A DNA stretch of 54,428 bases from a virus, in IMG/VR virus record IMGVR_UViG_3300020122_000519, positions 1 to 54,428 of that record; one strand, written 5' to 3'. The position numbers were made by a program, and so were the translations under genes. Under the pieces are notes generated by a model, which ran no database searches, was not told the DNA's origin, and saw nothing but the letters and a program-made list of their open reading frames with translations. Below, piece after piece: positions 1 to 54,428 of this stretch. The number at the start of each line of letters is the position of its first letter. The first letter of the stretch is position 1.

Positions 1-127
1 AACGCGGCAGGACCTGGTAGTAGCCCCCGCCGCTGCCCTCCAGCCGCATCGGGTCCGCGTCGGGCTCGAGCCGGGCCAGCGCCACCGTCTCGGTGGTCCG
101 AGCTGGTGCTGGGGGCGTCGGGGCCGG
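1..127. repeat. Exact terminal direct repeat (left copy)
   Basis: These bases are identical to 54302-54428. A 127-base exact overlap that lies inside a gene reading across the join is what an assembler leaves at the ends of a circular or circularly permuted molecule. A biological terminal repeat is possible but less likely, because the repeat falls inside the portal reading frame. Confidence 0.95.
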
Positions 128-286
128 GATCGAGGTGGGCGCGGAGAGCCCTAGCGTCTGCGCGGCCTTGGAGATCTTGGCCAGCGTGCTCCCCCGGACG
201 GACTTCCCCGCGTACGCGGTGCGCACGGTGCGGGGGTCGACTTCAGCCAAGGCGGCGACGCGTGCGAGCTGGGCGCGATCGAGCAT
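1..286 (-). CDS. Portal protein, N-terminal part with fused HTH domain
   Basis: This is the 5' end of the portal gene, which continues at 54301 once the ends are joined. The frame is open from an ATG at 284-286 (stop codon upstream at 314-316) straight into the portal body. The first 45 or so residues look like a small helix-turn-helix domain: a helix, then EVDPRTVRTAYAGK, then a conserved VRGST turn and a further helix. A Pro/Ala/Thr-rich linker of about 20 residues (48-67) leads to a GTG codon at position 85 that could be an alternative start. Neither start has a strong ribosome binding site. Full length would be 696 aa against 629 aa from the GTG. A fusion is the simplest reading; an internal start producing a conventional portal cannot be excluded. 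Confidence 0.65.
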   Translation of the reverse strand, partial: MLDRAQLARVAALAEVDPRTVRTAYAGKSVRGSTLAKISKAAQTLGLSAPTSIPAPTPPAPARTTETVALARLEPDADPMRLEGSGGGYYQVLPR

Positions 287-374
287 CCTGAATAAGAAGC
301 AGCGCTCGGCTCGTCAGGACTTGCGCAAATTGCCGACAAATTGCAGCAAATGCTCTTGCTGCGAGTTGCTGCCT

Positions 375-1799
375 TTACCGGCGGCGGCCCCACCGGGTGA
401 CGATCGGCTCGCTCCCGAAGCTCGGGGGGGCTCCGGAGTCGACCAGGTGGCGGTAGGCCCCCGACAGGGCGTCCACGTCGTCCTTCTTGCCTTCAGGGAA
501 GCGCTCCAGGGCCAGCAGGAAGGCCTCGTTCCACGGGCCGCGGACGATGGAGACGTTCTTCGCGGGCGGGCTCGCCTGGGAGGAGATGGGGCCCGCCCGG
601 GTCACCTTGTCCCCGGTCTCCGGAGCGGCCCGGACGGTGTAACCCTGGAGCTTCTTGACCAGGTAGCCCGCTTGGAACTTGCCGGCCTGGCCCGGGTCCT
701 GGGGCAGGCTGATCTCCACCCCCTCGCCGTCGTCCTTGGCCGTGGTGAGGATCCGCTCCTCGACCCCCGCCGGCGGCCACCGACCGCGCTCCACGTGCTC
801 GACGGTGAGCTTCCCGTCCTCATCCTGGGCCAAGCGGCACCCCACCGTCCAGTCTGGGTCCGAGCCGGACTCGGGCTCGGTGCCGGCCAAGTCCCAGTGT
901 CGCACCCGCCGCGCTTCTGTGGGCCCCTTGTCCACGAAGGTGAACCACTCCCGGCGGAAGTAGAGGCCCGCCGCGGGGCGGATGTTCCAGTCGCCCGCGC
1001 GCAGCTGGGCGCGGCGCACCGGGTCCAAGCCCATGAGCCGCTGGGCGTAGCCCGGGTCATTCTCGGAGAGCTTGGGGTTGTCCTCGATGCGTGCGGGGAT
1101 GAAGACGCGGGTCAAGGGCAGGGGGAGCTTGATGCGCTCGCTGGGCGGCGCGGCGTGCCACGCCTTCAGCATCGCTTGGGCCTCTTGCAGCTGGAGCCAC
1201 CGCTCTCCTTGATCCTCGTTGAGGTACCACAGGTGCTCCCCGGGTTTTCCCTTGATGCCCGTCCATTCCTCGCCGGGGGGCAGGCCTAGCCACGGCGCCC
1301 ACCGCCGCTGCACCCAGTCGTGCCCCTCGCCGCCGGGGTTGGAGCCAGAGCGGATCCGCAGCGGGATGCCGGCGCTCGAGCGCGCTCGCGCGAGCATGTA
1401 CTCGTACTGCCTCCGGGTGAAGGAGGTGAGCTCGTCGAAGGCTAAGTACTGGAACTCGGACGACTGGTAGGCGTCCACCGACTCCTCGTGCTCCAGGTGG
1501 CCGAACCAGATGAGGGCCCCGGACGGGAAGCGCCAGAAGTGCTTGGACTCGTTGTAGCGGCCCCCTAAGCGCGGGTACCACAGCTTGGAGCGCGGGATGA
1601 CGCTGGTCTCCAACTCGGGGTAGGTGCGCCGCAGGTAGAGTGCCTGGTACTCGGGCCGCTCGATGTAGCGCAGGGCGCCCATCAACAGTCCCTCGGACTT
1701 GCCCCCGCCGGCGGCCCCCCCGTAGAGCAACTCGTACGTCGCCGACTTGAGGAAGTCTGTCTGCCTGCCGGGGTTCGGCTTCCAGGCGGCCTCCGGCAT
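375..1799 (-). CDS. terL: Terminase large subunit
   Basis: DNA-packaging motor ATPase and nuclease, 474 aa. The Walker A loop GGAAGGGKS is at residues 27-35 and a Walker B/DE segment reads YLAFDELTSF. The C-terminal RNase H-like nuclease has HWDLAGTEPESGSDPD for the first acidic cluster and a late KKDDVDALSGAY segment carrying the last acidic residues. Length and order fit a headful or cos-type terminase. It lies 4 bases after the small subunit gene and upstream of the portal gene across the join, the usual packaging order. Confidence 0.95.
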   Translation of the reverse strand: MPEAAWKPNPGRQTDFLKSATYELLYGGAAGGGKSEGLLMGALRYIERPEYQALYLRRTYPELETSVIPRSKLWYPRLGGRYNESKHFWRFPSGALIWFGHLEHEESVDAYQSSEFQYLAFDELTSFTRRQYEYMLARARSSAGIPLRIRSGSNPGGEGHDWVQRRWAPWLGLPPGEEWTGIKGKPGEHLWYLNEDQGERWLQLQEAQAMLKAWHAAPPSERIKLPLPLTRVFIPARIEDNPKLSENDPGYAQRLMGLDPVRRAQLRAGDWNIRPAAGLYFRREWFTFVDKGPTEARRVRHWDLAGTEPESGSDPDWTVGCRLAQDEDGKLTVEHVERGRWPPAGVEERILTTAKDDGEGVEISLPQDPGQAGKFQAGYLVKKLQGYTVRAAPETGDKVTRAGPISSQASPPAKNVSIVRGPWNEAFLLALERFPEGKKDDVDALSGAYRHLVDSGAPPSFGSEPIVTRWGRRR

Positions 1800-1803
1800 G
1801 CGG

Positions 1804-2151
1804 CTACTGCTCCGAGGCCGGGTCCGCGTCTTCCCGTGGCAGGTAGATGCTGGGGCCCTTCACCTCGGCCTTGAGGTTGATGTCGATGTCCTGCTCCTGC
1901 TTGGGCTTGCCCCAGGCGTGCTCGATGATGACTTCGTTGGCCCGGACGACGAAGGAGGTGGCGTTCTTGCCCTTGGCGATCTTCTCCAGGCGCTCGAGGG
2001 CCCCGCGCGACTTCTCCCGGCACAGTTCTTTGAAGCTGCGCTGCTCCTCGGTGAGCGGGGGGCGGCCGTGCCGGTTGATGCGCGGGTCTCCGGGCTTGAA
2101 CCCGCCGCGGGTGGGCTTGCGCCCTGTTTTAGGGCTGTTCCTACTGCCCAC
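1804..2151 (-). CDS. terS: Terminase small subunit-like protein
   Basis: 115 aa, directly upstream of the large terminase. The N-terminal GFKPGDPRINRHGRP segment resembles the DUF5681-type basic start seen in many phage small terminases. The middle is helical and charged, with RANEVIIEHAWGKPKQ near residue 70-85, a segment typical of small terminase proteins. The likely role is DNA recognition for packaging. The call rests on position and these motifs. Confidence 0.8.
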   Translation of the reverse strand: MGSRNSPKTGRKPTRGGFKPGDPRINRHGRPPLTEEQRSFKELCREKSRGALERLEKIAKGKNATSFVVRANEVIIEHAWGKPKQEQDIDINLKAEVKGPSIYLPREDADPASEQ

Positions 2152-2169
2152 GAACGGCCTCCAGCGCGG

Positions 2170-2448
2170 TCAAGACATCGCCTCCTTGATCGCCACGTTC
2201 ACTTCCCGGGCCTCATCCTGACTCAGACGTCGGCGCAGGTACTCCGCTGGCGGTGGCCCGTGGAGCTGCCAGATCTTGAACTCCCCGCCAGGGTGGATGC
2301 CCATCTCCTTCGCGCGGGCGTTGGCGTGCATCGGCCCTGCGCCGTCGATGATGCAGGCGCCCAAGCCGCTCGTCCCCTTCTTGCGCTCCCGGTAGTCGGG
2401 GCGGCGGCCGGCGATCCAGTACCAGTTGAGCGATAGGCCGTTGGCCAT
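2170..2448 (-). CDS. Hypothetical protein
   Basis: 92 aa, not recognised. The composition is that of a soluble globular protein (GTSGLGACIIDGAGPMHANARAK in two parts, then a charged helical C-terminus). It starts at 2448 and overlaps the end of the next upstream gene by one base, so it belongs to the same leftward operon just before the terminase genes. Confidence 0.7.
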   Translation of the reverse strand: MANGLSLNWYWIAGRRPDYRERKKGTSGLGACIIDGAGPMHANARAKEMGIHPGGEFKIWQLHGPPPAEYLRRRLSQDEAREVNVAIKEAMS

Positions 2449-2714
2449 TACGGATTGCTCCCGACCTGGCCGCCCCAGGCTTTGAATTTTTCAAAAGCCT
2501 CGCGATCGTTTTTGGCTGCGAATGACTGGACGAAGCGAAGCTGATTCGACGACGCAAACGCAAGCGCTGGATCGTCGGCGCTGAAGAGCGTGTAGACGGT
2601 GTCACAGGCGTTCCCGTCGTACCGGCACCAAATCTGATAGCTAGGCCGAATTTCGTCGGGGCTAAGTGGTGGTCTCGGTCCGCAACCGGGCATCCAATCG
2701 TATCGCTTATCCAT
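2448..2714 (-). CDS. Hypothetical protein
   Basis: 88 aa from ATG 2714, whose TG is shared with the stop of the upstream gene (TGATG overlap). Not recognised. It has two Cys in IWCRYDGNACD and a helical, aromatic C-terminal half. The frame stays open further upstream, but that part is a shadow of neighbouring genes. Confidence 0.7.
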   Translation of the reverse strand: MDKRYDWMPGCGPRPPLSPDEIRPSYQIWCRYDGNACDTVYTLFSADDPALAFASSNQLRFVQSFAAKNDREAFEKFKAWGGQVGSNP

Positions 2715-2938
2715 CAGTCGTCGTCGTTCCGGAAGCGAACCGAGTCGACCAACTCTGGCATGGCGCGCTCGAGCTCCGAGAGGAAGACGACCCGCTTGCG
2801 CCGCCCCATCGGTCGACCCACGTGGGCGAACTGCACCCCGTTGGAGGTGAGGAGGGTGGCGATCCGGTAGGAGCTGACGCCGCTCATGCGCGCCAACTCG
2901 CCGACCGAATAGAAGGATTGCGAAGGCCTTCGGCGCAC
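2714..2938 (-). CDS. Small helix-turn-helix DNA-binding protein
   Basis: 74 aa. Residues 10-30 (YSVGELARMSGVSSYRIATL) read as a MerR/excisionase-type HTH, followed by a basic hairpin VGRPMGRRKRVVF that could be the wing. It sits just upstream of the packaging genes, a common place for late regulators, but no target site is evident. It could be a transcription factor or a packaging accessory protein. Confidence 0.75.
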   Translation of the reverse strand: MRRRPSQSFYSVGELARMSGVSSYRIATLLTSNGVQFAHVGRPMGRRKRVVFLSELERAMPELVDSVRFRNDDD

Positions 2939-2947
2939 GGGATGACC

Positions 2948-3421
2948 TCATTGTCTCGCACCGAACTCTTGGATGCAACACTCGAGACTTGACATACCTA
3001 AGGCTTTGAGCTTGAGCCACTGCCTCGCTCGCAGGTAGTCGTCCTTGCTCGTCTCCCGTAGGCGGACGAGCCAGTCCCGGATGTCGCGCGTCGTCTTGGA
3101 CTCCGCCCACTCCTGCACCGCCTTGGCGTTGTGCGTCAGGACCGCTATCAACGAGGCGTCGTTGTCCGGCTCTTGGAAGGCCCATCTCAGGATGTCTCGC
3201 GATGGCTTGGTGCAGCGCTCGAGCCGCTCTTCGATGCGGCGATAGCGCTGGGCGGCCTCCACTAGGTGCAAGGGGACGTCGTGGCTCGGCTTGGGTGTCC
3301 AGCCTCCGCCTTCCAGCGAGGCGATCATCCCGCCGAAGTTGCTCTTGAGACCCAAGGCGCCAGCCCCCTCGCGGAAGAACCACCGGAGGTCTGCGGCCGC
3401 ACGGTCGGCGTAGCCGTTCAC
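2948..3421 (-). CDS. Hypothetical protein, possible late regulator
   Basis: 157 aa from GTG 3421, which overlaps the upstream stop as GTGA. The protein is rich in Arg and Trp and strongly helical in its C-terminal half (RYRRIEERLERC, then ILRWAFQEP and repeated basic helices). Position between replication genes and terminase is where antiterminators or late activators often sit. That role is inference from position only. Confidence 0.65.
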   Translation of the reverse strand: MNGYADRAAADLRWFFREGAGALGLKSNFGGMIASLEGGGWTPKPSHDVPLHLVEAAQRYRRIEERLERCTKPSRDILRWAFQEPDNDASLIAVLTHNAKAVQEWAESKTTRDIRDWLVRLRETSKDDYLRARQWLKLKALGMSSLECCIQEFGARQ

Positions 3422-3807
3422 TGTGCTGGCCTCACTTTCCCGTCGTGGTAGACGCATAGTTGACCGCGCTTGATTGGGCCGCCAGCGGTCAGCCGTGCGA
3501 TTCGGTCCCAGCGGCGTTGATCGTTCTCGTACACGGTCTTGAAGATCCGCGAGTACCTGGCGACGAAGAAGGCGTTCATCGCCTCCATGGAGCCCGGTGG
3601 CGGGTTGCCGGCCCTCTGCATGCAGTAGGCGAGGTCTGCGGCGAGCTGCTCGTCGCTGTGCTCCTTGTCCCACTGCCGGACGAGGCGCGGCGGGACTCTG
3701 GCGATCATCCCGTTCTCGAAGCGGCGCGCGCGGGGACTCCAGTTGCCGCCCAAGCGGACGACGCGAGCGGGCTCTGGGATGTCGGGCAACACCAGCCTGC
3801 CGATCAT
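3418..3807 (-). CDS. Hypothetical basic protein
   Basis: 129 aa from ATG 3807 (ATGA overlap with the upstream stop). Not recognised. Arg-rich throughout, with a predicted helical region around residues 45-100 and a short C-terminal beta segment (QLCVYHDGKV). The longer frame to 3864 would overlap the previous gene further and lacks support. Confidence 0.65.
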   Translation of the reverse strand: MIGRLVLPDIPEPARVVRLGGNWSPRARRFENGMIARVPPRLVRQWDKEHSDEQLAADLAYCMQRAGNPPPGSMEAMNAFFVARYSRIFKTVYENDQRRWDRIARLTAGGPIKRGQLCVYHDGKVRPAQ

Positions 3808-4022
3808 GCGCCGTATTTCTCCCGCGCCACTTCGAACTCTTCGATCCTCGCCCCAGCGCCACACTTGCCGACATGCTCCGCGCCCTGCTTGCGTACCTCG
3901 GAAATTGTCGAGTCAGGCTGAAGCGCGAACGAGCCGACGACGGTCAACTCCATCTTGCACGTTCGACACCTGACACCCCAGACCCGGCCGCTCTTCTCCA
4001 GCTTCTCTGACAGTTCGCTCAT
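3804..4022 (-). CDS. Small protein with a CxxC pair
   Basis: 72 aa. RCRTCK near residue 18-23 and a lone Cys at KCGAGAR suggest a small metal-binding or beta-strand protein. It is chained by ATGA overlaps to both neighbours. Function unknown. Confidence 0.65.
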   Translation of the reverse strand: MSELSEKLEKSGRVWGVRCRTCKMELTVVGSFALQPDSTISEVRKQGAEHVGKCGAGARIEEFEVAREKYGA

Positions 4023-4237
4023 GGCTCCCTCGTTTTTCGCGTTCGCGCTTCTTTTTCCGACGCCTCACACACTTCACACCGTCCGTGGCGTTCGCGGACG
4101 GAGCAGAAGAAAGTCTCGCCGCACGTGCATGCGATGCTCACCTGCTTCGGCGTGACGAACTGCACGGCCTCATGCCCCCAGAGCATCCAACGGAAGAGAT
4201 GAAACCAACGCCTGACGTAGGCCCACAGAATCCTCAC
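4019..4237 (-). CDS. Small zinc-ribbon-like protein
   Basis: 72 aa. The N-terminal third is Trp/Phe/Arg-rich (amphipathic or membrane-associated). The C-terminal half has two Cys pairs, CTCGETFFC and CEVC, consistent with a zinc knuckle. Overlaps both neighbours by 4 bases. Confidence 0.65.
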   Translation of the reverse strand: MRILWAYVRRWFHLFRWMLWGHEAVQFVTPKQVSIACTCGETFFCSVRERHGRCEVCEASEKEARTRKTREP

Positions 4238-4389
4238 CGCTCACCCTCGTGGCATGCAGCGGTGTGCCGCCTCACTTCGTCGAACGTCCGCGCTCGGAAG
4301 TCGCAGTACCAGCACTTCCAACTCTTTGGATCGCCGCCCGAGGTGAGCCAGCGCTTGATGCGGCCGGCGAAGACGCCAGCGCGCTTCAC
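4234..4389 (-). CDS. Single C2H2 zinc-finger-like mini protein
   Basis: 51 aa from GTG 4389 (GTGA overlap). C26-x2-C29-x12-H42-x4-H47 fits a classical C2H2 finger, with aromatic F31 and F36 and V39 in core-like positions, preceded by a basic N-terminus. Such fingers are uncommon but known in phages. DNA or RNA binding is a reasonable inference. Confidence 0.7.
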   Translation of the reverse strand: MKRAGVFAGRIKRWLTSGGDPKSWKCWYCDFRARTFDEVRRHTAACHEGER

Positions 4390-4823
4390 GGCGTCATCTT
4401 CATCCCGCCCCCGGGGATGCTCGTGGGCGGAGGCTTGGGGATGCTGGCGGCGGGCGCCTCCTGCGGCCTCGATGGGGGAAGTAGGAGCCCGGCTTGCTCC
4501 GCCTTGGCGCGGATCGCGAGCAGCCGCTCCTCCTCCTTCCACTTCGCCATCTCCGCCGGGTCCTTGATGATTCGCGTGGCGTACTCGCGGTTGGCGGCGA
4601 CGGTGAGGAGCGCCATCGTGTGCTGGTCCATCTGGACGTTCTTGTGCTGGCACCACAGGACTTCGCCGACGAGCGCCTTCTTCAAGTGGCGCGGGACGTT
4701 CAACTCGTGGCGCGAGCAGAAGAACTTACCGTTCTTGGGATCCACCTTCTCGTCCTTGCAGTCCTTGGCGATGCAGTAGGGCTTGTTGATGGTGCTGCCG
4801 TCGGCCTTCAGTAACTCGGACAC
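4386..4823 (-). CDS. Hypothetical protein with Cys/His cluster
   Basis: 145 aa from GTG 4823, chosen because CCAGGAGGAGC lies just upstream. C-x4-C-x11-C followed by His (residues ~14-36) suggests a zinc site. The middle is helical, and the C-terminus is Pro-rich and likely disordered. It shares 16 bases with the end of the upstream gene. Confidence 0.7.
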   Translation of the reverse strand: MSELLKADGSTINKPYCIAKDCKDEKVDPKNGKFFCSRHELNVPRHLKKALVGEVLWCQHKNVQMDQHTMALLTVAANREYATRIIKDPAEMAKWKEEERLLAIRAKAEQAGLLLPPSRPQEAPAASIPKPPPTSIPGGGMKMTP

Positions 4824-5026
4824 GCTTGCTCCTCCTGGCTCTTGGGTTCTTCCCACAGCACTTCGATGCGGGTCTCTCTGGGGACGCAGCCGGGCACGAC
4901 GTCTCCGTGCTGCCACGCGGTGAAGACCCTAGAGACTTCGCGGCGGTTCAAGCCCTTCTGCTCGCGGGCGAGCGAGACGCGCGCGTAGATGCGGATGGTC
5001 CAGTGGCAGGGGCCGCCGAAGCTCAT
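4808..5026 (-). CDS. Hypothetical protein
   Basis: 72 aa, not recognised. Its start overlaps the methyltransferase stop by 4 bases (ATGA). Mixed alpha/beta composition with REQKGLNRREVSRVF in the middle, which could be a short HTH. Confidence 0.6.
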   Translation of the reverse strand: MSFGGPCHWTIRIYARVSLAREQKGLNRREVSRVFTAWQHGDVVPGCVPRETRIEVLWEEPKSQEEQACPSY

Positions 5027-5664
5027 CGGGTCCTCCGGTAGACGAAGACTGCGGAGGCGAACCGCGCGGGACCCGCTTCGTCTGGCCTCTGGTCGCCTTC
5101 AGCGAACGGGACCCGGCCGTCGATGAAGTGAGTCCAGACTTCGATCTCGTCCCAGAACGTCCGGACGGTGAAGCGCATCCCCTCGCGCCACTCCGAGCGG
5201 ATGGCGACTTCCTTTACGCCCCGTCGCTCGACGTTCTCTTGCCACCAACCCTCGGCCGTCGCGGCGGGTCCCAAGTTACAGAACAGCGGCGACGAGCGGG
5301 CAACCTGCTCGAGCGCCCACTTGGTGAAACGCATCGGGTTGCCCCTTGAGTACGGAAAGTTGTTCCAGCACCGGTGTTTCCCGACGTGGAGAGTCGGCGC
5401 GTCGTGCTCCTTGGTGAGGTACTCGGGGCACAGGTGGTTCGCGTCGGTCGAGGCCACGTCCAGCGTGAAGGGCCCGAAGGCGCGGTCGAGCTTCGCGAAG
5501 AGTTCGGGCGGCGTCTTGTACTCGTCTGAGTCCTGCTTGTCCGAGCGCGGGCGACCGAGCAGGGGCGAGCGGGTGGACTGTGGTAGCCGCTCGACCGGGA
5601 CGACGGTTCCCCGCTCCGTCAACGCGACGAGTTGCCCGTCGTCGATGTCGCGCTCGGCAATCAT
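5023..5664 (-). CDS. DNA N6-adenine methyltransferase (phage Dam family)
   Basis: 213 aa from ATG 5664 (ATGA overlap; ATG 5682 is an alternative). The DEYKTPPELFAKLDRAFGPF and LDVAS segments are the hallmark of the phage N6-adenine methyltransferase family, which marks viral DNA against restriction. The catalytic NPPY-type motif appears as NFPYS, a substitution at the first Pro. Activity is therefore likely but not certain. It forms part of the DNA-modification block with the C5 methyltransferase gene at 7.7-9.3 kb. Confidence 0.85.
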   Translation of the reverse strand: MIAERDIDDGQLVALTERGTVVPVERLPQSTRSPLLGRPRSDKQDSDEYKTPPELFAKLDRAFGPFTLDVASTDANHLCPEYLTKEHDAPTLHVGKHRCWNNFPYSRGNPMRFTKWALEQVARSSPLFCNLGPAATAEGWWQENVERRGVKEVAIRSEWREGMRFTVRTFWDEIEVWTHFIDGRVPFAEGDQRPDEAGPARFASAVFVYRRTR

Positions 5665-6044
5665 GACGCCACGCCCTCCCACGGGTAGACTTCAATCTCA
5701 ATCCGCGGGTCGAACTTGTCGTCAAACCGGATGGCCTCGATCTTCACCACCTGAGAGTCGTCGTCCCACGCGACGCCCTTGAGCGAGTCGAGGCTCACCT
5801 TGAGCAGGTTGTCCAAGTCGCCGATGCGCCTCGGGCGGTAGGCGCGGAGCACCACGCGCACCGGGCCCCGGAAGCGCGCGGGCTGGCCATCGCTCGCGGG
5901 GCTGAAGCGGGCCGCCACCTTGGCTTTGTACTCTCGAGCTGCGCGGCTCAGCACCACCCTGGAGCGCCCGCCGACGGTGATGCTGCGCCAGTAGTCATTG
6001 GCGCTCGGAGGGAATGGGAGGGTGGCTGCCCAACCTGCTCCCAT
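5661..6044 (-). CDS. rusA: RusA-like Holliday junction resolvase
   Basis: 127 aa from ATG 6044 (TGATG overlap), the usual length of RusA proteins. The start has LPFPPSANDYWR, matching the PPS-N-RusA opening. The acidic active-site cluster GDLDNLLK, then LKGVAWDDDSQV, is present, including the conserved Asp pair, Lys and later Asp pair. It would resolve junctions or branched DNA during replication and before packaging. Confidence 0.92.
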   Translation of the reverse strand: MGAGWAATLPFPPSANDYWRSITVGGRSRVVLSRAAREYKAKVAARFSPASDGQPARFRGPVRVVLRAYRPRRIGDLDNLLKVSLDSLKGVAWDDDSQVVKIEAIRFDDKFDPRIEIEVYPWEGVAS

Positions 6045-6460
6045 CAGGGCGCCTCCGGAATGAGTGCCTTCAGTCCCGACTTGAGTTGGCGCTGGAGCTT
6101 CCGGAAGCGCTCCCAGCGCGGCTCGCAGACGTTCTCGAGGACGTCGAACTCGCGCCGGACCAGGTACTCGGCGAAGTCGAGCGCCTCCGCGTCCTCCATC
6201 TGCGTAGACTCCCAGAACACGTTCCCCGTCATCGAACCTCGGCCCCGAATCGCGAAGCGGCGGACCTGGGCCGGCGTCTCGAAGCGGAGGAAGCCCTCCT
6301 CCCACTCGAAGTGCGTGAACAACTCCTCGTCGTCCTCGAAGAAGGCGCCCGAGTCCAACTCGAGGCACATCTCGCCCTCGCCGTCGAAGAACTCCGCTTT
6401 GAGCAGGGCTCCGCTGAAGTTACCCCGCTCGTCGTTGCAACAGAGGTGGACGTCGATCAA
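6044..6460 (-). CDS. Hypothetical acidic protein
   Basis: 138 aa from TTG 6460, chosen because AGGAGG lies 5 bases upstream and the TTG overlaps the previous stop as TTGA. Very acidic N-terminal two thirds (FFDGEGEMCLEL, FFEDDEELF), possibly a DNA mimic or beta protein, then a basic C-terminal helix. Not recognised. Confidence 0.7.
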   Translation of the reverse strand: MIDVHLCCNDERGNFSGALLKAEFFDGEGEMCLELDSGAFFEDDEELFTHFEWEEGFLRFETPAQVRRFAIRGRGSMTGNVFWESTQMEDAEALDFAEYLVRREFDVLENVCEPRWERFRKLQRQLKSGLKALIPEAP

Positions 6461-6669
6461 GCTGCCTCCTGGATTGTCGCGGTGGGTCCGCACATCGCGC
6501 ACTCAACGCGCGGGAGAATCTCGCCCAACTCCTTGCGGACGAGCTTGAGCGCGTTGTGGGGGTTTCGCCCGTAGCCGTCCGTGCAGGCGTCGAGCAGCTC
6601 CTCGAGCGTCCGGCGGATCTCCTCGCGGGAGAACACGGCCAAACCGCAACTCTTGCATTGGGACTTCAC
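6457..6669 (-). CDS. Small zinc-ribbon protein
   Basis: 70 aa from GTG 6669 with AAGGAG upstream. CKSC at residues 5-8 and CAMC at 57-60 flank a helical core, the pattern of a zinc ribbon with ligands at both ends. Overlaps both neighbours by 4 bases. Confidence 0.7.
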   Translation of the reverse strand: MKSQCKSCGLAVFSREEIRRTLEELLDACTDGYGRNPHNALKLVRKELGEILPRVECAMCGPTATIQEAA

Positions 6670-6905
6670 GCTGTCTCCTTCAGGGCTGTCTCCCCTGCGG
6701 ACGTCAGGAAGAACGAGCGGGCCACCATGTCTCGCCGCTCGAGCAGTCCCTTCGCGACGCAGGCGTTGACGAGGCACATCACGCCGTTCGTCGAGCCGAT
6801 GCCCATCAGGCCGCACAACTCCCGGATGGAGGGCGGGCGCTTGGCCTGCCACCCGTCGTGGATGAGCTTGAGCAGCTCGAGTTGGCGGGGAGTGGGCGGC
6901 CTCAC
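6666..6905 (-). CDS. LexA-type winged-helix protein without protease domain
   Basis: 79 aa from GTG 6905. The opening (PTPRQLELLKLI, then PPSIRELCGLMGIGSTNGV) matches the LexA N-terminal DNA-binding domain. The protein ends after the wing, so there is no self-cleavage domain. It may act as a phage regulator that competes for LexA-like sites, or serve only in local control. Confidence 0.8.
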   Translation of the reverse strand: MRPPTPRQLELLKLIHDGWQAKRPPSIRELCGLMGIGSTNGVMCLVNACVAKGLLERRDMVARSFFLTSAGETALKETA

Positions 6906-7360
6906 GGCGCACCGCCGATCGTCCGCGTCTGGAAGTGGAGCAGCGGCAGCACCAGGTCCCTCGCGCGCTGCACCGCGCCGGGCTCGTTCCACAGGCGGCT
7001 GAGCCCGGACGGGTGCGGCAGGATGACGAACTCCCGTGGCCCGACTGGCGATGCGAGCTTGGTGAACGGCTCGAAGTCGAAGCCAAACGCCTGCGTGACT
7101 TTGGCGCCCAAGAGCACCAGCGTGGCTCCGCTGTCGAGAGACTCGCGCTGGACGTCCTTGGCCGCGAGCCGGGCCGCCTTCATGGACCACTTCCCGACGC
7201 ACAGGTTGATGCGGCGCTCCCACGCGCGCATGTACCAAGTGCGGTTCAGGCCGAGGATCTTCGCCAGTCGACCGCCGCTGGCGTTCTCCGGCAGCGGGTA
7301 GAGCGCGAACTTGGGGTCCGCGCCGTACGGGTTCATCTCGCCGATCAACCAAGGCCTCAC
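6902..7360 (-). CDS. Uracil-DNA glycosylase superfamily-like protein
   Basis: 152 aa from GTG 7360. WLIGEMNPYGADP at the start resembles the GExPG motif, LLGAKVTQAF the central strand and helix, and FVILPHPSGLSRLWN the HPS motif of the UDG superfamily. This suggests base-excision or nucleotide-binding activity on DNA. Neighbouring DNA methyltransferases make a role in modified DNA plausible. Annotation is by motif only. Confidence 0.6.
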   Translation of the reverse strand: MRPWLIGEMNPYGADPKFALYPLPENASGGRLAKILGLNRTWYMRAWERRINLCVGKWSMKAARLAAKDVQRESLDSGATLVLLGAKVTQAFGFDFEPFTKLASPVGPREFVILPHPSGLSRLWNEPGAVQRARDLVLPLLHFQTRTIGGAP

Positions 7361-7731
7361 GCCGTCTCTCCTTCCCCGAGGCTCGCCGCCAGCGAGCACG
7401 CCTTGCCCAACACGGCGCCCACCTGCGACTTAGGGCGGTGGACGAGCCACTTGGCCTCGCCGCCCCGGTTGATGGGCTCGAGCGTCGGCTCCAGTGCCTC
7501 CACCAGCATCGAGAACGACGCAGGCTCGAACTCTTTGGGCAGGCCGGGCGGGGCGCCCACCGCCTTGTTCACGAAGTCCAACGCCTGTCGCGCGAGCGAG
7601 GTGTCTCCGCCAGCGGCTTGGAGGAACAACTGCCACTCGTCGAGCGGCAGGGTGTCGAAGTTCGGCTGGCCGCGACACTGGCCGGCGACGTAGAGGAAGC
7701 GCGCTTTGCGTAAGCAGTCGAGCAGGCTCAC
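7357..7731 (-). CDS. Hypothetical protein
   Basis: 124 aa from GTG 7731 (GTGA overlap with the methyltransferase stop). Helical, with a short Cys-containing N-terminus. Not recognised. Confidence 0.6.
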   Translation of the reverse strand: MSLLDCLRKARFLYVAGQCRGQPNFDTLPLDEWQLFLQAAGGDTSLARQALDFVNKAVGAPPGLPKEFEPASFSMLVEALEPTLEPINRGGEAKWLVHRPKSQVGAVLGKACSLAASLGEGETA

Positions 7732-9302
7732 GCGACACTCCCAAAGCAAATGGAAGCAGGAGGCGTTACGGACCCGGCCTCCTGCTCCACTCCGTTGGGC
7801 TCATTCGCCCGTTGGGTTTCTTCGTCAGCGCGCCGCATCTGCTCTCCGACGCTGCAGGCGACTGCTTCGGCTAGAGGGGGGGGCATGGCCTGTCCGCGCT
7901 GGCTCCAGCGGGAGCGCTTGGTCTTGCCGCTGAAGCACCAGTCCTCAGGGAAGCCTTGGAGGATGGTTCCCGCGAGCTCGCTCAAGACGACCGCGTTCGG
8001 CCCGCTGTGGCTCCTGTGCTCCTCGTCGTGGTGGCCTGGAACGCCCAAGCCCCGGTGCGTGACCGTCGTCCCGGGCCTGCTCCACGGCCAGTCGAGCAAC
8101 CTCGCGTCGTCCTGCTTCGTCGACTGCGTCCGCGCGGGGTTGTCGCTGCTCGTGTCGTGGTGCGGTCGGACCGCCAGCATCGCCTGGTGACCGCGACCGT
8201 TGGCCGTCACCGTCCGGACCGGCTCTTCGGGGTCGAGCGGGGGTTGGTTCCGAAGCTCAAGCCGCTCGGGCAGCTCCAGCATCGAGCCCGCCTGCGCGAC
8301 GCGGCCGCCGTTGGTCCGCACCACCATCGAGGGCGCGTCCAACTGCGAGATGGGGTGGTTCGCCTTTGGCTCCAGCGCCAAGACGACTTGCGGCGCGCTG
8401 TGCCCGCTGCCGCCGCCCCGGATGGTCGGTGAGGGTTCGTCGGGCTTGGGCTGCGGGTGTCCCTCGGTGTCGAGCAGCAGAACGCTGCTCTGGCACCGCT
8501 CCTTCGCTCCGAGCGTGCGCGCGGGCTGCGCGGGCGGGTGTCGCGGATTTAAGAGCACGTTGCCATCGGAGAGGTTCGACACTCCGACGACCCGCGCAGG
8601 TTTATCCTCGACGCTTCCGTGCTGGGCTGAGTTCTGGGCGCGCTTCCGTAACCGGCACGGGCGCCCCAACTGCTCGAGGCTCAAGTGGCCCAGCGCGTCT
8701 CGGCACGTCACCCAGGGCTTGAGCGCGTGCAGTCCCAAGGAGCCCGCGAGCAGCTCCCCGGGGTCGCAATGCGTCGGCATCGGCCACTGGATGCAGGGGC
8801 CGGAGAGGTGTCCAAACCAGAAGGGTCGAACCCTGTGCTGTGGGACGCCGTAGTCGGCCGCGTCCAGCGTGGCGAAGTCGGCGATGCAGTAGCCGACCTT
8901 CGCCAGTGGGGCCAGCGCGGCTTGGAGGTGGTGCCACTGCGTGGAGTCCTCGAGGCCCGGGACGTTCCCGATGAGGTACGCGTCCGGCTTGAGCAGTTCG
9001 ATCAACTCGCAGGTGACGTGCAGCATGTCGCGCTCGTCTTGGACGCCCAACCGCTTCCCCGCGCGGCTCCACGGTGTGCAGGGCGGGTCCGCGACGAAGA
9101 GCCGGATGCGCGGCAGCCTCGCTCCCAGCTTGGCCAGGCGCAGGAAGTCGCGCGCGTCCATCTGGAGCGGGCGGTGGCCCAAGTTCTCCTCGTACGAGTC
9201 GCAGGCGTCCAGGTCCTTGTCGACGGCCAGGTCGAAGAGGATTCCGGCGCGTCGGAAGCCCTCCGCCATCCCACCCGAGCAGGGGAAGATCTCAACGTTC
9301 AA
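7728..9302 (-). CDS. dcm: DNA cytosine-5 methyltransferase
   Basis: 524 aa from TTG 9302, overlapping the helicase stop as TTGA with AGGAG upstream. Motif I is IFPCSGGMAEGF, motif IV ADPPCTPWSR with nucleophile C75, motif VIII QHRVRPF (155-159), and motifs IX-X appear near the C-terminus (LQGFPEDW, then GQAMPPPLA). Motif VI, normally ENV, reads GNV at 112-114, so the conserved Glu is missing. The long recognition region holds four loosely repeated P-x-RT-x-x-G-G-type segments. It would methylate phage DNA against restriction if active. Confidence 0.9.
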   Translation of the reverse strand: MNVEIFPCSGGMAEGFRRAGILFDLAVDKDLDACDSYEENLGHRPLQMDARDFLRLAKLGARLPRIRLFVADPPCTPWSRAGKRLGVQDERDMLHVTCELIELLKPDAYLIGNVPGLEDSTQWHHLQAALAPLAKVGYCIADFATLDAADYGVPQHRVRPFWFGHLSGPCIQWPMPTHCDPGELLAGSLGLHALKPWVTCRDALGHLSLEQLGRPCRLRKRAQNSAQHGSVEDKPARVVGVSNLSDGNVLLNPRHPPAQPARTLGAKERCQSSVLLLDTEGHPQPKPDEPSPTIRGGGSGHSAPQVVLALEPKANHPISQLDAPSMVVRTNGGRVAQAGSMLELPERLELRNQPPLDPEEPVRTVTANGRGHQAMLAVRPHHDTSSDNPARTQSTKQDDARLLDWPWSRPGTTVTHRGLGVPGHHDEEHRSHSGPNAVVLSELAGTILQGFPEDWCFSGKTKRSRWSQRGQAMPPPLAEAVACSVGEQMRRADEETQRANEPNGVEQEAGSVTPPASICFGSVA

Positions 9303-10630
9303 AGCAGGGACTCCTGGCTGACTGGCTCCGCCTCTGGGTCCGCGAGTAGCCCGCTGGCCTGGTGGAACGGGAGCTTGATGAAAGTGTCCCCGCTCGTCTT
9401 CCCGTTCTGGTTCTTGAGCACCCCCAACCGGACGAAGTCCTCGTCCGGAGCTTTGGCCACGCCCAGCGCGAGCCGGGCTAAGTTCTCGAAGGCCCCCGGC
9501 GCCTCTCGGCAGTCCGCTAAGCGTGGGAGCGCGTCTGGCTTGGTGCCTTCCCGGTTGTGCGTGTGGGCGATGACGACGAAGGGCGCCTTGAACTCGTCCG
9601 CCAGCTCGCGCCCGCCGGAGAGGAAGTCCTGGACGTCCAGGTCCCTCCGGTCCCCCCGCCCGAAGCGCACCGCCGTCATGTTGTCGACGACGACGATGGA
9701 CGCCCCGCGCTCCGCGTACGCCTCCCGCGCGGCGAGGAGAATCTCCGCGGGCTTCAAGCCCGGCCGGTCGTCTACCAGGATTCGCGAGTCCCACGAGTGG
9801 ACGTGGCCCTTGGCCTCCTCCAGGTTGAACCACTGCCCTTCCGTGAGCGGCCGGTTCCTCAAGACGAACTGGGGGATGCCCGAGGCGTGGGCTAAGTACC
9901 GGAAGCCAAGCCACTCCTCGCGGTCCTCAAGCGAGAAGATGGCCCCCACCTGGCCGCGCCGGGCGACGTTGCGCAGCACGCTCGCCGCGATGCCTGACTT
10001 GACCACCCCCGCGCGGCCGCACAGCACGACGAGGGTGGGGTGGATGCCGCCTATCGCGCCGTCGATCTCCGGGTAGCCGGTGGGGACGTTGGGCAGGATT
10101 CGCCCGTCCTGCACCGCGCGGATCCGCTTGCTCGCGGCGTCCGAGCCCTGGGAGGCCCCCCGCCACGCGCTCGAGTGGCCGGGCACGGTGTTCGCCGCGT
10201 GGTGCATCTCCTGCGCGAGCTCAGGACCGACCGCCTCCCCGGTCTCCGCCAGCGCGATGATCCGCCGCGCGGCCTCGTACGCCCGCCGGCGGGAGGCCAA
10301 GTTCTTCAAGGCGACCGCGAGCGCCAGAGCTTCCGCGCTGGTGGCTAGTACGGGGCTGAAGCAGGGGGCGAAGTTCCTCCACGCCACCCGCTCGCCGCCT
10401 AGGCGCAACAACTCCGACTCGAGCGCTTCGCGGACGGGCGCCAGTCCCCGCGGCAGCGCGGCGGCGAAGGCCTCGAAGACCAAGCGCGCCGGGCGCTCCG
10501 AGAAGTCGTCACCTTGGAGGCCCAGCGAATCGAGCAGGGCCCGCGCCTTCGAGGCGCCCAGGACGCGCCCCTCTTCGGCCACGATGGCCAAGAGCTTCTG
10601 CTCGAGTTGGGGGTTGGACAGGAGGCTCAC
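9299..10630 (-). CDS. DnaB-like replicative helicase
   Basis: 443 aa with an N-terminal helical domain (1-130) and a RecA-fold C-terminal domain. The P-loop region is CGRAGVVKSGIA (204-215), where the second Gly of G-x4-GK[ST] is Val. The strand-Glu FSLED (~232-236), Walker B SIVVVDNM (~311-318) and a VIAHTHNREG segment equivalent to the SQLNR motif follow. A late segment, DCREAPGAFENLA, matches the sensor region before the Arg finger. It is the replication fork helicase, paired with the initiator gene upstream. Confidence 0.88.
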   Translation of the reverse strand: MSLLSNPQLEQKLLAIVAEEGRVLGASKARALLDSLGLQGDDFSERPARLVFEAFAAALPRGLAPVREALESELLRLGGERVAWRNFAPCFSPVLATSAEALALAVALKNLASRRRAYEAARRIIALAETGEAVGPELAQEMHHAANTVPGHSSAWRGASQGSDAASKRIRAVQDGRILPNVPTGYPEIDGAIGGIHPTLVVLCGRAGVVKSGIAASVLRNVARRGQVGAIFSLEDREEWLGFRYLAHASGIPQFVLRNRPLTEGQWFNLEEAKGHVHSWDSRILVDDRPGLKPAEILLAAREAYAERGASIVVVDNMTAVRFGRGDRRDLDVQDFLSGGRELADEFKAPFVVIAHTHNREGTKPDALPRLADCREAPGAFENLARLALGVAKAPDEDFVRLGVLKNQNGKTSGDTFIKLPFHQASGLLADPEAEPVSQESLL

Positions 10631-11499
10631 GTGAGCAGGCCTCCGGTGTAGGGGACGGGCTCGGGCCTGCCGTTACTCGATCGCCCGTTGGACTCGGCGT
10701 TGGCTATGAAGCGCTCGAGGTTCGAGCCGTTCCGGCAGATGAGCTCCAAGTCGTCGTAGCGGGTGTGGTTCGCGTTCTCCCCGCAGTTGTGGGGCGTCTT
10801 CGAGCAGCCGTCGATCGCCCGCTTGATCTGCGCGACGGAGTAGCCGTCCTTGAGGCGGGCGCTGACGGCCTTGCGGCGGTCGTCGGTCAGCCTCGAGGTG
10901 GGAGGCTTCTTCATCACCTTCTGCCAGTAGGTGAAGACCTCCGTCGCAGCGTCGGTGCCCTGAAGGGGGAGTTCAGAAGCGCCAGAAGTCGATCCCGTTT
11001 CGCTTCGGGTGGGGATCGGGGATGGGGTTGGGGATGAGGTCGGGGACGGGGACGAGGATGGAGGGTGACATGGTGTGACACTTTCGGACGCTCCCGGACG
11101 AGTCCGGACAACTTCGGACACGTCGTTAATGATTCCGGAGCCTTGCGCGGCTAAAACAGCCCTAGCTTTTTGTCGTTCCTCGGCCTTGCGAAGCTTCTCG
11201 GTTTTGCGTGCTTCCTGGGCCTCGATGAACTTGGGCGCCAAAAGCACATCCCCGCGGCGCCAAGTCACCACTTTGACCCGCTCCAAGTCCTTGAGCCCCG
11301 GCTCAACCACTTCCCCGGGGAGGTCGGTCATCACGGAGACGGTCTCGACCCGGCCGAGTTCGCCGCAGTCCATCGAGCCCACCGTGTCGAGTCGGCGCAT
11401 CAGGAGCGGCCAGAGAGCCTTGGCCTGCCAACTCATCGCCTTCCAGGTGGGAGTGTCCCGGGTGTACAGCTTGACGTAGTGCTCGTCCTCGAAGCGCAT
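10627..11499 (-). CDS. Phage replication initiation protein
   Basis: 290 aa. The N-terminal 100 residues form a winged-helix-like domain (WQAKALWPLLMRRLD, then DLPGEVVEPGLKDLE). A Ser/Pro/Thr-rich linker (140-180) follows. The C-terminal 90 residues include VAQIKRAIDGCSKTPHN and YDDLELICRNGSNLERFI, the signature of the helicase-interacting domain of phage O-type or replisome-organiser proteins. Location just upstream of the helicase supports origin recognition and helicase loading. An origin may lie within this gene; I see no clear iteron set. Confidence 0.85.
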   Translation of the reverse strand: MRFEDEHYVKLYTRDTPTWKAMSWQAKALWPLLMRRLDTVGSMDCGELGRVETVSVMTDLPGEVVEPGLKDLERVKVVTWRRGDVLLAPKFIEAQEARKTEKLRKAEERQKARAVLAAQGSGIINDVSEVVRTRPGASESVTPCHPPSSSPSPTSSPTPSPIPTRSETGSTSGASELPLQGTDAATEVFTYWQKVMKKPPTSRLTDDRRKAVSARLKDGYSVAQIKRAIDGCSKTPHNCGENANHTRYDDLELICRNGSNLERFIANAESNGRSSNGRPEPVPYTGGLLT

Positions 11500-11500
11500 G

Positions 11501-11908
11501 TCAGCGCGCCCCCAGCTTTATGGAACCCGGATCCTTGGGCGGCGGTAGCGAGCGGATGAAATCCAAGAGCTCTTGCTCGGGCCGAAACCACTCGCTCTCC
11601 ATGCGCAAATGACGAAAGCGCTCGTGGTAGTCATGCTCTCGAAGGAAGCCGCCCAAAATAAGTCCAACCACACGCAATCGCGAGAACGGGTAGCCGACTT
11701 GGGCCTGCTTAAGACGATGACCGGGCCATCGCTGAGTACAGCCGATTTTGATCGGTCCCCCGTCTTCGCCTTGAAAGAAGTAAGCCCAGTTTTGAAATAC
11801 CTCTTTTGGCGACTGGTCCACCCAACGAAGTCGGGTCTCCCGGTACGGATCGATGTCGATTGCCGGTAATAGGCGGTGCGTGTCGCTGCTCGACTGGTCC
11901 CCTCGCAT
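11501..11908 (-). CDS. GIY-YIG (T5orf172-type) nuclease domain protein
   Basis: 135 aa. Segments WAYFFQGEDGGPIKIG, the RLKQAQVGYPF helix with its basic residue, and EHDYHERFRHLRMESEWF match the short T5orf172/Mug113 branch of GIY-YIG domains, with the final Glu near residue 91-95. The ATG at 11908 is preceded by TTAGGA. It may be a stand-alone endonuclease or a nicking enzyme. Confidence 0.75.
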   Translation of the reverse strand: MRGDQSSSDTHRLLPAIDIDPYRETRLRWVDQSPKEVFQNWAYFFQGEDGGPIKIGCTQRWPGHRLKQAQVGYPFSRLRVVGLILGGFLREHDYHERFRHLRMESEWFRPEQELLDFIRSLPPPKDPGSIKLGAR

Positions 11909-11927
11909 TGTCCTAAGACCAGTCGGC

Positions 11928-12119
11928 CTAAGCCGCTATGAGCTGCGCGAAGTCGCGACGCCGCTTGAACTGGGCGAGACGCGCGGGCTTGACGTAAAGC
12001 TTGCCCCGGGACCAGAAGCCGTAGAGGGGGCCCCGGAGGATGAGGGCTCGAACTTTGGTCGCAGTAGTGCCAAGCTCGCGCGCGACCGCACGGAGGCCGT
12101 AGGGGCACTCGCGGCTCAC
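11928..12119 (-). CDS. Small HTH protein, candidate excisionase
   Basis: 63 aa from GTG 12119. GLRAVARELGTTATKVRALI forms a helix-turn-helix, followed by a wing-like GFWSRGKLYVKPARLAQF and a basic tail. This is the layout of small excisionases. It lies about 45 bp from the candidate attP and downstream of the integrase. The open frame extends upstream through the tRNA-like segment, but that part is non-coding in character and there is no better start. Confidence 0.55.
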   Translation of the reverse strand: MSRECPYGLRAVARELGTTATKVRALILRGPLYGFWSRGKLYVKPARLAQFKRRRDFAQLIAA

Positions 12120-12163
12120 GGCAGCGAAGGAGAGGGCAGGAAAACTAACTGCCCCCTCCTCCT

Positions 12164-12210
12164 GAGCGGGAAAAGAGATTTGAACTCTCGACCCTCGCCT
12201 TGGCAAGGCG
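12164..12210 (-). other. Candidate attP core: 3' half of tRNA-Gly(GCC)
   Basis: On the minus strand this segment reads as an anticodon loop TTGCCAA (anticodon GCC at 12202-12204), the 3' anticodon stem, a 5-base variable loop, a T arm with TTCAAAT loop, and a 3' acceptor strand ending CCCGCT. The expected 5' half (GCGGGA acceptor, D arm) is absent. A tRNA 3' half beside a tyrosine integrase is the classical phage attachment core, which restores the host tRNA after integration. Confidence 0.8.
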
Positions 12211-12259
12211 GAAGGCCGCTGGTTTGAGCCCCGTCCCATTCGCACACCTCTCAAAACTG

Positions 12260-12291
12260 CCCGCCCGGATGCTGCGACACATCCGAGCGGG
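12260..12291 (-). terminator. Hairpin, probable integrase terminator
   Basis: CCCGC and CGGATG arms pair with CATCCG and GCGGG around an 8-base loop, with one mismatch. On the minus strand the hairpin is followed within 3 bases by TTTT. It lies between the integrase and attP and would stop leftward integrase transcription. Confidence 0.6.
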
Positions 12292-12506
12292 GCCTTTCAG
12301 TCGCCCGAAAGCGAAGAAGGCCAAAGGGTTAATGGGTCGGCCGGTCGCAGGGTCGGCCCAACTGTCGTGAAGGTAAATGAAGAGTCTGACATGTGTCAAC
12401 GAGTGCACGCTTGGTTGGCGTGTTTCATCAACACGGGCGCGGACTTGCGCGTGTCGATTTTTGTGCGAGTGGTTTTCCGGTGGATCCGACATACAAGCGG
12501 GAGCGA
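12292..12506. other. Non-coding stretch between integrase and attP
   Basis: No convincing gene. A 9-base direct repeat GGGTCGGCC occurs at 12334-12342 and 12350-12358, 16 bases apart, and could be integrase or excisionase arm sites. That function is inferred from position only. Confidence 0.4.
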
Positions 12507-13571
12507 CTACAACACCAGTCGGTCCAACTCGCGGCGTTGGTAGGCGAGCGAGACGTGGGTGTAGATCTCCTCGGTGGGCGAGGCGTTCGCGTGGCCGACC
12601 AGGAGCCGGATGCACAGAGGGTCGGCCCCCGCCTCGCGGTGGAGCGTCACCGCAGTGTGCCTCAAGTCGTGGAACCGGATGCGGCGGGTCCGCGGAACGA
12701 GCCACAGTACGAAGCCGCAGCGTGGGCACGCCTTCGTCTCCTTGAGCGCGAGCAGCTCCTTGTGGCCGCACCCCTTGCGCCGGCACTTGGCCTCGTAGCC
12801 CAGAACAACCCCCGCGTCCCCCATCGCCACTTTCAAGATACGACTGAGCTTCGTGTCCTTTCGAAACCGGCCGCCATCCTCGCGGGGAAAGACGAGCTCG
12901 CTCGGGCTCATCTCAATGGCGCGCCGGATAGCCTCGAAGGCGGCGGCAGGAATCGGGACGCGGCGCGGGCGGCCCGTCTTGGTGGTGTCGCGCCCGTGGC
13001 TGCGGCGGATCCACGCCAAGCGCTGAGCGAGGTCCACGTCTTCTTTTCGCAAGCCGAAAAGTTCGCCCTTCCGGTCCCCCATCACCAGAGCAACGGTGAA
13101 GAGGTCTCTCCGGTCAGGGCGCACGCACCGGAGCACCGCGCGCGCCTCTTCCAAGGACAGCGTGTCATAGGCGGGCCTGGGCACCTTGCATCGCGTCGCC
13201 AACTTGAACGGGTTGACCGCTGGCCATTTCTTGCTCTTTTGTGCGAACGCCGCGACTCGCGAGCCCACCGAGAGGGCCTTGTTCTTGGTCGCAGGGCCGA
13301 TGTCCGTCATGGAGGCGATGGCGCGCTCGATGTCGCAGGGCTGGAGGCTCTTCGCCGTGAGGTGGCCAATCTCTCGATTGAGGCGCTCGACGTGCCCCCG
13401 GGCGTTGCCGGGGTCCTGAAACCTACTCGCGACCGTTTGGAGCCACTCTGCGGAAATTTCGCGGAACGTTAAAACGTGTTCACTCACATCTAAATCCAGC
13501 ATCAACTGTCGGAGCTTCCGCACGTCCTCCGGCGTATCGAGCCGGATGACATAACCAGACTTCCTTGACAC
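12507..13571 (-). CDS. int: Tyrosine-type site-specific integrase
   Basis: 354 aa from GTG 13571. Residues 30-120 are the core-binding domain and 135-354 the catalytic domain. The catalytic set is visible: R167 in DRKGEL, K198 in TKTG, H301-x-x-R304 in HDLRHT, H327 in VGHAN and nucleophile Y337. Between boxes I and II is a zinc ribbon (C263, C268, C282, C285) inserted just before the HxxR strand. From memory, this insert is frequent in integrases of myxobacteria and their phages. The gene lies beside a tRNA-Gly attP candidate and behind the RHH regulator gene. Confidence 0.95.
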   Translation of the reverse strand: MSRKSGYVIRLDTPEDVRKLRQLMLDLDVSEHVLTFREISAEWLQTVASRFQDPGNARGHVERLNREIGHLTAKSLQPCDIERAIASMTDIGPATKNKALSVGSRVAAFAQKSKKWPAVNPFKLATRCKVPRPAYDTLSLEEARAVLRCVRPDRRDLFTVALVMGDRKGELFGLRKEDVDLAQRLAWIRRSHGRDTTKTGRPRRVPIPAAAFEAIRRAIEMSPSELVFPREDGGRFRKDTKLSRILKVAMGDAGVVLGYEAKCRRKGCGHKELLALKETKACPRCGFVLWLVPRTRRIRFHDLRHTAVTLHREAGADPLCIRLLVGHANASPTEEIYTHVSLAYQRRELDRLVL

Positions 13572-13672
13572 GCGCGGAAACCCCCAATTGCTTGAGGACC
13601 GCCCTTTAATTCATTTATTCAGTTACACGCAAATCCACCGACAGTGATTTCAGTGTGTTACGCGGCATCCAC
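13572..13672. promoter_or_regulatory. AT-rich spacer upstream of integrase
   Basis: About 100 bases, notably AT-rich for this genome around 13600-13630. It separates the RHH gene from the integrase and probably carries an integrase promoter, but no hexamer pair stands out. Confidence 0.3.
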
Positions 13673-13891
13673 TCAAGTGCGCTTGGGTGGGAGCCCCCAC
13701 TTCTCCTCTAACTCCTTGATACCATTGCTCAAGATGAGCCTGATCAGGTCCGACTCGTCGACCTGGCGGTGATTGGCCAAGGCCTCGAGCCGCTCCTTTA
13801 TCTCGTGGGGCACGCGGACGACGAGGTTCCCCATCGGCTTCCGCTTCTTCTTCCTGAGACCCGCCTCATCGGCGTCGTCGATTGGCGCCAC
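13673..13891 (-). CDS. Ribbon-helix-helix regulator, candidate lysogeny repressor
   Basis: 72 aa from GTG 13891 with GAGG upstream (GTG 13912 or an ATG at residue 20 are alternatives). NLVVRVPHEIKERLEALAN gives the strand and first helix, and VDESDLIRLILSNGIKEL the second helix, as in Arc/CopG proteins. A basic N-terminal arm (RKKKRK) precedes the strand. It is transcribed away from a divergent promoter with repeated dyads, consistent with autoregulation and control of the early operon. Confidence 0.8.
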   Translation of the reverse strand: MAPIDDADEAGLRKKKRKPMGNLVVRVPHEIKERLEALANHRQVDESDLIRLILSNGIKELEEKWGLPPKRT

Positions 13892-13947
13892 AGCCAAACC
13901 TCGCACGTGAGTTGACCTCGATTCTTTAGGCGGCAACGCGCCGCATG

Positions 13948-13982
13948 GAAAGAACAATGCCACAGCCAAGCAGTAATCGCAA
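13948..13982 (-). promoter_or_regulatory. Possible leftward promoter for RHH regulator
   Basis: On the minus strand TTGCGA and CATTGT are separated by 17 bases, and the first hexamer abuts the left operator. This is a weak match supported by the divergent gene arrangement. Confidence 0.4.
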
Positions 13983-14022
13983 TGCGTACGCTTGCGTACG
14001 TTGACAAACGCAATGCGTTCGC
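13978..14022. promoter_or_regulatory. Operator cluster between divergent promoters
   Basis: CGCAATGCGTACGC at 13978-13991 recurs as CGCAATGCGTTCGC at 14009-14022, 31 bases apart (about three helical turns). A further GCGTACG lies at 13994-14000. The right copy is a perfect dyad AATGCG-TT-CGCATT that lies in the spacer of the rightward promoter. The likely binder is the adjacent RHH protein. Confidence 0.75.
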
Positions 14023-14030
14023 ATTACTAT
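14001..14030 (+). promoter_or_regulatory. Early rightward promoter
   Basis: TTGACA at 14001-14006 and TACTAT at 14025-14030 with an 18-base spacer fit a sigma-70-type promoter for the 14.06-24.7 kb operon. The spacer contains a complete operator dyad, so repressor binding would block polymerase. Confidence 0.7.
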
Positions 14031-14060
14031 TCTCTCCATCAACGATTGGGGAGGCAGCAA

Positions 14061-14279
14061 ATGGCGACCCGGAGCGAAGCGGTTGAGGTTGTGATGAGCC
14101 CGGAGGTGACGGTTCGCAGGCAGAAGGCGACGAAGGCCTTCTTGAACAAGCTCGTGCGGCTGGGCGCAGTGGCTCCGCCGACCTCTTGCGGTGAAGAGAC
14201 GCTCTGCCCGGACGACCGCATTCGCCCGTGCGTCAAACCCCATGGCCACGACGGGTGGCACGACGCGGGGGTTCGCTAA
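14061..14279 (+). CDS. First early gene, hypothetical
   Basis: 72 aa from ATG 14061 with GGGGAGG at 14048-14054. The N-terminal half is basic and helical (VTVRRQKATKAFLNKLVRL). The C-terminal half has Cys/His residues (SCGEETLCPDDRIRPCVKPH) that could bind zinc. It is the first gene after the repressed early promoter. Function unknown. Confidence 0.7.
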   Translation: MATRSEAVEVVMSPEVTVRRQKATKAFLNKLVRLGAVAPPTSCGEETLCPDDRIRPCVKPHGHDGWHDAGVR

Positions 14280-14600
14280 ATGAGCGCGCCCAAGTTCACG
14301 CCGGGCCCGTGGCGTGTCGGCCCGTCTCACGAAGAGGGCTCGTGTGAGTACATAGACCACGGCATCTATACGGCGGGGAGCGTCGCGGTCCTCTATTCAA
14401 CAGAGGACGGCAGCCACGAAACCAGAAGGGCCAACGCCGCCCTCATCGCCGCTGCTCCGGAGCTGTACGAGGCGCTGCGCGAAGTTAAGTCTGCGCTGGA
14501 AGACCATCTCTTGGTCCAGCCGAATTCGGCGTTCGCCGATGCCGGACGCGACCTCGTGTCGAAGATCAACGCCGCTCTCGCCAAGGCGGAGTGCCGCTAG
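14280..14600 (+). CDS. Conserved phage protein of unknown function
   Basis: 106 aa. TPGPWRVG near the start and RRANAALIAAAPELYEALRE in the middle are signatures of a widespread phage and prophage family with no known role. It starts immediately after the previous stop. Confidence 0.8.
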   Translation: MSAPKFTPGPWRVGPSHEEGSCEYIDHGIYTAGSVAVLYSTEDGSHETRRANAALIAAAPELYEALREVKSALEDHLLVQPNSAFADAGRDLVSKINAALAKAECR

Positions 14601-15032
14601 ATGAGCACCTCCCACAACACCAAGTCCCAGTTCCAAAAGTACGAGAAGACCAAACACGGCGCCGCCCTCGCCGCCCTCGTCGTCTCCGCGGCCAAGGACC
14701 ACTTCTCGGGGCTGATGCCCTCGGTCGACTACCTCGAGTACCGCCACGACGTGGAGCGCCAAGCGGCGGACCTGGACGTCCTCAAGGAGTACGAGGCCTC
14801 GTTGAGGGTCCAGATGAACCCGGAGCTAGGCGGCGAGGCGGCGCGCTTGCTCGTCTCCATCCGCAAGCGTCTGGAGGAGGACCACAAGGAGGCCATCGCC
14901 CAGAGGATGCAAGCGCGGACCCGAGCCGAAGAGGCGAAGGACTCCCTCGCCAAGGCGGAGAGGCGCTGCTCCAACATCGAGGACCTCCTCGACAAGACCA
15001 ACTCGATGGTCGACCGCTTGGAGAAGGCTTAA
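14601..15032 (+). CDS. Coiled-coil protein
   Basis: 143 aa. Residues 55-143 have long heptad-like stretches rich in Arg, Glu, Ala and Leu (RKRLEEDHKEAIAQRM, AEERRCS-like segments), predicting a coiled coil. The N-terminal segment may be globular. Function unknown. Confidence 0.7.
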   Translation: MSTSHNTKSQFQKYEKTKHGAALAALVVSAAKDHFSGLMPSVDYLEYRHDVERQAADLDVLKEYEASLRVQMNPELGGEAARLLVSIRKRLEEDHKEAIAQRMQARTRAEEAKDSLAKAERRCSNIEDLLDKTNSMVDRLEKA

Positions 15033-15036
15033 GCCA

Positions 15037-15279
15037 ATGGCCAAGTGCGACCACTGCGAGGGCGCGGGGAGCGTAGAAGCCGTCGCCCTGCACCCCGAGT
15101 ACGGGCGGATGACGTGCGGTGACTGCGGCGGGTGTGGCTCGTTCTGCGACTACTGCGGAGACCCGCTCAACTCGCCCAACCCTGACGCGCTGGAGCACGT
15201 CTGTGCGGGGTGCTCGGAGGAGATGGCGGAGGCCGCCCACGCGGACGTCCTCGCCGACACCGCGAGGGACTCCTCATGA
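15037..15279 (+). CDS. DnaJ-type zinc-finger-like small protein
   Basis: 80 aa with CDHCEGAGS, CGDCGGCGSFC, CDYCG and CAGC. These resemble CxxCxGxG units of the DnaJ central domain, probably two zinc sites. The tail is acidic and helical. No J domain is present, so it is not a chaperone partner in the usual sense. Confidence 0.75.
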   Translation: MAKCDHCEGAGSVEAVALHPEYGRMTCGDCGGCGSFCDYCGDPLNSPNPDALEHVCAGCSEEMAEAAHADVLADTARDSS

Positions 15280-15440
15280 CCGTCACCAAGAAGGGGATGA
15301 CAGCGGAGGTCCGCAACGGTGTCGCCATCCTCTCGGAGCCAATCCAGTGCCGCTGCGGTCGGATGGCCTACATCGTCCGGGTGGATGGCGGGACTCGGTG
15401 CGTGGAGTGCGCCAGTCGCTCGGAGGAGGGTTCTCGATGA
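15276..15440 (+). CDS. Small zinc-ribbon protein
   Basis: 54 aa from ATG 15276 (ATGA overlap). CRCG and CVEC flank a beta hairpin, giving a minimal zinc ribbon. Confidence 0.65.
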   Translation: MTVTKKGMTAEVRNGVAILSEPIQCRCGRMAYIVRVDGGTRCVECASRSEEGSR

Positions 15441-15667
15441 GGCCCCTTCTCCGTTCCGACCTGGACAACGCCAACTGTTCGGTTCCGGGATGCAAGCACA
15501 TCCACCCTGCGCCGACCCGAGAGGCCCCGATGTGGATTCACGGCAAGTGCCACCCGAATGCGGGCGTTGAGGTCAGCTACGACGGCGGCGGCGCCCTCAC
15601 AATCGCGTGCCATCTCTGTCAGCTTTTGGTCGCGAAGGTGCTCGTCCAGGGGGAGGGTTCGCGATGA
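15437..15667 (+). CDS. Cys/His-rich hypothetical protein
   Basis: 76 aa from ATG 15437 (ATGA overlap). CSVPGCKHIHP, then KCH and CHLC, suggest a zinc-binding fold. Not recognised. Confidence 0.65.
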   Translation: MRPLLRSDLDNANCSVPGCKHIHPAPTREAPMWIHGKCHPNAGVEVSYDGGGALTIACHLCQLLVAKVLVQGEGSR

Positions 15668-15759
15668 AAGAGCACTCCCCTCAGGAGTACGCCGAGAACC
15701 TGCGAATCCTCCGCCGCCTCATCCGTGAGGCGCTCAAGGTCGAGAGGGTGCCGCGCTAA
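15664..15759 (+). CDS. 31-aa helical peptide
   Basis: Short frame from ATG 15664 overlapping the previous stop as ATGA and ending TAATG into the next gene. It is one basic amphipathic helix (ENLRILRRLIREALKVER). The tight coupling on both sides supports it as real. Confidence 0.55.
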   Translation: MKEHSPQEYAENLRILRRLIREALKVERVPR

Positions 15760-16004
15760 TGGCCGACTGGACCCACGTCATCTGCCTCGACTGCTGGAAC
15801 AAGCGCTTCCCGGGGCGAAGCGCGGCAGTGAACGCCATTGACTCGGACGGCGTCGAGGCTAGGCCCGAGCCCTGTTGCTTCTGCCACAGCGCCACCAACG
15901 CCGGAGTCTTCGTCCGCGAGGACCCAAAGTCGGAGGCGCTCAAGTGCGGCGGCACGCACCCGTGCGAGGCGGAGGCGCCTTGGGCGACGTGGAGGAAGCC
16001 TTAA
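15759..16004 (+). CDS. Cys-rich hypothetical protein
   Basis: 81 aa. CLDCW, CCFCH and later Cys pairs suggest zinc binding. It is the last of the small Cys-rich early proteins before the recombination genes. Confidence 0.65.
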   Translation: MADWTHVICLDCWNKRFPGRSAAVNAIDSDGVEARPEPCCFCHSATNAGVFVREDPKSEALKCGGTHPCEAEAPWATWRKP

Positions 16005-16042
16005 GAGGTCTTCTTGAAGTCAACGATTGGGGAGAACAAAAC

Positions 16043-17023
16043 ATGAGTGAGACAGCCGCGAAACCAGTTAACGGAAACACGCCGCAACAGCCACAGCAGC
16101 AACCACCGCCGCCAGGGGGCCAACTGCCAACGCCAGCGTCGATCGTGAAGGGCGAGCGCACGCCGCTGCCCTTCGAGCCCCATACGGTCGACGATGTCTG
16201 GCGGCTCGCCACGATGCTCAAGACGTCGAACCTCCTTCCCGACGCTTTGAGGGAGCGCCCTGAGAACATCCTCCTCACCATCATGACCGGCCGAGAACTT
16301 GGCCTCTCGGCGATGCAGTCCTTGCGGCTCATCTGCATCGTCAAGGGCAAACCCTACATCTTCGCCGCGCTCAAGCTCGCCCTCGTGAAGCAGTCGCCTA
16401 CCTGCGTCAAGTTCAAGTGCGTCGAGAGCACTGCGGAGATCGCCACCTTCGAGACGGACCGCAAGGACGAGGGCGTGACGCGACTGTCCTTCACCATCGA
16501 GCAGGCGCGACGGGCCGGACTGCTAAGCAAGCAGGGGCGGAACGGGGAGCCGTCCAACTGGGACATGTACCCGGAGGTGATGCTGCGCTGGCGAGCGATC
16601 TCCCAACTCGCGGACATGGTCTACCCGGACATCACGCAGAACGTCGGCGCTCGCGAGGAGTTGGCGGCGGACGATCTTGAGGACCGCGGTTTCCTCGAGC
16701 GCGTGGTGCCCGCCTCCGTCGCCCCGCCAGCGCCCCCTCAAAGCTCTCCTACCCCGCAGGCTGTCGACCCCGGTACTGGTTCCCCCCAATCGTCGGGCGA
16801 GGCACCTGCGGGGCAGGAGGTAGTTCGCAGGATGCCCATCGAAGACGTCCCGGCGGACCCTATCGATTTAGAAGTTGCTGCGATCAAGAAGGCGCTCGCC
16901 GAAGCCAAGACCAAGAAGGAGTGCCTCGCGCTGACCAACCGGATCATGGCGCTGCCGGCGGTCGAGAAGCAGGCGGTGGCGAAGTTCTACGAGGACCGGG
17001 CGAAGCAGCTGCCCGCGAAATGA
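16043..17023 (+). CDS. RecT-family single-strand annealing protein
   Basis: 326 aa from ATG 16043 behind GGGGAG. After a Pro/Gln-rich start (1-45), residues 75-215 follow the RecT layout: TIMTGRELGLSAMQSL, a GKPYIFAALKLALVKQS segment, an ETDRKDEGV strand, and FTIEQARRAGLL with the YPEVMLRWRAISQLADMVYPD block near 190. The tail is Pro/Ser-rich, then helical. It would anneal complementary strands in recombination-dependent replication, acting with the nuclease encoded next. Confidence 0.8.
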   Translation: MSETAAKPVNGNTPQQPQQQPPPPGGQLPTPASIVKGERTPLPFEPHTVDDVWRLATMLKTSNLLPDALRERPENILLTIMTGRELGLSAMQSLRLICIVKGKPYIFAALKLALVKQSPTCVKFKCVESTAEIATFETDRKDEGVTRLSFTIEQARRAGLLSKQGRNGEPSNWDMYPEVMLRWRAISQLADMVYPDITQNVGAREELAADDLEDRGFLERVVPASVAPPAPPQSSPTPQAVDPGTGSPQSSGEAPAGQEVVRRMPIEDVPADPIDLEVAAIKKALAEAKTKKECLALTNRIMALPAVEKQAVAKFYEDRAKQLPAK

Positions 17024-17036
17024 GGGAGACAAGACC

Positions 17037-18344
17037 ATGGGACTCACTGGATCCGCCATACACCGCGCGCGCGTCTGCCTACCTTCGGAGCTGCTCCCCC
17101 GGACCCTCCACGCTGGCAGCCGCTGGGCGACTTGGGGGCGGGTGGGCCACAAGTTCCTCTGCGAGGTGAGCACCCTGGGGCGCGAGGAGGCCTTGGACAA
17201 TGCCCCGCCGGAGTACCGGGAGGCGCTCGCCCTCATCGAGGTGGACAAGCTCCCGGTCGACCCCTCCAAGTTCGCCCCCGAAGTCGTCTACCGCTACGAC
17301 GTCCGGGCGGACGAGGCTCGGGAAGTGGCGCGGGGCGAGTCGGACCGCCCCTACGCGAACGACGAGAGCCCGGGCGTCATCTGGGGGACGGCCGACGTCG
17401 CGGGGTTGACCGAGGACGCGGTCGCCATCATTGATTTTAAGTTTGGCTTCGGGGACGTCGTCCCGGCCGCGAAGAATTGGCAGCTGCGCACCTACGCGCT
17501 GATGGCTTGCCGGGCGCACGGCAGGAGCAAGGCCATCGTCTTCCTGTGCCGGCTCAGGGACGACGGCACGCCTTGGTACGACCGGGCAGAGTTGGGGATG
17601 CTCGAGCTGGACGCGGCCGCGCAGGAGCTCTTCGAGTTGTGTGACCGCATCGAGGTCGCGAAGGCGCTCGGGCGCGAGCACTGGATCCCCATCGAGGGCC
17701 CCCACTGCCGCTTCTGCAAGGCCTTCAACTCCTGCCCGGCCAAGGCGAGCTTGGCGACCGCGCTGGGGACCGGGCAGATAGTTCCGTACGGCGAAATCAC
17801 CCCCCGGAACGCCCCCCTCATCGTCGAGCGCCTGTGGGCCGCCAAGCACGTCATCGCGAAGGTGGAGGAGTCCTTGGACGAGTATGCCCGCGCCCACCCC
17901 ATCGACCTAGGGGACGGGTGGGTCTACGCGGAGAAGAAGCTGCCGCGGGAGAGTATCGACCCGCTGTTGGCCCAGCCCATCCTCAAGGAGCGCGGGTTGG
18001 AGGGGGCGATCGTCACCATCCCAAAAGTCACCAAGGAGGGCCTCGAGGACGAGGTGCGCAAGCAGGTCGCGGCCAAGTACCCGAAAGGCCCCAAGCCCAA
18101 GGGCATCTTGGGCAAGACGCGGGACGGCGCGCTCGCAGCGCTGCGGCTCGCCGGGGCGGCCACCACGACGTACGCCGCCACCGTCACCAGGTGGAGGCCC
18201 AAGCCGGGCGAGATTTCTGTGCCTGCACTGCCCGACTCGAGCGGAGCAGGTCCGGCGCCGTCAACTCGAACCGAGGCAGCTCTTCCGGTGGAGAACGGCG
18301 ACGGACAGCCGGCACAGGAAGTTCCTCAGGAAGGGCTGGCCTAG
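17037..18344 (+). CDS. PD-(D/E)XK nuclease (DUF2800/RecB-like)
   Basis: 435 aa from ATG 17037. VIWGTADVAGLTED supplies the first Asp and AIIDFKFGFGDV the D-x-K of the nuclease core (~113-140). The QLRTYAL helix follows. CRFCKAFNSC near 225 is a Cas4-like Cys cluster that often holds an Fe-S centre. Probably the exonuclease partner of the RecT-like protein. The N-terminus carries a possible fourth Cys, and the C-terminal 60 residues are low complexity. Confidence 0.85.
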   Translation: MGLTGSAIHRARVCLPSELLPRTLHAGSRWATWGRVGHKFLCEVSTLGREEALDNAPPEYREALALIEVDKLPVDPSKFAPEVVYRYDVRADEAREVARGESDRPYANDESPGVIWGTADVAGLTEDAVAIIDFKFGFGDVVPAAKNWQLRTYALMACRAHGRSKAIVFLCRLRDDGTPWYDRAELGMLELDAAAQELFELCDRIEVAKALGREHWIPIEGPHCRFCKAFNSCPAKASLATALGTGQIVPYGEITPRNAPLIVERLWAAKHVIAKVEESLDEYARAHPIDLGDGWVYAEKKLPRESIDPLLAQPILKERGLEGAIVTIPKVTKEGLEDEVRKQVAAKYPKGPKPKGILGKTRDGALAALRLAGAATTTYAATVTRWRPKPGEISVPALPDSSGAGPAPSTRTEAALPVENGDGQPAQEVPQEGLA

Positions 18345-18367
18345 GGCCAGCGAAGGAGGGGTTTTAG

Positions 18368-18952
18368 GTGGAGACGCTGCTGATTCTGGACACCGAGACG
18401 AGCGGGTTGGACCCGGCCAAGGACGTGCTCTTGGAGGTGGGCGCCATCCGCTGGAGCATCACCTACGCGTGCGTGCTCTCGGCGTGGTCGACGCTGGTGC
18501 AGGCGGAGAAGAACGACGCGGAGAAGGTCAACCGCATCCCGACCGCAGCGCTGGCCAACGCCTCCCCGCGCGAGGTCGTCTTCGGGCTGCTCAAACAGCT
18601 GGCGGGGAAGTCGGACGCGATCGTGGCGCACAACGCTGAGTTCGACCGCAGCTTCCTGCCGGAGCTAGGCAAGCCCTGGGTCTGCTCCATGGAGGACATC
18701 CCCTGGCCCGACGCCAAGCCGGGCGGCTTCAGCTCCGTCGTGGCGCTCGCGTTGGCCAACGACATCGCGGTGGCGCAGGCGCACCGGGCGCTGACGGACT
18801 GCTTCTTGTTGGCGCGCCTGTTCGAGCGGATGGTCGAGAAGGGCGTGGACGTGCGCGCGCTCATCCAGCACGGCTTGAGGCCCAAGGCCACCTTCGTCTC
18901 GCTCGCCCCGTTCGAGGAGAAGGACAAGGTGAAGGCGCACGGGTTCAAGTGA
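18368..18952 (+). CDS. DnaQ-family 3'-5' exonuclease, interrupted by TGA
   Basis: 194 aa from GTG 18368 to TGA 18950-18952. LILDTETSGLD (Exo I), IVAHNAEFDRSF (Exo II) and AHRALTDCFLLA (Exo III) carry the DEDDh residues. The last readable segment, SLAPFEEKDKVKAHGFK, is the first half of a small C-terminal domain like DUF5710. The same frame continues past the TGA with the second half of that domain. The exonuclease core is intact, so the product may still be active without its tail. Confidence 0.88.
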   Translation: METLLILDTETSGLDPAKDVLLEVGAIRWSITYACVLSAWSTLVQAEKNDAEKVNRIPTAALANASPREVVFGLLKQLAGKSDAIVAHNAEFDRSFLPELGKPWVCSMEDIPWPDAKPGGFSSVVALALANDIAVAQAHRALTDCFLLARLFERMVEKGVDVRALIQHGLRPKATFVSLAPFEEKDKVKAHGFK

Positions 18953-19048
18953 AAGGCCGAGACCAAGCAGTGGCTCCGGAGGATGGCGATCGAGGACGTC
19001 GGCAGCTTGCCCTTCAAGGTGAAGCGACTGGAGGCATCCGGTGCCTGA
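18953..19048 (+). other. In-frame continuation of the exonuclease after TGA
   Basis: Codons KAETKQWLRRMAIEDVG then LPFKVKRLEASGA stop at TGA 19046-19048. With the TGA read as Trp, HGFK-W-KAETKQWLRR matches the conserved G-x-x-W of the DUF5710-like tail. The extended frame overlaps the next gene by 8 bases, as is usual in this operon. Otherwise the truncated gene leaves an atypical 88-base gap. Confidence 0.7.
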
Positions 19049-19304
19049 GGACTTCATCCAAACCGCCCACCTCGCTCTGGACTGGTTTGGATGGCCCGGA
19101 GAGAGCGAGGCGCGCATCTTCGAGCGAGTGGCCGAATGGTTCTACCGCGAGACGTACTTCATTCGTTCCGGCAAGGACGTGCCGCTTGCGATGTATCAGG
19201 ACGAGGCCAAGCGCAAAGAAGTGTGGGCGAATTGGTGCAACGCCACGGGCGAGAGGGTGCGTCGGGAGTTGCTCAAGTTCGCGATGCCTGGAGGTGAGGG
19301 ATGA
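19041..19304 (+). CDS. Hypothetical protein
   Basis: 87 aa from GTG 19041 with GGAGG upstream. Trp- and acid-rich helical protein (LALDWFGWPGESEARIF). Not recognised. Confidence 0.65.
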   Translation: MPEDFIQTAHLALDWFGWPGESEARIFERVAEWFYRETYFIRSGKDVPLAMYQDEAKRKEVWANWCNATGERVRRELLKFAMPGGEG

Positions 19305-19567
19305 GCGTCGATCCCTACAACGGTGAGCGCCGCAAGGAGCTGAGCGAGCGCGCCCGGCAGAAAGCGGCCGCGCGCTTTGAATTGAGTCGACGGATTGTCG
19401 CCTACGTACGAGCCAACCCTGAGGTCTTGCGCGCAGAGGTGGCGCGGCACTTCCGCGTCTCAGCGGGACGTGTGAACAAGGCGCTAGCGGATTCTGGGAC
19501 CCCGATGGCAACACCAATGAGGGAATCGAAACAGGGGTCCGCCGGTCGGGATTGGCCCGGCCGGTAG
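19301..19567 (+). CDS. Winged-helix-like DNA-binding protein
   Basis: 88 aa, ATGA overlap with the previous gene. RRIVAYVRANPEVLRAEVAR and HFRVSAGRVNKALADSG form a helix-turn-helix with a preceding helix, as in small MarR/GntR-like HTH units. The C-terminus is Ser/Gly-rich. Confidence 0.65.
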   Translation: MSVDPYNGERRKELSERARQKAAARFELSRRIVAYVRANPEVLRAEVARHFRVSAGRVNKALADSGTPMATPMRESKQGSAGRDWPGR

Positions 19568-19597
19568 TCTTTTCAAACCAACGGAGGAGGAGCCCAA

Positions 19598-20044
19598 GTG
19601 GGAAAGAAGAATGGGGACGAGAAGAAGCAGCAGCAGCCTGAAGTCTTGAAGACCATCACCGAGGCCTTGCCTGTCGCGCTGACCGACAAGCAGCGGTTGG
19701 AGATCGGCTTGGAGTTGGCGCGGGCGGAGGGGGAGATCGCCGACCACGACACGCGCTCGAGCGAGGTGAAGCAGGGACTCAAGGCCAAGGAGGCGGAGAT
19801 CCGCGCGCGCATCAGCCAGCTGTCCACTTCCTTGCGCAATGGCCAGAAGTTCCAAGACGTCCAGGTCGACATCGTCGCTGACTTCGAGTCGAACCGGGCG
19901 CGCTACGTCCGCCAGGACACGGGCGAGGAGGTTCGCAACCGCGCCTTGGACGCCTCGGAGCGCCAGGGCCTGCTCCTGCCGGAAGACGAGGGCGAACTGG
20001 AGGAGGCTGAGCTGCCGAGCGGAGTGTCGCGGGCGGAGGAGTGA
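19598..20044 (+). CDS. Conserved coiled-coil phage protein
   Basis: 148 aa from GTG 19598 behind GGAGGAGG. A charged Gln/Lys start is followed by a helical hairpin (residues 35-80, LELARAEGEIADHDTRS and KAKEAEIRARISQL). A beta segment with VQVDIVADFESNRARYVR then DTGEEV follows. The layout is familiar from many phages but no role is known to me. Confidence 0.7.
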   Translation: MGKKNGDEKKQQQPEVLKTITEALPVALTDKQRLEIGLELARAEGEIADHDTRSSEVKQGLKAKEAEIRARISQLSTSLRNGQKFQDVQVDIVADFESNRARYVRQDTGEEVRNRALDASERQGLLLPEDEGELEEAELPSGVSRAEE

Positions 20045-20184
20045 TGCTCGGCCGCATCCTCTGCGTCTTCGGGCTGCACCTGGCGCCACCGGGCATCAGC
20101 ACGAAGCTCAGCGTCTTCTTCGAGTGCGCGCGCTGCCGGGCGCTCGTGCCCGGGGACTGGCACCGGAAGGAGTCGAGGCGGTGA
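20044..20184 (+). CDS. 46-aa protein with CxxC
   Basis: ATG 20044 shares bases with the previous stop (TGATG), and the stop overlaps the next GTG. A hydrophobic N-terminus (ILCVFGLHLAPPG) precedes FECARCRAL, a possible half zinc knuckle. Confidence 0.55.
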   Translation: MLGRILCVFGLHLAPPGISTKLSVFFECARCRALVPGDWHRKESRR

Positions 20185-21890
20185 AGGAGTCGGCACCGCT
20201 CACCTTCGCCGCGAAGGGCCCCGGAGTCCGCGTGGACTTGAAGAAGCTCGTCGAGTCCCGCGCGCTGGTGCAGGCGAACAGCGGGGGCGGCAAGTCGTGG
20301 CTGCTCAGGGCGCTCCTCGAGCAGACCTCCGGGCGCGTGCAGCAGTTCGTCTTCGACCCCGAGGGCGAGTTCCACACGCTGCGCGAGCGCTTCGACTACG
20401 TCTTGGCGGCCAAACACGGTGGGGACGTCGAGGCCTCCGCGCATACCGCTGCGCTCTTGGTCCGCCGGCTGATGGAGATGAACGTCAGCGCCGTCTTTGA
20501 CCTCTACGACTTGTCGAAGGACGAGAAGCGGGAGTTCCTCCGCCGCGCCCTGGTGGAACTGATGAATCTGCCTCGGGAACTGTGGCGGCCGGTGCTGGCG
20601 GTGGTGGATGAGATCCACGACTTCGCCCCCGAGGCCGGCCACGGCGAGGCCCAGTCGCTCGACGCGGTCCGCGACACCGCGAGCCGCGGGCGCAAGCGAT
20701 TGGTCTGCCTGGTGGGAGCGACGCAGCGGCTGGGCAAGCTCAGCAAGGACGTGGCGGCGGAGTTGATCAACAAATTCGTGGGGCGCACCTCGCTGGACGT
20801 GGACTTGAAGCGCGCGGTGTCTGAGCTTGGGATGAGCCCGAAGGAGGGCGGCCCCGTCCTCCGCTCGCTCGGGGCTGGCGAGTTCTACGCCTACGGCCCG
20901 GCCATCTCGAACGAGGTGGTCCTGGTGCGCGGGCCCACGCCAATCACCCGGCCACCGAAGGTGGGCGCGGCCGCGAAGGCTCCACCGCCTGCACCGGAGA
21001 AGGTGCGCGCGGTGTTGGCCCAGTTTGCAGACTTGCCCAAGGAGGCGGAGGAGCGGGCGCAGACGGTCGAGGCGCTCCAGAAAGAGGTCCGCGAGTTGAA
21101 GCGGAAGCTCAAGGAAGCCCCGAAGGCGAAGGTGGAGATCAAGGAGGTCCCGGTGCTGAAGGAGAAGGAGTTGAAGCGGCTGGAGAAGGTGGCCGAGCGG
21201 TTGGCGGCGGTCTCGTCGGAGGCGAGCGCGGCGGCGCAGGCGATTGTAGCGCCGCTAAAGGCGTTCTCAGGTCACTCCTCGTCGCTGCCGCTCGCGTTGC
21301 CTCGGATACCTGTTCCCGGGGAGATCGGCAGGACCAGGGCGGCGCCGATGATCGCCCAGGGGAACAACGGGACCGTCGCCCGCATCAACCATCCCCCGTC
21401 CAGCTACGTCGCGGTCGACGCCGCCGGGGTAATCGGCAAGGGCGAGCGCAGGGTCCTCGCTGCGGTAGCCCAGCATGAGCATGGCGTGGACCGCGTCCAA
21501 CTCTCCGTCTTGACTGGCTACGCCCGATCCAGCCGCGACACCTACCTCCAGCGCCTCCGGGCCGCCGACTTGGTCTGTGAGCGCGGAGACGCGATCTTCG
21601 TCACTGAGAAGGGGAAGGCAGAGCTCGGGAGCGACTTCACGCCGTTGCCCACCGGGGACGCGCTCCGCGAGTACTGGATGCGCTCGCTGCCGGAAGGTGA
21701 GCGCCGAGTGTTGGAGAACGTCGCGGGGCAATGGCCCGGCGAGGTGACTCGGGACGCGGTATCCGAGGCCACGGGTTACGCCCGGTCGAGCCGAGACACG
21801 TACCTCCAGCGACTCTCGGCGCGGAAGCTCGTCGTCACCAGCAAGGACGGTGTTCGTGCGTCGGACATGCTCTTCGATGGTGGACAATGA
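20181..21890 (+). CDS. HerA-like ATPase with two tandem winged-helix repeats
   Basis: 569 aa from GTG 20181 (GTGA overlap). The FtsK/HerA-type ATPase has Walker A ANSGGGKS (32-39) and Walker B LAVVDEIHDF (139-148). LVCLVGATQRLGKLSKD supplies sensor-like and arginine-bearing segments. Residues ~300-370 form a charged coiled coil. The C-terminus holds two tandem HTH units, each containing an identical TGYARSSRDTYLQRL block. It likely moves or loads on DNA during recombination or replication next to the RecT, nuclease and DnaQ genes. Confidence 0.85.
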   Translation: MKESAPLTFAAKGPGVRVDLKKLVESRALVQANSGGGKSWLLRALLEQTSGRVQQFVFDPEGEFHTLRERFDYVLAAKHGGDVEASAHTAALLVRRLMEMNVSAVFDLYDLSKDEKREFLRRALVELMNLPRELWRPVLAVVDEIHDFAPEAGHGEAQSLDAVRDTASRGRKRLVCLVGATQRLGKLSKDVAAELINKFVGRTSLDVDLKRAVSELGMSPKEGGPVLRSLGAGEFYAYGPAISNEVVLVRGPTPITRPPKVGAAAKAPPPAPEKVRAVLAQFADLPKEAEERAQTVEALQKEVRELKRKLKEAPKAKVEIKEVPVLKEKELKRLEKVAERLAAVSSEASAAAQAIVAPLKAFSGHSSSLPLALPRIPVPGEIGRTRAAPMIAQGNNGTVARINHPPSSYVAVDAAGVIGKGERRVLAAVAQHEHGVDRVQLSVLTGYARSSRDTYLQRLRAADLVCERGDAIFVTEKGKAELGSDFTPLPTGDALREYWMRSLPEGERRVLENVAGQWPGEVTRDAVSEATGYARSSRDTYLQRLSARKLVVTSKDGVRASDMLFDGGQ

Positions 21891-22099
21891 CGCTCGCCAT
21901 CGCCCTCATGCTCTTTGCCCTCTGGCTCTACACGCTCATTCTCTTGGGTAAGGCCCGTAGGAATTTCCTCAAGGCCATGAAGCAGGCGGACGAGGCCCTG
22001 AATCAGAGGGACGCCGCGATCGCCATCGCAAAGACATTCGGGCGAGAGCTCGACTTGTGGAGGAACAGGGCGCACCGGTCGAATGGGGCGAGCGCGTGA
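21887..22099 (+). CDS. Small membrane protein
   Basis: 70 aa, ATGA overlap. Residues 2-21 are one membrane helix (LAIALMLFALWLYTLILL), then a charged cytoplasmic helical tail. Role unknown. Confidence 0.75.
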   Translation: MTLAIALMLFALWLYTLILLGKARRNFLKAMKQADEALNQRDAAIAIAKTFGRELDLWRNRAHRSNGASA

Positions 22100-22548
22100 A
22101 AGCGTTGACCCTCTGGCGCCCCTGGCCGTGGGCCTTCTTCTATCCACCGGCCGAGCTGCGCAAGCGCCTGGAAAACAGGACGTGGCCACTGCCAAAGAGC
22201 ATGCTCGGCCAGCGCGTAGCGTTTCATGCCGGGAAATATTGGGACGCGGCCGGGGCGAAGTACATCGCGGCACAGATGCCAGCCGCCACCAGCACCGCTG
22301 GCCAGGTCGACCAAGGAATCATCGGCACGGTCAAGCTCGTCGGATGTGTCCATAAGGAGGACCTCTTTCAAGACGCGCCGCCTTCGGGGATGCCGGACGG
22401 GCAAGCGCGGTGGTTCTTCGGGCCCTACGCCTTCGTCACGGATGCTGAGTGCCTTCTCCCGAAGCCCATCCCATGCAAGGGCTCGCAAGGCTTCTGGACG
22501 GTGCCACCTGAAATCGAAGCGGAGATCCGCGCGCAGGGGGCCGCCTGA
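22096..22548 (+). CDS. ASCH-domain protein
   Basis: 150 aa from GTG 22096 (GTGA overlap). VKALTLWRPWPWAFF, RLENRTWPLP, RVAFHAGK, GIIGTVKLVGCV and FFGPYAFV match the ASCH/PUA-like beta barrel. In other phages such proteins bind RNA or modified nucleobases. The precise target is unknown. Confidence 0.85.
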   Translation: MKALTLWRPWPWAFFYPPAELRKRLENRTWPLPKSMLGQRVAFHAGKYWDAAGAKYIAAQMPAATSTAGQVDQGIIGTVKLVGCVHKEDLFQDAPPSGMPDGQARWFFGPYAFVTDAECLLPKPIPCKGSQGFWTVPPEIEAEIRAQGAA

Positions 22549-22802
22549 TGCCCCGCTGGTCCATACCCATCAAGGACGAGCAGGGCAACGTCATCGGCAT
22601 CGCCTGCGGAAGCAGTCCGCGCCGGAAGGTCCCCGACTGCTCGGTATGCACCCAGGAGAAAGGCCCCATCTTGTGCGACGGGCCCGCGCCGGTAGGCTCG
22701 AAGCGAAAGAGCTGCGACGCGCCCATGTGCCGCACGTGCGCGCACAGGACCGGCCCCGATCGCGACATGTGCCCGAGGCATTACGCGGAGGGGCACCGGT
22801 AG
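22548..22802 (+). CDS. Cys-rich protein
   Basis: 84 aa, TGATG overlap. Eight Cys in CSVC, CDGP, CDAP, CRTCAH and MCPRH contexts suggest two zinc sites. Seen upstream of HNH genes in some phages. Function unknown. Confidence 0.7.
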   Translation: MPRWSIPIKDEQGNVIGIACGSSPRRKVPDCSVCTQEKGPILCDGPAPVGSKRKSCDAPMCRTCAHRTGPDRDMCPRHYAEGHR

Positions 22803-23326
22803 TGCCATCGCTGCCCGCCAGAGTCCTCGAGGACATCGCGGCCGCACTGGACCCGCACGCGGTGGACCCCGGGGAGGCGGAGGCCTTGAGGCTCATCGAA
22901 CGTATCCGCGAAGCGCTCGAGCCAAAGCGCTCCGTCCAACTCGCCCGGAAGCGCAGGCGAGCGTCGAAGGCCGAGAAGAACGCCGAGACCGCGAGCATCC
23001 GCGGGGCGGTGTTCAAGAGGGCGGAGGGGCGCTGCGAGCTCCACATCCCCCAATATGGGCGCTGCCCTCAACCGGCGTCCGAGATGCACCACTGCTTCGG
23101 GCGGGTGCGCGTTCGCCAAGGCGAGCGCAACTGCCTCGCGCTCTGCTACCTCTGCCACAGGGACTTGACGCGTAACGTCCCGAGCGCCGGTGACTGCTGG
23201 TGGCAGGTCGCGACAGCGCTGGAGGGCCTGGGATTCAGGGAAGAGGCGGGGCGGGCCTTCGTGCTTTGCCAACGGGCGACCGCGCGCGAGGAGCAGGGCC
23301 GACGGCTGAGGGAGAATCTGGGATGA
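22802..23326 (+). CDS. HNH-like nuclease domain protein
   Basis: 174 aa from GTG 22802. RGAVFKRAEGRCELH, then EMHHCFGRVRVR and CLALCYLCHRDLT give the beta-beta-alpha metal fold with HH and CxxCH. It could be an early nuclease. Unlike the HNH genes in the late region it is a regular member of the early operon. Confidence 0.75.
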   Translation: MPSLPARVLEDIAAALDPHAVDPGEAEALRLIERIREALEPKRSVQLARKRRRASKAEKNAETASIRGAVFKRAEGRCELHIPQYGRCPQPASEMHHCFGRVRVRQGERNCLALCYLCHRDLTRNVPSAGDCWWQVATALEGLGFREEAGRAFVLCQRATAREEQGRRLRENLG

Positions 23327-23601
23327 GCGACTTAGGGGAAGGAACCAGAACGACGCTCCCGACGCGTCAGGAGCTTTGGGATTGGTCGACGAAGTACGAC
23401 GACCCTCTGATCATGGCGTTCCTGTACGCAGCGCGGGCGCGAGACAGCCACGGCGACGAATTCCCGGTCGATCTCGGCGCACTCATTCTGGAGATGACGA
23501 AACGCAACAAGGAGATGCGCGAGCGGTTCTCAAGGCTCCTGAGCACGACTGTCGCACCCACAATCATCGTTGCCTCACCATCAAAGCAGGAGGAGGGCTA
23601 G
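23323..23601 (+). CDS. Hypothetical protein
   Basis: 92 aa, ATGA overlap. Mostly helical, with a hydrophobic Val/Ile/Ala segment near residues 75-85. Not recognised. Confidence 0.6.
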   Translation: MSDLGEGTRTTLPTRQELWDWSTKYDDPLIMAFLYAARARDSHGDEFPVDLGALILEMTKRNKEMRERFSRLLSTTVAPTIIVASPSKQEEG

Positions 23602-23802
23602 GTGCGGCGCTCCATCGTCTGGGCTCTCTGCAACCACGCGAGCCAGAGCCGCGAGGGCCAAGGCGAAATCACCATCGAGATGCCGGACAACGCCACGGAC
23701 GAGGAGTGCGAGGAGGCCTGCGCTGACGCTCTCGATACGCTCATCGGCAACGAGTTTGACACGGGATGGAACGAAGTGATGCCGGACGGGACGGAGAAAT
23801 GA
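23602..23802 (+). CDS. Acidic hypothetical protein
   Basis: 66 aa from GTG 23602 with AGGAGGAGGG upstream. Acidic core (DNATDEECEEACADAL). Not recognised. Confidence 0.6.
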   Translation: MRRSIVWALCNHASQSREGQGEITIEMPDNATDEECEEACADALDTLIGNEFDTGWNEVMPDGTEK

Positions 23803-24068
23803 ACGACGGGACCAATTGGGAGCACGTGGCTGGGTTTTGGAAGCGAGACTTCGACCAAGCCGTGCTTCGTCTAGATGTGGCGGAGAAGGAGAACAAGAAA
23901 CTGAAGGCCGCCCTCCGGTTGTGTGAGAAGGCGCTCAACGGAATCAAGTACTGCGACGCGATAGAGGGCGACGTGTTTTGCGAACACGCCGCGCCGCCAT
24001 GTCACAAGTGCGACAACTGCCGCGCCGCCCTCGCCGCTATCCGAGAGATGGGAGTCGGAGATGGCTGA
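23799..24068 (+). CDS. Coiled-coil protein with Cys cluster
   Basis: 89 aa, ATGA overlap. A helical N-terminus (EKENKKLKAALRLCEKAL) and CEHAAPPCHKCDNC in the C-terminal half suggest a zinc-stabilised hairpin. Confidence 0.6.
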   Translation: MNDGTNWEHVAGFWKRDFDQAVLRLDVAEKENKKLKAALRLCEKALNGIKYCDAIEGDVFCEHAAPPCHKCDNCRAALAAIREMGVGDG

Positions 24069-24276
24069 GTTCGAATGGGACCAGCGCGAGCGGTGGATTT
24101 CGAACCGTGGCAAGGGGCCGCTTCAAGCTCGCATTCTTTGTGTTGCGGATGGCGTAGCCACAATGGAGCGGTGGCGCGGCGGACGAAAGACGCGATTCAA
24201 GCTCTCGGTCCAATACCTACAATCCAGCAAATGCGGCTGGGTTCGCCGAGAGATGGGAGTGAGCACAGATGATTGA
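24061..24276 (+). CDS. Small basic protein
   Basis: 71 aa, overlapping both neighbours by 8 bases. Arg- and Trp-rich beta composition (RWRGGRKTRFKLSVQYL). Not recognised. Confidence 0.55.
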   Translation: MAEFEWDQRERWISNRGKGPLQARILCVADGVATMERWRGGRKTRFKLSVQYLQSSKCGWVRREMGVSTDD

Positions 24277-24730
24277 TCCAGAAGAAGAGCTTAAACAGTA
24301 CAGAGAAGCGCGTGCGCAAGTGTTTGCTGCCGGTAATTGGAAGCCTAGTGAGCTGTACCAAGCCGCGTATGACCTCCTGGCCGAGCGCGACTCCCTCCGC
24401 AAGGCGTTTCAAAACGCGGACGCCGATGCCAAGGACTTCAGGGCGCAGCGGGACTCCCTCCGAGAGCAGTTTGCGAAGGCGCTCGACCGCAAGGCGCAAG
24501 AACTCGAGGCGCTCAACTCGGTCAACGCCATGCGCTTGGGTGACGCGTTGGTACATCTCGAAGCCGCAAACGCGCGCATCGCGGCTCTCGAGGACTTCAT
24601 CCGGCAGTGGGAGTGGGACGGTGAAGTCGACGGAAAGCCGTGCTGCATCGAATGCGCGGCGCTCAAGGGCGCACTGCACCGCCCTGGGTGCGAACTGGCT
24701 ATGCTGCTCGATCTCAAGATTGAAACGTAA
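24269..24730 (+). CDS. Coiled-coil protein, last early gene
   Basis: 153 aa. Residues 35-115 are heptad-rich with two copies of RDSLRxxF-like segments, then CCIECAALKG. It ends at the convergent terminator. Function unknown. Confidence 0.65.
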   Translation: MIDPEEELKQYREARAQVFAAGNWKPSELYQAAYDLLAERDSLRKAFQNADADAKDFRAQRDSLREQFAKALDRKAQELEALNSVNAMRLGDALVHLEAANARIAALEDFIRQWEWDGEVDGKPCCIECAALKGALHRPGCELAMLLDLKIET

Positions 24731-24762
24731 AAAGGGCCCATACCCCGATGGTATGAGCCCCA
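24729..24762 (-). terminator. Intrinsic terminator of the leftward late operon
   Basis: GGGC-CATACC pairs with GGTATG-GCCC around a short loop with one internal mismatch. On the minus strand it runs directly into TTTTT. On the plus strand no T tract follows, so it serves mainly the late transcript. Confidence 0.88.
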
Positions 24763-24813
24763 ACCCCGTCGCTGTGCGGTCCACTTGCACCGGCCTACTT
24801 TTGGCGAAGGCCG

Positions 24814-24945
24814 TCAGGGTTGCCACTTGTCGCTGCGTGCGGCGCGGAAGACGAAGCCCACCAGGAAGCCGAGCAGGACGCCCACCGCTACGCAGGCGGC
24901 CTCGCGGTCTGTCTTGATCCCCACTGCGGAGAGCCACTCCGTCAC
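24814..24945 (-). CDS. 43-aa membrane protein
   Basis: GTG 24945 lies 4 bases after the previous stop. TEWLSAVGIKTDREAA leads into one membrane helix (CVAVGVLLGFLVGFVF) and a short basic tail (RAARSDKW). A C-terminal-in topology fits the positive-inside rule. It is the last gene before the terminator and could belong to the lysis set. Confidence 0.65.
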   Translation of the reverse strand: MTEWLSAVGIKTDREAACVAVGVLLGFLVGFVFRAARSDKWQP

Positions 24946-24949
24946 GGCT

Positions 24950-25477
24950 TCAGAAGTCGAGCGCGAGGACCGGGTGGAGTTCGACGCCGTTGGGCGCGAC
25001 GCCCGTCTGCCCGTGGAGCTTGTCGAAGAACGCGACGCCCGTGACGGTGACGGGCTTGGGTGTGCGCAGCTTCTTGAAGGCCGCCCCCACGCGCATGACT
25101 TTGAGCAGGGCGTGCCGCGCGGCGAGCATCTGCGCGGCCTGCTCCTTTGGGGCCCCGTCCAGACACCTCGGGGAGGGGACTTCGACGATCATCGTCTTCG
25201 AGGTGTCCGCCGGGTCCGCGATGACGACGTGGAAGTCCTGGTCCGCTTCCAACTTCGCGCCGATGAGCACCGCTTTGACTCGGTACACCACGCGCTCCGC
25301 CTGGGCCCTCGGTGCGTCGTCTTGCCAGGCGGGAGCGCCGTAGGCGCGGAGCTGCGTGACAGTCGCGTCTACTGGGTGTGAGAAGTCGATGGAAGTCGCG
25401 GCGGGGTCGGAGAGGGTCTTCACCGCCCACCTCTCCGTCCCACAGCCGAGAGCCAGTGCGAGCAGGGCGGCGATCAT
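24950..25477 (-). CDS. Secreted lipoprotein, unknown function
   Basis: 175 aa. A short signal peptide ends in a lipobox-like LALGC (Cys at residue 12). The mature part is beta-rich and ends with VTVTGVAFFDKLHGQTGVAP, a motif I associate with a family of bacterial exported proteins. Possibly an envelope protein made late in infection or in lysogens. It overlaps the peptidase gene by 4 bases. Confidence 0.75.
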   Translation of the reverse strand: MIAALLALALGCGTERWAVKTLSDPAATSIDFSHPVDATVTQLRAYGAPAWQDDAPRAQAERVVYRVKAVLIGAKLEADQDFHVVIADPADTSKTMIVEVPSPRCLDGAPKEQAAQMLAARHALLKVMRVGAAFKKLRTPKPVTVTGVAFFDKLHGQTGVAPNGVELHPVLALDF

Positions 25478-26268
25478 GCGGGCGTCGTCCAGGCTTCAGA
25501 CCAGCAGAGCGGCAGATACTCGAGCGGCATGAGGCAGTACCCGTCGAGCCCCCACGACGGGCCCCAGGAATTCTTGCAGAGGACGTACTTCTTGCCGTTG
25601 AGCGTGAGGTAGCCGGGACTGCACAGGCAGTGCCCACCGAGCACGCCTTCCTTGCTCGTGTCGGGCATGGGGACGATTCCGTCCGCGCCGGTGCTCTCAA
25701 AGCTCGCAAACACGGTGAATCCGAAGACCACGGGCTTGGGCTCGGCGAGCACGGCCAGGACGTTGTCCGGGTTGGTGTAGTCGACCTGCTGAGGCAGTCC
25801 GCAGCGGTACGGCTGCGCGGCCACGTCGCAACCCGAATTCGGCGCCTGGGACGGGTCTCCGGTGTACGGCAGCCACGTCTCTGGGCAGGTGCCCCACTTG
25901 TAGAGCGTGGCCATCGTGTCCGCCACGGAGGCGCCGGCGTCGGCGGGGAAGGTCCCCTCTGCCATCCGGGTGCGGGCGTAGATGTAGGCCGGGGATAGGT
26001 CTCCGCCGAGAGGGGTCGAGCTCTTCCCCCACAAGGCGCAGTTGATCTCCTTGAAGGCCGCCTCCCCGTGCCCCGTGCAGCTCCCTTCCTGGCCCTGGTC
26101 GCGGACAGGGCGGCAGAGCGGGCGCATGTCGACGCTGTCCGGGAGCTGGACCGCCTTGGGTTCGTACTTCGGTGCGGCCTTGAGGAGCCAGTGGTCTGCG
26201 GGCGGCGGCCGGTAGTCGTACCTCCGGCCGAGGACTGACTTCGCGGGCTTCGGCATGAGCATCGTCAT
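25474..26268 (-). CDS. Papain-family (C1A) cysteine peptidase
   Basis: 264 aa from ATG 26268 (GTG 26271 possible). RDQGQEGSCTGHG holds catalytic Cys64 in the GSCT form common in bacterial C1A enzymes. GGHCLC gives His213 and KNSWGPSWGLDGY gives Asn233. All of the Cys-His-Asn triad is present. No signal peptide is evident. It sits between envelope and lysis genes, so it may act during lysis or virion entry, or on host proteins. Confidence 0.88.
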   Translation of the reverse strand: MTMLMPKPAKSVLGRRYDYRPPPADHWLLKAAPKYEPKAVQLPDSVDMRPLCRPVRDQGQEGSCTGHGEAAFKEINCALWGKSSTPLGGDLSPAYIYARTRMAEGTFPADAGASVADTMATLYKWGTCPETWLPYTGDPSQAPNSGCDVAAQPYRCGLPQQVDYTNPDNVLAVLAEPKPVVFGFTVFASFESTGADGIVPMPDTSKEGVLGGHCLCSPGYLTLNGKKYVLCKNSWGPSWGLDGYCLMPLEYLPLCWSEAWTTPA

Positions 26269-27047
26269 CACCAGGCCCCGAAGTAGATGGTGTTCCCGCG
26301 GAGCACCGCCGCACCCTCGGCGCTCTTGGTGGGCAGAAGCCCGAAGTTGATGGAGAGGTGCCCACCGACGAAGTAGCCCTGCCCTGCCGGCAGGATGCCG
26401 CCACCGCCGTCCAACAGGTGCTTGCCCACGGAGAGGCACACCAGCGAACTCAGCGTGCACAGCCCCAGCGCGCCGGAGAGCTCGCCGAACTCTTGGCCGG
26501 AGTTGGAGGTGACGCGGGTCCCGAAGGCCATCAGCGCCAGGTCGAACATGTCGTACGTGCGCCCGAAGAACTGCCCCTCGAGCCGGGTGTCTGAGAACGA
26601 GACTTGGAGCCCCGCCCCGGCGAGGACCTGGACCGGGTTGGGGTTGGCGCCTAGGTCCACCAGCACCATCGGGAAGGTCGGCCCCAGCTGGTAGGTGACG
26701 TCCGCGCGGGCTTTCCCCGGGGCAAGAAGAGCGGCCGCCAGAGCGATGGCGACGAGAGCCTTCGCGGCGCCCCCGCCACTTTGGATTGGCGATGGCTTGG
26801 CGTGGTCGGGGGTGAGCGCGAGTGTGTTCAAGAAGCTGCTCTTGCAGAGCGCGTCGAGCCAGGCTGCGGCGTAGAGCAGCTCCCCGTCCGCCTTTTTGAG
26901 CGACGGGAAGAACTTGACCAGGATGGCCGTGCCCTTCTCGAGGGCCTTGATGAGGAAGGACGCCGCGGCGACGACGCCCAAGACGGACGCGACCAAGCCC
27001 TGCCAGTTCTGCTGCACGAAGACGAACAGCGAAGAGATGAAACCCAT
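26268..27047 (-). CDS. Two-part membrane/exported protein, holin-like N-terminus
   Basis: 259 aa from ATG 27047 with AGGAGG upstream. Residues 13-35 (LVASVLGVVAAASFLI) are a membrane helix in a holin-like region. A second signal-like segment at ~105-125 (LVAIALAAALLAP, then KARADV) resembles a signal peptide with an Ala-x-Ala cleavage site. After it comes a Gly/Phe-rich beta region (130-259) like outer-membrane proteins. It could be a fusion of two reading units. Confidence 0.6.
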   Translation of the reverse strand: MGFISSLFVFVQQNWQGLVASVLGVVAAASFLIKALEKGTAILVKFFPSLKKADGELLYAAAWLDALCKSSFLNTLALTPDHAKPSPIQSGGGAAKALVAIALAAALLAPGKARADVTYQLGPTFPMVLVDLGANPNPVQVLAGAGLQVSFSDTRLEGQFFGRTYDMFDLALMAFGTRVTSNSGQEFGELSGALGLCTLSSLVCLSVGKHLLDGGGGILPAGQGYFVGGHLSINFGLLPTKSAEGAAVLRGNTIYFGAW

Positions 27048-27052
27048 GTCCT

Positions 27053-27622
27053 TCAACCTCCTGTTGGTGGTGCTGCTTGCGACATCTGCGCTTGGACCCA
27101 GCCGACGACGTCCGCGAGGACGATGCTGGACCCCGGACAATCTCGATGGGTGGTGGCTGGATCCTGATGGTGTAAGCGGAGCGTGGACGGCTCGAGTCCT
27201 GCGGCGCGGTGGAGCGTGGCCAGGCCTGAGGCCAGGTTCGCGCGCATGCCTTCGGGGAGCTGCTCGAGCGAGAAGTCGCCGATCATCTCCACGCCCCAGG
27301 ACACCGCGTTCCAGCTCGGGGAGTGGACCCCGGGCGCGGTGAGTGGGGTGAAGACCCAGATTCCTTCAGGCTCCACGAAGAGGTGGGGCCCGGCGTGCCA
27401 CTTGAGCTCGTCCCGGTAGTACTTGACGAAGCCGCGCATGTGCGAGTCGCCCGGGAAGTCGGGCCAGAAGTCCCGGCCCGGCACGCGCACGGAGAGCGTC
27501 GGGTCGTAGGAGTTGTGGAGGACCACGAAGCTCGGGCGCCAAGCGGTGATTGTGAGACCGCGCACGTAGGCGTCGAAGTCCGCAGCGCTGAAGCGCTTGC
27601 AGATAGGCGTGGTCCAGGGCAT
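27053..27622 (-). CDS. Endolysin, N-acetylmuramoyl-L-alanine amidase
   Basis: 189 aa amidase_2 fold. FVVLHNSYDPT supplies zinc His36, GVEMIGDF supplies Glu112, and LHHQDPATTHRDCPGS supplies the second His and Cys162. There is no signal peptide, so a holin or similar is needed for release. Cleaves the peptide stem of peptidoglycan at lysis. Confidence 0.92.
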   Translation of the reverse strand: MPWTTPICKRFSAADFDAYVRGLTITAWRPSFVVLHNSYDPTLSVRVPGRDFWPDFPGDSHMRGFVKYYRDELKWHAGPHLFVEPEGIWVFTPLTAPGVHSPSWNAVSWGVEMIGDFSLEQLPEGMRANLASGLATLHRAAGLEPSTLRLHHQDPATTHRDCPGSSIVLADVVGWVQAQMSQAAPPTGG

Positions 27623-27628
27623 GTGGAG

Positions 27629-27823
27629 CTACCGGTCGCGGCAGGGGTGCTTGGTGCTGCGGTCGCAGGGCGGGAGCCGGCGCGGTGGGTCGACGAGTTG
27701 GACGCACGTCTCCGTCACGCCGGCATCGCACTCAGGGTAGACCTTGGCGAAGACGGAGCGCTCGGAGCCCTTGGACTCAAAGCACGCCCCGCTACAGCTC
27801 GACGCGCTTAGTAGTGCGGTCAT
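27629..27823 (-). CDS. Candidate outer-membrane spanin lipoprotein
   Basis: 64 aa from ATG 27823, overlapping out of frame the end of the upstream membrane gene by 32 bases. SASSC at residues 6-10 could be a lipobox, followed by QLVDPPRRLPPC. Overlapping frames and a Pro-rich lipoprotein are typical of Rz1. The signal segment is short, and an upstream non-ATG start would improve it. Confidence 0.5.
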   Translation of the reverse strand: MTALLSASSCSGACFESKGSERSVFAKVYPECDAGVTETCVQLVDPPRRLPPCDRSTKHPCRDR

Positions 27824-28046
27824 GAGTAACGCGCTTCGCAGCGTCCCGCGCCGCGCGGATTTGGATCTCCCACCGGCCGAAGAGAAATGGGATGCCTTCC
27901 GCTGAATGGAGGTGTCGAAACTTCCTCCGCCACAGTCGCCCCTTGAAGTGCTCGAGCGCTGCGCCTGCGGCGAGACCGACGAGAAGGATTTCGACGCCGA
28001 GGAGGGCGTGCTCCCAGGTGAGCGCGGTCCAGTCGATGATGGCCAT
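27792..28046 (-). CDS. Small membrane protein, candidate inner spanin or holin
   Basis: 84 aa with GGGGTGAGG upstream. One membrane helix at residues 12-31 (HALLGVEILLVGLAAGAAL), then a very basic helical tail. Gene overlap with the following lipoprotein suggests an Rz-type partner. The basic tail would favour a cytoplasmic C-terminus, which fits a holin better. Confidence 0.6.
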   Translation of the reverse strand: MAIIDWTALTWEHALLGVEILLVGLAAGAALEHFKGRLWRRKFRHLHSAEGIPFLFGRWEIQIRAARDAAKRVTHDRTTKRVEL

Positions 28047-28049
28047 GCC

Positions 28050-28406
28050 TCACCCCCCATCGGTCGGAACCTTTCCGAATGGACGAGTCTCTTCGCGGCG
28101 GTAGAGCTCGAGCTTCTGGTGCGACTCGCGGAGCATCTTGGCGAGGTCCTTCAGGTCGTCAATCTCGCCCTCGATGAACGCCACGCGCTTCTCGAACGCT
28201 GCCATTCGGGCTGCGTCTTGGCCGCGCTCGCGGGCTTGAAGGTCGAACTTGGCCTCCAGCCTGGCGATGGAGATGCGCAGTTCTTCGACGGCGGCAACCA
28301 AGTCTTCGCGGCCATCCATCCGCAAATGGATGCGACGCAGCTCGCCCCGAATCTCGTTGAGGGTGGAGAGCAGAGGGTCATTGACCACTGGCGTCTTGTC
28401 GCTCAC
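28050..28406 (-). CDS. Coiled-coil protein
   Basis: 118 aa from GTG 28406 (GTGA overlap). Residues 12-105 are nearly continuous heptads (LSTLNEIRGELRRIHLRM, AFIEGEIDDLKDLAKM). No membrane segment. Possibly a lysis or tail accessory protein. Confidence 0.65.
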   Translation of the reverse strand: MSDKTPVVNDPLLSTLNEIRGELRRIHLRMDGREDLVAAVEELRISIARLEAKFDLQARERGQDAARMAAFEKRVAFIEGEIDDLKDLAKMLRESHQKLELYRREETRPFGKVPTDGG

Positions 28407-28645
28407 GGTTTGCCCTCGAGCTTCTTGAGCTTCTCTTCCAACTCGGCGATCCGCGCGTCCTGCTTGCGGTTGTAGTTCCACAAGCCCTTGGTCTCGAGGA
28501 AGAATCGGGCGATGTACCCGACCGCCACGATGATGGCGGCGATGGCGCTGAAGATCCTGCCCAGGTCGGCCCCGGCGAAGACACCGGCCATGAGCACCGG
28601 GAGGCCGATTCCGGTCCCGGCCGACTCCACCATTCGCGGAGACAT
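28403..28645 (-). CDS. Holin-like small membrane protein
   Basis: 80 aa from ATG 28645. Hydrophobic segments at ~12-30 and 29-50 (IFSAIAAIIVAVGYIARFFL), then a charged helical tail with RKQDARIAELEEKLKKLEG. The size, two possible helices and charged C-terminus fit holins. It is the first gene of the lysis block. Confidence 0.65.
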   Translation of the reverse strand: MSPRMVESAGTGIGLPVLMAGVFAGADLGRIFSAIAAIIVAVGYIARFFLETKGLWNYNRKQDARIAELEEKLKKLEGKP

Positions 28646-28692
28646 ATGGAATTCCGAAGGTCTCAAGGCTAGGTGTAGTGGCAGATCAGGAC

Positions 28693-30531
28693 TTACGGCT
28701 GCTGCTCGAGAGTCCAAGTGACCGAGTTGGCGGTGCAGGTAGCGGTCACGCAGCACAGGTGGAGCTGGATCGTCCCCGCCGCAGAGGCGTAGCAGCTCCA
28801 GGTGGCCCCGCCCGCGCTTGTTGGCGTCGAGTGTGGCGAGACGTAACAAGGTACGTCCACAAGCGAACCCGGAGTCGTCTCGGCAGTATCAGCGCAACCC
28901 GTGGACGCTGGCACGGTGGTGGCGGCTGTGATGAACTTGTGCGCGCCTCCGATGGTGCCGAACTGAATGTTTTTGTCGCTGCCGACATCGGTGTACTTGA
29001 TGTTTGATGTGCAACTCGGGTCTTGGCAGATTTGAGCAGTCGTCCCGCCCACGAGGTTGTTGATGGCGCCCGAAGCGAAATAGGTGCTCGCGGGTCCTAT
29101 GATTTTGAGTCCGAACGTTCCGCCGTCCCCCTGGTTGGACGTCATGTAGAGGTAGTTGTTCGGTTCGAGCAGGATGCCCGTGGTCGCGCCAGCGGCGCCC
29201 TCAAAGTCACTCGAGGCGATGAGTGCAGAGGTTCCGATGCTTGCGGCGATGGTGCCAGAGGTGTTTGCGTTGCCTATCGCGACTCCCACCTGGGTGAAGC
29301 CGTTGATAGTGTCGTCGAATTCGGAGAAGAGGCGAACGCCGATCAAGTTGTAGCCGGTGCGCACGCCGTGCGTGTACATGCTGTTCAGCCCGGAAATCAG
29401 CTCGGCTGGCCCAGGCACGTACGACAGTCCGTCGTACATGATGCACCCGGAAGATGCGTCGATCTTCCCCGAGACGTTCCCGGTTATCAGCGCTGTGTGT
29501 CCAGGGTAGGCGTCGATTCCGAAGAGACAATTCCCGCCGAAGATGGTGTTGCTGAAGAGACTCATCCTCCCGACGTTCTGCCAAGTGGCGAAGGCCTCAA
29601 ACCCGGCGGTGTTCGAGTTCCACCTGAGATGAACTGCATCGGAGTTGGCGGCGTAGAAACTACTGTTGGACGCAGCATCGTTGAAGTCGAAATTCGTGAA
29701 GGCTACCGGGGCCTGAGGCGAGCAATAACCGTTCGCCTCGTTCCCCCCGAGCGTGAAAGCCCCGGTCTGAGCCTCACTCCGCATGCCCGATATGATTATC
29801 CCGGCGGAGTCGTTCGCCTGCCCCGAATAGGAGCCCATCAGTCCGGTGGGGTTCGGGCCGTTCGGGATGGCGCAATCGGTCGTGATGTGCGTCGCGTTGG
29901 CGAGGATGGCGAACGTGCTGGCATTTGTCGGCAATGTGTACTCTGCGAAGGGCGAGCAAATTGGCGTGATGATTTGCATCATCGGCCAGAAAGCCGTGCT
30001 TCCGGAGTAGCCGCCCGCCAGCGTGAGGACCGTGGCAGTGTTTGAGGCGATGACCAATGTCTCTCCAGCGCCTGGGCCGGCCGTGACCTTGAACAAGAGT
30101 CCGCGCAGGGCATTGGTGGTCCACCCCGCGCCGGTAACTGTCACCGTAGGCAGCACGCCAGGCACGTTCGTGATGTCTGTCGCGCTCGCGACGGTGCCCG
30201 TCTGAGCGCCGGTGATCGACGCTGCGGCGGTCGCGCCGTGTACCCAGAGCGAACCGTAGGAGCCGGATGCATAGTCAGACGAGAATGTGAATCCGTCCCA
30301 CGTGGAACAGTTGAAGTTGCCCGCTCCCACCGAGACCTCGATCGGGTGGTCGACGTACTTCGGGATCGAGCGCTCTGCGGCCTGCATCGCCCCCGCGCCC
30401 TGACTTGAGCTGACCGAGATGACCTGAGCGCCAGTGGTAGTCCCGACAGGAGAGGGGATGGGCGAAGGGAGGACCTGCGCCAACGCGGCGCTCGCCAAGA
30501 GACTGGTCGCAACGGAGACTCTCAGCGACAT
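28693..30531 (-). CDS. Exported fibre-like or beta-helix protein
   Basis: 612 aa. A clear signal peptide (MSLRVSVATSLLASAALA, cleavage before QV) is followed by long Ser/Thr/Ala/Gly/Asn-rich beta repeats as in tail spikes and pectate-lyase folds. The C-terminus is Cys-rich. Fibres of phages do not normally carry signal peptides. It may be an envelope-located receptor-like or exclusion protein, or an exported glycan-binding protein. It overlaps the upstream small lipoprotein gene by 10 bases. Confidence 0.7.
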   Translation of the reverse strand: MSLRVSVATSLLASAALAQVLPSPIPSPVGTTTGAQVISVSSSQGAGAMQAAERSIPKYVDHPIEVSVGAGNFNCSTWDGFTFSSDYASGSYGSLWVHGATAAASITGAQTGTVASATDITNVPGVLPTVTVTGAGWTTNALRGLLFKVTAGPGAGETLVIASNTATVLTLAGGYSGSTAFWPMMQIITPICSPFAEYTLPTNASTFAILANATHITTDCAIPNGPNPTGLMGSYSGQANDSAGIIISGMRSEAQTGAFTLGGNEANGYCSPQAPVAFTNFDFNDAASNSSFYAANSDAVHLRWNSNTAGFEAFATWQNVGRMSLFSNTIFGGNCLFGIDAYPGHTALITGNVSGKIDASSGCIMYDGLSYVPGPAELISGLNSMYTHGVRTGYNLIGVRLFSEFDDTINGFTQVGVAIGNANTSGTIAASIGTSALIASSDFEGAAGATTGILLEPNNYLYMTSNQGDGGTFGLKIIGPASTYFASGAINNLVGGTTAQICQDPSCTSNIKYTDVGSDKNIQFGTIGGAHKFITAATTVPASTGCADTAETTPGSLVDVPCYVSPHSTPTSAGGATWSCYASAAGTIQLHLCCVTATCTANSVTWTLEQQP

Positions 30532-30680
30532 GGGACCTCCTTCACAGTCTTCCCGTCAGGTTGGAGCACGTGGCACGTGGCCGGGGGCGGCTGCTTCGGA
30601 GGAGGGGGAGGGACGGGCTTCTTGGGCTTCGCCGCGGCGCAGGCGACGAGCAGGAGCAGCGACAGGACGAGGTTCCTCAT
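30522..30680 (-). CDS. Pro-rich small lipoprotein (Rz1-like)
   Basis: 52 aa from ATG 30680 (ATGA overlap). A hydrophobic leader LVLSLLLLVAC ends in a good lipobox (LVAC, Cys14). KPKKPVPPPPPKQPPP follows and a Cys-bounded tail ends the protein. This is the composition of outer-membrane spanin subunits. It is a second candidate besides the one at 27.7 kb and lies outside the lysis block. Confidence 0.65.
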   Translation of the reverse strand: MRNLVLSLLLLVACAAAKPKKPVPPPPPKQPPPATCHVLQPDGKTVKEVPCR

Positions 30681-31126
30681 TGCTGTCCCGCCTCCACAGT
30701 CATGAGGATTCCGCCATCCCAACTCCCACCGGAGCAGGTGACGCCGCTGCTGGCGTAGAGCCACCGGCCGAAGGGCTGGGCGACCTGGAGTTCGGGCCCC
30801 ATCGAGTACGCCGCCCCAGTCGGGAAGGTGAAATTCGCGTAGGTCGGCGCCGCCACCCAAGATGCTTGAGCCGGCGAGTAGTAGTAGCCGACCGCGCTCC
30901 CAGCCGTGAATGTTGAGGAGTCCGAGCACTTCGCGAGGGCGTGGAAGCTGATGGTGCCGCCCAGAGAGAAGCCCTGGGTGGCGGAGTTGGGGGCCGCGCG
31001 GGTGCCCGCTTGCACCTCGGTCCAGATGATTTGAGCCAGGGGGCCCGTCCACACGGCCGCGTAGGCCGCGCTCAGGGCGAACCCCAGCGTCGCGGCGAGC
31101 GCCGCGAGGAGTCTTTTAGGTGACAT
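30677..31126 (-). CDS. Exported protein with signal peptide
   Basis: 149 aa with GAGAGGT upstream. Signal peptide 1-23 (LLAALAATLGFALSAAYA). The mature part is beta-rich (YYYSPAQASWVAAP, FTFPTGAAYSMGPEL). The end, YASSGVTCSGGSWDGGILM, resembles the end of the exported protein at 46.2-46.7 kb. Function unknown. Confidence 0.7.
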   Translation of the reverse strand: MSPKRLLAALAATLGFALSAAYAAVWTGPLAQIIWTEVQAGTRAAPNSATQGFSLGGTISFHALAKCSDSSTFTAGSAVGYYYSPAQASWVAAPTYANFTFPTGAAYSMGPELQVAQPFGRWLYASSGVTCSGGSWDGGILMTVEAGQQ

Positions 31127-31181
31127 TGGAGTACCTCTCGTTACGTGGTTTGGCTTTTGTGCGGCTTCGGCCTATTCAGTC

Positions 31182-31688
31182 GTGATGCCGAAGCGTCGTC
31201 CAATTGCTGATCGCTTCTGGGAGAAGGTCGACAAGAACGGCCCGACGATGCCGAACATGGACACGCCTTGCTGGCTGTGGACGGGTCGCCGAGACGCCAA
31301 TGGCTACGGGCGACTTCCTATTCGAAACGGCAGGGCGCGGAGGCCCACTCTCGCGCATCGCATTGGATTCGAAGTGCAGGGCGGGGTCTTGACTACCGAG
31401 AAACCCAACGTGCTGCATCATTGCGACAACCGGGTGTGCGTCAGGGGCGACCATCTGTTTCCCGGGACGCCGTACGACAACAATTTCGACGCCAGAACCA
31501 AGGGTCGAGCGCGTTGGGCTAATGGAGAGACTCATGTTCGCGCCAAGCTGACGGCCGAAAACGTGCGGGAGATCAAAAAGCTGCTCGCTGAGGGGAGAAC
31601 GCAAGCCCAGTTGGCTGTGCTCTTTGGTGTGACACCGGCAAACATCTGGAAGATCGCCTCTGGGAACGGTTGGCGTTCGCTTGGTTAG
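31182..31688 (+). CDS. HNH homing-type endonuclease
   Basis: 168 aa (GTG 31182 or ATG 31185) on the strand opposite to the late operon. CWLWTGRRDANGYGRL, AHRIGFE, LHHCDNRVCVRGDHLFPGTPYDN give the HNH_3-type metal fold. A C-terminal HTH follows (AENVREIKKLL, then QAQLAVLFGVTPANIWKIAS). Related to the HNH gene at 33.5-34.0 kb. Typical self-mobile insertion. Confidence 0.92.
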   Translation: MMPKRRPIADRFWEKVDKNGPTMPNMDTPCWLWTGRRDANGYGRLPIRNGRARRPTLAHRIGFEVQGGVLTTEKPNVLHHCDNRVCVRGDHLFPGTPYDNNFDARTKGRARWANGETHVRAKLTAENVREIKKLLAEGRTQAQLAVLFGVTPANIWKIASGNGWRSLG

Positions 31689-31739
31689 GGACTGAAACAT
31701 CGTTCAGTTGAGGATCGGGCTCGGAAGGGGAGACGATTC

Positions 31740-32090
31740 GTGATGCGCGGGCAGGGGTCGCTCCCTATGCCTCGTCACCTCGGCGAGGCGCCCGCGGCAG
31801 TCACAAAACCGAGGAGCGATGCGAGGATCGCTGTGCAAAACCAGAAACTGTCGTCTTACGTCGCTGATGCCGTGTCGAAGGGCTGGCGACTGGAGCAGCA
31901 AACGGACTCGTCCGTTTCGCTCCTGGTCGGTAGGCCCACCAACCATCTCCTGCACTTCTTCATCGGCGTCTTCACCTGCGGCCTGTGGTGGGCGGTGTGG
32001 TTGATCATCGGGCTGACAAACAAGCAGGAGCGCATCTTCGCTTCGATTGACGAAAGCGGAGAGGTCAAGACGACGCGGGTTGCGATATGA
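31740..32090 (+). CDS. Membrane protein, cargo (moron) candidate
   Basis: 116 aa from GTG 31740 with AAGGGGAG upstream. Residues 40-65 form a soluble strand region (SKGWRLEQQTDSSVSLLVG). Then one long hydrophobic span (LLHFFIGVFTCGLWWAVWLIIGL, in two helices) and a short tail. Opposite orientation to the late genes suggests lysogenic expression, for example superinfection exclusion. Confidence 0.7.
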   Translation: MMRGQGSLPMPRHLGEAPAAVTKPRSDARIAVQNQKLSSYVADAVSKGWRLEQQTDSSVSLLVGRPTNHLLHFFIGVFTCGLWWAVWLIIGLTNKQERIFASIDESGEVKTTRVAI

Positions 32091-32620
32091 AGCCCGCGCT
32101 GACGAGGCCTGCGCTTGTTCTCGTGGTTGCCGCAGGCTGTTTCGGCTGCGGTGGGCAGAACGTCTTCTTCACTTGCCCGTCGTCCCGCTTCCAGATGGTG
32201 TCGTCTGACCAACCGCTGGACTGCCAAAAGTTCGCTCACAACGAGGAAGCGGCCTTCTCCTTGCTCGCCCAGCGCGGGATCGTGCCCGAGAGCAGCTGGC
32301 ACGACTACCAACGCGTCTCGGTGCTCTACCAATTCTCCTGGCTCGTACACGCGCGGCCCGGTTGCGTCGCGTGCGGCGTCGTGCCTCGAGACATCGACCT
32401 CTACGAGCCCAACAGCATCACGATCTCCAGCGGTGGCGAGGCGCTGCTCCATTCGATGCTTCATCACTGGGATTACATCCACGGCCGCGTCGACACGATG
32501 TTCCATCCGAGTTGGTGCGAGAAGGGCTATGGGCAGGTCGACAGCTGCCCTGGTTCGGCGGATGACGTGTACCAAAAGACGATGGTGGAGGACCTCACCG
32601 AGCCTGACGGTGGGCGTTAG
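32087..32620 (+). CDS. Lipoprotein with HxxxHH motif, cargo candidate
   Basis: 177 aa, ATGA overlap with the membrane protein. Leader ALVLVVAAGCFGC has a lipobox (Cys18). The mature part has paired Cys (CVACG) and EALLHSMLHHWDYIHG, a His-rich helix like a metallopeptidase site but without the HExxH Glu. Converges by 4 bases with the fibre gene. Probably expressed from the prophage. Confidence 0.7.
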   Translation: MKPALTRPALVLVVAAGCFGCGGQNVFFTCPSSRFQMVSSDQPLDCQKFAHNEEAAFSLLAQRGIVPESSWHDYQRVSVLYQFSWLVHARPGCVACGVVPRDIDLYEPNSITISSGGEALLHSMLHHWDYIHGRVDTMFHPSWCEKGYGQVDSCPGSADDVYQKTMVEDLTEPDGGR

Positions 32621-33504
32621 AAGGTCTCGAAGCTGATACCATCCAACTGGACCGTGTCTCCATTGTTTGCAACTACCACTTGCACATCCCCACCGGTCGT
32701 CACGACCACACCGGCCACCACTTGGGCGGAGCCGTTGAAGCAGGCGTATTGTCGCGTGGAGGGCGGACGAAATCCCGCCGGGAGGTTGAAGGCGGCGAGG
32801 TACGTGGTCGCCGTTGCTCGCGACACGTTGCCGCTGACATACGTCCGGCCGTTCGAGTCCCGATAGTAGCGGGGCGTCGTGGATCCAGCCGAGAAGCTGT
32901 TGAGGAAGGACGAGATGTTGGTCGGTCCGGACTGCGCCTGCACCTTGGCGGTCGCGCCGTTGATCCTCGCCGAGAACGTGTTGTTGCTCGAGTCGACCCA
33001 CGTGTCCCCGTTGGCGGGCGCGCTGGGGGTGACATGGGGGACGAGGTTGAACGCTCCCACCACCGGGCTGGCGTGCTGATGCTGGGCCTGCATCGGCCAG
33101 GCGTTGACGTCCTGGCTGCCGCCGTAGATGCCAACGCCGCCCGCTCCTGCGCCGGACTGGGCGATGCCGGACGTCCCGAATCCCCCCGCGCCGGAAGCCC
33201 CTCCAATCACTCCGGCGTAGCCCGCGCCGCTCGCGGTGGCGTTGATGACGTTCGATCCGGACCCGGTCGCAGATATCGCGCCGCCGATGGCCGCGCCGAC
33301 GGTGAAGGTCTGCGTCGCCGTCCAGGTGTTCGCCGTGGAGAAGATGGCGATGACGAAGTTGACCAGGCGCTGCGCGTAGTCGGTGAGGAGTTGGAACGCG
33401 GAGGCGAATGTCGCGCCGTTGTCCAAGTCAGCATCCGCAGGCTCGCTGATGGTGACGGTGTTGGAGGCCGCGTTGGCGGGGTTGCCGGTATATGAGCTTG
33501 GCAC
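32617..33504 (-). CDS. Tail fibre-like protein
   Basis: 295 aa from GTG 33504 with AGGAG upstream. Helical N-terminus (ADLDNGATFASAFQLLTDYA), then Gly/Ala/Ser-rich repeats (~65-125). WVDSSNNTFSARINGATAKV is a common fibre segment, and the beta-rich tip is at 200-295. It follows the baseplate genes, so it is likely a side fibre or receptor-binding protein. Confidence 0.8.
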   Translation of the reverse strand: MPSSYTGNPANAASNTVTISEPADADLDNGATFASAFQLLTDYAQRLVNFVIAIFSTANTWTATQTFTVGAAIGGAISATGSGSNVINATASGAGYAGVIGGASGAGGFGTSGIAQSGAGAGGVGIYGGSQDVNAWPMQAQHQHASPVVGAFNLVPHVTPSAPANGDTWVDSSNNTFSARINGATAKVQAQSGPTNISSFLNSFSAGSTTPRYYRDSNGRTYVSGNVSRATATTYLAAFNLPAGFRPPSTRQYACFNGSAQVVAGVVVTTGGDVQVVVANNGDTVQLDGISFETF

Positions 33505-33516
33505 CTGATCTGACTC

Positions 33517-33975
33517 CTAGAGATGCGCCCACCGCTTGCGATGGACGATTCTCGAAATTGCCGACTGATGTACGGAGAATGCTCTCGCGACTGCGCCCTG
33601 GCTCTCTCCGCCGAGTATGCGCTTTCTGATCGCGAGCACGTCTTCGTTCCGGAGTCTGCTCATGCCGTGGCTCGCGCCTCTCGACTGCCGGCCCTTCGAG
33701 GTCTTGTCCGCCATGTTGTCGGATATCGTTCCGAGGAACATGTGCGCCGGGTTCACGCAGAGCCTGTTGTCGCACGAGTGGCAAACGCAGAGGTCGACCG
33801 GAATCGCCCCGTTGGTCAGTTCCCACGCCATCCTGTGGGCGTATGCCGGTTTCCCGTTTCTCCAGATGACGCCGTAGCCGACATGCCATCTCGTGCCGGA
33901 CCAAACGAGACAGCCGGTCTTGTCGTCCTTCTTCGCCTTGGACCAAAAGCGATTCTGGATCGGGATCTCTTTCAT
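33517..33975 (-). CDS. HNH homing-type endonuclease
   Basis: 152 aa from ATG 33975. CLVWSGTRWHVGYGVIW, AHRMAWELTNG, and CHSCDNRLCVNPAHMFLGT form the HNH_3 core. The C-terminal HTH reads LRNEDVLAIRKRIL and QGAVARAFSVHQSAISRI. Paralogous to the gene at 31.2 kb in inverted orientation, with the fibre and cargo genes between them. Confidence 0.92.
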   Translation of the reverse strand: MKEIPIQNRFWSKAKKDDKTGCLVWSGTRWHVGYGVIWRNGKPAYAHRMAWELTNGAIPVDLCVCHSCDNRLCVNPAHMFLGTISDNMADKTSKGRQSRGASHGMSRLRNEDVLAIRKRILGGESQGAVARAFSVHQSAISRIVHRKRWAHL

Positions 33976-33980
33976 GAGCT

Positions 33981-34946
33981 TTAGTTGGCCGGCGGCGTCC
34001 AACTCGTCACGGACGCGCCGCCCAAGATTCCGTCTGTCGAAGAGCCCAGGCCGCGGATCGGGTAGCCCACGAGCTTGCCCGTCTTGAGCACGGAGATGCT
34101 CGAGCACACCGTGCTTGCCTTCTTCCAACTCTTGAGCACCTTGCGGAAGCGCGCAGCGTCTTGGCTGGTGTCCGTCGGCGGGACTTGAGACACGTAGTAG
34201 CGGTCACCAGAGGTAAAGGTGCCAGAGGCGGTGAATTGGGTGCCCGACACAGGGTTGTTGCCGATGCTGTTCAGCGTTTGCGGTGAGCCGAAGGTGATGC
34301 CGCCGTCCGTCGAGACGGCGTACTGAGCTGTGCCAGTAGCCCCGCCCGTGGTGATTTTGATGCACAACTGCACGTCAGGACTGGCGATCCCGACGAACCC
34401 GCTGAGCGTACCGGAGCCCGTACCGACGTGGATGGGCGAGGTCCAGTTGGAGGAACCCAGCCACGCGGCCGGGTAGGGGTGGTCCACGATGATCGAGAAC
34501 GCTGACCAGAAGGATAGGTTCCAGTTGGGGTAGGCTGGATTCCAGCTCTTGTTGGTGCCGATGGCGGTGATGACGAGCGCGCCACTCCCGTTCAGGCTGA
34601 ACTTCGATCCCCGCTGCATCAGGAAGACGTCCTGGTAGCCCATCGAGAACAGCTGGGAGAGGATGCCGAAGGCGGTCCCGCCGAAGACCCAGGCGTCCCA
34701 CGCCTGCTTGAGCCGCAGGGCGTAGGCGGTACTCGACTCGTTGACGCCCTGGATCAACCCCCGCTCGTTGCCGATGGCTCCCAGCGAGTCCGCCGCGGCG
34801 TACTGGGGGAAGCGCTGAACCACCGCCGCGCGCGCCTGGCTCGCCAGGAAGTCCTTCACGATCCCGTAGGCCCTGGTGAAGGACTGGCCGTATGCGCCTT
34901 GCAGCGCGATCGGCATCAGCGCCGGCTGTGCGTCACGGTAGCCCAC
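33981..34946 (-). CDS. Tail protein I-like baseplate protein with inserted beta domain
   Basis: 321 aa from GTG 34946, next to the baseplate J-like gene. The N-terminal 150 residues are helical, with a possible tail-protein-I or DUF2313-type role. Residues ~177-257 are one copy of the recurrent domain (CIKITTGGATGTAQYAVS then DGGITFGSP, ending GTFTSGDRYY). It likely sits at the baseplate rim and connects to fibres. Confidence 0.7.
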   Translation of the reverse strand: MGYRDAQPALMPIALQGAYGQSFTRAYGIVKDFLASQARAAVVQRFPQYAAADSLGAIGNERGLIQGVNESSTAYALRLKQAWDAWVFGGTAFGILSQLFSMGYQDVFLMQRGSKFSLNGSGALVITAIGTNKSWNPAYPNWNLSFWSAFSIIVDHPYPAAWLGSSNWTSPIHVGTGSGTLSGFVGIASPDVQLCIKITTGGATGTAQYAVSTDGGITFGSPQTLNSIGNNPVSGTQFTASGTFTSGDRYYVSQVPPTDTSQDAARFRKVLKSWKKASTVCSSISVLKTGKLVGYPIRGLGSSTDGILGGASVTSWTPPAN

Positions 34947-34947
34947 T

Positions 34948-36651
34948 TTAAGTCACGATGTACGAGACGCCGGCCAAGTTGAAGGCGACGACGTTGCCAG
35001 AGGGCAGCTGCGTGTCCGTGTTCGGCGCCGGCACGGTCAAGAAGACCTCCGTCACGCCCGCCTGCTTCTGGTTGAGCGCGGCCTCGATGTCGCTCCAGTG
35101 GACGACCCCGCCGATTGGAGTGGCGCGCTGCAAGGCCGTGAAGGCCGCCGACACCGCGCCCTGGACCGCAGCCAACGACTGTGCCGGGCAGAAGACTTGC
35201 GCGGTGATGGAGAGCGTGTCGGTGACCGCGTTCTGGATGGAGAGCAGCTCGCAGACGCCCAAGCGCTGCTGGACGTAGGTGGTGATGTTGGCGAGCGCCG
35301 TCGCCGAGATGGGGCCGTTGATGCCGGCCAAAACGATGTCCACCTGCCCCGCCACGGTTCCGTCGGCGCCGATCTGCGTCTGGGAGACCTCCGAGCCGCC
35401 GTTGGGCGCCGTCCTGCACAGGTAGTCGAACGTCGCGTCGGACCCGCCGCCCACGCCGATCGCGCTCCACTTGTTCTCGTCTCGCGCCTGGAGCGCGGGG
35501 TCGCTCTCCTGGTCGAGGCCCGGGGTCAGGATCCAAGAGGCGTAGGAGGTGAAGCTGTAGGTGTCGGTCGCGGTGAAGCTGTTGGCGAGAGTGAGCGTCA
35601 GGCCCGTCGAGCCCAAGCCGTTGAGCAAGGGGATGGGGTAGCTCCCGCCGCCCGGGATGGTGAAGGGGGAGGCGTAGTTGTTGCCGCCGTCCAGGCTGAT
35701 CTGGAGGACGCCCGCGCCGAGTCCCCCGGTGGTGACCACCTTGACCACCACCGAGTAGTTGCCGTTGGGGCTCCCGGACACTGCCACCGTCCCCGCCCCG
35801 CCGCCGCTGTGGGAGACGGAGCTGGTGCCCGGGGCCGGGTTGTTCGCGGTCAGCCCGGGCTTGGGGGTGAGGAGGATGGTGAGGGTGCCGTTCTGGACGT
35901 TGTACGCCGCCCCGGGCTGGATGGCCGAGAAGGGCAGCGAGACGGTGGTGCCGGGCGAGATGGTGGTGCCCGTGGTGTTGGAGAACTGGTAGGCGTTGAC
36001 CCCGCCGCCCGCGGTGTTGGCGACGATGATGTCGCCAGGGTTGATGGTGAGCGGAGAGGCGCTCGCTGAGAGGGTGAGCGAGACCAAGCCCGAGGTCGCC
36101 CCGGGGTTGAAGCGCTCGTTCTCGTAGAGCTGGTCCGAGAGCAGGGTGAGCCAGCCGCCCGTGGCGTACTGCACCAAGCCCCCGCCGGCAATCCCCGGGA
36201 TGGCGTTGCCCGACAAGTCGGCGAGCGTGGTCGCGTCCGCCTCGACGAGCGTGCGAGCTGCGCCGCCAGACTCCCAGTCGTTCACCGGGAATGGCGGGAA
36301 GACCGTCTGGAAGAGGTACTGGTCACCCACCGCGAAGACGCCCGCGAACTGGAGCCTCACGCCGGAGCCGGAGATGACGTAGGTTCCGTTGCTCGGGACG
36401 GTGAAGGGCCCCGAGTAGGTGTTCCCGTCGTCCAAGCTGTACTTGAACGCCGCGGTGCCCGGGCTGCCACCTGTCGTGATGACGATGATGACGTCGTAGG
36501 AGTTGACCGGGGCGCCCGAGGCCACGACGGTGCCCGCGCCGTTGCCTACTTGCTGCATCGGCCCGATGCCTTGGAGGGTCTCCAAGAGCAGTGCCTTGGC
36601 CTGGTCCGCCGTGACGGGCGGCAGGAGGGTCGCGAGGGTGACGAGGGCCAT
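34948..36651 (-). CDS. Baseplate J-like protein with two inserted beta domains
   Basis: 567 aa. The central and C-terminal parts show the baseplate J layout: LVEADATTLADLSGNAI, a YENERFNPGATSG segment, DENKWSAIGVGGGSDATFDYLC, and a WSDIEAALNQKQAGV end. Two copies of the recurrent domain lie at ~38-117 and ~284-370. Forms the baseplate wedge between the gp25-like protein and the tail protein I-like protein. Confidence 0.88.
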   Translation of the reverse strand: MALVTLATLLPPVTADQAKALLLETLQGIGPMQQVGNGAGTVVASGAPVNSYDVIIVITTGGSPGTAAFKYSLDDGNTYSGPFTVPSNGTYVISGSGVRLQFAGVFAVGDQYLFQTVFPPFPVNDWESGGAARTLVEADATTLADLSGNAIPGIAGGGLVQYATGGWLTLLSDQLYENERFNPGATSGLVSLTLSASASPLTINPGDIIVANTAGGGVNAYQFSNTTGTTISPGTTVSLPFSAIQPGAAYNVQNGTLTILLTPKPGLTANNPAPGTSSVSHSGGGAGTVAVSGSPNGNYSVVVKVVTTGGLGAGVLQISLDGGNNYASPFTIPGGGSYPIPLLNGLGSTGLTLTLANSFTATDTYSFTSYASWILTPGLDQESDPALQARDENKWSAIGVGGGSDATFDYLCRTAPNGGSEVSQTQIGADGTVAGQVDIVLAGINGPISATALANITTYVQQRLGVCELLSIQNAVTDTLSITAQVFCPAQSLAAVQGAVSAAFTALQRATPIGGVVHWSDIEAALNQKQAGVTEVFLTVPAPNTDTQLPSGNVVAFNLAGVSYIVT

Positions 36652-36657
36652 GCGGGT

Positions 36658-37059
36658 CTACGTGGTCGCCTGTTGCGGAGCGAGGAGCGTCACGGTGACG
36701 GAGGTGACGGCCAGGATGAAGGTGAAAGGTCCGGCCGCAGTCGCGACGTTGATGCTGAGCTTCAACGACTTGGACGCTGAGATGAATTGGACGCCGCACG
36801 TGCAGGAGAGGACCCGCTCGTCTTTGAGACACTCGGCCTGAACGTCGGAGGCGAGCTGTGGCAGCGTCTTGGGGCCGATTGCCTCGTTGAGGTAGCTGCG
36901 GATGTCGGTCCCGTAGTTCGGGTCGTAGAACAGTCCACCGCGCGGGGTCTCGAGCCGGTGGGCGAGCGCCTGTCCTAAGTTGGTCGTCCCCGACACCAGG
37001 CCGAAGTTTGGATCCAAGTCATTCAGGAATCCGATGTCTGAGCCGAAGTCGACGGCCAT
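36658..37059 (-). CDS. Baseplate wedge protein (gpW/gp25-like)
   Basis: 133 aa. LGQALAHRLETPRGGLFYDPNYG and DIRSYLNEAIGPKTL match the gpW/T4 gp25 lysozyme-like wedge family. Located directly upstream of the J-like gene as in P2, Mu and related phages. Confidence 0.9.
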   Translation of the reverse strand: MAVDFGSDIGFLNDLDPNFGLVSGTTNLGQALAHRLETPRGGLFYDPNYGTDIRSYLNEAIGPKTLPQLASDVQAECLKDERVLSCTCGVQFISASKSLKLSINVATAAGPFTFILAVTSVTVTLLAPQQATT

Positions 37060-37064
37060 TTAGG

Positions 37065-37709
37065 TCACGCAGTCTTGGACACGAGGGAGAGCGCCGCGTT
37101 GACCGCCGCGCCGAAGGCCCCGACGGCTCCGGACATCGTCACGGACGCGGCCGAGAGCGCGGCGTTCGCCGCATTGGCGACGGGAGTCGCGGAGTGGCTG
37201 GGGTCCGCGAGGCCCTCGATCGCGAGCTCGTACGCCGTCATCGCCGCGCAGAAGGTGTCGATCGCCAGCTGGAACGTCTCCCACCCCGTCACCAGCGTCG
37301 CGACGGCTGCGGCGAACTGGTTGCCCAAGACGAGCTGCTGGCTCGCGCTCGCCCCCAGGTTGACCGCCGGCGCGACGAGGCTCGCGCTCTGCGAGGCCTG
37401 CGCGGTCCACTGCGCGAGCCCTGGGGCCTCCCACAGCCGCAGCTCTGGCTTGCTGGGGTCGCCCCCGTCCCAAGCCAGCATCGCCCGAGGGGACTGGCTG
37501 GGGTCCACGGTGAGCGAGAAGCCGGGGAAGGGGAGCTTCAGGGGGATGCCCGAGTGCCCTGGGATGCGCGGGTCGTCGGGTTGGAAGTCGAAGGCGTTCG
37601 AGCCGCTCTGGGCTACCACGCGCCCGCCCCACACCCGCGAGTACATCTCCCGGGGGAACTGGGCCCGGATGAAGGCGGCCGCGCTCTCTTTCCCGCGGTC
37701 GAGGTTCAC
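37065..37709 (-). CDS. Baseplate protein, probable gpV/hub region
   Basis: 214 aa from GTG 37709 (GTGA overlap). N-terminal half is beta-rich (YSRVWGGRVVAQSGSNAF, PGHSGIPLKLPFPGF). The C-terminal half is Ala-rich helical (~110-214). Position between hub-like proteins and the gp25 gene fits a gpV- or spike-related role. The motif evidence is weak. Confidence 0.55.
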   Translation of the reverse strand: MNLDRGKESAAAFIRAQFPREMYSRVWGGRVVAQSGSNAFDFQPDDPRIPGHSGIPLKLPFPGFSLTVDPSQSPRAMLAWDGGDPSKPELRLWEAPGLAQWTAQASQSASLVAPAVNLGASASQQLVLGNQFAAAVATLVTGWETFQLAIDTFCAAMTAYELAIEGLADPSHSATPVANAANAALSAASVTMSGAVGAFGAAVNAALSLVSKTA

Positions 37710-38065
37710 GTCGCGTCACCGTTGGTCACAAACCCGTGCCACCCGCAGCCGCCGATCACCTGGATGCTCGGGGTGGTCGAGATGTCGGAGAGCGATGTCC
37801 CGCTCACGCCCCAGCGCGGCCGTCCTTGGGCTTCCCGCTGCGCCATCTCCGGCCTCCCATCGTGGGCCTTGAAGGGCACCGAGATGAAGTGCGCCCCTTC
37901 GGCGTAGCCCGTCCCGTCGTCGCGCATCACTCTGGGGCAGCTGGCCGCACACTTGGGGCACTGGAAGTAGAGGACGTCGGCGTCCGCGACGCGGTCGACC
38001 CCGACGTTCTCGTTGGCGCTCAAGTCCAAGCGGTAGAGCTTGGCGTCTAACAGGGCGAGCTTCAC
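37706..38065 (-). CDS. DUF6527-like Cys-containing baseplate-region protein
   Basis: 119 aa from GTG 38065 (GTGA overlap). FQCPKCAASCPRV gives a zinc site, and TPSIQVIGGCGWHGFVTNG is the characteristic C-terminal segment I associate with DUF6527. Lies in the baseplate region. Role unknown. Confidence 0.65.
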   Translation of the reverse strand: MKLALLDAKLYRLDLSANENVGVDRVADADVLYFQCPKCAASCPRVMRDDGTGYAEGAHFISVPFKAHDGRPEMAQREAQGRPRWGVSGTSLSDISTTPSIQVIGGCGWHGFVTNGDAT

Positions 38066-38733
38066 TCGAACCAGATCCTCACGCGGCTGTCCGCGTCCGC
38101 GATGAAGTGCTCCACCACGGACACCGGCCGCCCGTTGAAAGTCTCCCCCGGGTTGACCTTCGGCGCCTCGGAGGCGATGACTTGGATGCCTTCCAAGGGC
38201 ATGTAGTCGATGAGCTCGAAGTCGGTGAGCGCGGACTGAGCGAAGCCGTCCACCCCGAAGAAGACCGTACCGTCCACGAGGGTCCGCCACACGCACCCGC
38301 CGCCAGCCGCGTCCGCCAGGGATGAGAGGGCTTCGGAGGCCGACTGCTGGACCATGCTCCAGAAAGGCAGCTGGGTGGCCAAGTCCTCCGGGATCGAGGT
38401 CCCCGACAGGCTCTCCCCGGCGTCCTTTAACGCATCGTTCAACGGCTGCGAGACTTGAACGCCTCGATAAAACCGGGGCGTGACGAGCTTGCCCAAACCG
38501 TTCTGCCCGCCCACCATGCGCAATGTGACGTTCTGCGCGTAGGCGTCCCCGCGGAGGATGGTCCCCTTGAAGGTGAACGTCCCACCGTTGGTGACCAGCG
38601 TTCCGGTGCCCCCTTGGGGCAGCTGCGAGGCCGTCTGTGCGTCTGCCACGAGCTCCGCCGTCCACAGGCCGACGCGCGGGCGGAGCACCCGGGCCTTCAT
38701 GATCGGGTATCCATTGAGGGTGGTGTTCGCCAT
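38062..38733 (-). CDS. Baseplate hub-like protein
   Basis: 223 aa. Beta-rich N-terminus (VLRPRVGLWTAELVADAQ, then FTFKGTILRGDAYAQ) and a helical middle. Resembles gpD-type hub proteins by position and composition only. Confidence 0.55.
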   Translation of the reverse strand: MANTTLNGYPIMKARVLRPRVGLWTAELVADAQTASQLPQGGTGTLVTNGGTFTFKGTILRGDAYAQNVTLRMVGGQNGLGKLVTPRFYRGVQVSQPLNDALKDAGESLSGTSIPEDLATQLPFWSMVQQSASEALSSLADAAGGGCVWRTLVDGTVFFGVDGFAQSALTDFELIDYMPLEGIQVIASEAPKVNPGETFNGRPVSVVEHFIADADSRVRIWFE

Positions 38734-38738
38734 CGCGC

Positions 38739-39467
38739 CTAGTGCCCTGTGGGGCTCATGAACTTGGGGTCGAAGCTCGCCAGCGGGGCCGCCTGCGGCT
38801 GGAAGGAGGCCAGCTGGTTACCGGGCGAACCGCGGACGAAGGATGCTGCGGCGATCGGCGTCTCCGTGGCGTTCTTGTTGTCAGGCTTACGCCACTCGAT
38901 GAGTTCGATGTCTTGCTCCCAGCAACCGTTGGTGCCCGGGGTCGGATGCAGGAGGCTGATCCTGCTGATGAGCACCGCGCTGATGCTCTGGAGCGCGAGC
39001 GCGGGGTGGTAGACATCCACCGCGAGAGAGGCTGCGTTATGCGCCGCCTCAAACATCGGCTGCAACAACGGCATGATCAACCACAGCGCGTAGAGCTGCT
39101 GCCGCGTCCAGATGCGCTCGGTCACCTTGATGGTCGCGGGGTCGAACCCCTGGTGAGTGATGGTCGCAAAGTTCTTGCCCGGAGACTTCTTGATGTCGAA
39201 GCGCTTCGCCCGGCCGCCGCTGACCGAGCACAACCCGGGGAGCGTCTGCCCCGCGAGGCGGACCACGGCCCACTCTGGGAAGTTGGAGTTGGAGGGGTCG
39301 AGGGAGGAGGGTTGGTCCCAGAAGGGGATCGGGTTCCTCCCGCCGGTCGCGTCCAGGCCGAAGGTGTTGATGCCCGGGACGTCGTCGGACGGGATGTTCT
39401 GCTGGGGCCCTCCTCCACTCACCCAGGGCGAGGCGAGCATCGGGTATGGGGCGGCGGGGTCGCTCAA
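38739..39467 (-). CDS. Baseplate or tail protein, unknown
   Basis: 242 aa from TTG 39467, overlapping the tape measure stop as TTGA. Contains FDIKKSPGKNFATITHQGFDP, a beta region, and WTRQQLYALWLIMPLL, a helix. It is encoded directly after the tape measure, where proteins bridging tail tip and baseplate lie. Confidence 0.6.
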   Translation of the reverse strand: MSDPAAPYPMLASPWVSGGGPQQNIPSDDVPGINTFGLDATGGRNPIPFWDQPSSLDPSNSNFPEWAVVRLAGQTLPGLCSVSGGRAKRFDIKKSPGKNFATITHQGFDPATIKVTERIWTRQQLYALWLIMPLLQPMFEAAHNAASLAVDVYHPALALQSISAVLISRISLLHPTPGTNGCWEQDIELIEWRKPDNKNATETPIAAASFVRGSPGNQLASFQPQAAPLASFDPKFMSPTGH

Positions 39468-41014
39468 TGGGAGACCCCCATCTGCTGCGCGAGCGTGTCC
39501 AGCGCGCCCTGGAGCTCGCCCAAGCCCAAGCGGTGGATGAGGGTCCCCAACTCCTGGTGCGAGACGCTGGCCTCGGGGTGGATGTTGATGGTCTGGGTGA
39601 TGGGCGCGTGGAGTCCGCCGCTCATCTTGCTGTCGGGGATGACGCTCTCCCCTTCGCCACCCTCGCCGATCCACGCGAGCGTCGGGCCGTCCACGTGGCC
39701 GCCCGAGGCGAAGTGCGCAGAAGCGAGTTTCGCCTGCTCGTCCCACCCGAGCGTGTTGATGTCGACGCCAGGCGGCAAGGAGACGCTCTGGCTGGCGCCC
39801 GTGCCCACGAAGGCGCTCTTGACGTGCTCCGCGGCCGTACCGATCTTCGCGTTGAGGGCGAAGACGTCCATCAGACTGCCGATTCCCGTGTCGAGCCAGA
39901 GTTCCGCGAGCTTGGTGATGGGCGGGATGACCTTGATCACCAGGTCCGTGATCGCCGCCACTGCTGAGCCGAATTGGTAGAGGCCATCGGTGAAGCGCCG
40001 CATCCCCTCGTCGCTGGCCAAGGGCGCGAGGAGCTTCTCCACCGAGTCGAAGAGGTGGTCCAGCATGACTCCCCAGCGCTTGCCGGATTCGGTGGCGGGG
40101 TCCATCGCGGTCGCCACCTTGCCGATGATCTCCGACAGACGGTCCAACGCCCCGGACTCGGCCACCCGGCCCAAGAGGTCATCCCAGGTGTTGCGCAGCT
40201 TCTGGATCTGCCCGGGCAGGGTCTTCCCCATGTCCTCGGTGGTCTGCCCCACCTTCCCGTGGAGGTCCCCGAAGGTCGACAGGACGGCCTTCATCACGCG
40301 GTCCGCGTCGAACATCGTCCCGCGCAGCTCCTTGAGGTTTACCCCGGACATCCCGAGCTTCTTGGCCAGGGCCTCTAAGGGGATGCCCATCTGCTCGAAG
40401 GTCATCGCCACCTGGCGGCCCATCACCTTGCCCTGCTGGTTCATCTGGGCGAAGGTGGCGATGGTGGCCTCGGCCGGCGGCCCCATCATCTTCTCAACGT
40501 CCAGGGCGAACTGGGAGATCTTGGATATCGAGAGGTCTCCCTCGGTGGCCTTGAGCCCTCCCAAGAGCCCCTTGCCGAAGATCTTGGCGATCCGGTCGTA
40601 GGACTCGCCGAACTGGTTGGCGAAGCCCTTGACCTCCTCCATCACGTCGTGGGCCTGCCCTGCGCTGCCGGTCAAGCCCTTGAAGGCGATTAGGGTCTTC
40701 TGCTCGAAGAGGCCAGCCTCGATCGCCGACTTCGCCAGCTCCACGCCGAGTTCGGCCGCCTTCTCGACCAACTCCCCGATGACCGCCACGCCCTCCTTGG
40801 CGAGTTCGAAGACGGCGAACTTCTCGGCGATCCCCTCGAGGAATTGGTCCTTGAGGTCCTTGTTCGCGTGAGAGACCTTCGCGAAGAAGTCGTCCGACTC
40901 CTTGCCGGCGTCGTGACTCTTCTTCTGCACCTTCTCGAGCGCCGAGGACATCTTGTCGGCGGTGGCCGACATCTTGTCCTGCAACTCGAGGATGAATTGC
41001 AGGGTGTCGCCCAT
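39464..41014 (-). CDS. Tail tape measure protein
   Basis: 516 aa. N-terminal coiled coil (DKMSATADKMSSALEKVQKK), a TMP-core-like helical centre with GLTGSAGQAHDVMEEV and FDADRVMKAVL, and a Gly-rich end with LAWIGEGGEGESVIPD, a common tape measure ending. Sets tail length; the tail should be short. It follows the frameshifted chaperone gene. Confidence 0.9.
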   Translation of the reverse strand: MGDTLQFILELQDKMSATADKMSSALEKVQKKSHDAGKESDDFFAKVSHANKDLKDQFLEGIAEKFAVFELAKEGVAVIGELVEKAAELGVELAKSAIEAGLFEQKTLIAFKGLTGSAGQAHDVMEEVKGFANQFGESYDRIAKIFGKGLLGGLKATEGDLSISKISQFALDVEKMMGPPAEATIATFAQMNQQGKVMGRQVAMTFEQMGIPLEALAKKLGMSGVNLKELRGTMFDADRVMKAVLSTFGDLHGKVGQTTEDMGKTLPGQIQKLRNTWDDLLGRVAESGALDRLSEIIGKVATAMDPATESGKRWGVMLDHLFDSVEKLLAPLASDEGMRRFTDGLYQFGSAVAAITDLVIKVIPPITKLAELWLDTGIGSLMDVFALNAKIGTAAEHVKSAFVGTGASQSVSLPPGVDINTLGWDEQAKLASAHFASGGHVDGPTLAWIGEGGEGESVIPDSKMSGGLHAPITQTINIHPEASVSHQELGTLIHRLGLGELQGALDTLAQQMGVSH

Positions 41015-41020
41015 CGGGAG

Positions 41021-41478
41021 TCAGCGCTTCGGGTCAAAGCGTTTCATGAATCGAACGACGAGGAGGGCCCCTGCCAAGTCTTTGGCGTCGCCCTTCTTGC
41101 GCACGAAGGCCTGGAGGCACCGCGCCTGCTCGAGGGGGCCGGACTCGAGCAGGTTTAGAGCTTTTTTACTTCGATGACCTCGTCAGCCCCGGCTGCATCC
41201 GTGAGCTTGTCGGACCACTTCTCGAGCAGGAGCGGCCGCTCGTTTAGGATCTGCTGGAACGTCTCGCTGTCGGGGTAGGCCAGGCAGGTCGCCAATAGCC
41301 CCTTGTTCGCCTCCGGGATCTTCGCTCGGTCCGAGCCGTGGCGCGTCCGGTAGGCGTCCATCTCCACGCCGTTGGGGACCCGGAAGACGACCTCCGCAGT
41401 CTTCGACTTGAACGCGACCAACTCGCGACCTGAATTCGCAGCGTCCGCCTTCAGCTGTTTCAACTTCGCCTCATCCAT
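41021..41478 (-). CDS. Tail assembly chaperone, -1 frameshift product
   Basis: About 152 aa. The ribosome would slip at A-AAA-AAG (41161-41167) after residue 106 and continue in the -1 frame for 46 codons (ALNLLESGPLEQARCLQAFV onward), stopping at 41021-41023 just before the tape measure gene. This is the conserved gpG/gpGT or E/E' arrangement. Confidence 0.85.
41125..41167 (-). promoter_or_regulatory. Programmed -1 frameshift signal
   Basis: Minus strand: AAAAAAG heptamer (41161-41167), 7-base spacer CTCTAAA including the zero-frame stop, then a perfect 10-bp stem CCTGCTCGAG/CTCGAGCAGG with a 9-base loop. All three parts of a stimulatory frameshift element are present at standard spacing. 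Confidence 0.9.
41155..41478 (-). CDS. Tail assembly chaperone, unshifted product
   Basis: 107 aa. Contains EVVFRVPNGVEMDAYRTR and a helical centre. Placed between tube and tape measure, like lambda gpG or P2 gpE. It ends EVKKL with the last Lys codons forming a slippery run. Confidence 0.85.
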   Translation of the reverse strand: MDEAKLKQLKADAANSGRELVAFKSKTAEVVFRVPNGVEMDAYRTRHGSDRAKIPEANKGLLATCLAYPDSETFQQILNERPLLLEKWSDKLTDAAGADEVIEVKKL

Positions 41479-41493
41479 CTAGTTTGCCTCGCC

Positions 41494-42015
41494 TTACCCG
41501 AGCGTCATGAACTGGTTGGCCGGGTTCACCGTGAGAGCGGACTGGCCGTTTCGGAGCAGGTAGAAGTAGGAGCACTCGATCTTGTGGGCAAGCGCGTCTT
41601 GGCCGGTCTTGAAGGAGCTGCTGATCTTGTTGATCGAGACGCCGCGGCATAGGTCTACGTAGAGGGGGCCTAAGTTCAGGCCACTCCCGTCCTGCTTGGC
41701 CACGCGGACATCGAAGCGCGCGAGCATGTAGCCGGAGCCGGGCGTGCCGTTGATCGCGCAGATCGCCGTGAGGAGGTTCTCGAGCTCCAGTGCGAGGATG
41801 GTGAATGACAGGCTCGGCTTGTACTGCCCCACCGTCTCGCCGAGCTTCTGGGGCGTGCCGTTCGCGTAGATCTCCCCCTTCTTGAGCTCCTCGGCGTAGT
41901 CGATGTCGAGGATGCCCGGGAGGGGGGCGCCGCTCGCGGTGAAGGTGAGGGCTGAGAAGTCCCATCGGTAGCCGTTGATCAGCGGAGCGGGGATGGGCGT
42001 CGGGTTGGTCGGCAT
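41494..42015 (-). CDS. Tail tube protein
   Basis: 173 aa with AGAGGG upstream. Beta-rich throughout (NGYRWDFSALTFTAS, LDIDYAEELKKGEIYANG, GQYKPSLSFTIL), the pattern of Mu/P2-type tube proteins. Encoded between sheath and chaperone genes, as in other myoviruses. Confidence 0.82.
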   Translation of the reverse strand: MPTNPTPIPAPLINGYRWDFSALTFTASGAPLPGILDIDYAEELKKGEIYANGTPQKLGETVGQYKPSLSFTILALELENLLTAICAINGTPGSGYMLARFDVRVAKQDGSGLNLGPLYVDLCRGVSINKISSSFKTGQDALAHKIECSYFYLLRNGQSALTVNPANQFMTLG

Positions 42016-42053
42016 GGTGCCCTCTTGGCTGTTGGATTGAAGGGCCTAGGCGA

Positions 42054-43781
42054 TCAGACGGTCAGCGTCGGGTTGAGGAACCCGATGTTCACCGCGATGG
42101 TGTGCGCGTAACCGAACGGCTGGATCCGCACGGTCTCGTTGATGGTCCTGGACGCGTAGACGTTGTTCGACTGGTCGATGACGACGGAGCTGGAGATCGC
42201 CGCGCCCGGCCCCGTGACGCCCGCCTGGAGCGCCCCGTTGACGGTGTCTTGGATGGTCGCCGCCTGGGCCGGCGTCACCGTCCCGCCGGTCGCGTTGAGC
42301 CTGAGGGTGTCGTTCAGGAACTGGACCGTGGCCGGGTAGGCGACGGTGCAGGCCAGGTCCATCACCCGGCGGTTTTGAGAAGGCGCGAAGTCGCTGCCCA
42401 CCGTCTCGAACATGTGCCCGTTGGTGATGTAGAAGCCGGTGAGGCCCTGGATGGTGCGCGCGGTGGTGAAGTTGAGCGCGTCCAGCGCGGGGGTAAGTCC
42501 CTCGTCGCGCAGGAGCGAGACGACGCCCAACAGCGAGCCGTCCTTCACCCGCCCCAAGTCGTTCTGCTCTGGCACCAGGGCTTCGCGAGCCGCGACGGAG
42601 ATGCCGATGTTCCGCGTGAGCTGGCCGCTGCCCGGGATGGAGCTCTGGACGACTTCGAAGCCGGCGCACACGTTGACCCGGGTGCACACGGTGGACGCGA
42701 AGGCGGAGGAGATCTGCGCGTCGGAGTCCTGAGCGCACTCCATATCCGCGTGGGTGTAGCGGAAGTAGGTGGACGCTGCTGACACCGCCAAGGTCTCCAA
42801 ACCCGCCGCCATCGCCGCTGAGCCGGAGACGCTCGATGCGGGACCCACCAGGTGGACGAAGCCGAAAGACGCGTTGGAGGCCATCAGCGCCGCCCACGCG
42901 TTCTGCACGTCCGTCAGGACGAAGCCCGGAGCGGTGCAGGTGAACGCGTAGGTGTCGAGCGCGACGTACGTGCCAGAGGCGAAGGTGAGCGTCAGGCCCG
43001 TGTTGGGGATGACGAAGGACCCTCCGGAGGGGATGAGGTAGGTGGCCGAGAACGTCTTGCCGCCGTCCTGGCTGAACTGGAACTGCCCGACTCCCAGCGC
43101 TCCTCCGGTGGTGATGAGCGCCACCACGCTGTAGGCGTCGTTCGGAGAGCCGCTCACGGTGACTGCCGGGACCCCGGTACCCGTGTGGACGACCGCCGAG
43201 TTGGTCCCCGCGACGGAAGGGTTGATGGGCATCGCCAGCACCTGGCCGCCTGCGACGTCCAAGGAGTGCGTCACGGCCTCGGACAAAGGCCCGTAGCCCA
43301 AGTCGATGACGGCTTGGACCGGGTTGGTCTCTGGGATGAGGGTGTTGATGGTGCCGGAGACGCCGCCGGTCAAGAAGGTCTGCGAGGCAGCGACCGCCAA
43401 GTCGGCGGGGCCGGTGGCGACGGCCGTCACCAAGGCGGCGGCAGGTGCGCTGCCGGCGATCGCGGTCACCACGTCCGAGTTGAGCGTCGTCGCGGCCTTG
43501 ATCTGGACGGTGATCGCCTTGTTCACCACGGTGATGGTGGGCGCTTGGACGCTGTTGCCCGTGGTGTAGGTGACGGAGATTTGGTTTCCAGCTGCGCCGG
43601 CCGCGACGGCGGTGAAGGTGACTCCGTCCGGGTTGGTGGTGGAGGGGATCAACTTCGAGGCCGCCACCGACGCGGTCGCCTTCGAGCAGATACCCATCTT
43701 GACACAGACTTTTGAGACGTTCGCCGGGATGGTCCCGAGCGCCCCGTCCTGAATGGTGAAGTTGACGGCTGGAATCGCCAT
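42054..43781 (-). CDS. Tail sheath protein (DUF2586-like) with inserted beta domains
   Basis: 575 aa with GAGGAG upstream. PAVNFTIQDGALGTIPA opens the sheath. The C-terminal 270 residues follow DUF2586 (EVVQSSIPGSGQLTRNIG, TIQGLTGFYITNGHMFE, RRVMDLACTVAYPATVQF). Residues ~50-135 are one beta insert, and ~199-283 are a copy of the recurrent TTGG/DGG domain. The inserts probably decorate the sheath surface. Confidence 0.88.
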   Translation of the reverse strand: MAIPAVNFTIQDGALGTIPANVSKVCVKMGICSKATASVAASKLIPSTTNPDGVTFTAVAAGAAGNQISVTYTTGNSVQAPTITVVNKAITVQIKAATTLNSDVVTAIAGSAPAAALVTAVATGPADLAVAASQTFLTGGVSGTINTLIPETNPVQAVIDLGYGPLSEAVTHSLDVAGGQVLAMPINPSVAGTNSAVVHTGTGVPAVTVSGSPNDAYSVVALITTGGALGVGQFQFSQDGGKTFSATYLIPSGGSFVIPNTGLTLTFASGTYVALDTYAFTCTAPGFVLTDVQNAWAALMASNASFGFVHLVGPASSVSGSAAMAAGLETLAVSAASTYFRYTHADMECAQDSDAQISSAFASTVCTRVNVCAGFEVVQSSIPGSGQLTRNIGISVAAREALVPEQNDLGRVKDGSLLGVVSLLRDEGLTPALDALNFTTARTIQGLTGFYITNGHMFETVGSDFAPSQNRRVMDLACTVAYPATVQFLNDTLRLNATGGTVTPAQAATIQDTVNGALQAGVTGPGAAISSSVVIDQSNNVYASRTINETVRIQPFGYAHTIAVNIGFLNPTLTV

Positions 43782-43863
43782 GGTCGCTCCTCGAAGGCGC
43801 AGGCCCGCGTTACGGCCGCGCGCCGAAGGACTCGTCGGTGGTGAGGTGAGTGTTTAAGAAGCC

Positions 43864-44280
43864 CTAGTACCCGTGCCGCTCGGAGAGGACGCGTTCGATT
43901 GCCTCGTCGTATGCCTCGAGGGACATCTCCGCGTGCATCGGCCACTTGTGGAAGGCCTTGGCAGCGGCGAAGTGGCAGGGGTCCGTCCCGCGCACCTTGG
44001 CGAGCAGCTCCACCGCGCTGGAGGACAGCTGCACCGGGTCCACCCCGCGGAGCAGCTCGTGAACCTGGGGCGGCAGGTGTCCCCAGTCCTGCTGGTGTTT
44101 GACCTCGGCCTTGTACTCCGCCGCTTGCTTCGCGCTCATCGTCTCTTGCTGCCGCTTCGTGAGCTGCTCGAAGGGCTTGAGCTTCCGGAAGACTGTGGGC
44201 GCGAATTGCCGCGGCGCGGGCTTGGGCTTCGTGGCCTCCGCCTTCGACTCGCTCGCCTCGCCAAACTCTGTCTCGCTCAT
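43864..44280 (-). CDS. Tail-region helical protein
   Basis: 138 aa from ATG 44280 (ATGA overlap). Basic N-terminus, then helical (KLKPFEQLTKRQQETMSAKQ, VHELLRGVDPVQLSSSAVEL). Lies between neck and sheath genes. Unknown role in tail assembly. Confidence 0.6.
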   Translation of the reverse strand: MSETEFGEASESKAEATKPKPAPRQFAPTVFRKLKPFEQLTKRQQETMSAKQAAEYKAEVKHQQDWGHLPPQVHELLRGVDPVQLSSSAVELLAKVRGTDPCHFAAAKAFHKWPMHAEMSLEAYDEAIERVLSERHGY

Positions 44281-45122
44281 AGTTGGTCGATCACCTGTGT
44301 GGAGAGGTTCAAGGAGAATGGCGGCGCCGCGGGGATGGTGTCTTGCTGGAGTTGCAGCACCGGCTTCTTCACGGACCACCGCAGGACGTAGAGCCGGCCC
44401 ACCTTGTTGATCATCCCGTCCCGCTGCCAACCGCCGCCGACGATGCTCTTCGTCGCCTGGAGCGCGAAGTGGATCCCGTTGATGACGGCGTCCCTCAAGA
44501 CTTCAGCCCTGTCGTAGTCGATGCCCCAGCAGTGCGTCTCGAAGCGCGCGACGTCGGTCAGCAGAGACCGCTGCTGGAAGCGCTGGTCCTGCCCCTGCGC
44601 GTAGTCCTCCGTGCCGCGGAAGTCGTCGTCCACGGGGACGTGGATAACCCTCGGGTAGAGGCTGTCCTGACTCGAGAGCTCCTCCGCTCCGCACAAGAAC
44701 GTTACGGCTGGCAGCGCTTGAAAGCTGAAGGTGTCGCCGACGTTGAAGGTCCCGGAGAAGTTGAGCACCAGCCCCGAGGGGCCCGGGGAGAGGTTGGTGG
44801 GGGTGATCGGCGGCAGGGGCGCTGGGTAGCCTGGGGCTCCCGCCGGGAGGACGAATGGAGCCGAGAGGTTGCCCTGGCTGTTGGGGTTGCCGACGTTGTT
44901 CCCGTTGTCCAGCGACAGCTGCCCCTGCGCGGTCCCCGGCGCGCCCCCGGTCGTCACGACGAGCAGGCAGTTGTAGGTCCCAAGGACTGCCGACGAGGCG
45001 TCTAAAGAGACGCTCCCGCTGCCGGTGTTCGATGGCCCGGGGGTCACCGTGGGCTGGTTCCCCGTCGGTGGCTGCGCCGTGGAGATCGCCGAATTCACGG
45101 CGTTCAAGATGTCGCGAATCAT
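44277..45122 (-). CDS. Neck/tail-completion protein with inserted beta domain
   Basis: 281 aa. N-terminal helix (IRDILNAVNSAISTA), recurrent domain at ~34-138 (LLVVTTGGAPGTAQGQLSLD, then GTFNVGDTFSF), then a conserved-looking part with CWGIDYDRAEVLRDAVINGI. The position fits a tail terminator or head-tail connector. Confidence 0.65.
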   Translation of the reverse strand: MIRDILNAVNSAISTAQPPTGNQPTVTPGPSNTGSGSVSLDASSAVLGTYNCLLVVTTGGAPGTAQGQLSLDNGNNVGNPNSQGNLSAPFVLPAGAPGYPAPLPPITPTNLSPGPSGLVLNFSGTFNVGDTFSFQALPAVTFLCGAEELSSQDSLYPRVIHVPVDDDFRGTEDYAQGQDQRFQQRSLLTDVARFETHCWGIDYDRAEVLRDAVINGIHFALQATKSIVGGGWQRDGMINKVGRLYVLRWSVKKPVLQLQQDTIPAAPPFSLNLSTQVIDQL

Positions 45123-45676
45123 CCGGCGCCAAGGGCTGGGAACCCCTTCCTAAACGCATCTTTCGCCACCGCCTCGAAGCGCTTGCCCCACTCGTCGGGC
45201 AAGCCCCGCGCGTCCGGCAGGAAGGGGCGGGCGCGGATGGTGACTTGCTTCACCTTCACCCACTGGCTCTGGGAGCGGCCGCGCTGGGTAACTCTCCCGC
45301 CGCGCATCGCCCGCGCCACGCCCGGTAGCTTCATCTTGAAGGTGAGGTAGGGCTTGTTCTTAGCCGTGACGATGCCTCCCTCGTTCATCAGGCGCGCGTA
45401 AACGGTCGGGTTCGAGACGACGACTCGCCCGGGTACCGAGTCGTCCATGAAGGCGTTGCGCAGCCTCCGGGTGTCGTTGAGGGGCTGCCCGCCGCGCGCG
45501 ACGGGCGGGTAGGGGTCCCCATAGGGAGACACGCCGTGCTCGAAGCTCGCCTTGATGCGCGTCACGGCCTCGGCGGCCACCGAGCGGGTCACCGGAGCGA
45601 CCGCCGCACCGCGCGATAAGTCTCGCAACTCGGACACCAGCTGCGCGAGCTTCTCTATCCCGTTGCCGGAGAGCAT
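45119..45676 (-). CDS. Virion morphogenesis protein (Mu gpG / P2 gpS type)
   Basis: 185 aa. AAEAVTRIKASFEHGVSPYG, PLNDTRRLRNAF and VVSNPTVYARLMNEGG are typical of the phage virion morphogenesis family that connects head and tail. Follows the DUF1320 gene as in Mu. Confidence 0.85.
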   Translation of the reverse strand: MLSGNGIEKLAQLVSELRDLSRGAAVAPVTRSVAAEAVTRIKASFEHGVSPYGDPYPPVARGGQPLNDTRRLRNAFMDDSVPGRVVVSNPTVYARLMNEGGIVTAKNKPYLTFKMKLPGVARAMRGGRVTQRGRSQSQWVKVKQVTIRARPFLPDARGLPDEWGKRFEAVAKDAFRKGFPALGAG

Positions 45677-45681
45677 CCGCC

Positions 45682-46149
45682 TTACCTTCGGCTCGTCCCG
45701 CGGGTGGAGTTGCCGGTCGAGCAGTTGATCGGGCTCGCCGTCACCGCTTCCGGCTGGGCATCGCTGGACGGCACGCCCGGGGCCCCATTGGGGGAGCTGT
45801 CCTGCACGTCAGGCACTACTTTCCCCGCGGCGACGTCCTTGAGCCACGAGACGGCCAGCTTGTAGTTGTCCAAGTAGGAGCCGTCGAGTTCCGGGTTGAA
45901 CCCGCGCAGGCAGATGAGCCGGTAGGCCGCGATGTCGCAGCTCTTCTGGACGATGTCGGAGCCCCACTGCTTGAGCGGCAGGGTGAACTGGTCCCGGAGG
46001 TAGCCGTCGATCTCCTCGCTCGCCCTCAAGAGCGCCGCGTTCTGCGTCGCCGAGCTGGACGTCGTCGGGTGGGCGAGCGCCGCAGCGCTGACCACCGTCG
46101 TCAAGTCGGAGATCGCCGCGTACTGCTGGCCGACCGTGACGTAGGGCAC
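45682..46149 (-). CDS. DUF1320 (Mu gp36-like) head-tail protein
   Basis: 155 aa from GTG 46149. ASEEIDGYLRDQFTLPL and KSCDIAAYRLICLRGF match the DUF1320 helical family between capsid and neck genes. The C-terminal 40 residues are low complexity. Confidence 0.85.
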   Translation of the reverse strand: MPYVTVGQQYAAISDLTTVVSAAALAHPTTSSSATQNAALLRASEEIDGYLRDQFTLPLKQWGSDIVQKSCDIAAYRLICLRGFNPELDGSYLDNYKLAVSWLKDVAAGKVVPDVQDSSPNGAPGVPSSDAQPEAVTASPINCSTGNSTRGTSRR

Positions 46150-46163
46150 TTTGGAATCCGCCC

Positions 46164-46700
46164 TTACGGGGGAGTGATGAACTCGATGGCCACGCCCACG
46201 CCGGCATCGAGCGTTCCCGACTGCTGGAGGTTCTCCCCGGTCCAGGTGTAGCGGGTCAGCGGCGACTCGATGATCAGCGGGCCCTGGACTGGAAACTCAA
46301 GAGTGTTGGTGAGCACCGAGGCTTTTCCGGATTGCCCGGCATCCACCTCCATGTCGTAGGCGGGACAGCGTTTCCAGACGAGCGTCGAGGGGGAGGAGGC
46401 CATCGGGTCCGGCCCGTAGTGCCAGCAGCGCATCCACGAGAGGTCCGTGGCGTTCTGGAGAGTGTTGGTCGAGCTCGCCCGGATGCTCACCTTGGCGTAG
46501 TCGGCGATCGGCCGACTCCCGAAGGCGAACGCGCTGGAGGTGGTGGCGACCCCGTCCGTGACCAGCGCGGGCGCGGCCTGCGTCATGCCGTTGGTCCCGT
46601 TGCCCGTCTGGACCTGCTGGAAGGTGATGTAGTCGCCCGCGAGCGCGCCGCCAGCCAGGCCGAGCGCGAAGACAGTCGTCAGAAGAAGCTTCTTTTTCAT
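46164..46700 (-). CDS. Exported protein inside the head gene cluster
   Basis: 178 aa. MKKKLLLTTVFALGLAGGALA is an excellent Sec signal with cleavage before GDY (split here as MKKKLLLTTV and FALGLAGGALA). Mature part beta-rich with three Cys-containing segments (WMRCWHYGPDP, WKRCPAYDM). The end resembles that of the exported protein at 30.7-31.1 kb. A periplasmic or surface role is likely. Not recognised. Confidence 0.7.
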   Translation of the reverse strand: MKKKLLLTTVFALGLAGGALAGDYITFQQVQTGNGTNGMTQAAPALVTDGVATTSSAFAFGSRPIADYAKVSIRASSTNTLQNATDLSWMRCWHYGPDPMASSPSTLVWKRCPAYDMEVDAGQSGKASVLTNTLEFPVQGPLIIESPLTRYTWTGENLQQSGTLDAGVGVAIEFITPP

Positions 46701-46717
46701 GGCTCTTTGTCGTCTCC

Positions 46718-46840
46718 CTAGTGCCGGACGTGGAAGTCCCGGAATTGGTGGAAGGATTGCGGCTGGGTGTGGAAGCCGTGCGTCTGGACGGGCTTGGCGA
46801 ACGCGGTGGCCAAGACGAAGCTGGCGAGGATGAGCTTCAC
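46718..46840 (-). CDS. 40-aa exported peptide
   Basis: GTG 46840 overlaps the upstream stop. Leader LILASFVLATAFA is followed by a His/Gln/Phe-rich 24-residue tail (HGFHTQPQSFHQFRDFHVRH). Could bind metal. The tight coupling supports it as real. Confidence 0.5.
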   Translation of the reverse strand: MKLILASFVLATAFAKPVQTHGFHTQPQSFHQFRDFHVRH

Positions 46841-47181
46841 TTCTTCGCCTTCTTTCCCTTGCCCACCTCGGCCGAATCCGGCGAGGCCTCCTGCGTCACG
46901 CCGGAGAAGTCCGCCTCGTCCTTCTCGGGCTCCTTCGCGTCCTTCTTGCCCGGGCCGGAGTGGAACTTTAAGAAGTGGTCCCGGCGCAGGATCTCCTCGT
47001 GGCGCTCGTCGACCGTCTCCACCTCGTGGACGGGCCCGACTCTGAGGACGATCCCCGGTGTCGGCTTGGCCGGCCGCCGGTGGGTGGTCTTCTCGTCCTC
47101 CTCGAAGGGGTGGCACCCGGGGACGCGGTAGTGCGTCTGCCCGGGTGGCAGTCCGACCACTTGGACGTAGAGCTTGGCCAT
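46837..47181 (-). CDS. Head-region hypothetical protein
   Basis: 114 aa. N-terminal beta segment (KLYVQVVGLPPGQTHYRVPG) and a Lys/Glu/Asp-rich disordered tail. Located after the major capsid gene, so perhaps a head completion protein. Confidence 0.6.
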   Translation of the reverse strand: MAKLYVQVVGLPPGQTHYRVPGCHPFEEDEKTTHRRPAKPTPGIVLRVGPVHEVETVDERHEEILRRDHFLKFHSGPGKKDAKEPEKDEADFSGVTQEASPDSAEVGKGKKAKK

Positions 47182-47211
47182 GGGCGATGCCTTCGGGGTC
47201 AGGAGTCTTGG

Positions 47212-47246
47212 AACAAACCCCGGCCAGTGGATTCCACCAGCCGGGG
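47212..47246 (-). terminator. Hairpin with T tract after the capsid gene
   Basis: CCCCGGC pairs with GCCGGGG, extended by an inner six-pair stem with GU pairs. On the minus strand it is followed by TTTGTT. A partial terminator here would make the capsid message more abundant than downstream tail genes. Confidence 0.65.
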
Positions 47247-47277
47247 CACTTCATCCGTGCGTTGTGAGGGTGCTGAT

Positions 47278-48246
47278 CTAGGCGCTGGCGCTGTAAGCGA
47301 GGAACCACGGGCCGTAGCCGGCCGCGCCTCGGGCCTCCACGCCGTACTGGAACTCGTGGCGCTCCCACACCGGCATGTCGGTGGGCTTGGTGAGCATCGC
47401 GAAGATGGGCGGCTCGCGCAGCTGCCAGATGAAGGGCTTGATGCTGCTGCGCACGTCGGTCAGGTACCAGGTGGAGTCCTGGCCCGCCAAGTCGTCCACG
47501 ACGATGTAGTCGGCCGTCCCCACCAGGTGGTTCCGGCTGGGCGCTCCGGCGGCCACCGCGCCGACGGAAGCAGACGGGGAGACCCACTCCTCCTCGAGGA
47601 TCTGGATCGCCTGCGCCTCGAGCGCGGGGGGGACGATCAAGAGGTTCGGGTTCACCTTCAGCGGCAACCCGTCCGCGCCCTTGTAGCCGCGCATGGTCTG
47701 CTTGACGGCCTGGAAGTTGGCGTGGGTGAGCGGGAAGCCCGAGGACGAGTAGTTGGTCTGCGTCGTCGAGCTCGGGTCGTCCGGGTTCTGCGGGTGCGAG
47801 GCGGAGAAGAACGCCTGCCCGTCGTAGGTGATGACGTTCTTCCCGTTGGGCAGGGCCCCGCTGATGACCGTCTTGTCCGTGCTCACCGGGTTGAACAGCG
47901 TCACGTCCGGCCACTTCTTCGCCTGCTCGCCGATCGCCCGGACCAACGGCTCGTAGGCCTTGATCTTGTTGTCCTGCACGTCGAACTTGTCGACCGCCAC
48001 CGTCAACTCGAACGGCATGTTCGTGAGCTGGTAGTTGCGCAGGGCGGCGTTTCGCACCTTTCTCTCGTCGAACCAGATCCGCAGCTGAGGCACGCGGTCC
48101 ATCCACACGTGCGTCTCAGACTGAGACTCGCTCGTCACCAGCGATGCCACCTTGTTCCAGAGAACAGCCTGTTTCAAGAAGGCTTCCTGGTAGATGGCGT
48201 TATAACGTGTATAGATTGCACCGATGGCTGATGACGAAATGTCCAC
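47278..48246 (-). CDS. Major capsid protein (Mu gpT-like)
   Basis: 322 aa from GTG 48246 with AGGAGG 5 bases upstream. IYTRYNAIYQEAFLKQ, ERKVRNAALRNYQLTN, PFELTVAVDKFDVQDN, YDGQAFFSASHP and LKVNPNLLIVPPALEAQA fit the Mu T head protein family. Most abundant virion protein; HK97-like fold expected. Confidence 0.93.
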   Translation of the reverse strand: MDISSSAIGAIYTRYNAIYQEAFLKQAVLWNKVASLVTSESQSETHVWMDRVPQLRIWFDERKVRNAALRNYQLTNMPFELTVAVDKFDVQDNKIKAYEPLVRAIGEQAKKWPDVTLFNPVSTDKTVISGALPNGKNVITYDGQAFFSASHPQNPDDPSSTTQTNYSSSGFPLTHANFQAVKQTMRGYKGADGLPLKVNPNLLIVPPALEAQAIQILEEEWVSPSASVGAVAAGAPSRNHLVGTADYIVVDDLAGQDSTWYLTDVRSSIKPFIWQLREPPIFAMLTKPTDMPVWERHEFQYGVEARGAAGYGPWFLAYSASA

Positions 48247-48273
48247 AACTTCCTCCTATTGAGGGGCTTGCGA

Positions 48274-48705
48274 ATGCAGACCGATGACGAGCGTCGCGCG
48301 TATCAGCGCGAGTACAGGGCTAGGAATCGTGCGAAGTGGGCGGCGAAGGCTCGCGAATGGCGCGAGGCCAATCCTGAGAAGGTGAAGGAGAACTCAAAGT
48401 CCTATTACTGGGCGAACCGCAACCGACTGCTGGCGCGCATGCGCATGAATCAACTCCGGCGCGATTACGGAATCACGTCTGAACAATACGACGCGATGTT
48501 GAAGGCGCAGGGTGGTCAGTGCGCCATCTGCGGCTCCAAGCATCCCGGCAGGCGCAATGGGTGTTTTGCGGTGGATCACTGTCACAAGACCAAGCGCGTT
48601 CGCGCCTTGCTCTGCATTCAATGCAACTCGACTTTGGCCAACGCTAAAGACTCGATTGAACGACTCGAACTCGCGATTGAGTACCTAAGGCGCCACTCCG
48701 GCTGA
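48274..48705 (+). CDS. Recombination endonuclease VII-like protein
   Basis: 143 aa from ATG 48274 with GAGGGG upstream (TTG 48259 is an alternative). A basic N-terminus precedes YGITSEQYDAMLKAQGGQCA, CxxC, FAVDHCHKTKRVRALLC and CNSTLANAKDS, the T4 gp49/HNH fold. Reversed orientation between capsid and decoration genes marks it as a likely mobile insertion. Confidence 0.93.
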   Translation: MQTDDERRAYQREYRARNRAKWAAKAREWREANPEKVKENSKSYYWANRNRLLARMRMNQLRRDYGITSEQYDAMLKAQGGQCAICGSKHPGRRNGCFAVDHCHKTKRVRALLCIQCNSTLANAKDSIERLELAIEYLRRHSG

Positions 48706-48706
48706 C

Positions 48707-49171
48707 TTACGGCGTGCCAGGGATAGTGAAGACCTTGGCCTGCTGGGAGGCGAAGCCGGGCAGGGTGATCAACCCGACGCAGCGGCCGGCGGCCGCGCGC
48801 GTGGTGCTGTTGCTGGTCGCTCGCACGGTGTGGTCATCCTCGGCGTAGACCAAGGTGCCCACCGCGGACTGAGCGATGGTGTCGGTGCCCAAGATGTCCC
48901 ACTCCATGATGCCGTACTCGACCTCGACGATGAGGGCCCCCAGCGAGTGCCCTGACACCGTGTTGTCGTACTCCCGGATCGCCCGGCCGACGGTGAGGAA
49001 GGTGTGGCTGTCGCTCTGGGTCGCGGTGCCTGCCGGGGTCACGTAGCCCGTGGTCAGCAGCTGCACGAGCGCGCCCTGGTAGATGTGGACGTTGTCCGCG
49101 ATCGGGTAGGACGCGCGGAAGATCGGCCCGTTGTCTCGAGTCGTGCTGCGGTTTGCGCTGAGGGCGGCCAT
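48707..49171 (-). CDS. Head decoration protein (DUF2190-like)
   Basis: 154 aa. Beta-rich (ADNVHIYQGALVQLLTTGYV, VGRAIREYDN, GTLVYAEDDHTVRATS). A small protein encoded next to the capsid and behind the protease is typically the cement protein. Confidence 0.75.
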   Translation of the reverse strand: MAALSANRSTTRDNGPIFRASYPIADNVHIYQGALVQLLTTGYVTPAGTATQSDSHTFLTVGRAIREYDNTVSGHSLGALIVEVEYGIMEWDILGTDTIAQSAVGTLVYAEDDHTVRATSNSTTRAAAGRCVGLITLPGFASQQAKVFTIPGTP

Positions 49172-49261
49172 CTGGACGTACCTTTCACGTGCCGGGCGCT
49201 TTTCTCGCGTCCGGTTCTAGAGTTCGGTTTGAGGGTGAGCTGTGAGGTAAGGCGCGCTTCT

Positions 49262-50593
49262 TTAGGTGCGCAGACCGGTCTGCTTCCGGGTGGCCACGAC
49301 GCCGAGCACGGGATCCCGGTCCTGGTCCTTGAACATCTTCATCATCTTCGCGCGCTGCTTGCGGACCTCGGCGGCCTGGTCCTGGTCGGTCATCTTGATG
49401 GCCTCGACCATCTCCTCGTTGTCGATGCCGCAGTGCCGCGCGACCTCTTCCTGCTCTCGGCTGAGCATGGCCGTCTCCTTCCCGTCCTTGGTCTTGACCT
49501 CGACGACGGAGCGGGTGTTGAGGACCACCGGGGCCACGCTCAAGAACTCCTCGAACTCGTCGTACGAGCGCGACAGCCAGTACTTGGCTGTACCGGGCGT
49601 CAGCTTGCCCTCCGCCTTGCCCTTCTCGATGAGCAGGTTCAGCTTCTCGGCCTCGCGCTCCTGCTTGAGCGCCACGACGGTCTCGTGGTCCTCGTCGTAC
49701 TGGTCCGACTTGACGCGCATCGCCTTGAGCCGCGCCATCTGCTTGGTCGAGTCGGAGGTGCCGGTGAGGACGGTGAGCATCTTCGCCACTTCCGAATTGC
49801 GCCGGAGCATGTTCGGCTTTGCGCCCTCCAAGTCCTCGTGCTCGACCTCGTCGTCGCCGTCGCCCTCCGTCTTGTCGACGTCCTGCCCGTCGACCGCGGA
49901 GGCCTTCACCGGTGGCCCTTCGGCCACGCCCATCGCCTTCATCGACTCAGGCGAGAGGCTCATGTGCTTGCCGAGCGCTTTCAACTCCTCCTGCGCCGGC
50001 GCGTCCCCGTCGCCGTCGTGCAGGGCCTTGAGGCGGTCCGCGTGGATGCCGCACGCCTTCGACAGGTCCGCGAAGGACTTCCCGCCCTTCAGGTAGCTGG
50101 CCAGGTGATCGGCGATCTGGTGTTTCATTGTTTGAGCCTCGCGGGTGCGTCGGTTGGCCGCCACGGTCTCGATTGCGTCCATGGCGGGGATGTTGGTGAG
50201 CGCTACGTTGATGAGCTCGACGATTTCCTGAGTCTTGGTGTCGGTCTCGAAGGCGGGGGAGAAGTAGACCCACTCGCCGTCCTCAATCTCTTCGCGCGCG
50301 GCGGGCGTCCACTCGATGTTGGTGCAGTAGATGCCGTCGTCGCGCAGCTCCAAGTCGCACTTGCCGGCCGACTTGCCGTCCTGGGGGGAGGTCCCCTTGA
50401 GCGCGAAGTGGTCGTAGTCGAAGGTGACTTTGAGCGCGCGCCGCTGGTAGGTCTCCATCAACTCGGCGGCGGACTCCTTGCTCAGCTTGAAGACGCCCTT
50501 GGTGCTCGGGTTGGCCCCGAAGCGGAAGAGGCGGAACTCCTTCTTGGCCTTGAGCCTCCGGGCCAGGACGACGACGGGCTTACCTGTCTTCAC
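49262..50593 (-). CDS. Head maturation protease/scaffold (Mu gpI-like)
   Basis: 443 aa from GTG 50593. N-terminal part: FRLFRFGANPSTKGVFKLSK, VTFDYDHFALKG and INVALTNIPAMDAIE, matching the Mu I protease family. The C-terminal ~250 residues are acidic and helical, as for the scaffold part. Needed for capsid assembly and proteolytic maturation. Confidence 0.88.
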   Translation of the reverse strand: MKTGKPVVVLARRLKAKKEFRLFRFGANPSTKGVFKLSKESAAELMETYQRRALKVTFDYDHFALKGTSPQDGKSAGKCDLELRDDGIYCTNIEWTPAAREEIEDGEWVYFSPAFETDTKTQEIVELINVALTNIPAMDAIETVAANRRTREAQTMKHQIADHLASYLKGGKSFADLSKACGIHADRLKALHDGDGDAPAQEELKALGKHMSLSPESMKAMGVAEGPPVKASAVDGQDVDKTEGDGDDEVEHEDLEGAKPNMLRRNSEVAKMLTVLTGTSDSTKQMARLKAMRVKSDQYDEDHETVVALKQEREAEKLNLLIEKGKAEGKLTPGTAKYWLSRSYDEFEEFLSVAPVVLNTRSVVEVKTKDGKETAMLSREQEEVARHCGIDNEEMVEAIKMTDQDQAAEVRKQRAKMMKMFKDQDRDPVLGVVATRKQTGLRT

Positions 50594-50692
50594 GGTGTGT
50601 CAGGGGCGCTGCGTGCGTTGCGACACTCGCTAAATAGATAAGGGCCAAGTCGTCGTCGAAACTGCGACAAACTGCTCACTAATGCCCGAATG

Positions 50693-51481
50693 TCACTGCC
50701 CGTAGCCTGTGAGTTTCAACTCGTAGAGGTTCGCCAGCTCCGGCGGCCGGGAGGCCAAATCCGGCTCGAAATCCTCGGCCGGCGTCCCGAACCCCTCGTC
50801 CGGGTCCGCGTCCGGCGCCTCCTCGTCGATCCCCTCCTCCTTGGCCTCCTCGTCGGTCAAGGGGACGATGTCGGAGCGGCACTGGTGGTGGAGCGGCGGC
50901 TGGTGGCTGGCCCAGAAGTCGTCGTCCGCCTTGAGCACCGTCCCGTGCAGCTCCTCGCAGACCTCGCTCGTCCGGCTGTCCAAGATGGCCACGAAGCGGC
51001 AGTAGGGGTGCGTCGCGCGCACCTCGGGCCGGCTGTTCTGGGCCCACCGGCCGGCGCTGTAGGCGCTCTGGACGTTGGTGCGGAAGATGGTCTCGATGCG
51101 GGAGGGGTCCTCCTGGCCCCACTGGTCCTCGAGCAGCTCCCCCACGCGCTCGCGGAAGTCCTCGAGCGTCTCCCCGTTCTCCACGGCCGACTCGATCGCC
51201 CGCCACACCTCCGAGACGACGTCTAAGTCCGCCACACCTGAGACGGTGAAGGCTTTGAGCTTGGCGCGCTCCTCGAGCGCGTAGAACTCCTCCGCCGAGA
51301 GCTTGAGCTTGTTGCGCAGGAACTCGATGGCCCGGCCGACCGCGGTCTCGAAGTCTTGGGCTTCAGGGGACTCGAGCTCGTCCAAGTCCTCGCCGCTGGG
51401 CGCCTCGTCCTCCTTCTCCTCCTCCGCGGCCAGGGTGACGAGCCGGGTAGGCGAGAGCGCGACCATGACGAGCTTAGCCAT
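50693..51481 (-). CDS. Head morphogenesis protein (Mu gpF / SPP1 gp7)
   Basis: 262 aa from ATG 51481. ETIFRTNVQSAYSAGRWAQN, YCRFVAILDSRTSEVCEELH and LHHQCRSDIVPL are the minor head protein signature. It lies between portal and protease genes in Mu order. Confidence 0.92.
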   Translation of the reverse strand: MAKLVMVALSPTRLVTLAAEEEKEDEAPSGEDLDELESPEAQDFETAVGRAIEFLRNKLKLSAEEFYALEERAKLKAFTVSGVADLDVVSEVWRAIESAVENGETLEDFRERVGELLEDQWGQEDPSRIETIFRTNVQSAYSAGRWAQNSRPEVRATHPYCRFVAILDSRTSEVCEELHGTVLKADDDFWASHQPPLHHQCRSDIVPLTDEEAKEEGIDEEAPDADPDEGFGTPAEDFEPDLASRPPELANLYELKLTGYGQ

Positions 51482-51722
51482 GGTGCCAGTTCTCGATGGG
51501 CAAGGGGTCCGCGCAGAGGTTTGATGGGTTCCGGCGGTGCTCAATGCAGTGGATGGTCCACAGGCCGTCCGCGCTGGGGTAAGAGTCCCCGAGCGCGTCC
51601 GCCTCGCAGACGAAGGTCCCGTCCGGCTCGAAGAGTTGGAAGCGGTCCCCCGCGCGCAGGCCCTCGAAGGGCACGTCTACCCAGCCCTTCCCCACGAGCT
51701 TCTGGGCCTTGCGGTCGGCCAC
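51474..51722 (-). CDS. Small beta-rich head-region protein
   Basis: 82 aa. VPFEGLRAGDRFQLFEPDG suggests an SH3-like beta barrel. Common next to Mu-type head genes. Role unknown. Confidence 0.65.
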   Translation of the reverse strand: MADRKAQKLVGKGWVDVPFEGLRAGDRFQLFEPDGTFVCEADALGDSYPSADGLWTIHCIEHRRNPSNLCADPLPIENWHHG

Positions 51723-52256
51723 TTACTTGAGCCCCAGGAATTGGTAGAGGTCCCCTGGCGAGCAGTTGGCGGGCTCGAGCGTCTCCGCGCCTGGGTAGCC
51801 GGAGTCCTTGAGCACCCAGGCGACCAACTCCGAGCAGAACATCGAGTGCGCGGCGTGGATGGGGTTGGCCCACTTCTTCTTGAGCCACCGACCGAAGAGC
51901 ACCAGCGCCATCCCGAAAAGCCCGGTGTAGTCGTACACCTCGCCCAGCCAGGCCCCGGCCTCCTTGACGCCCGCGTCCAAGGCGTGCTGCCCGCCCCACA
52001 CGCCCACGATCGTGTTCCTCTGGGTGAAGCGCTCCCGGCTGGTCATCCGGACGCCGAAGGCGGAGGCCTCGATCACCATCTCCTTGCCGAAGACGGTCAG
52101 GTCCTCGCGCAGGATGAGGAAGGCGTGGGAGCAGGGGGCTTTGGTCACCTTGCGGATGAGCCAGGACAGGAAGCCCCGCTCCTTCGAGAACCCGATGGAG
52201 ATCGCCGTGCTCTGGCCCCCCGCGCGCTCGAGCGCTTCTTTGATCGAGCCGCTCAC
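51723..52256 (-). CDS. Permuted NlpC/P60-type papain-like protein
   Basis: 177 aa from GTG 52256 (GTGA overlap). CSHAFLIL (His44), EMVIEAS (Glu63) and HSMFCSELVAWVL (Cys141) follow the YiiX-type circularly permuted papain-like order His...Cys. It may cleave peptidoglycan or lipid/peptide bonds. Its place in the head cluster suggests a virion-borne enzyme. Confidence 0.75.
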   Translation of the reverse strand: MSGSIKEALERAGGQSTAISIGFSKERGFLSWLIRKVTKAPCSHAFLILREDLTVFGKEMVIEASAFGVRMTSRERFTQRNTIVGVWGGQHALDAGVKEAGAWLGEVYDYTGLFGMALVLFGRWLKKKWANPIHAAHSMFCSELVAWVLKDSGYPGAETLEPANCSPGDLYQFLGLK

Positions 52257-52504
52257 TTGGCGATCCTCGCCCTCACCGCGGCGTCTTTCGCCTCGAGGAG
52301 CTTGCGCAAGGCGACCGAGCGCTCCGGGTTACGCGGCAGGGTGGCCACCAGGTCCCTGGCAAGCTCGCAGAAGGGCTTGGACACCTTCGCGAGCGCCTCC
52401 GGCAGGTGCCCGTACTCGAAGAACTGGAGGATGGGCTCCGGCTCCCTCAACTCGGGAGGGGCCTTGACCCCGTGCTGCTCGGACAGCTCCACGGCCTCAC
52501 CCAC
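52253..52504 (-). CDS. Acb2/Tad1 hairpin-like small protein
   Basis: 83 aa from GTG 52504, overlapping the portal end by 8 bases. FFEYGHLPEALAKVSKPFC, then ELARDLVATLPRNPERSVAL and RKLLEAKDAAVRA, form a two-helix hairpin. This pattern is familiar from many phages, and I associate it with the Acb2/Tad1 family that sequesters cyclic nucleotides of CBASS or Thoeris defence. Family placement is from memory of the motif, not a search. Confidence 0.6.
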   Translation of the reverse strand: MGEAVELSEQHGVKAPPELREPEPILQFFEYGHLPEALAKVSKPFCELARDLVATLPRNPERSVALRKLLEAKDAAVRARIAK

Positions 52505-54428
52505 GGTGGTCCACCTTGGCGGAGAGGTGCCCGACCAACTCGGCCAGGAGGATCGATCGCTCCACCACCCCGCGCAGCTGCCCCGGCTTCAGGTGCTGGT
52601 ACATCTTCTTCACTTTGGCGCGTAGATCCTCGTAGTCCGTCGCGGAGTCGACGAGGGAGAGCAGTTCGTTCACACGGTCTCCCATCGCCTTGCCGCCGGC
52701 GCCCTTTGCGGCTTCCGCTAGGTCGTCCACGTAGACCTGACCCTTGCGCCCCCCGGGCTTCAAGCCCTGGCGCCACCGGTTGCCGAAGGTGTCGCGCTTG
52801 GCCTGGACCTCCAGCGGCTGGTCCGCGGAGCCGTCCGGGCGCGGCTCGTCGCCTAAGACCGGGGGCGGCACCCCCACCGATCCCCCGGGGCCGCGCGGCC
52901 GCTCCGGCTGCTGCCCGGGCGTCGGCGGGGGGCGGGGCGGGGAGCGCTTCTCGTCGAGCACCGGCACCCCGTGCTTGTCGAGCAGGGCGTGGATGTCGGC
53001 CTCGGTGCCGGCGAGGAAGGGGACCGCGCTGGCGATCTTGGCCACCGCGTCCGCCGCCTTGGACTCGTCCTCGGGCGGGTCGACCTTGTAGGTGACTTCC
53101 GGCACCAGCCGCCGCCAGTCCACGCCCAGCTGCTCGGCCTCGGCCTCCCAGTTGTAGCGGACGAAGGGCGAGAGGACGGAGGCCGCGATGACTTGCTGGA
53201 GCGCCTCGACGTCGGCTTTCAGGTAGTCCGCCCGGACGTTCTCGTGGACCTGGGCGGCCGCGCGGCTGCCGGCGGCCCCCGTAATCTCCGTGGAGAGGTT
53301 CTGCCCCAGGGTGCAGATGGCGATGGAGGTGTTGATCCGCTTGATCCGCGTCTCGAAGAACGAGTCCGTATTCACCGAGGAGTCGGACGTCTTGAGCATC
53401 TCGACGTCGAAGCCGGGCTTGCCTTCCGCGTACCGGGGCAGGCGGATGGTGGTCTCGTTCCCGAAGTTCTGGAGTGCGGCCGCGAAGGCGGCCTTGTCGT
53501 TTGTGCTCGCCTCGGAAGGGACGAAGGCCTTCACCACGCCCACCGAGAACTTCTCCGAGGCGCGGGCCCAGTCCCGCCAGAGGAACTTGCGGTCGATCCA
53601 CAGGTAGCCCAGCACCCGGATGAGGCCGTAGAGCCAGCCGTGGTTGTGGCCCGAAGGCGTGAAGAACACCCACCGGCCGTCACCTGGGGCGAGCTCTATC
53701 TGACCGTCCTGGTGGATGAGCCAGTAGGAGCGGGTATCCCACCGCCAGTACAGGAACTGGGGGTGCCAGGACTTGAGCGTCGGGTAGACGACGTCGTTGC
53801 CGTCCTCGTCCTTGTCCCACGCCCACACCAACTCGCCGATGCCGGCGTTGAGCATGATGCCCCACGCGGCGAGCTCTTTGAGCGTGGCGGAGGGCATCAT
53901 CCGCTCCCAGTTGTCCTCCACGCACTTGGCGATGCGCTGCTTGAGCTCGATGACCTCCGGGGTGTCGGTCTCGCCTTCGCCCTGGACGTGCTGGGTGGCC
54001 CCCCCGGCGCCCCCGTCCGGTGCGGGGGGCGCGGCGGGGAGCGCGGAGGCGTGCTCGTCGCCCTGGCCCTGCCACTTGAACTCCATCGGCAGGCCGAAGA
54101 CCGCATTGACGCGGGTGGAGACGCAGCCGGTGACGTGGTCGTCCATCCGGGTGGCGTCGGAGAGCAGCGCGGCGGACTGGAACTGGCCTTGCTCGAGCTC
54201 TTCGATCGCCTGGTCCACCACGGGGTACGCATCCCAGGCGTGCTGCACCGAGATGGGTAACTCGAGGTAAGCCTTGAGGGAAGGCTGGATGTTCCCCGTG
54301 GAACGCGGCAGGACCTGGTAGTAGCCCCCGCCGCTGCCCTCCAGCCGCATCGGGTCCGCGTCGGGCTCGAGCCGGGCCAGCGCCACCGTCTCGGTGGTCC
54401 GAGCTGGTGCTGGGGGCGTCGGGGCCGG
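52497..54428 (-). CDS. Portal protein (Mu gp29/DUF935-like), main part
   Basis: The 5' end continues at the left end of the window. The body shows LPISVQHAWDAYPVVDQAIEEL in two parts, DDHVTGCVSTRVNAVFGLPM, RIAKCVEDNWERM, a DGRWVFFTPSGHNHGWLYGL segment and KAAFAAALQNFGNET, as in DUF935 portals. The C-terminus has a Pro/Arg-rich stretch (~490-530) and a helical end. Forms the DNA portal ring. An in-frame GTG at 54386 could start a 629-aa version without the HTH. Confidence 0.93.
   Translation of the reverse strand, partial: PAPTPPAPARTTETVALARLEPDADPMRLEGSGGGYYQVLPRSTGNIQPSLKAYLELPISVQHAWDAYPVVDQAIEELEQGQFQSAALLSDATRMDDHVTGCVSTRVNAVFGLPMEFKWQGQGDEHASALPAAPPAPDGGAGGATQHVQGEGETDTPEVIELKQRIAKCVEDNWERMMPSATLKELAAWGIMLNAGIGELVWAWDKDEDGNDVVYPTLKSWHPQFLYWRWDTRSYWLIHQDGQIELAPGDGRWVFFTPSGHNHGWLYGLIRVLGYLWIDRKFLWRDWARASEKFSVGVVKAFVPSEASTNDKAAFAAALQNFGNETTIRLPRYAEGKPGFDVEMLKTSDSSVNTDSFFETRIKRINTSIAICTLGQNLSTEITGAAGSRAAAQVHENVRADYLKADVEALQQVIAASVLSPFVRYNWEAEAEQLGVDWRRLVPEVTYKVDPPEDESKAADAVAKIASAVPFLAGTEADIHALLDKHGVPVLDEKRSPPRPPPTPGQQPERPRGPGGSVGVPPPVLGDEPRPDGSADQPLEVQAKRDTFGNRWRQGLKPGGRKGQVYVDDLAEAAKGAGGKAMGDRVNELLSLVDSATDYEDLRAKVKKMYQHLKPGQLRGVVERSILLAELVGHLSAKVDHRG
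54302..54428. repeat. Exact terminal direct repeat (right copy)
   Basis: Copy of bases 1-127. Collapsing the two copies gives a circle of 54301 bases and restores one uninterrupted portal frame. Confidence 0.95.

What the first reader, a model, noticed from the sequence alone, without database searches (positions are those of the whole stretch)
1..286. HTH domain fused in frame to the portal protein across the contig join
Joining the ends leaves one open frame from ATG 286 through a helix-turn-helix domain and a Pro-rich linker into the Mu-type portal, with no stop between. I know of no portal with an N-terminal DNA-binding domain. It could hold DNA or the terminase at the portal, or regulate genes before assembly. 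The GTG at 85 might also give a conventional portal, so two forms are possible.
Basis: partly seen in the sequence, partly recalled or inferred. Interest (0 to 1): 0.72.

Follow-up and report, generated by a model that had tools for sequence, protein, structure and literature searches.

The report
DNA-binding domain fused to phage portal
In this phage, and in three other phage sequences from metagenomes, the ring protein through which DNA enters the virus head carries a bacterial-repressor-type DNA-binding domain at its front end, next to a cluster of matching-looking repeats, so a virion building block may also act as a gene regulator.

Summary
The contig ends share an exact 127-bp repeat. 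Joining them gives one open frame, ATG 286 to 52497 on the minus strand, 696 aa: a three-helix HTH (aa 4-44), a Pro-rich linker, then a Mu-type portal (Portal_Mu E=2e-43). The HTH is predicted confidently and resembles LacI headpieces.

Three other phage contigs (L020, L060, L061) carry an HTH-portal fusion in uninterrupted sequence, without any join. There the HTH is Cro/C1-type (Pfam E=4e-10 to 6e-7). It is as constrained as the portal core, while the linker drifts. In L060 no ATG, GTG or TTG between aa 30 and 125 could give a portal without the HTH. The nearest relatives of the window's portal lack the HTH, and the tree needs at least two changes.

In all four, the TerL-portal gap is dense in GCAA/TTGC half-sites: the densest place in three, one of two in the fourth. 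My best reading is that the free portal subunit binds these sites and controls its own expression; in a related solved portal the N-terminus ends up inside the capsid. No binding was tested. Terminase anchoring is poorly supported. For the window alone, an internal portal start (ATG 49 or GTG 85) is not excluded.

The parts
1..127 (.). Terminal direct repeat, copy 1 (identical to 54302-54428); assembly overlap of a circular or circularly permuted genome
   Evidence: Exact match, longest overlap 127; contig G002 of L060 has the same 127-bp overlap
54302..54428 (.). Terminal direct repeat, copy 2
1..286 (-). 5' part of the HTH-portal gene, from ATG 286; continues at 54301 after the join
   Evidence: One open frame of 696 codons; chosen by the codon-model gene caller
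143..286 (-). HTH domain, aa 1-48, LacI-headpiece-like three-helix fold
   Evidence: AlphaFold2 pLDDT 84-92, helices 4-14, 18-25, 32-44; Foldseek: CelR 5ysz prob 1.00 rmsd 0.8 A, LacI 1l1m prob 0.99; Pfam HTH_26 E=0.02 below cut-off
86..142 (-). Pro/Ala-rich linker, aa 49-67
   Evidence: Translation; low pLDDT after the HTH
83..85 (-). GTG, aa 68: possible internal start
   Evidence: No Shine-Dalgarno motif
47..49 (-). ATG, aa 80: possible internal start, would give a portal N-terminus about as long as that of phage JBD30
52497..54301 (-). Rest of the HTH-portal gene; Portal_Mu match spans about 53019-54161
   Evidence: Portal_Mu E=2.4e-43, PHROG 113 portal E=3.8e-44
287..374 (-). TerL-portal gap with seven GCAA/TTGC half-sites, proposed operator
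   Evidence: 7 half-sites in 89 nt against a mean of 0.49, the only such place in the genome; repeats at 10, 11 and 21 bp spacing
375..1799 (-). Terminase large subunit, directly upstream of the HTH-portal gene
   Evidence: PHROG 979 E=2.9e-118; Terminase_6N and 6C
1804..2151 (-). 115-aa protein in the usual place of a small terminase (candidate TerS)
   Evidence: Position only; no significant Pfam, PHROG or NCBIfam match. L020 and L060 have a DUF5681 protein at this place

Best explanation
The gene encodes a Mu-type portal subunit with a repressor-type HTH joined to its N-terminus by a flexible linker. Shown by sequence: the fusion, its recurrence, selective retention of the HTH in the sister group, and the half-site cluster just upstream. 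Inferred: unassembled or ring-form portal binds the clustered GCAA/TTGC sites between terL and portal through several HTHs at once and represses, or otherwise tunes, transcription into its own gene and the genes after it. Incorporation of the portal into a procapsid shuts the HTH inside the shell and removes it from the operator, so portal synthesis follows demand. This would suit a protein needed at only 12 copies per virion.
For: Uninterrupted HTH-portal ORFs in L020, L060 and L061 (HTH_3/HTH_31 E=4e-10 to 5e-7 with Portal_Mu E<=4e-47). HTH identity equals portal-core identity (63/64, 49/47, 51/48%), while linkers are at 37, 15 and 26% with dN above dS. L060 has no ATG/GTG/TTG between aa 30 and 125. 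The TerL-portal gap is the only densest place for GCAA/TTGC half-sites in three of the four sequences and one of two in the fourth; HTH-bearing loci rank 1, 2, 5 and 9 of 113 for this upstream signal. HTH folds match LacI headpieces (window) and 434 Cro, C.BclI, HipB (L061). In the solved Mu-type portal of JBD30 (8rka, found), residues 13-47 lie in the wing inside the capsid, and crown, wing and stem are inside the procapsid (PMC11445458).
Against: No DNA binding or regulation was tested. The half-site motif was chosen by eye from these sequences, so the statistics are partly circular (L060 and L061 are only partly independent). Some HTH-free loci (L044, L046, L047, L058, L109) also have half-site clusters upstream. 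No sigma-70-like promoter was found in the gap. The nearest relatives of the window's portal do without the HTH. In the window the HTH is weak at sequence level and an internal start is not excluded.
Confidence: 0.45

Rival explanations
1. Packaging-site recognition: the half-site cluster is a pac-like site and the HTH-portal helps to bring phage DNA to the portal, as an addition to or substitute for the small terminase.
For: Small terminases also use N-terminal HTHs on flexible linkers around a ring (PMC9611059); the cluster lies between terL and portal; half-sites would suit multivalent binding by a 12-mer.
Against: In JBD30 the portal N-terminus is inside the procapsid, not on the terminase side. 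L020 and L060 keep a DUF5681 protein in the small-terminase position. TerLs of the window and L020 are not detectably similar.
Confidence: 0.15
2. In-virion role: twelve HTHs inside the head hold the packaged DNA that wraps the portal wing, without gene regulation.
For: JBD30 portal residues Arg13 and Arg18 already contact a DNA ring around the wing (PMC11445458); the HTH would sit at that end.
Against: A sequence-specific repressor-type fold and a clustered site next to the gene are not needed for this; packaged DNA is mostly non-specific.
Confidence: 0.12
3. In the window the HTH is not part of the virion protein: the portal is translated from ATG 49 or GTG 85, and the HTH region is a remnant or makes only a minor long form.
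For: Nearest relatives L158, L159 and L162 start 5-15 aa before the conserved core; aa 80 would match the JBD30 N-terminal length; ATG 286 has no Shine-Dalgarno motif.
Against: No stop between HTH and portal, codon bias of the N-terminal region, confident HTH fold, no Shine-Dalgarno motif at the internal starts either, and L060, where no such internal start exists.
Confidence: 0.18
4. Assembly artefact: the 127-bp end overlap joins two unrelated ends, or a sequencing error merged two genes.
For: The HTH and the portal core of the window lie on opposite sides of the join; no reads were available.
Against: The joined order TerL-portal is the order seen in Mx4, L020, L060 and L061, and three fusions exist without a join. 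The linker itself is present at both contig ends.
Confidence: 0.05

Closest known systems
Mu-type portal proteins (Pfam PF06074, PHROG 113; JBD30 gp32, PDB 8rka)
   Same: Portal core, conserved GQNL(S/T)TE and VHxxVR motifs, followed downstream by MuF-like and Mu I-type protease genes
   Different: JBD30 and the other portals examined have no HTH; here about 50 aa of HTH and a Pro-rich linker precede the core
LacI-family DNA-binding headpieces (LacI, CelR, CcpA, PurR)
   Same: The window's aa 1-48 fold onto them at 0.8-1.5 A
   Different: No sugar-binding or dimerisation domain; oligomerisation would come from the portal ring
Cro/C1-type regulators (434 Cro, C.BclI, HipB antitoxins)
   Same: HTH of L020, L060 and L061 by sequence and fold
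   Different: Fused to a virion structural protein
Small terminase subunits (TerS)
   Same: N-terminal HTH on a flexible linker, displayed on a ring (PMC9611059)
   Different: Portal core instead of the TerS oligomerisation core; portal N-terminus expected inside the head
Polyvalent portal or MuF fusions (PMC5512222)
   Same: Portal domain fused to an extra domain
   Different: Those described carry enzymatic domains; the passages read mention no DNA-binding fusion

Membership tests
Mu-type portal (PF06074) | Significant match over the portal core | tested here: met
   E=2.4e-43, profile 5-324 of 336
Mu-type portal (PF06074) | Neighbours: TerL upstream, MuF-like and Mu I-type protease downstream | tested here: met
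   TerL 375-1799; MuF-like 50693-51481; Mu-like_Pro 49262-50593
Mu-type portal (PF06074) | Forms a dodecameric ring | not testable with these tools
   Inferred from JBD30 (PMC11445458)
LacI-type or Cro/C1-type HTH | Sequence match above the curated cut-off | tested here: not met
   Window: HTH_26 15.6 bits, cut-off 22. The relatives L020, L060 and L061 pass for HTH_3
LacI-type or Cro/C1-type HTH | Three-helix HTH fold | tested here: met
   pLDDT 84-92; LacI-type structures at prob up to 1.00; Foldseek E-values 0.3 and worse because the domain is short
LacI-type or Cro/C1-type HTH | Specific DNA binding | not testable with these tools
   Clustered half-sites upstream are only suggestive
Small terminase | TerS oligomerisation core after the HTH | tested here: not met
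   The rest of the protein is Portal_Mu

The most novel reading that the evidence does not exclude
A virion portal that is also a sequence-specific, assembly-sensing autoregulator: free portal represses its own gene through clustered operators, and being built into a procapsid hides the DNA-binding domain, with the fusion arising more than once in evolution.
Probability: 0.33. Interest if true: 0.8.

Novelty: new variant of a known kind. Interest (0 to 1): 0.6.

Why it matters
Portals are thought of as purely structural. How phages keep portal supply low enough for one ring per head is an open question. A portal carrying its own repressor-type domain next to a candidate operator makes it testable with one purified domain, one 88-bp DNA and one reporter. 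A DNA-binding domain inside the head would also bear on genome retention and packaging.

Tried and rejected
HTH as a separate gene: rejected, as the frame has no stop before the portal, and no standalone HTH ORF of this family was found in 1.5 kb upstream of HTH-free portals. HTH as the only small terminase: disfavoured because L020 and L060 keep a DUF5681 protein before TerL. The profile-against-shuffles test of the window HTH with the sister HTHs was not decisive. Six viral-contig portal scans gave three further fusions besides the window; scans with the HTH alone and of bacterial genomes found no relatives. No phage or plasmid record matched the window HTH with significance. AlphaFold2 of the whole L061 portal was poor outside the HTH because only three sequences were used. 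With 90-nt windows the half-site signal of the fusion loci hardly stood out from controls; with 50-nt windows near the start it did.

Full report
What is there. The window is a virus record of 54,428 bases whose first and last 127 bases are identical. A second contig in this study, that of L060, shows the same 127-base end overlap, which is typical of a circular path in an assembler with that word length (general knowledge). After joining, one frame runs on the minus strand from ATG 286 to the stop at 52497 and encodes 696 aa; the upstream frame is closed by a stop. Residues 143-523 match Portal_Mu at E=2e-43 and the protein matches the PHROG portal family 113 (residues renumbered for the join). 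TerL (PHROG 979) ends 88 bases upstream. Downstream of the portal lie phage head genes, among them a MuF-like protein and a Mu I-type protease.

Is the N-terminal part coding? Third-position G+C is 0.90 in aa 1-48 and 0.95 in aa 68-104, like the portal core at 0.94; only the Pro-rich linker deviates. With a codon model trained on this genome without the portal gene, aa 1-67 score in the lower range of real genes but above 96.5% of wrong-frame windows, and the gene caller starts the gene at ATG 286. Sequence libraries see the HTH only weakly (HTH_26 E=0.02). AlphaFold2 gives a confident three-helix domain, and Foldseek places it with LacI-type headpieces: CelR at 0.8 A and 36% identity, then CcpA, LacI, RbsR and PurR, at probabilities up to 1.00 but with poor E-values because the domain is short.

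Related sequences. Portal searches in viral contigs gave about 110 distinct relatives. The closest to the window, L162, L158 and L159 (44-51% identity), begin 5-15 residues before the conserved core and have no HTH. Three others do have one, in uninterrupted sequence directly after TerL: L020, L060 and L061, with HTH_3 or HTH_31 at E=4e-10, 2e-8 and 5e-7 and Portal_Mu at E<=4e-47. Their HTH is of Cro/C1 type by fold (from the model); that of L061 also matches the LacI profile weakly (E=5e-4), so the two HTH kinds may be distantly related. Between these three, the HTH is as conserved as the portal core (63 against 64%, 49 against 47%, 51 against 48%) while the linker falls to 15-37% with more replacement than silent change. 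That pattern is what selection on both domains of one protein would give. In L060 no ATG, GTG or TTG lies between aa 30, inside the HTH, and aa 125, inside the portal core, so its portal can hardly be made without HTH sequence. In a portal tree the window and the L020 group lie apart, and at least two gains or losses are needed. Either the fusion arose twice, or it is old and was lost often; I favour two events but cannot decide.

The upstream region. The 88-base TerL-portal gap of the window holds seven GCAA or TTGC half-sites against a mean of 0.49 per window of that length, and no other place in the genome reaches this. The corresponding gaps of L060 and L061 are also the only densest places in their sequences, and that of L020 is one of two. 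Spacing is 10, 11 and 21 bases in the window, 9 and 9 in L020, 18 and 17 in L060, 19 in L061. Compared with the regions before 109 HTH-free portals, the four fusion loci rank 1, 2, 5 and 9. By my arithmetic the chance of four such ranks at random is about 2e-5, but the motif was chosen by looking at these sequences. Counting only L060 and L061 it is about 1e-3, and those too had been seen before the test. A clade around L044, L046 and L047, which has no HTH, also shows clusters, and with longer windows the contrast is weak. I take the signal as suggestive.

How it may work. In the JBD30 portal, the closest solved relative, residues 13 and 18 touch DNA wrapped around the wing inside the head, and residues 38-47 touch the inner capsid face. 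In the procapsid the crown, wing and stem are inside and the clip meets the shell (PMC11445458). JBD30 residue 45 aligns with window aa 124, so an added N-terminal HTH would be expected inside the assembled particle and free only before assembly. This argues against a role at the terminase side and for a role before assembly or on packaged DNA. Together with the half-site cluster upstream of the gene, the best-supported proposal is feedback control of portal synthesis by unassembled portal. It is an inference: no binding, promoter or regulation has been shown, and no promoter-like site of sigma-70 type was found there. From general knowledge, a precedent for assembly-coupled control is the P22 scaffolding protein, whose free form lowers its own synthesis; I could not find this in the papers held.

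What remains open for the window itself. GTG 85 and ATG 49 could start a portal without the HTH; none of the starts has a Shine-Dalgarno motif, while 41 of 72 called genes do. Whether both forms are made cannot be decided here.

Prior reports. Searches of open full-text papers found no portal with an N-terminal DNA-binding domain. Portal and MuF fusions with enzymatic domains are known (PMC5512222). The finding is therefore best called a new variant of a known protein, with a testable and unusual function.

Noticed in passing
window 25474-26268, minus: Papain-family (C1) cysteine protease gene in the tail-end part of the phage genome (Pfam Peptidase_C1 E=3e-13).
   Followed up: no
window 20181-21890, plus: HerA/DUF87-type ATPase of 569 aa with a weak C-terminal MarR-like HTH match, in a phage that already has a terminase.
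   Followed up: no
window 51723-52256, minus: Protein between portal and MuF-like gene matching PHROG 1128 (E=5e-20) and weakly the YiiX-like C92 amidase family.
   Followed up: no
window 12507-13487 and 6666-6905, minus: Tyrosine integrase (E=1e-47) and a LexA-type DNA-binding protein, which suggest a temperate phage.
   Followed up: no
window 7728-9302, minus: C5 cytosine methyltransferase of 524 aa with two separate Pfam stretches.
   Followed up: no
L044, L046, L047, L058 upstream of the portal: A clade of HTH-free portals that also has GCAA/TTGC clusters before the portal; unexplained.
   Followed up: partly
L207 4850-5187, minus: Short standalone HTH ORF (about 77 aa, stop to stop) resembling the window's HTH (E=0.005 in a local search; sequence).
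   Followed up: partly
L162 1-2970: In the closest relative of the window's portal, a terminase-like C-terminal sequence (ORF ending at 550, judged by eye) and the portal lie about 2.4 kb apart, so TerL next to the portal may be newly acquired in the window.
   Followed up: partly
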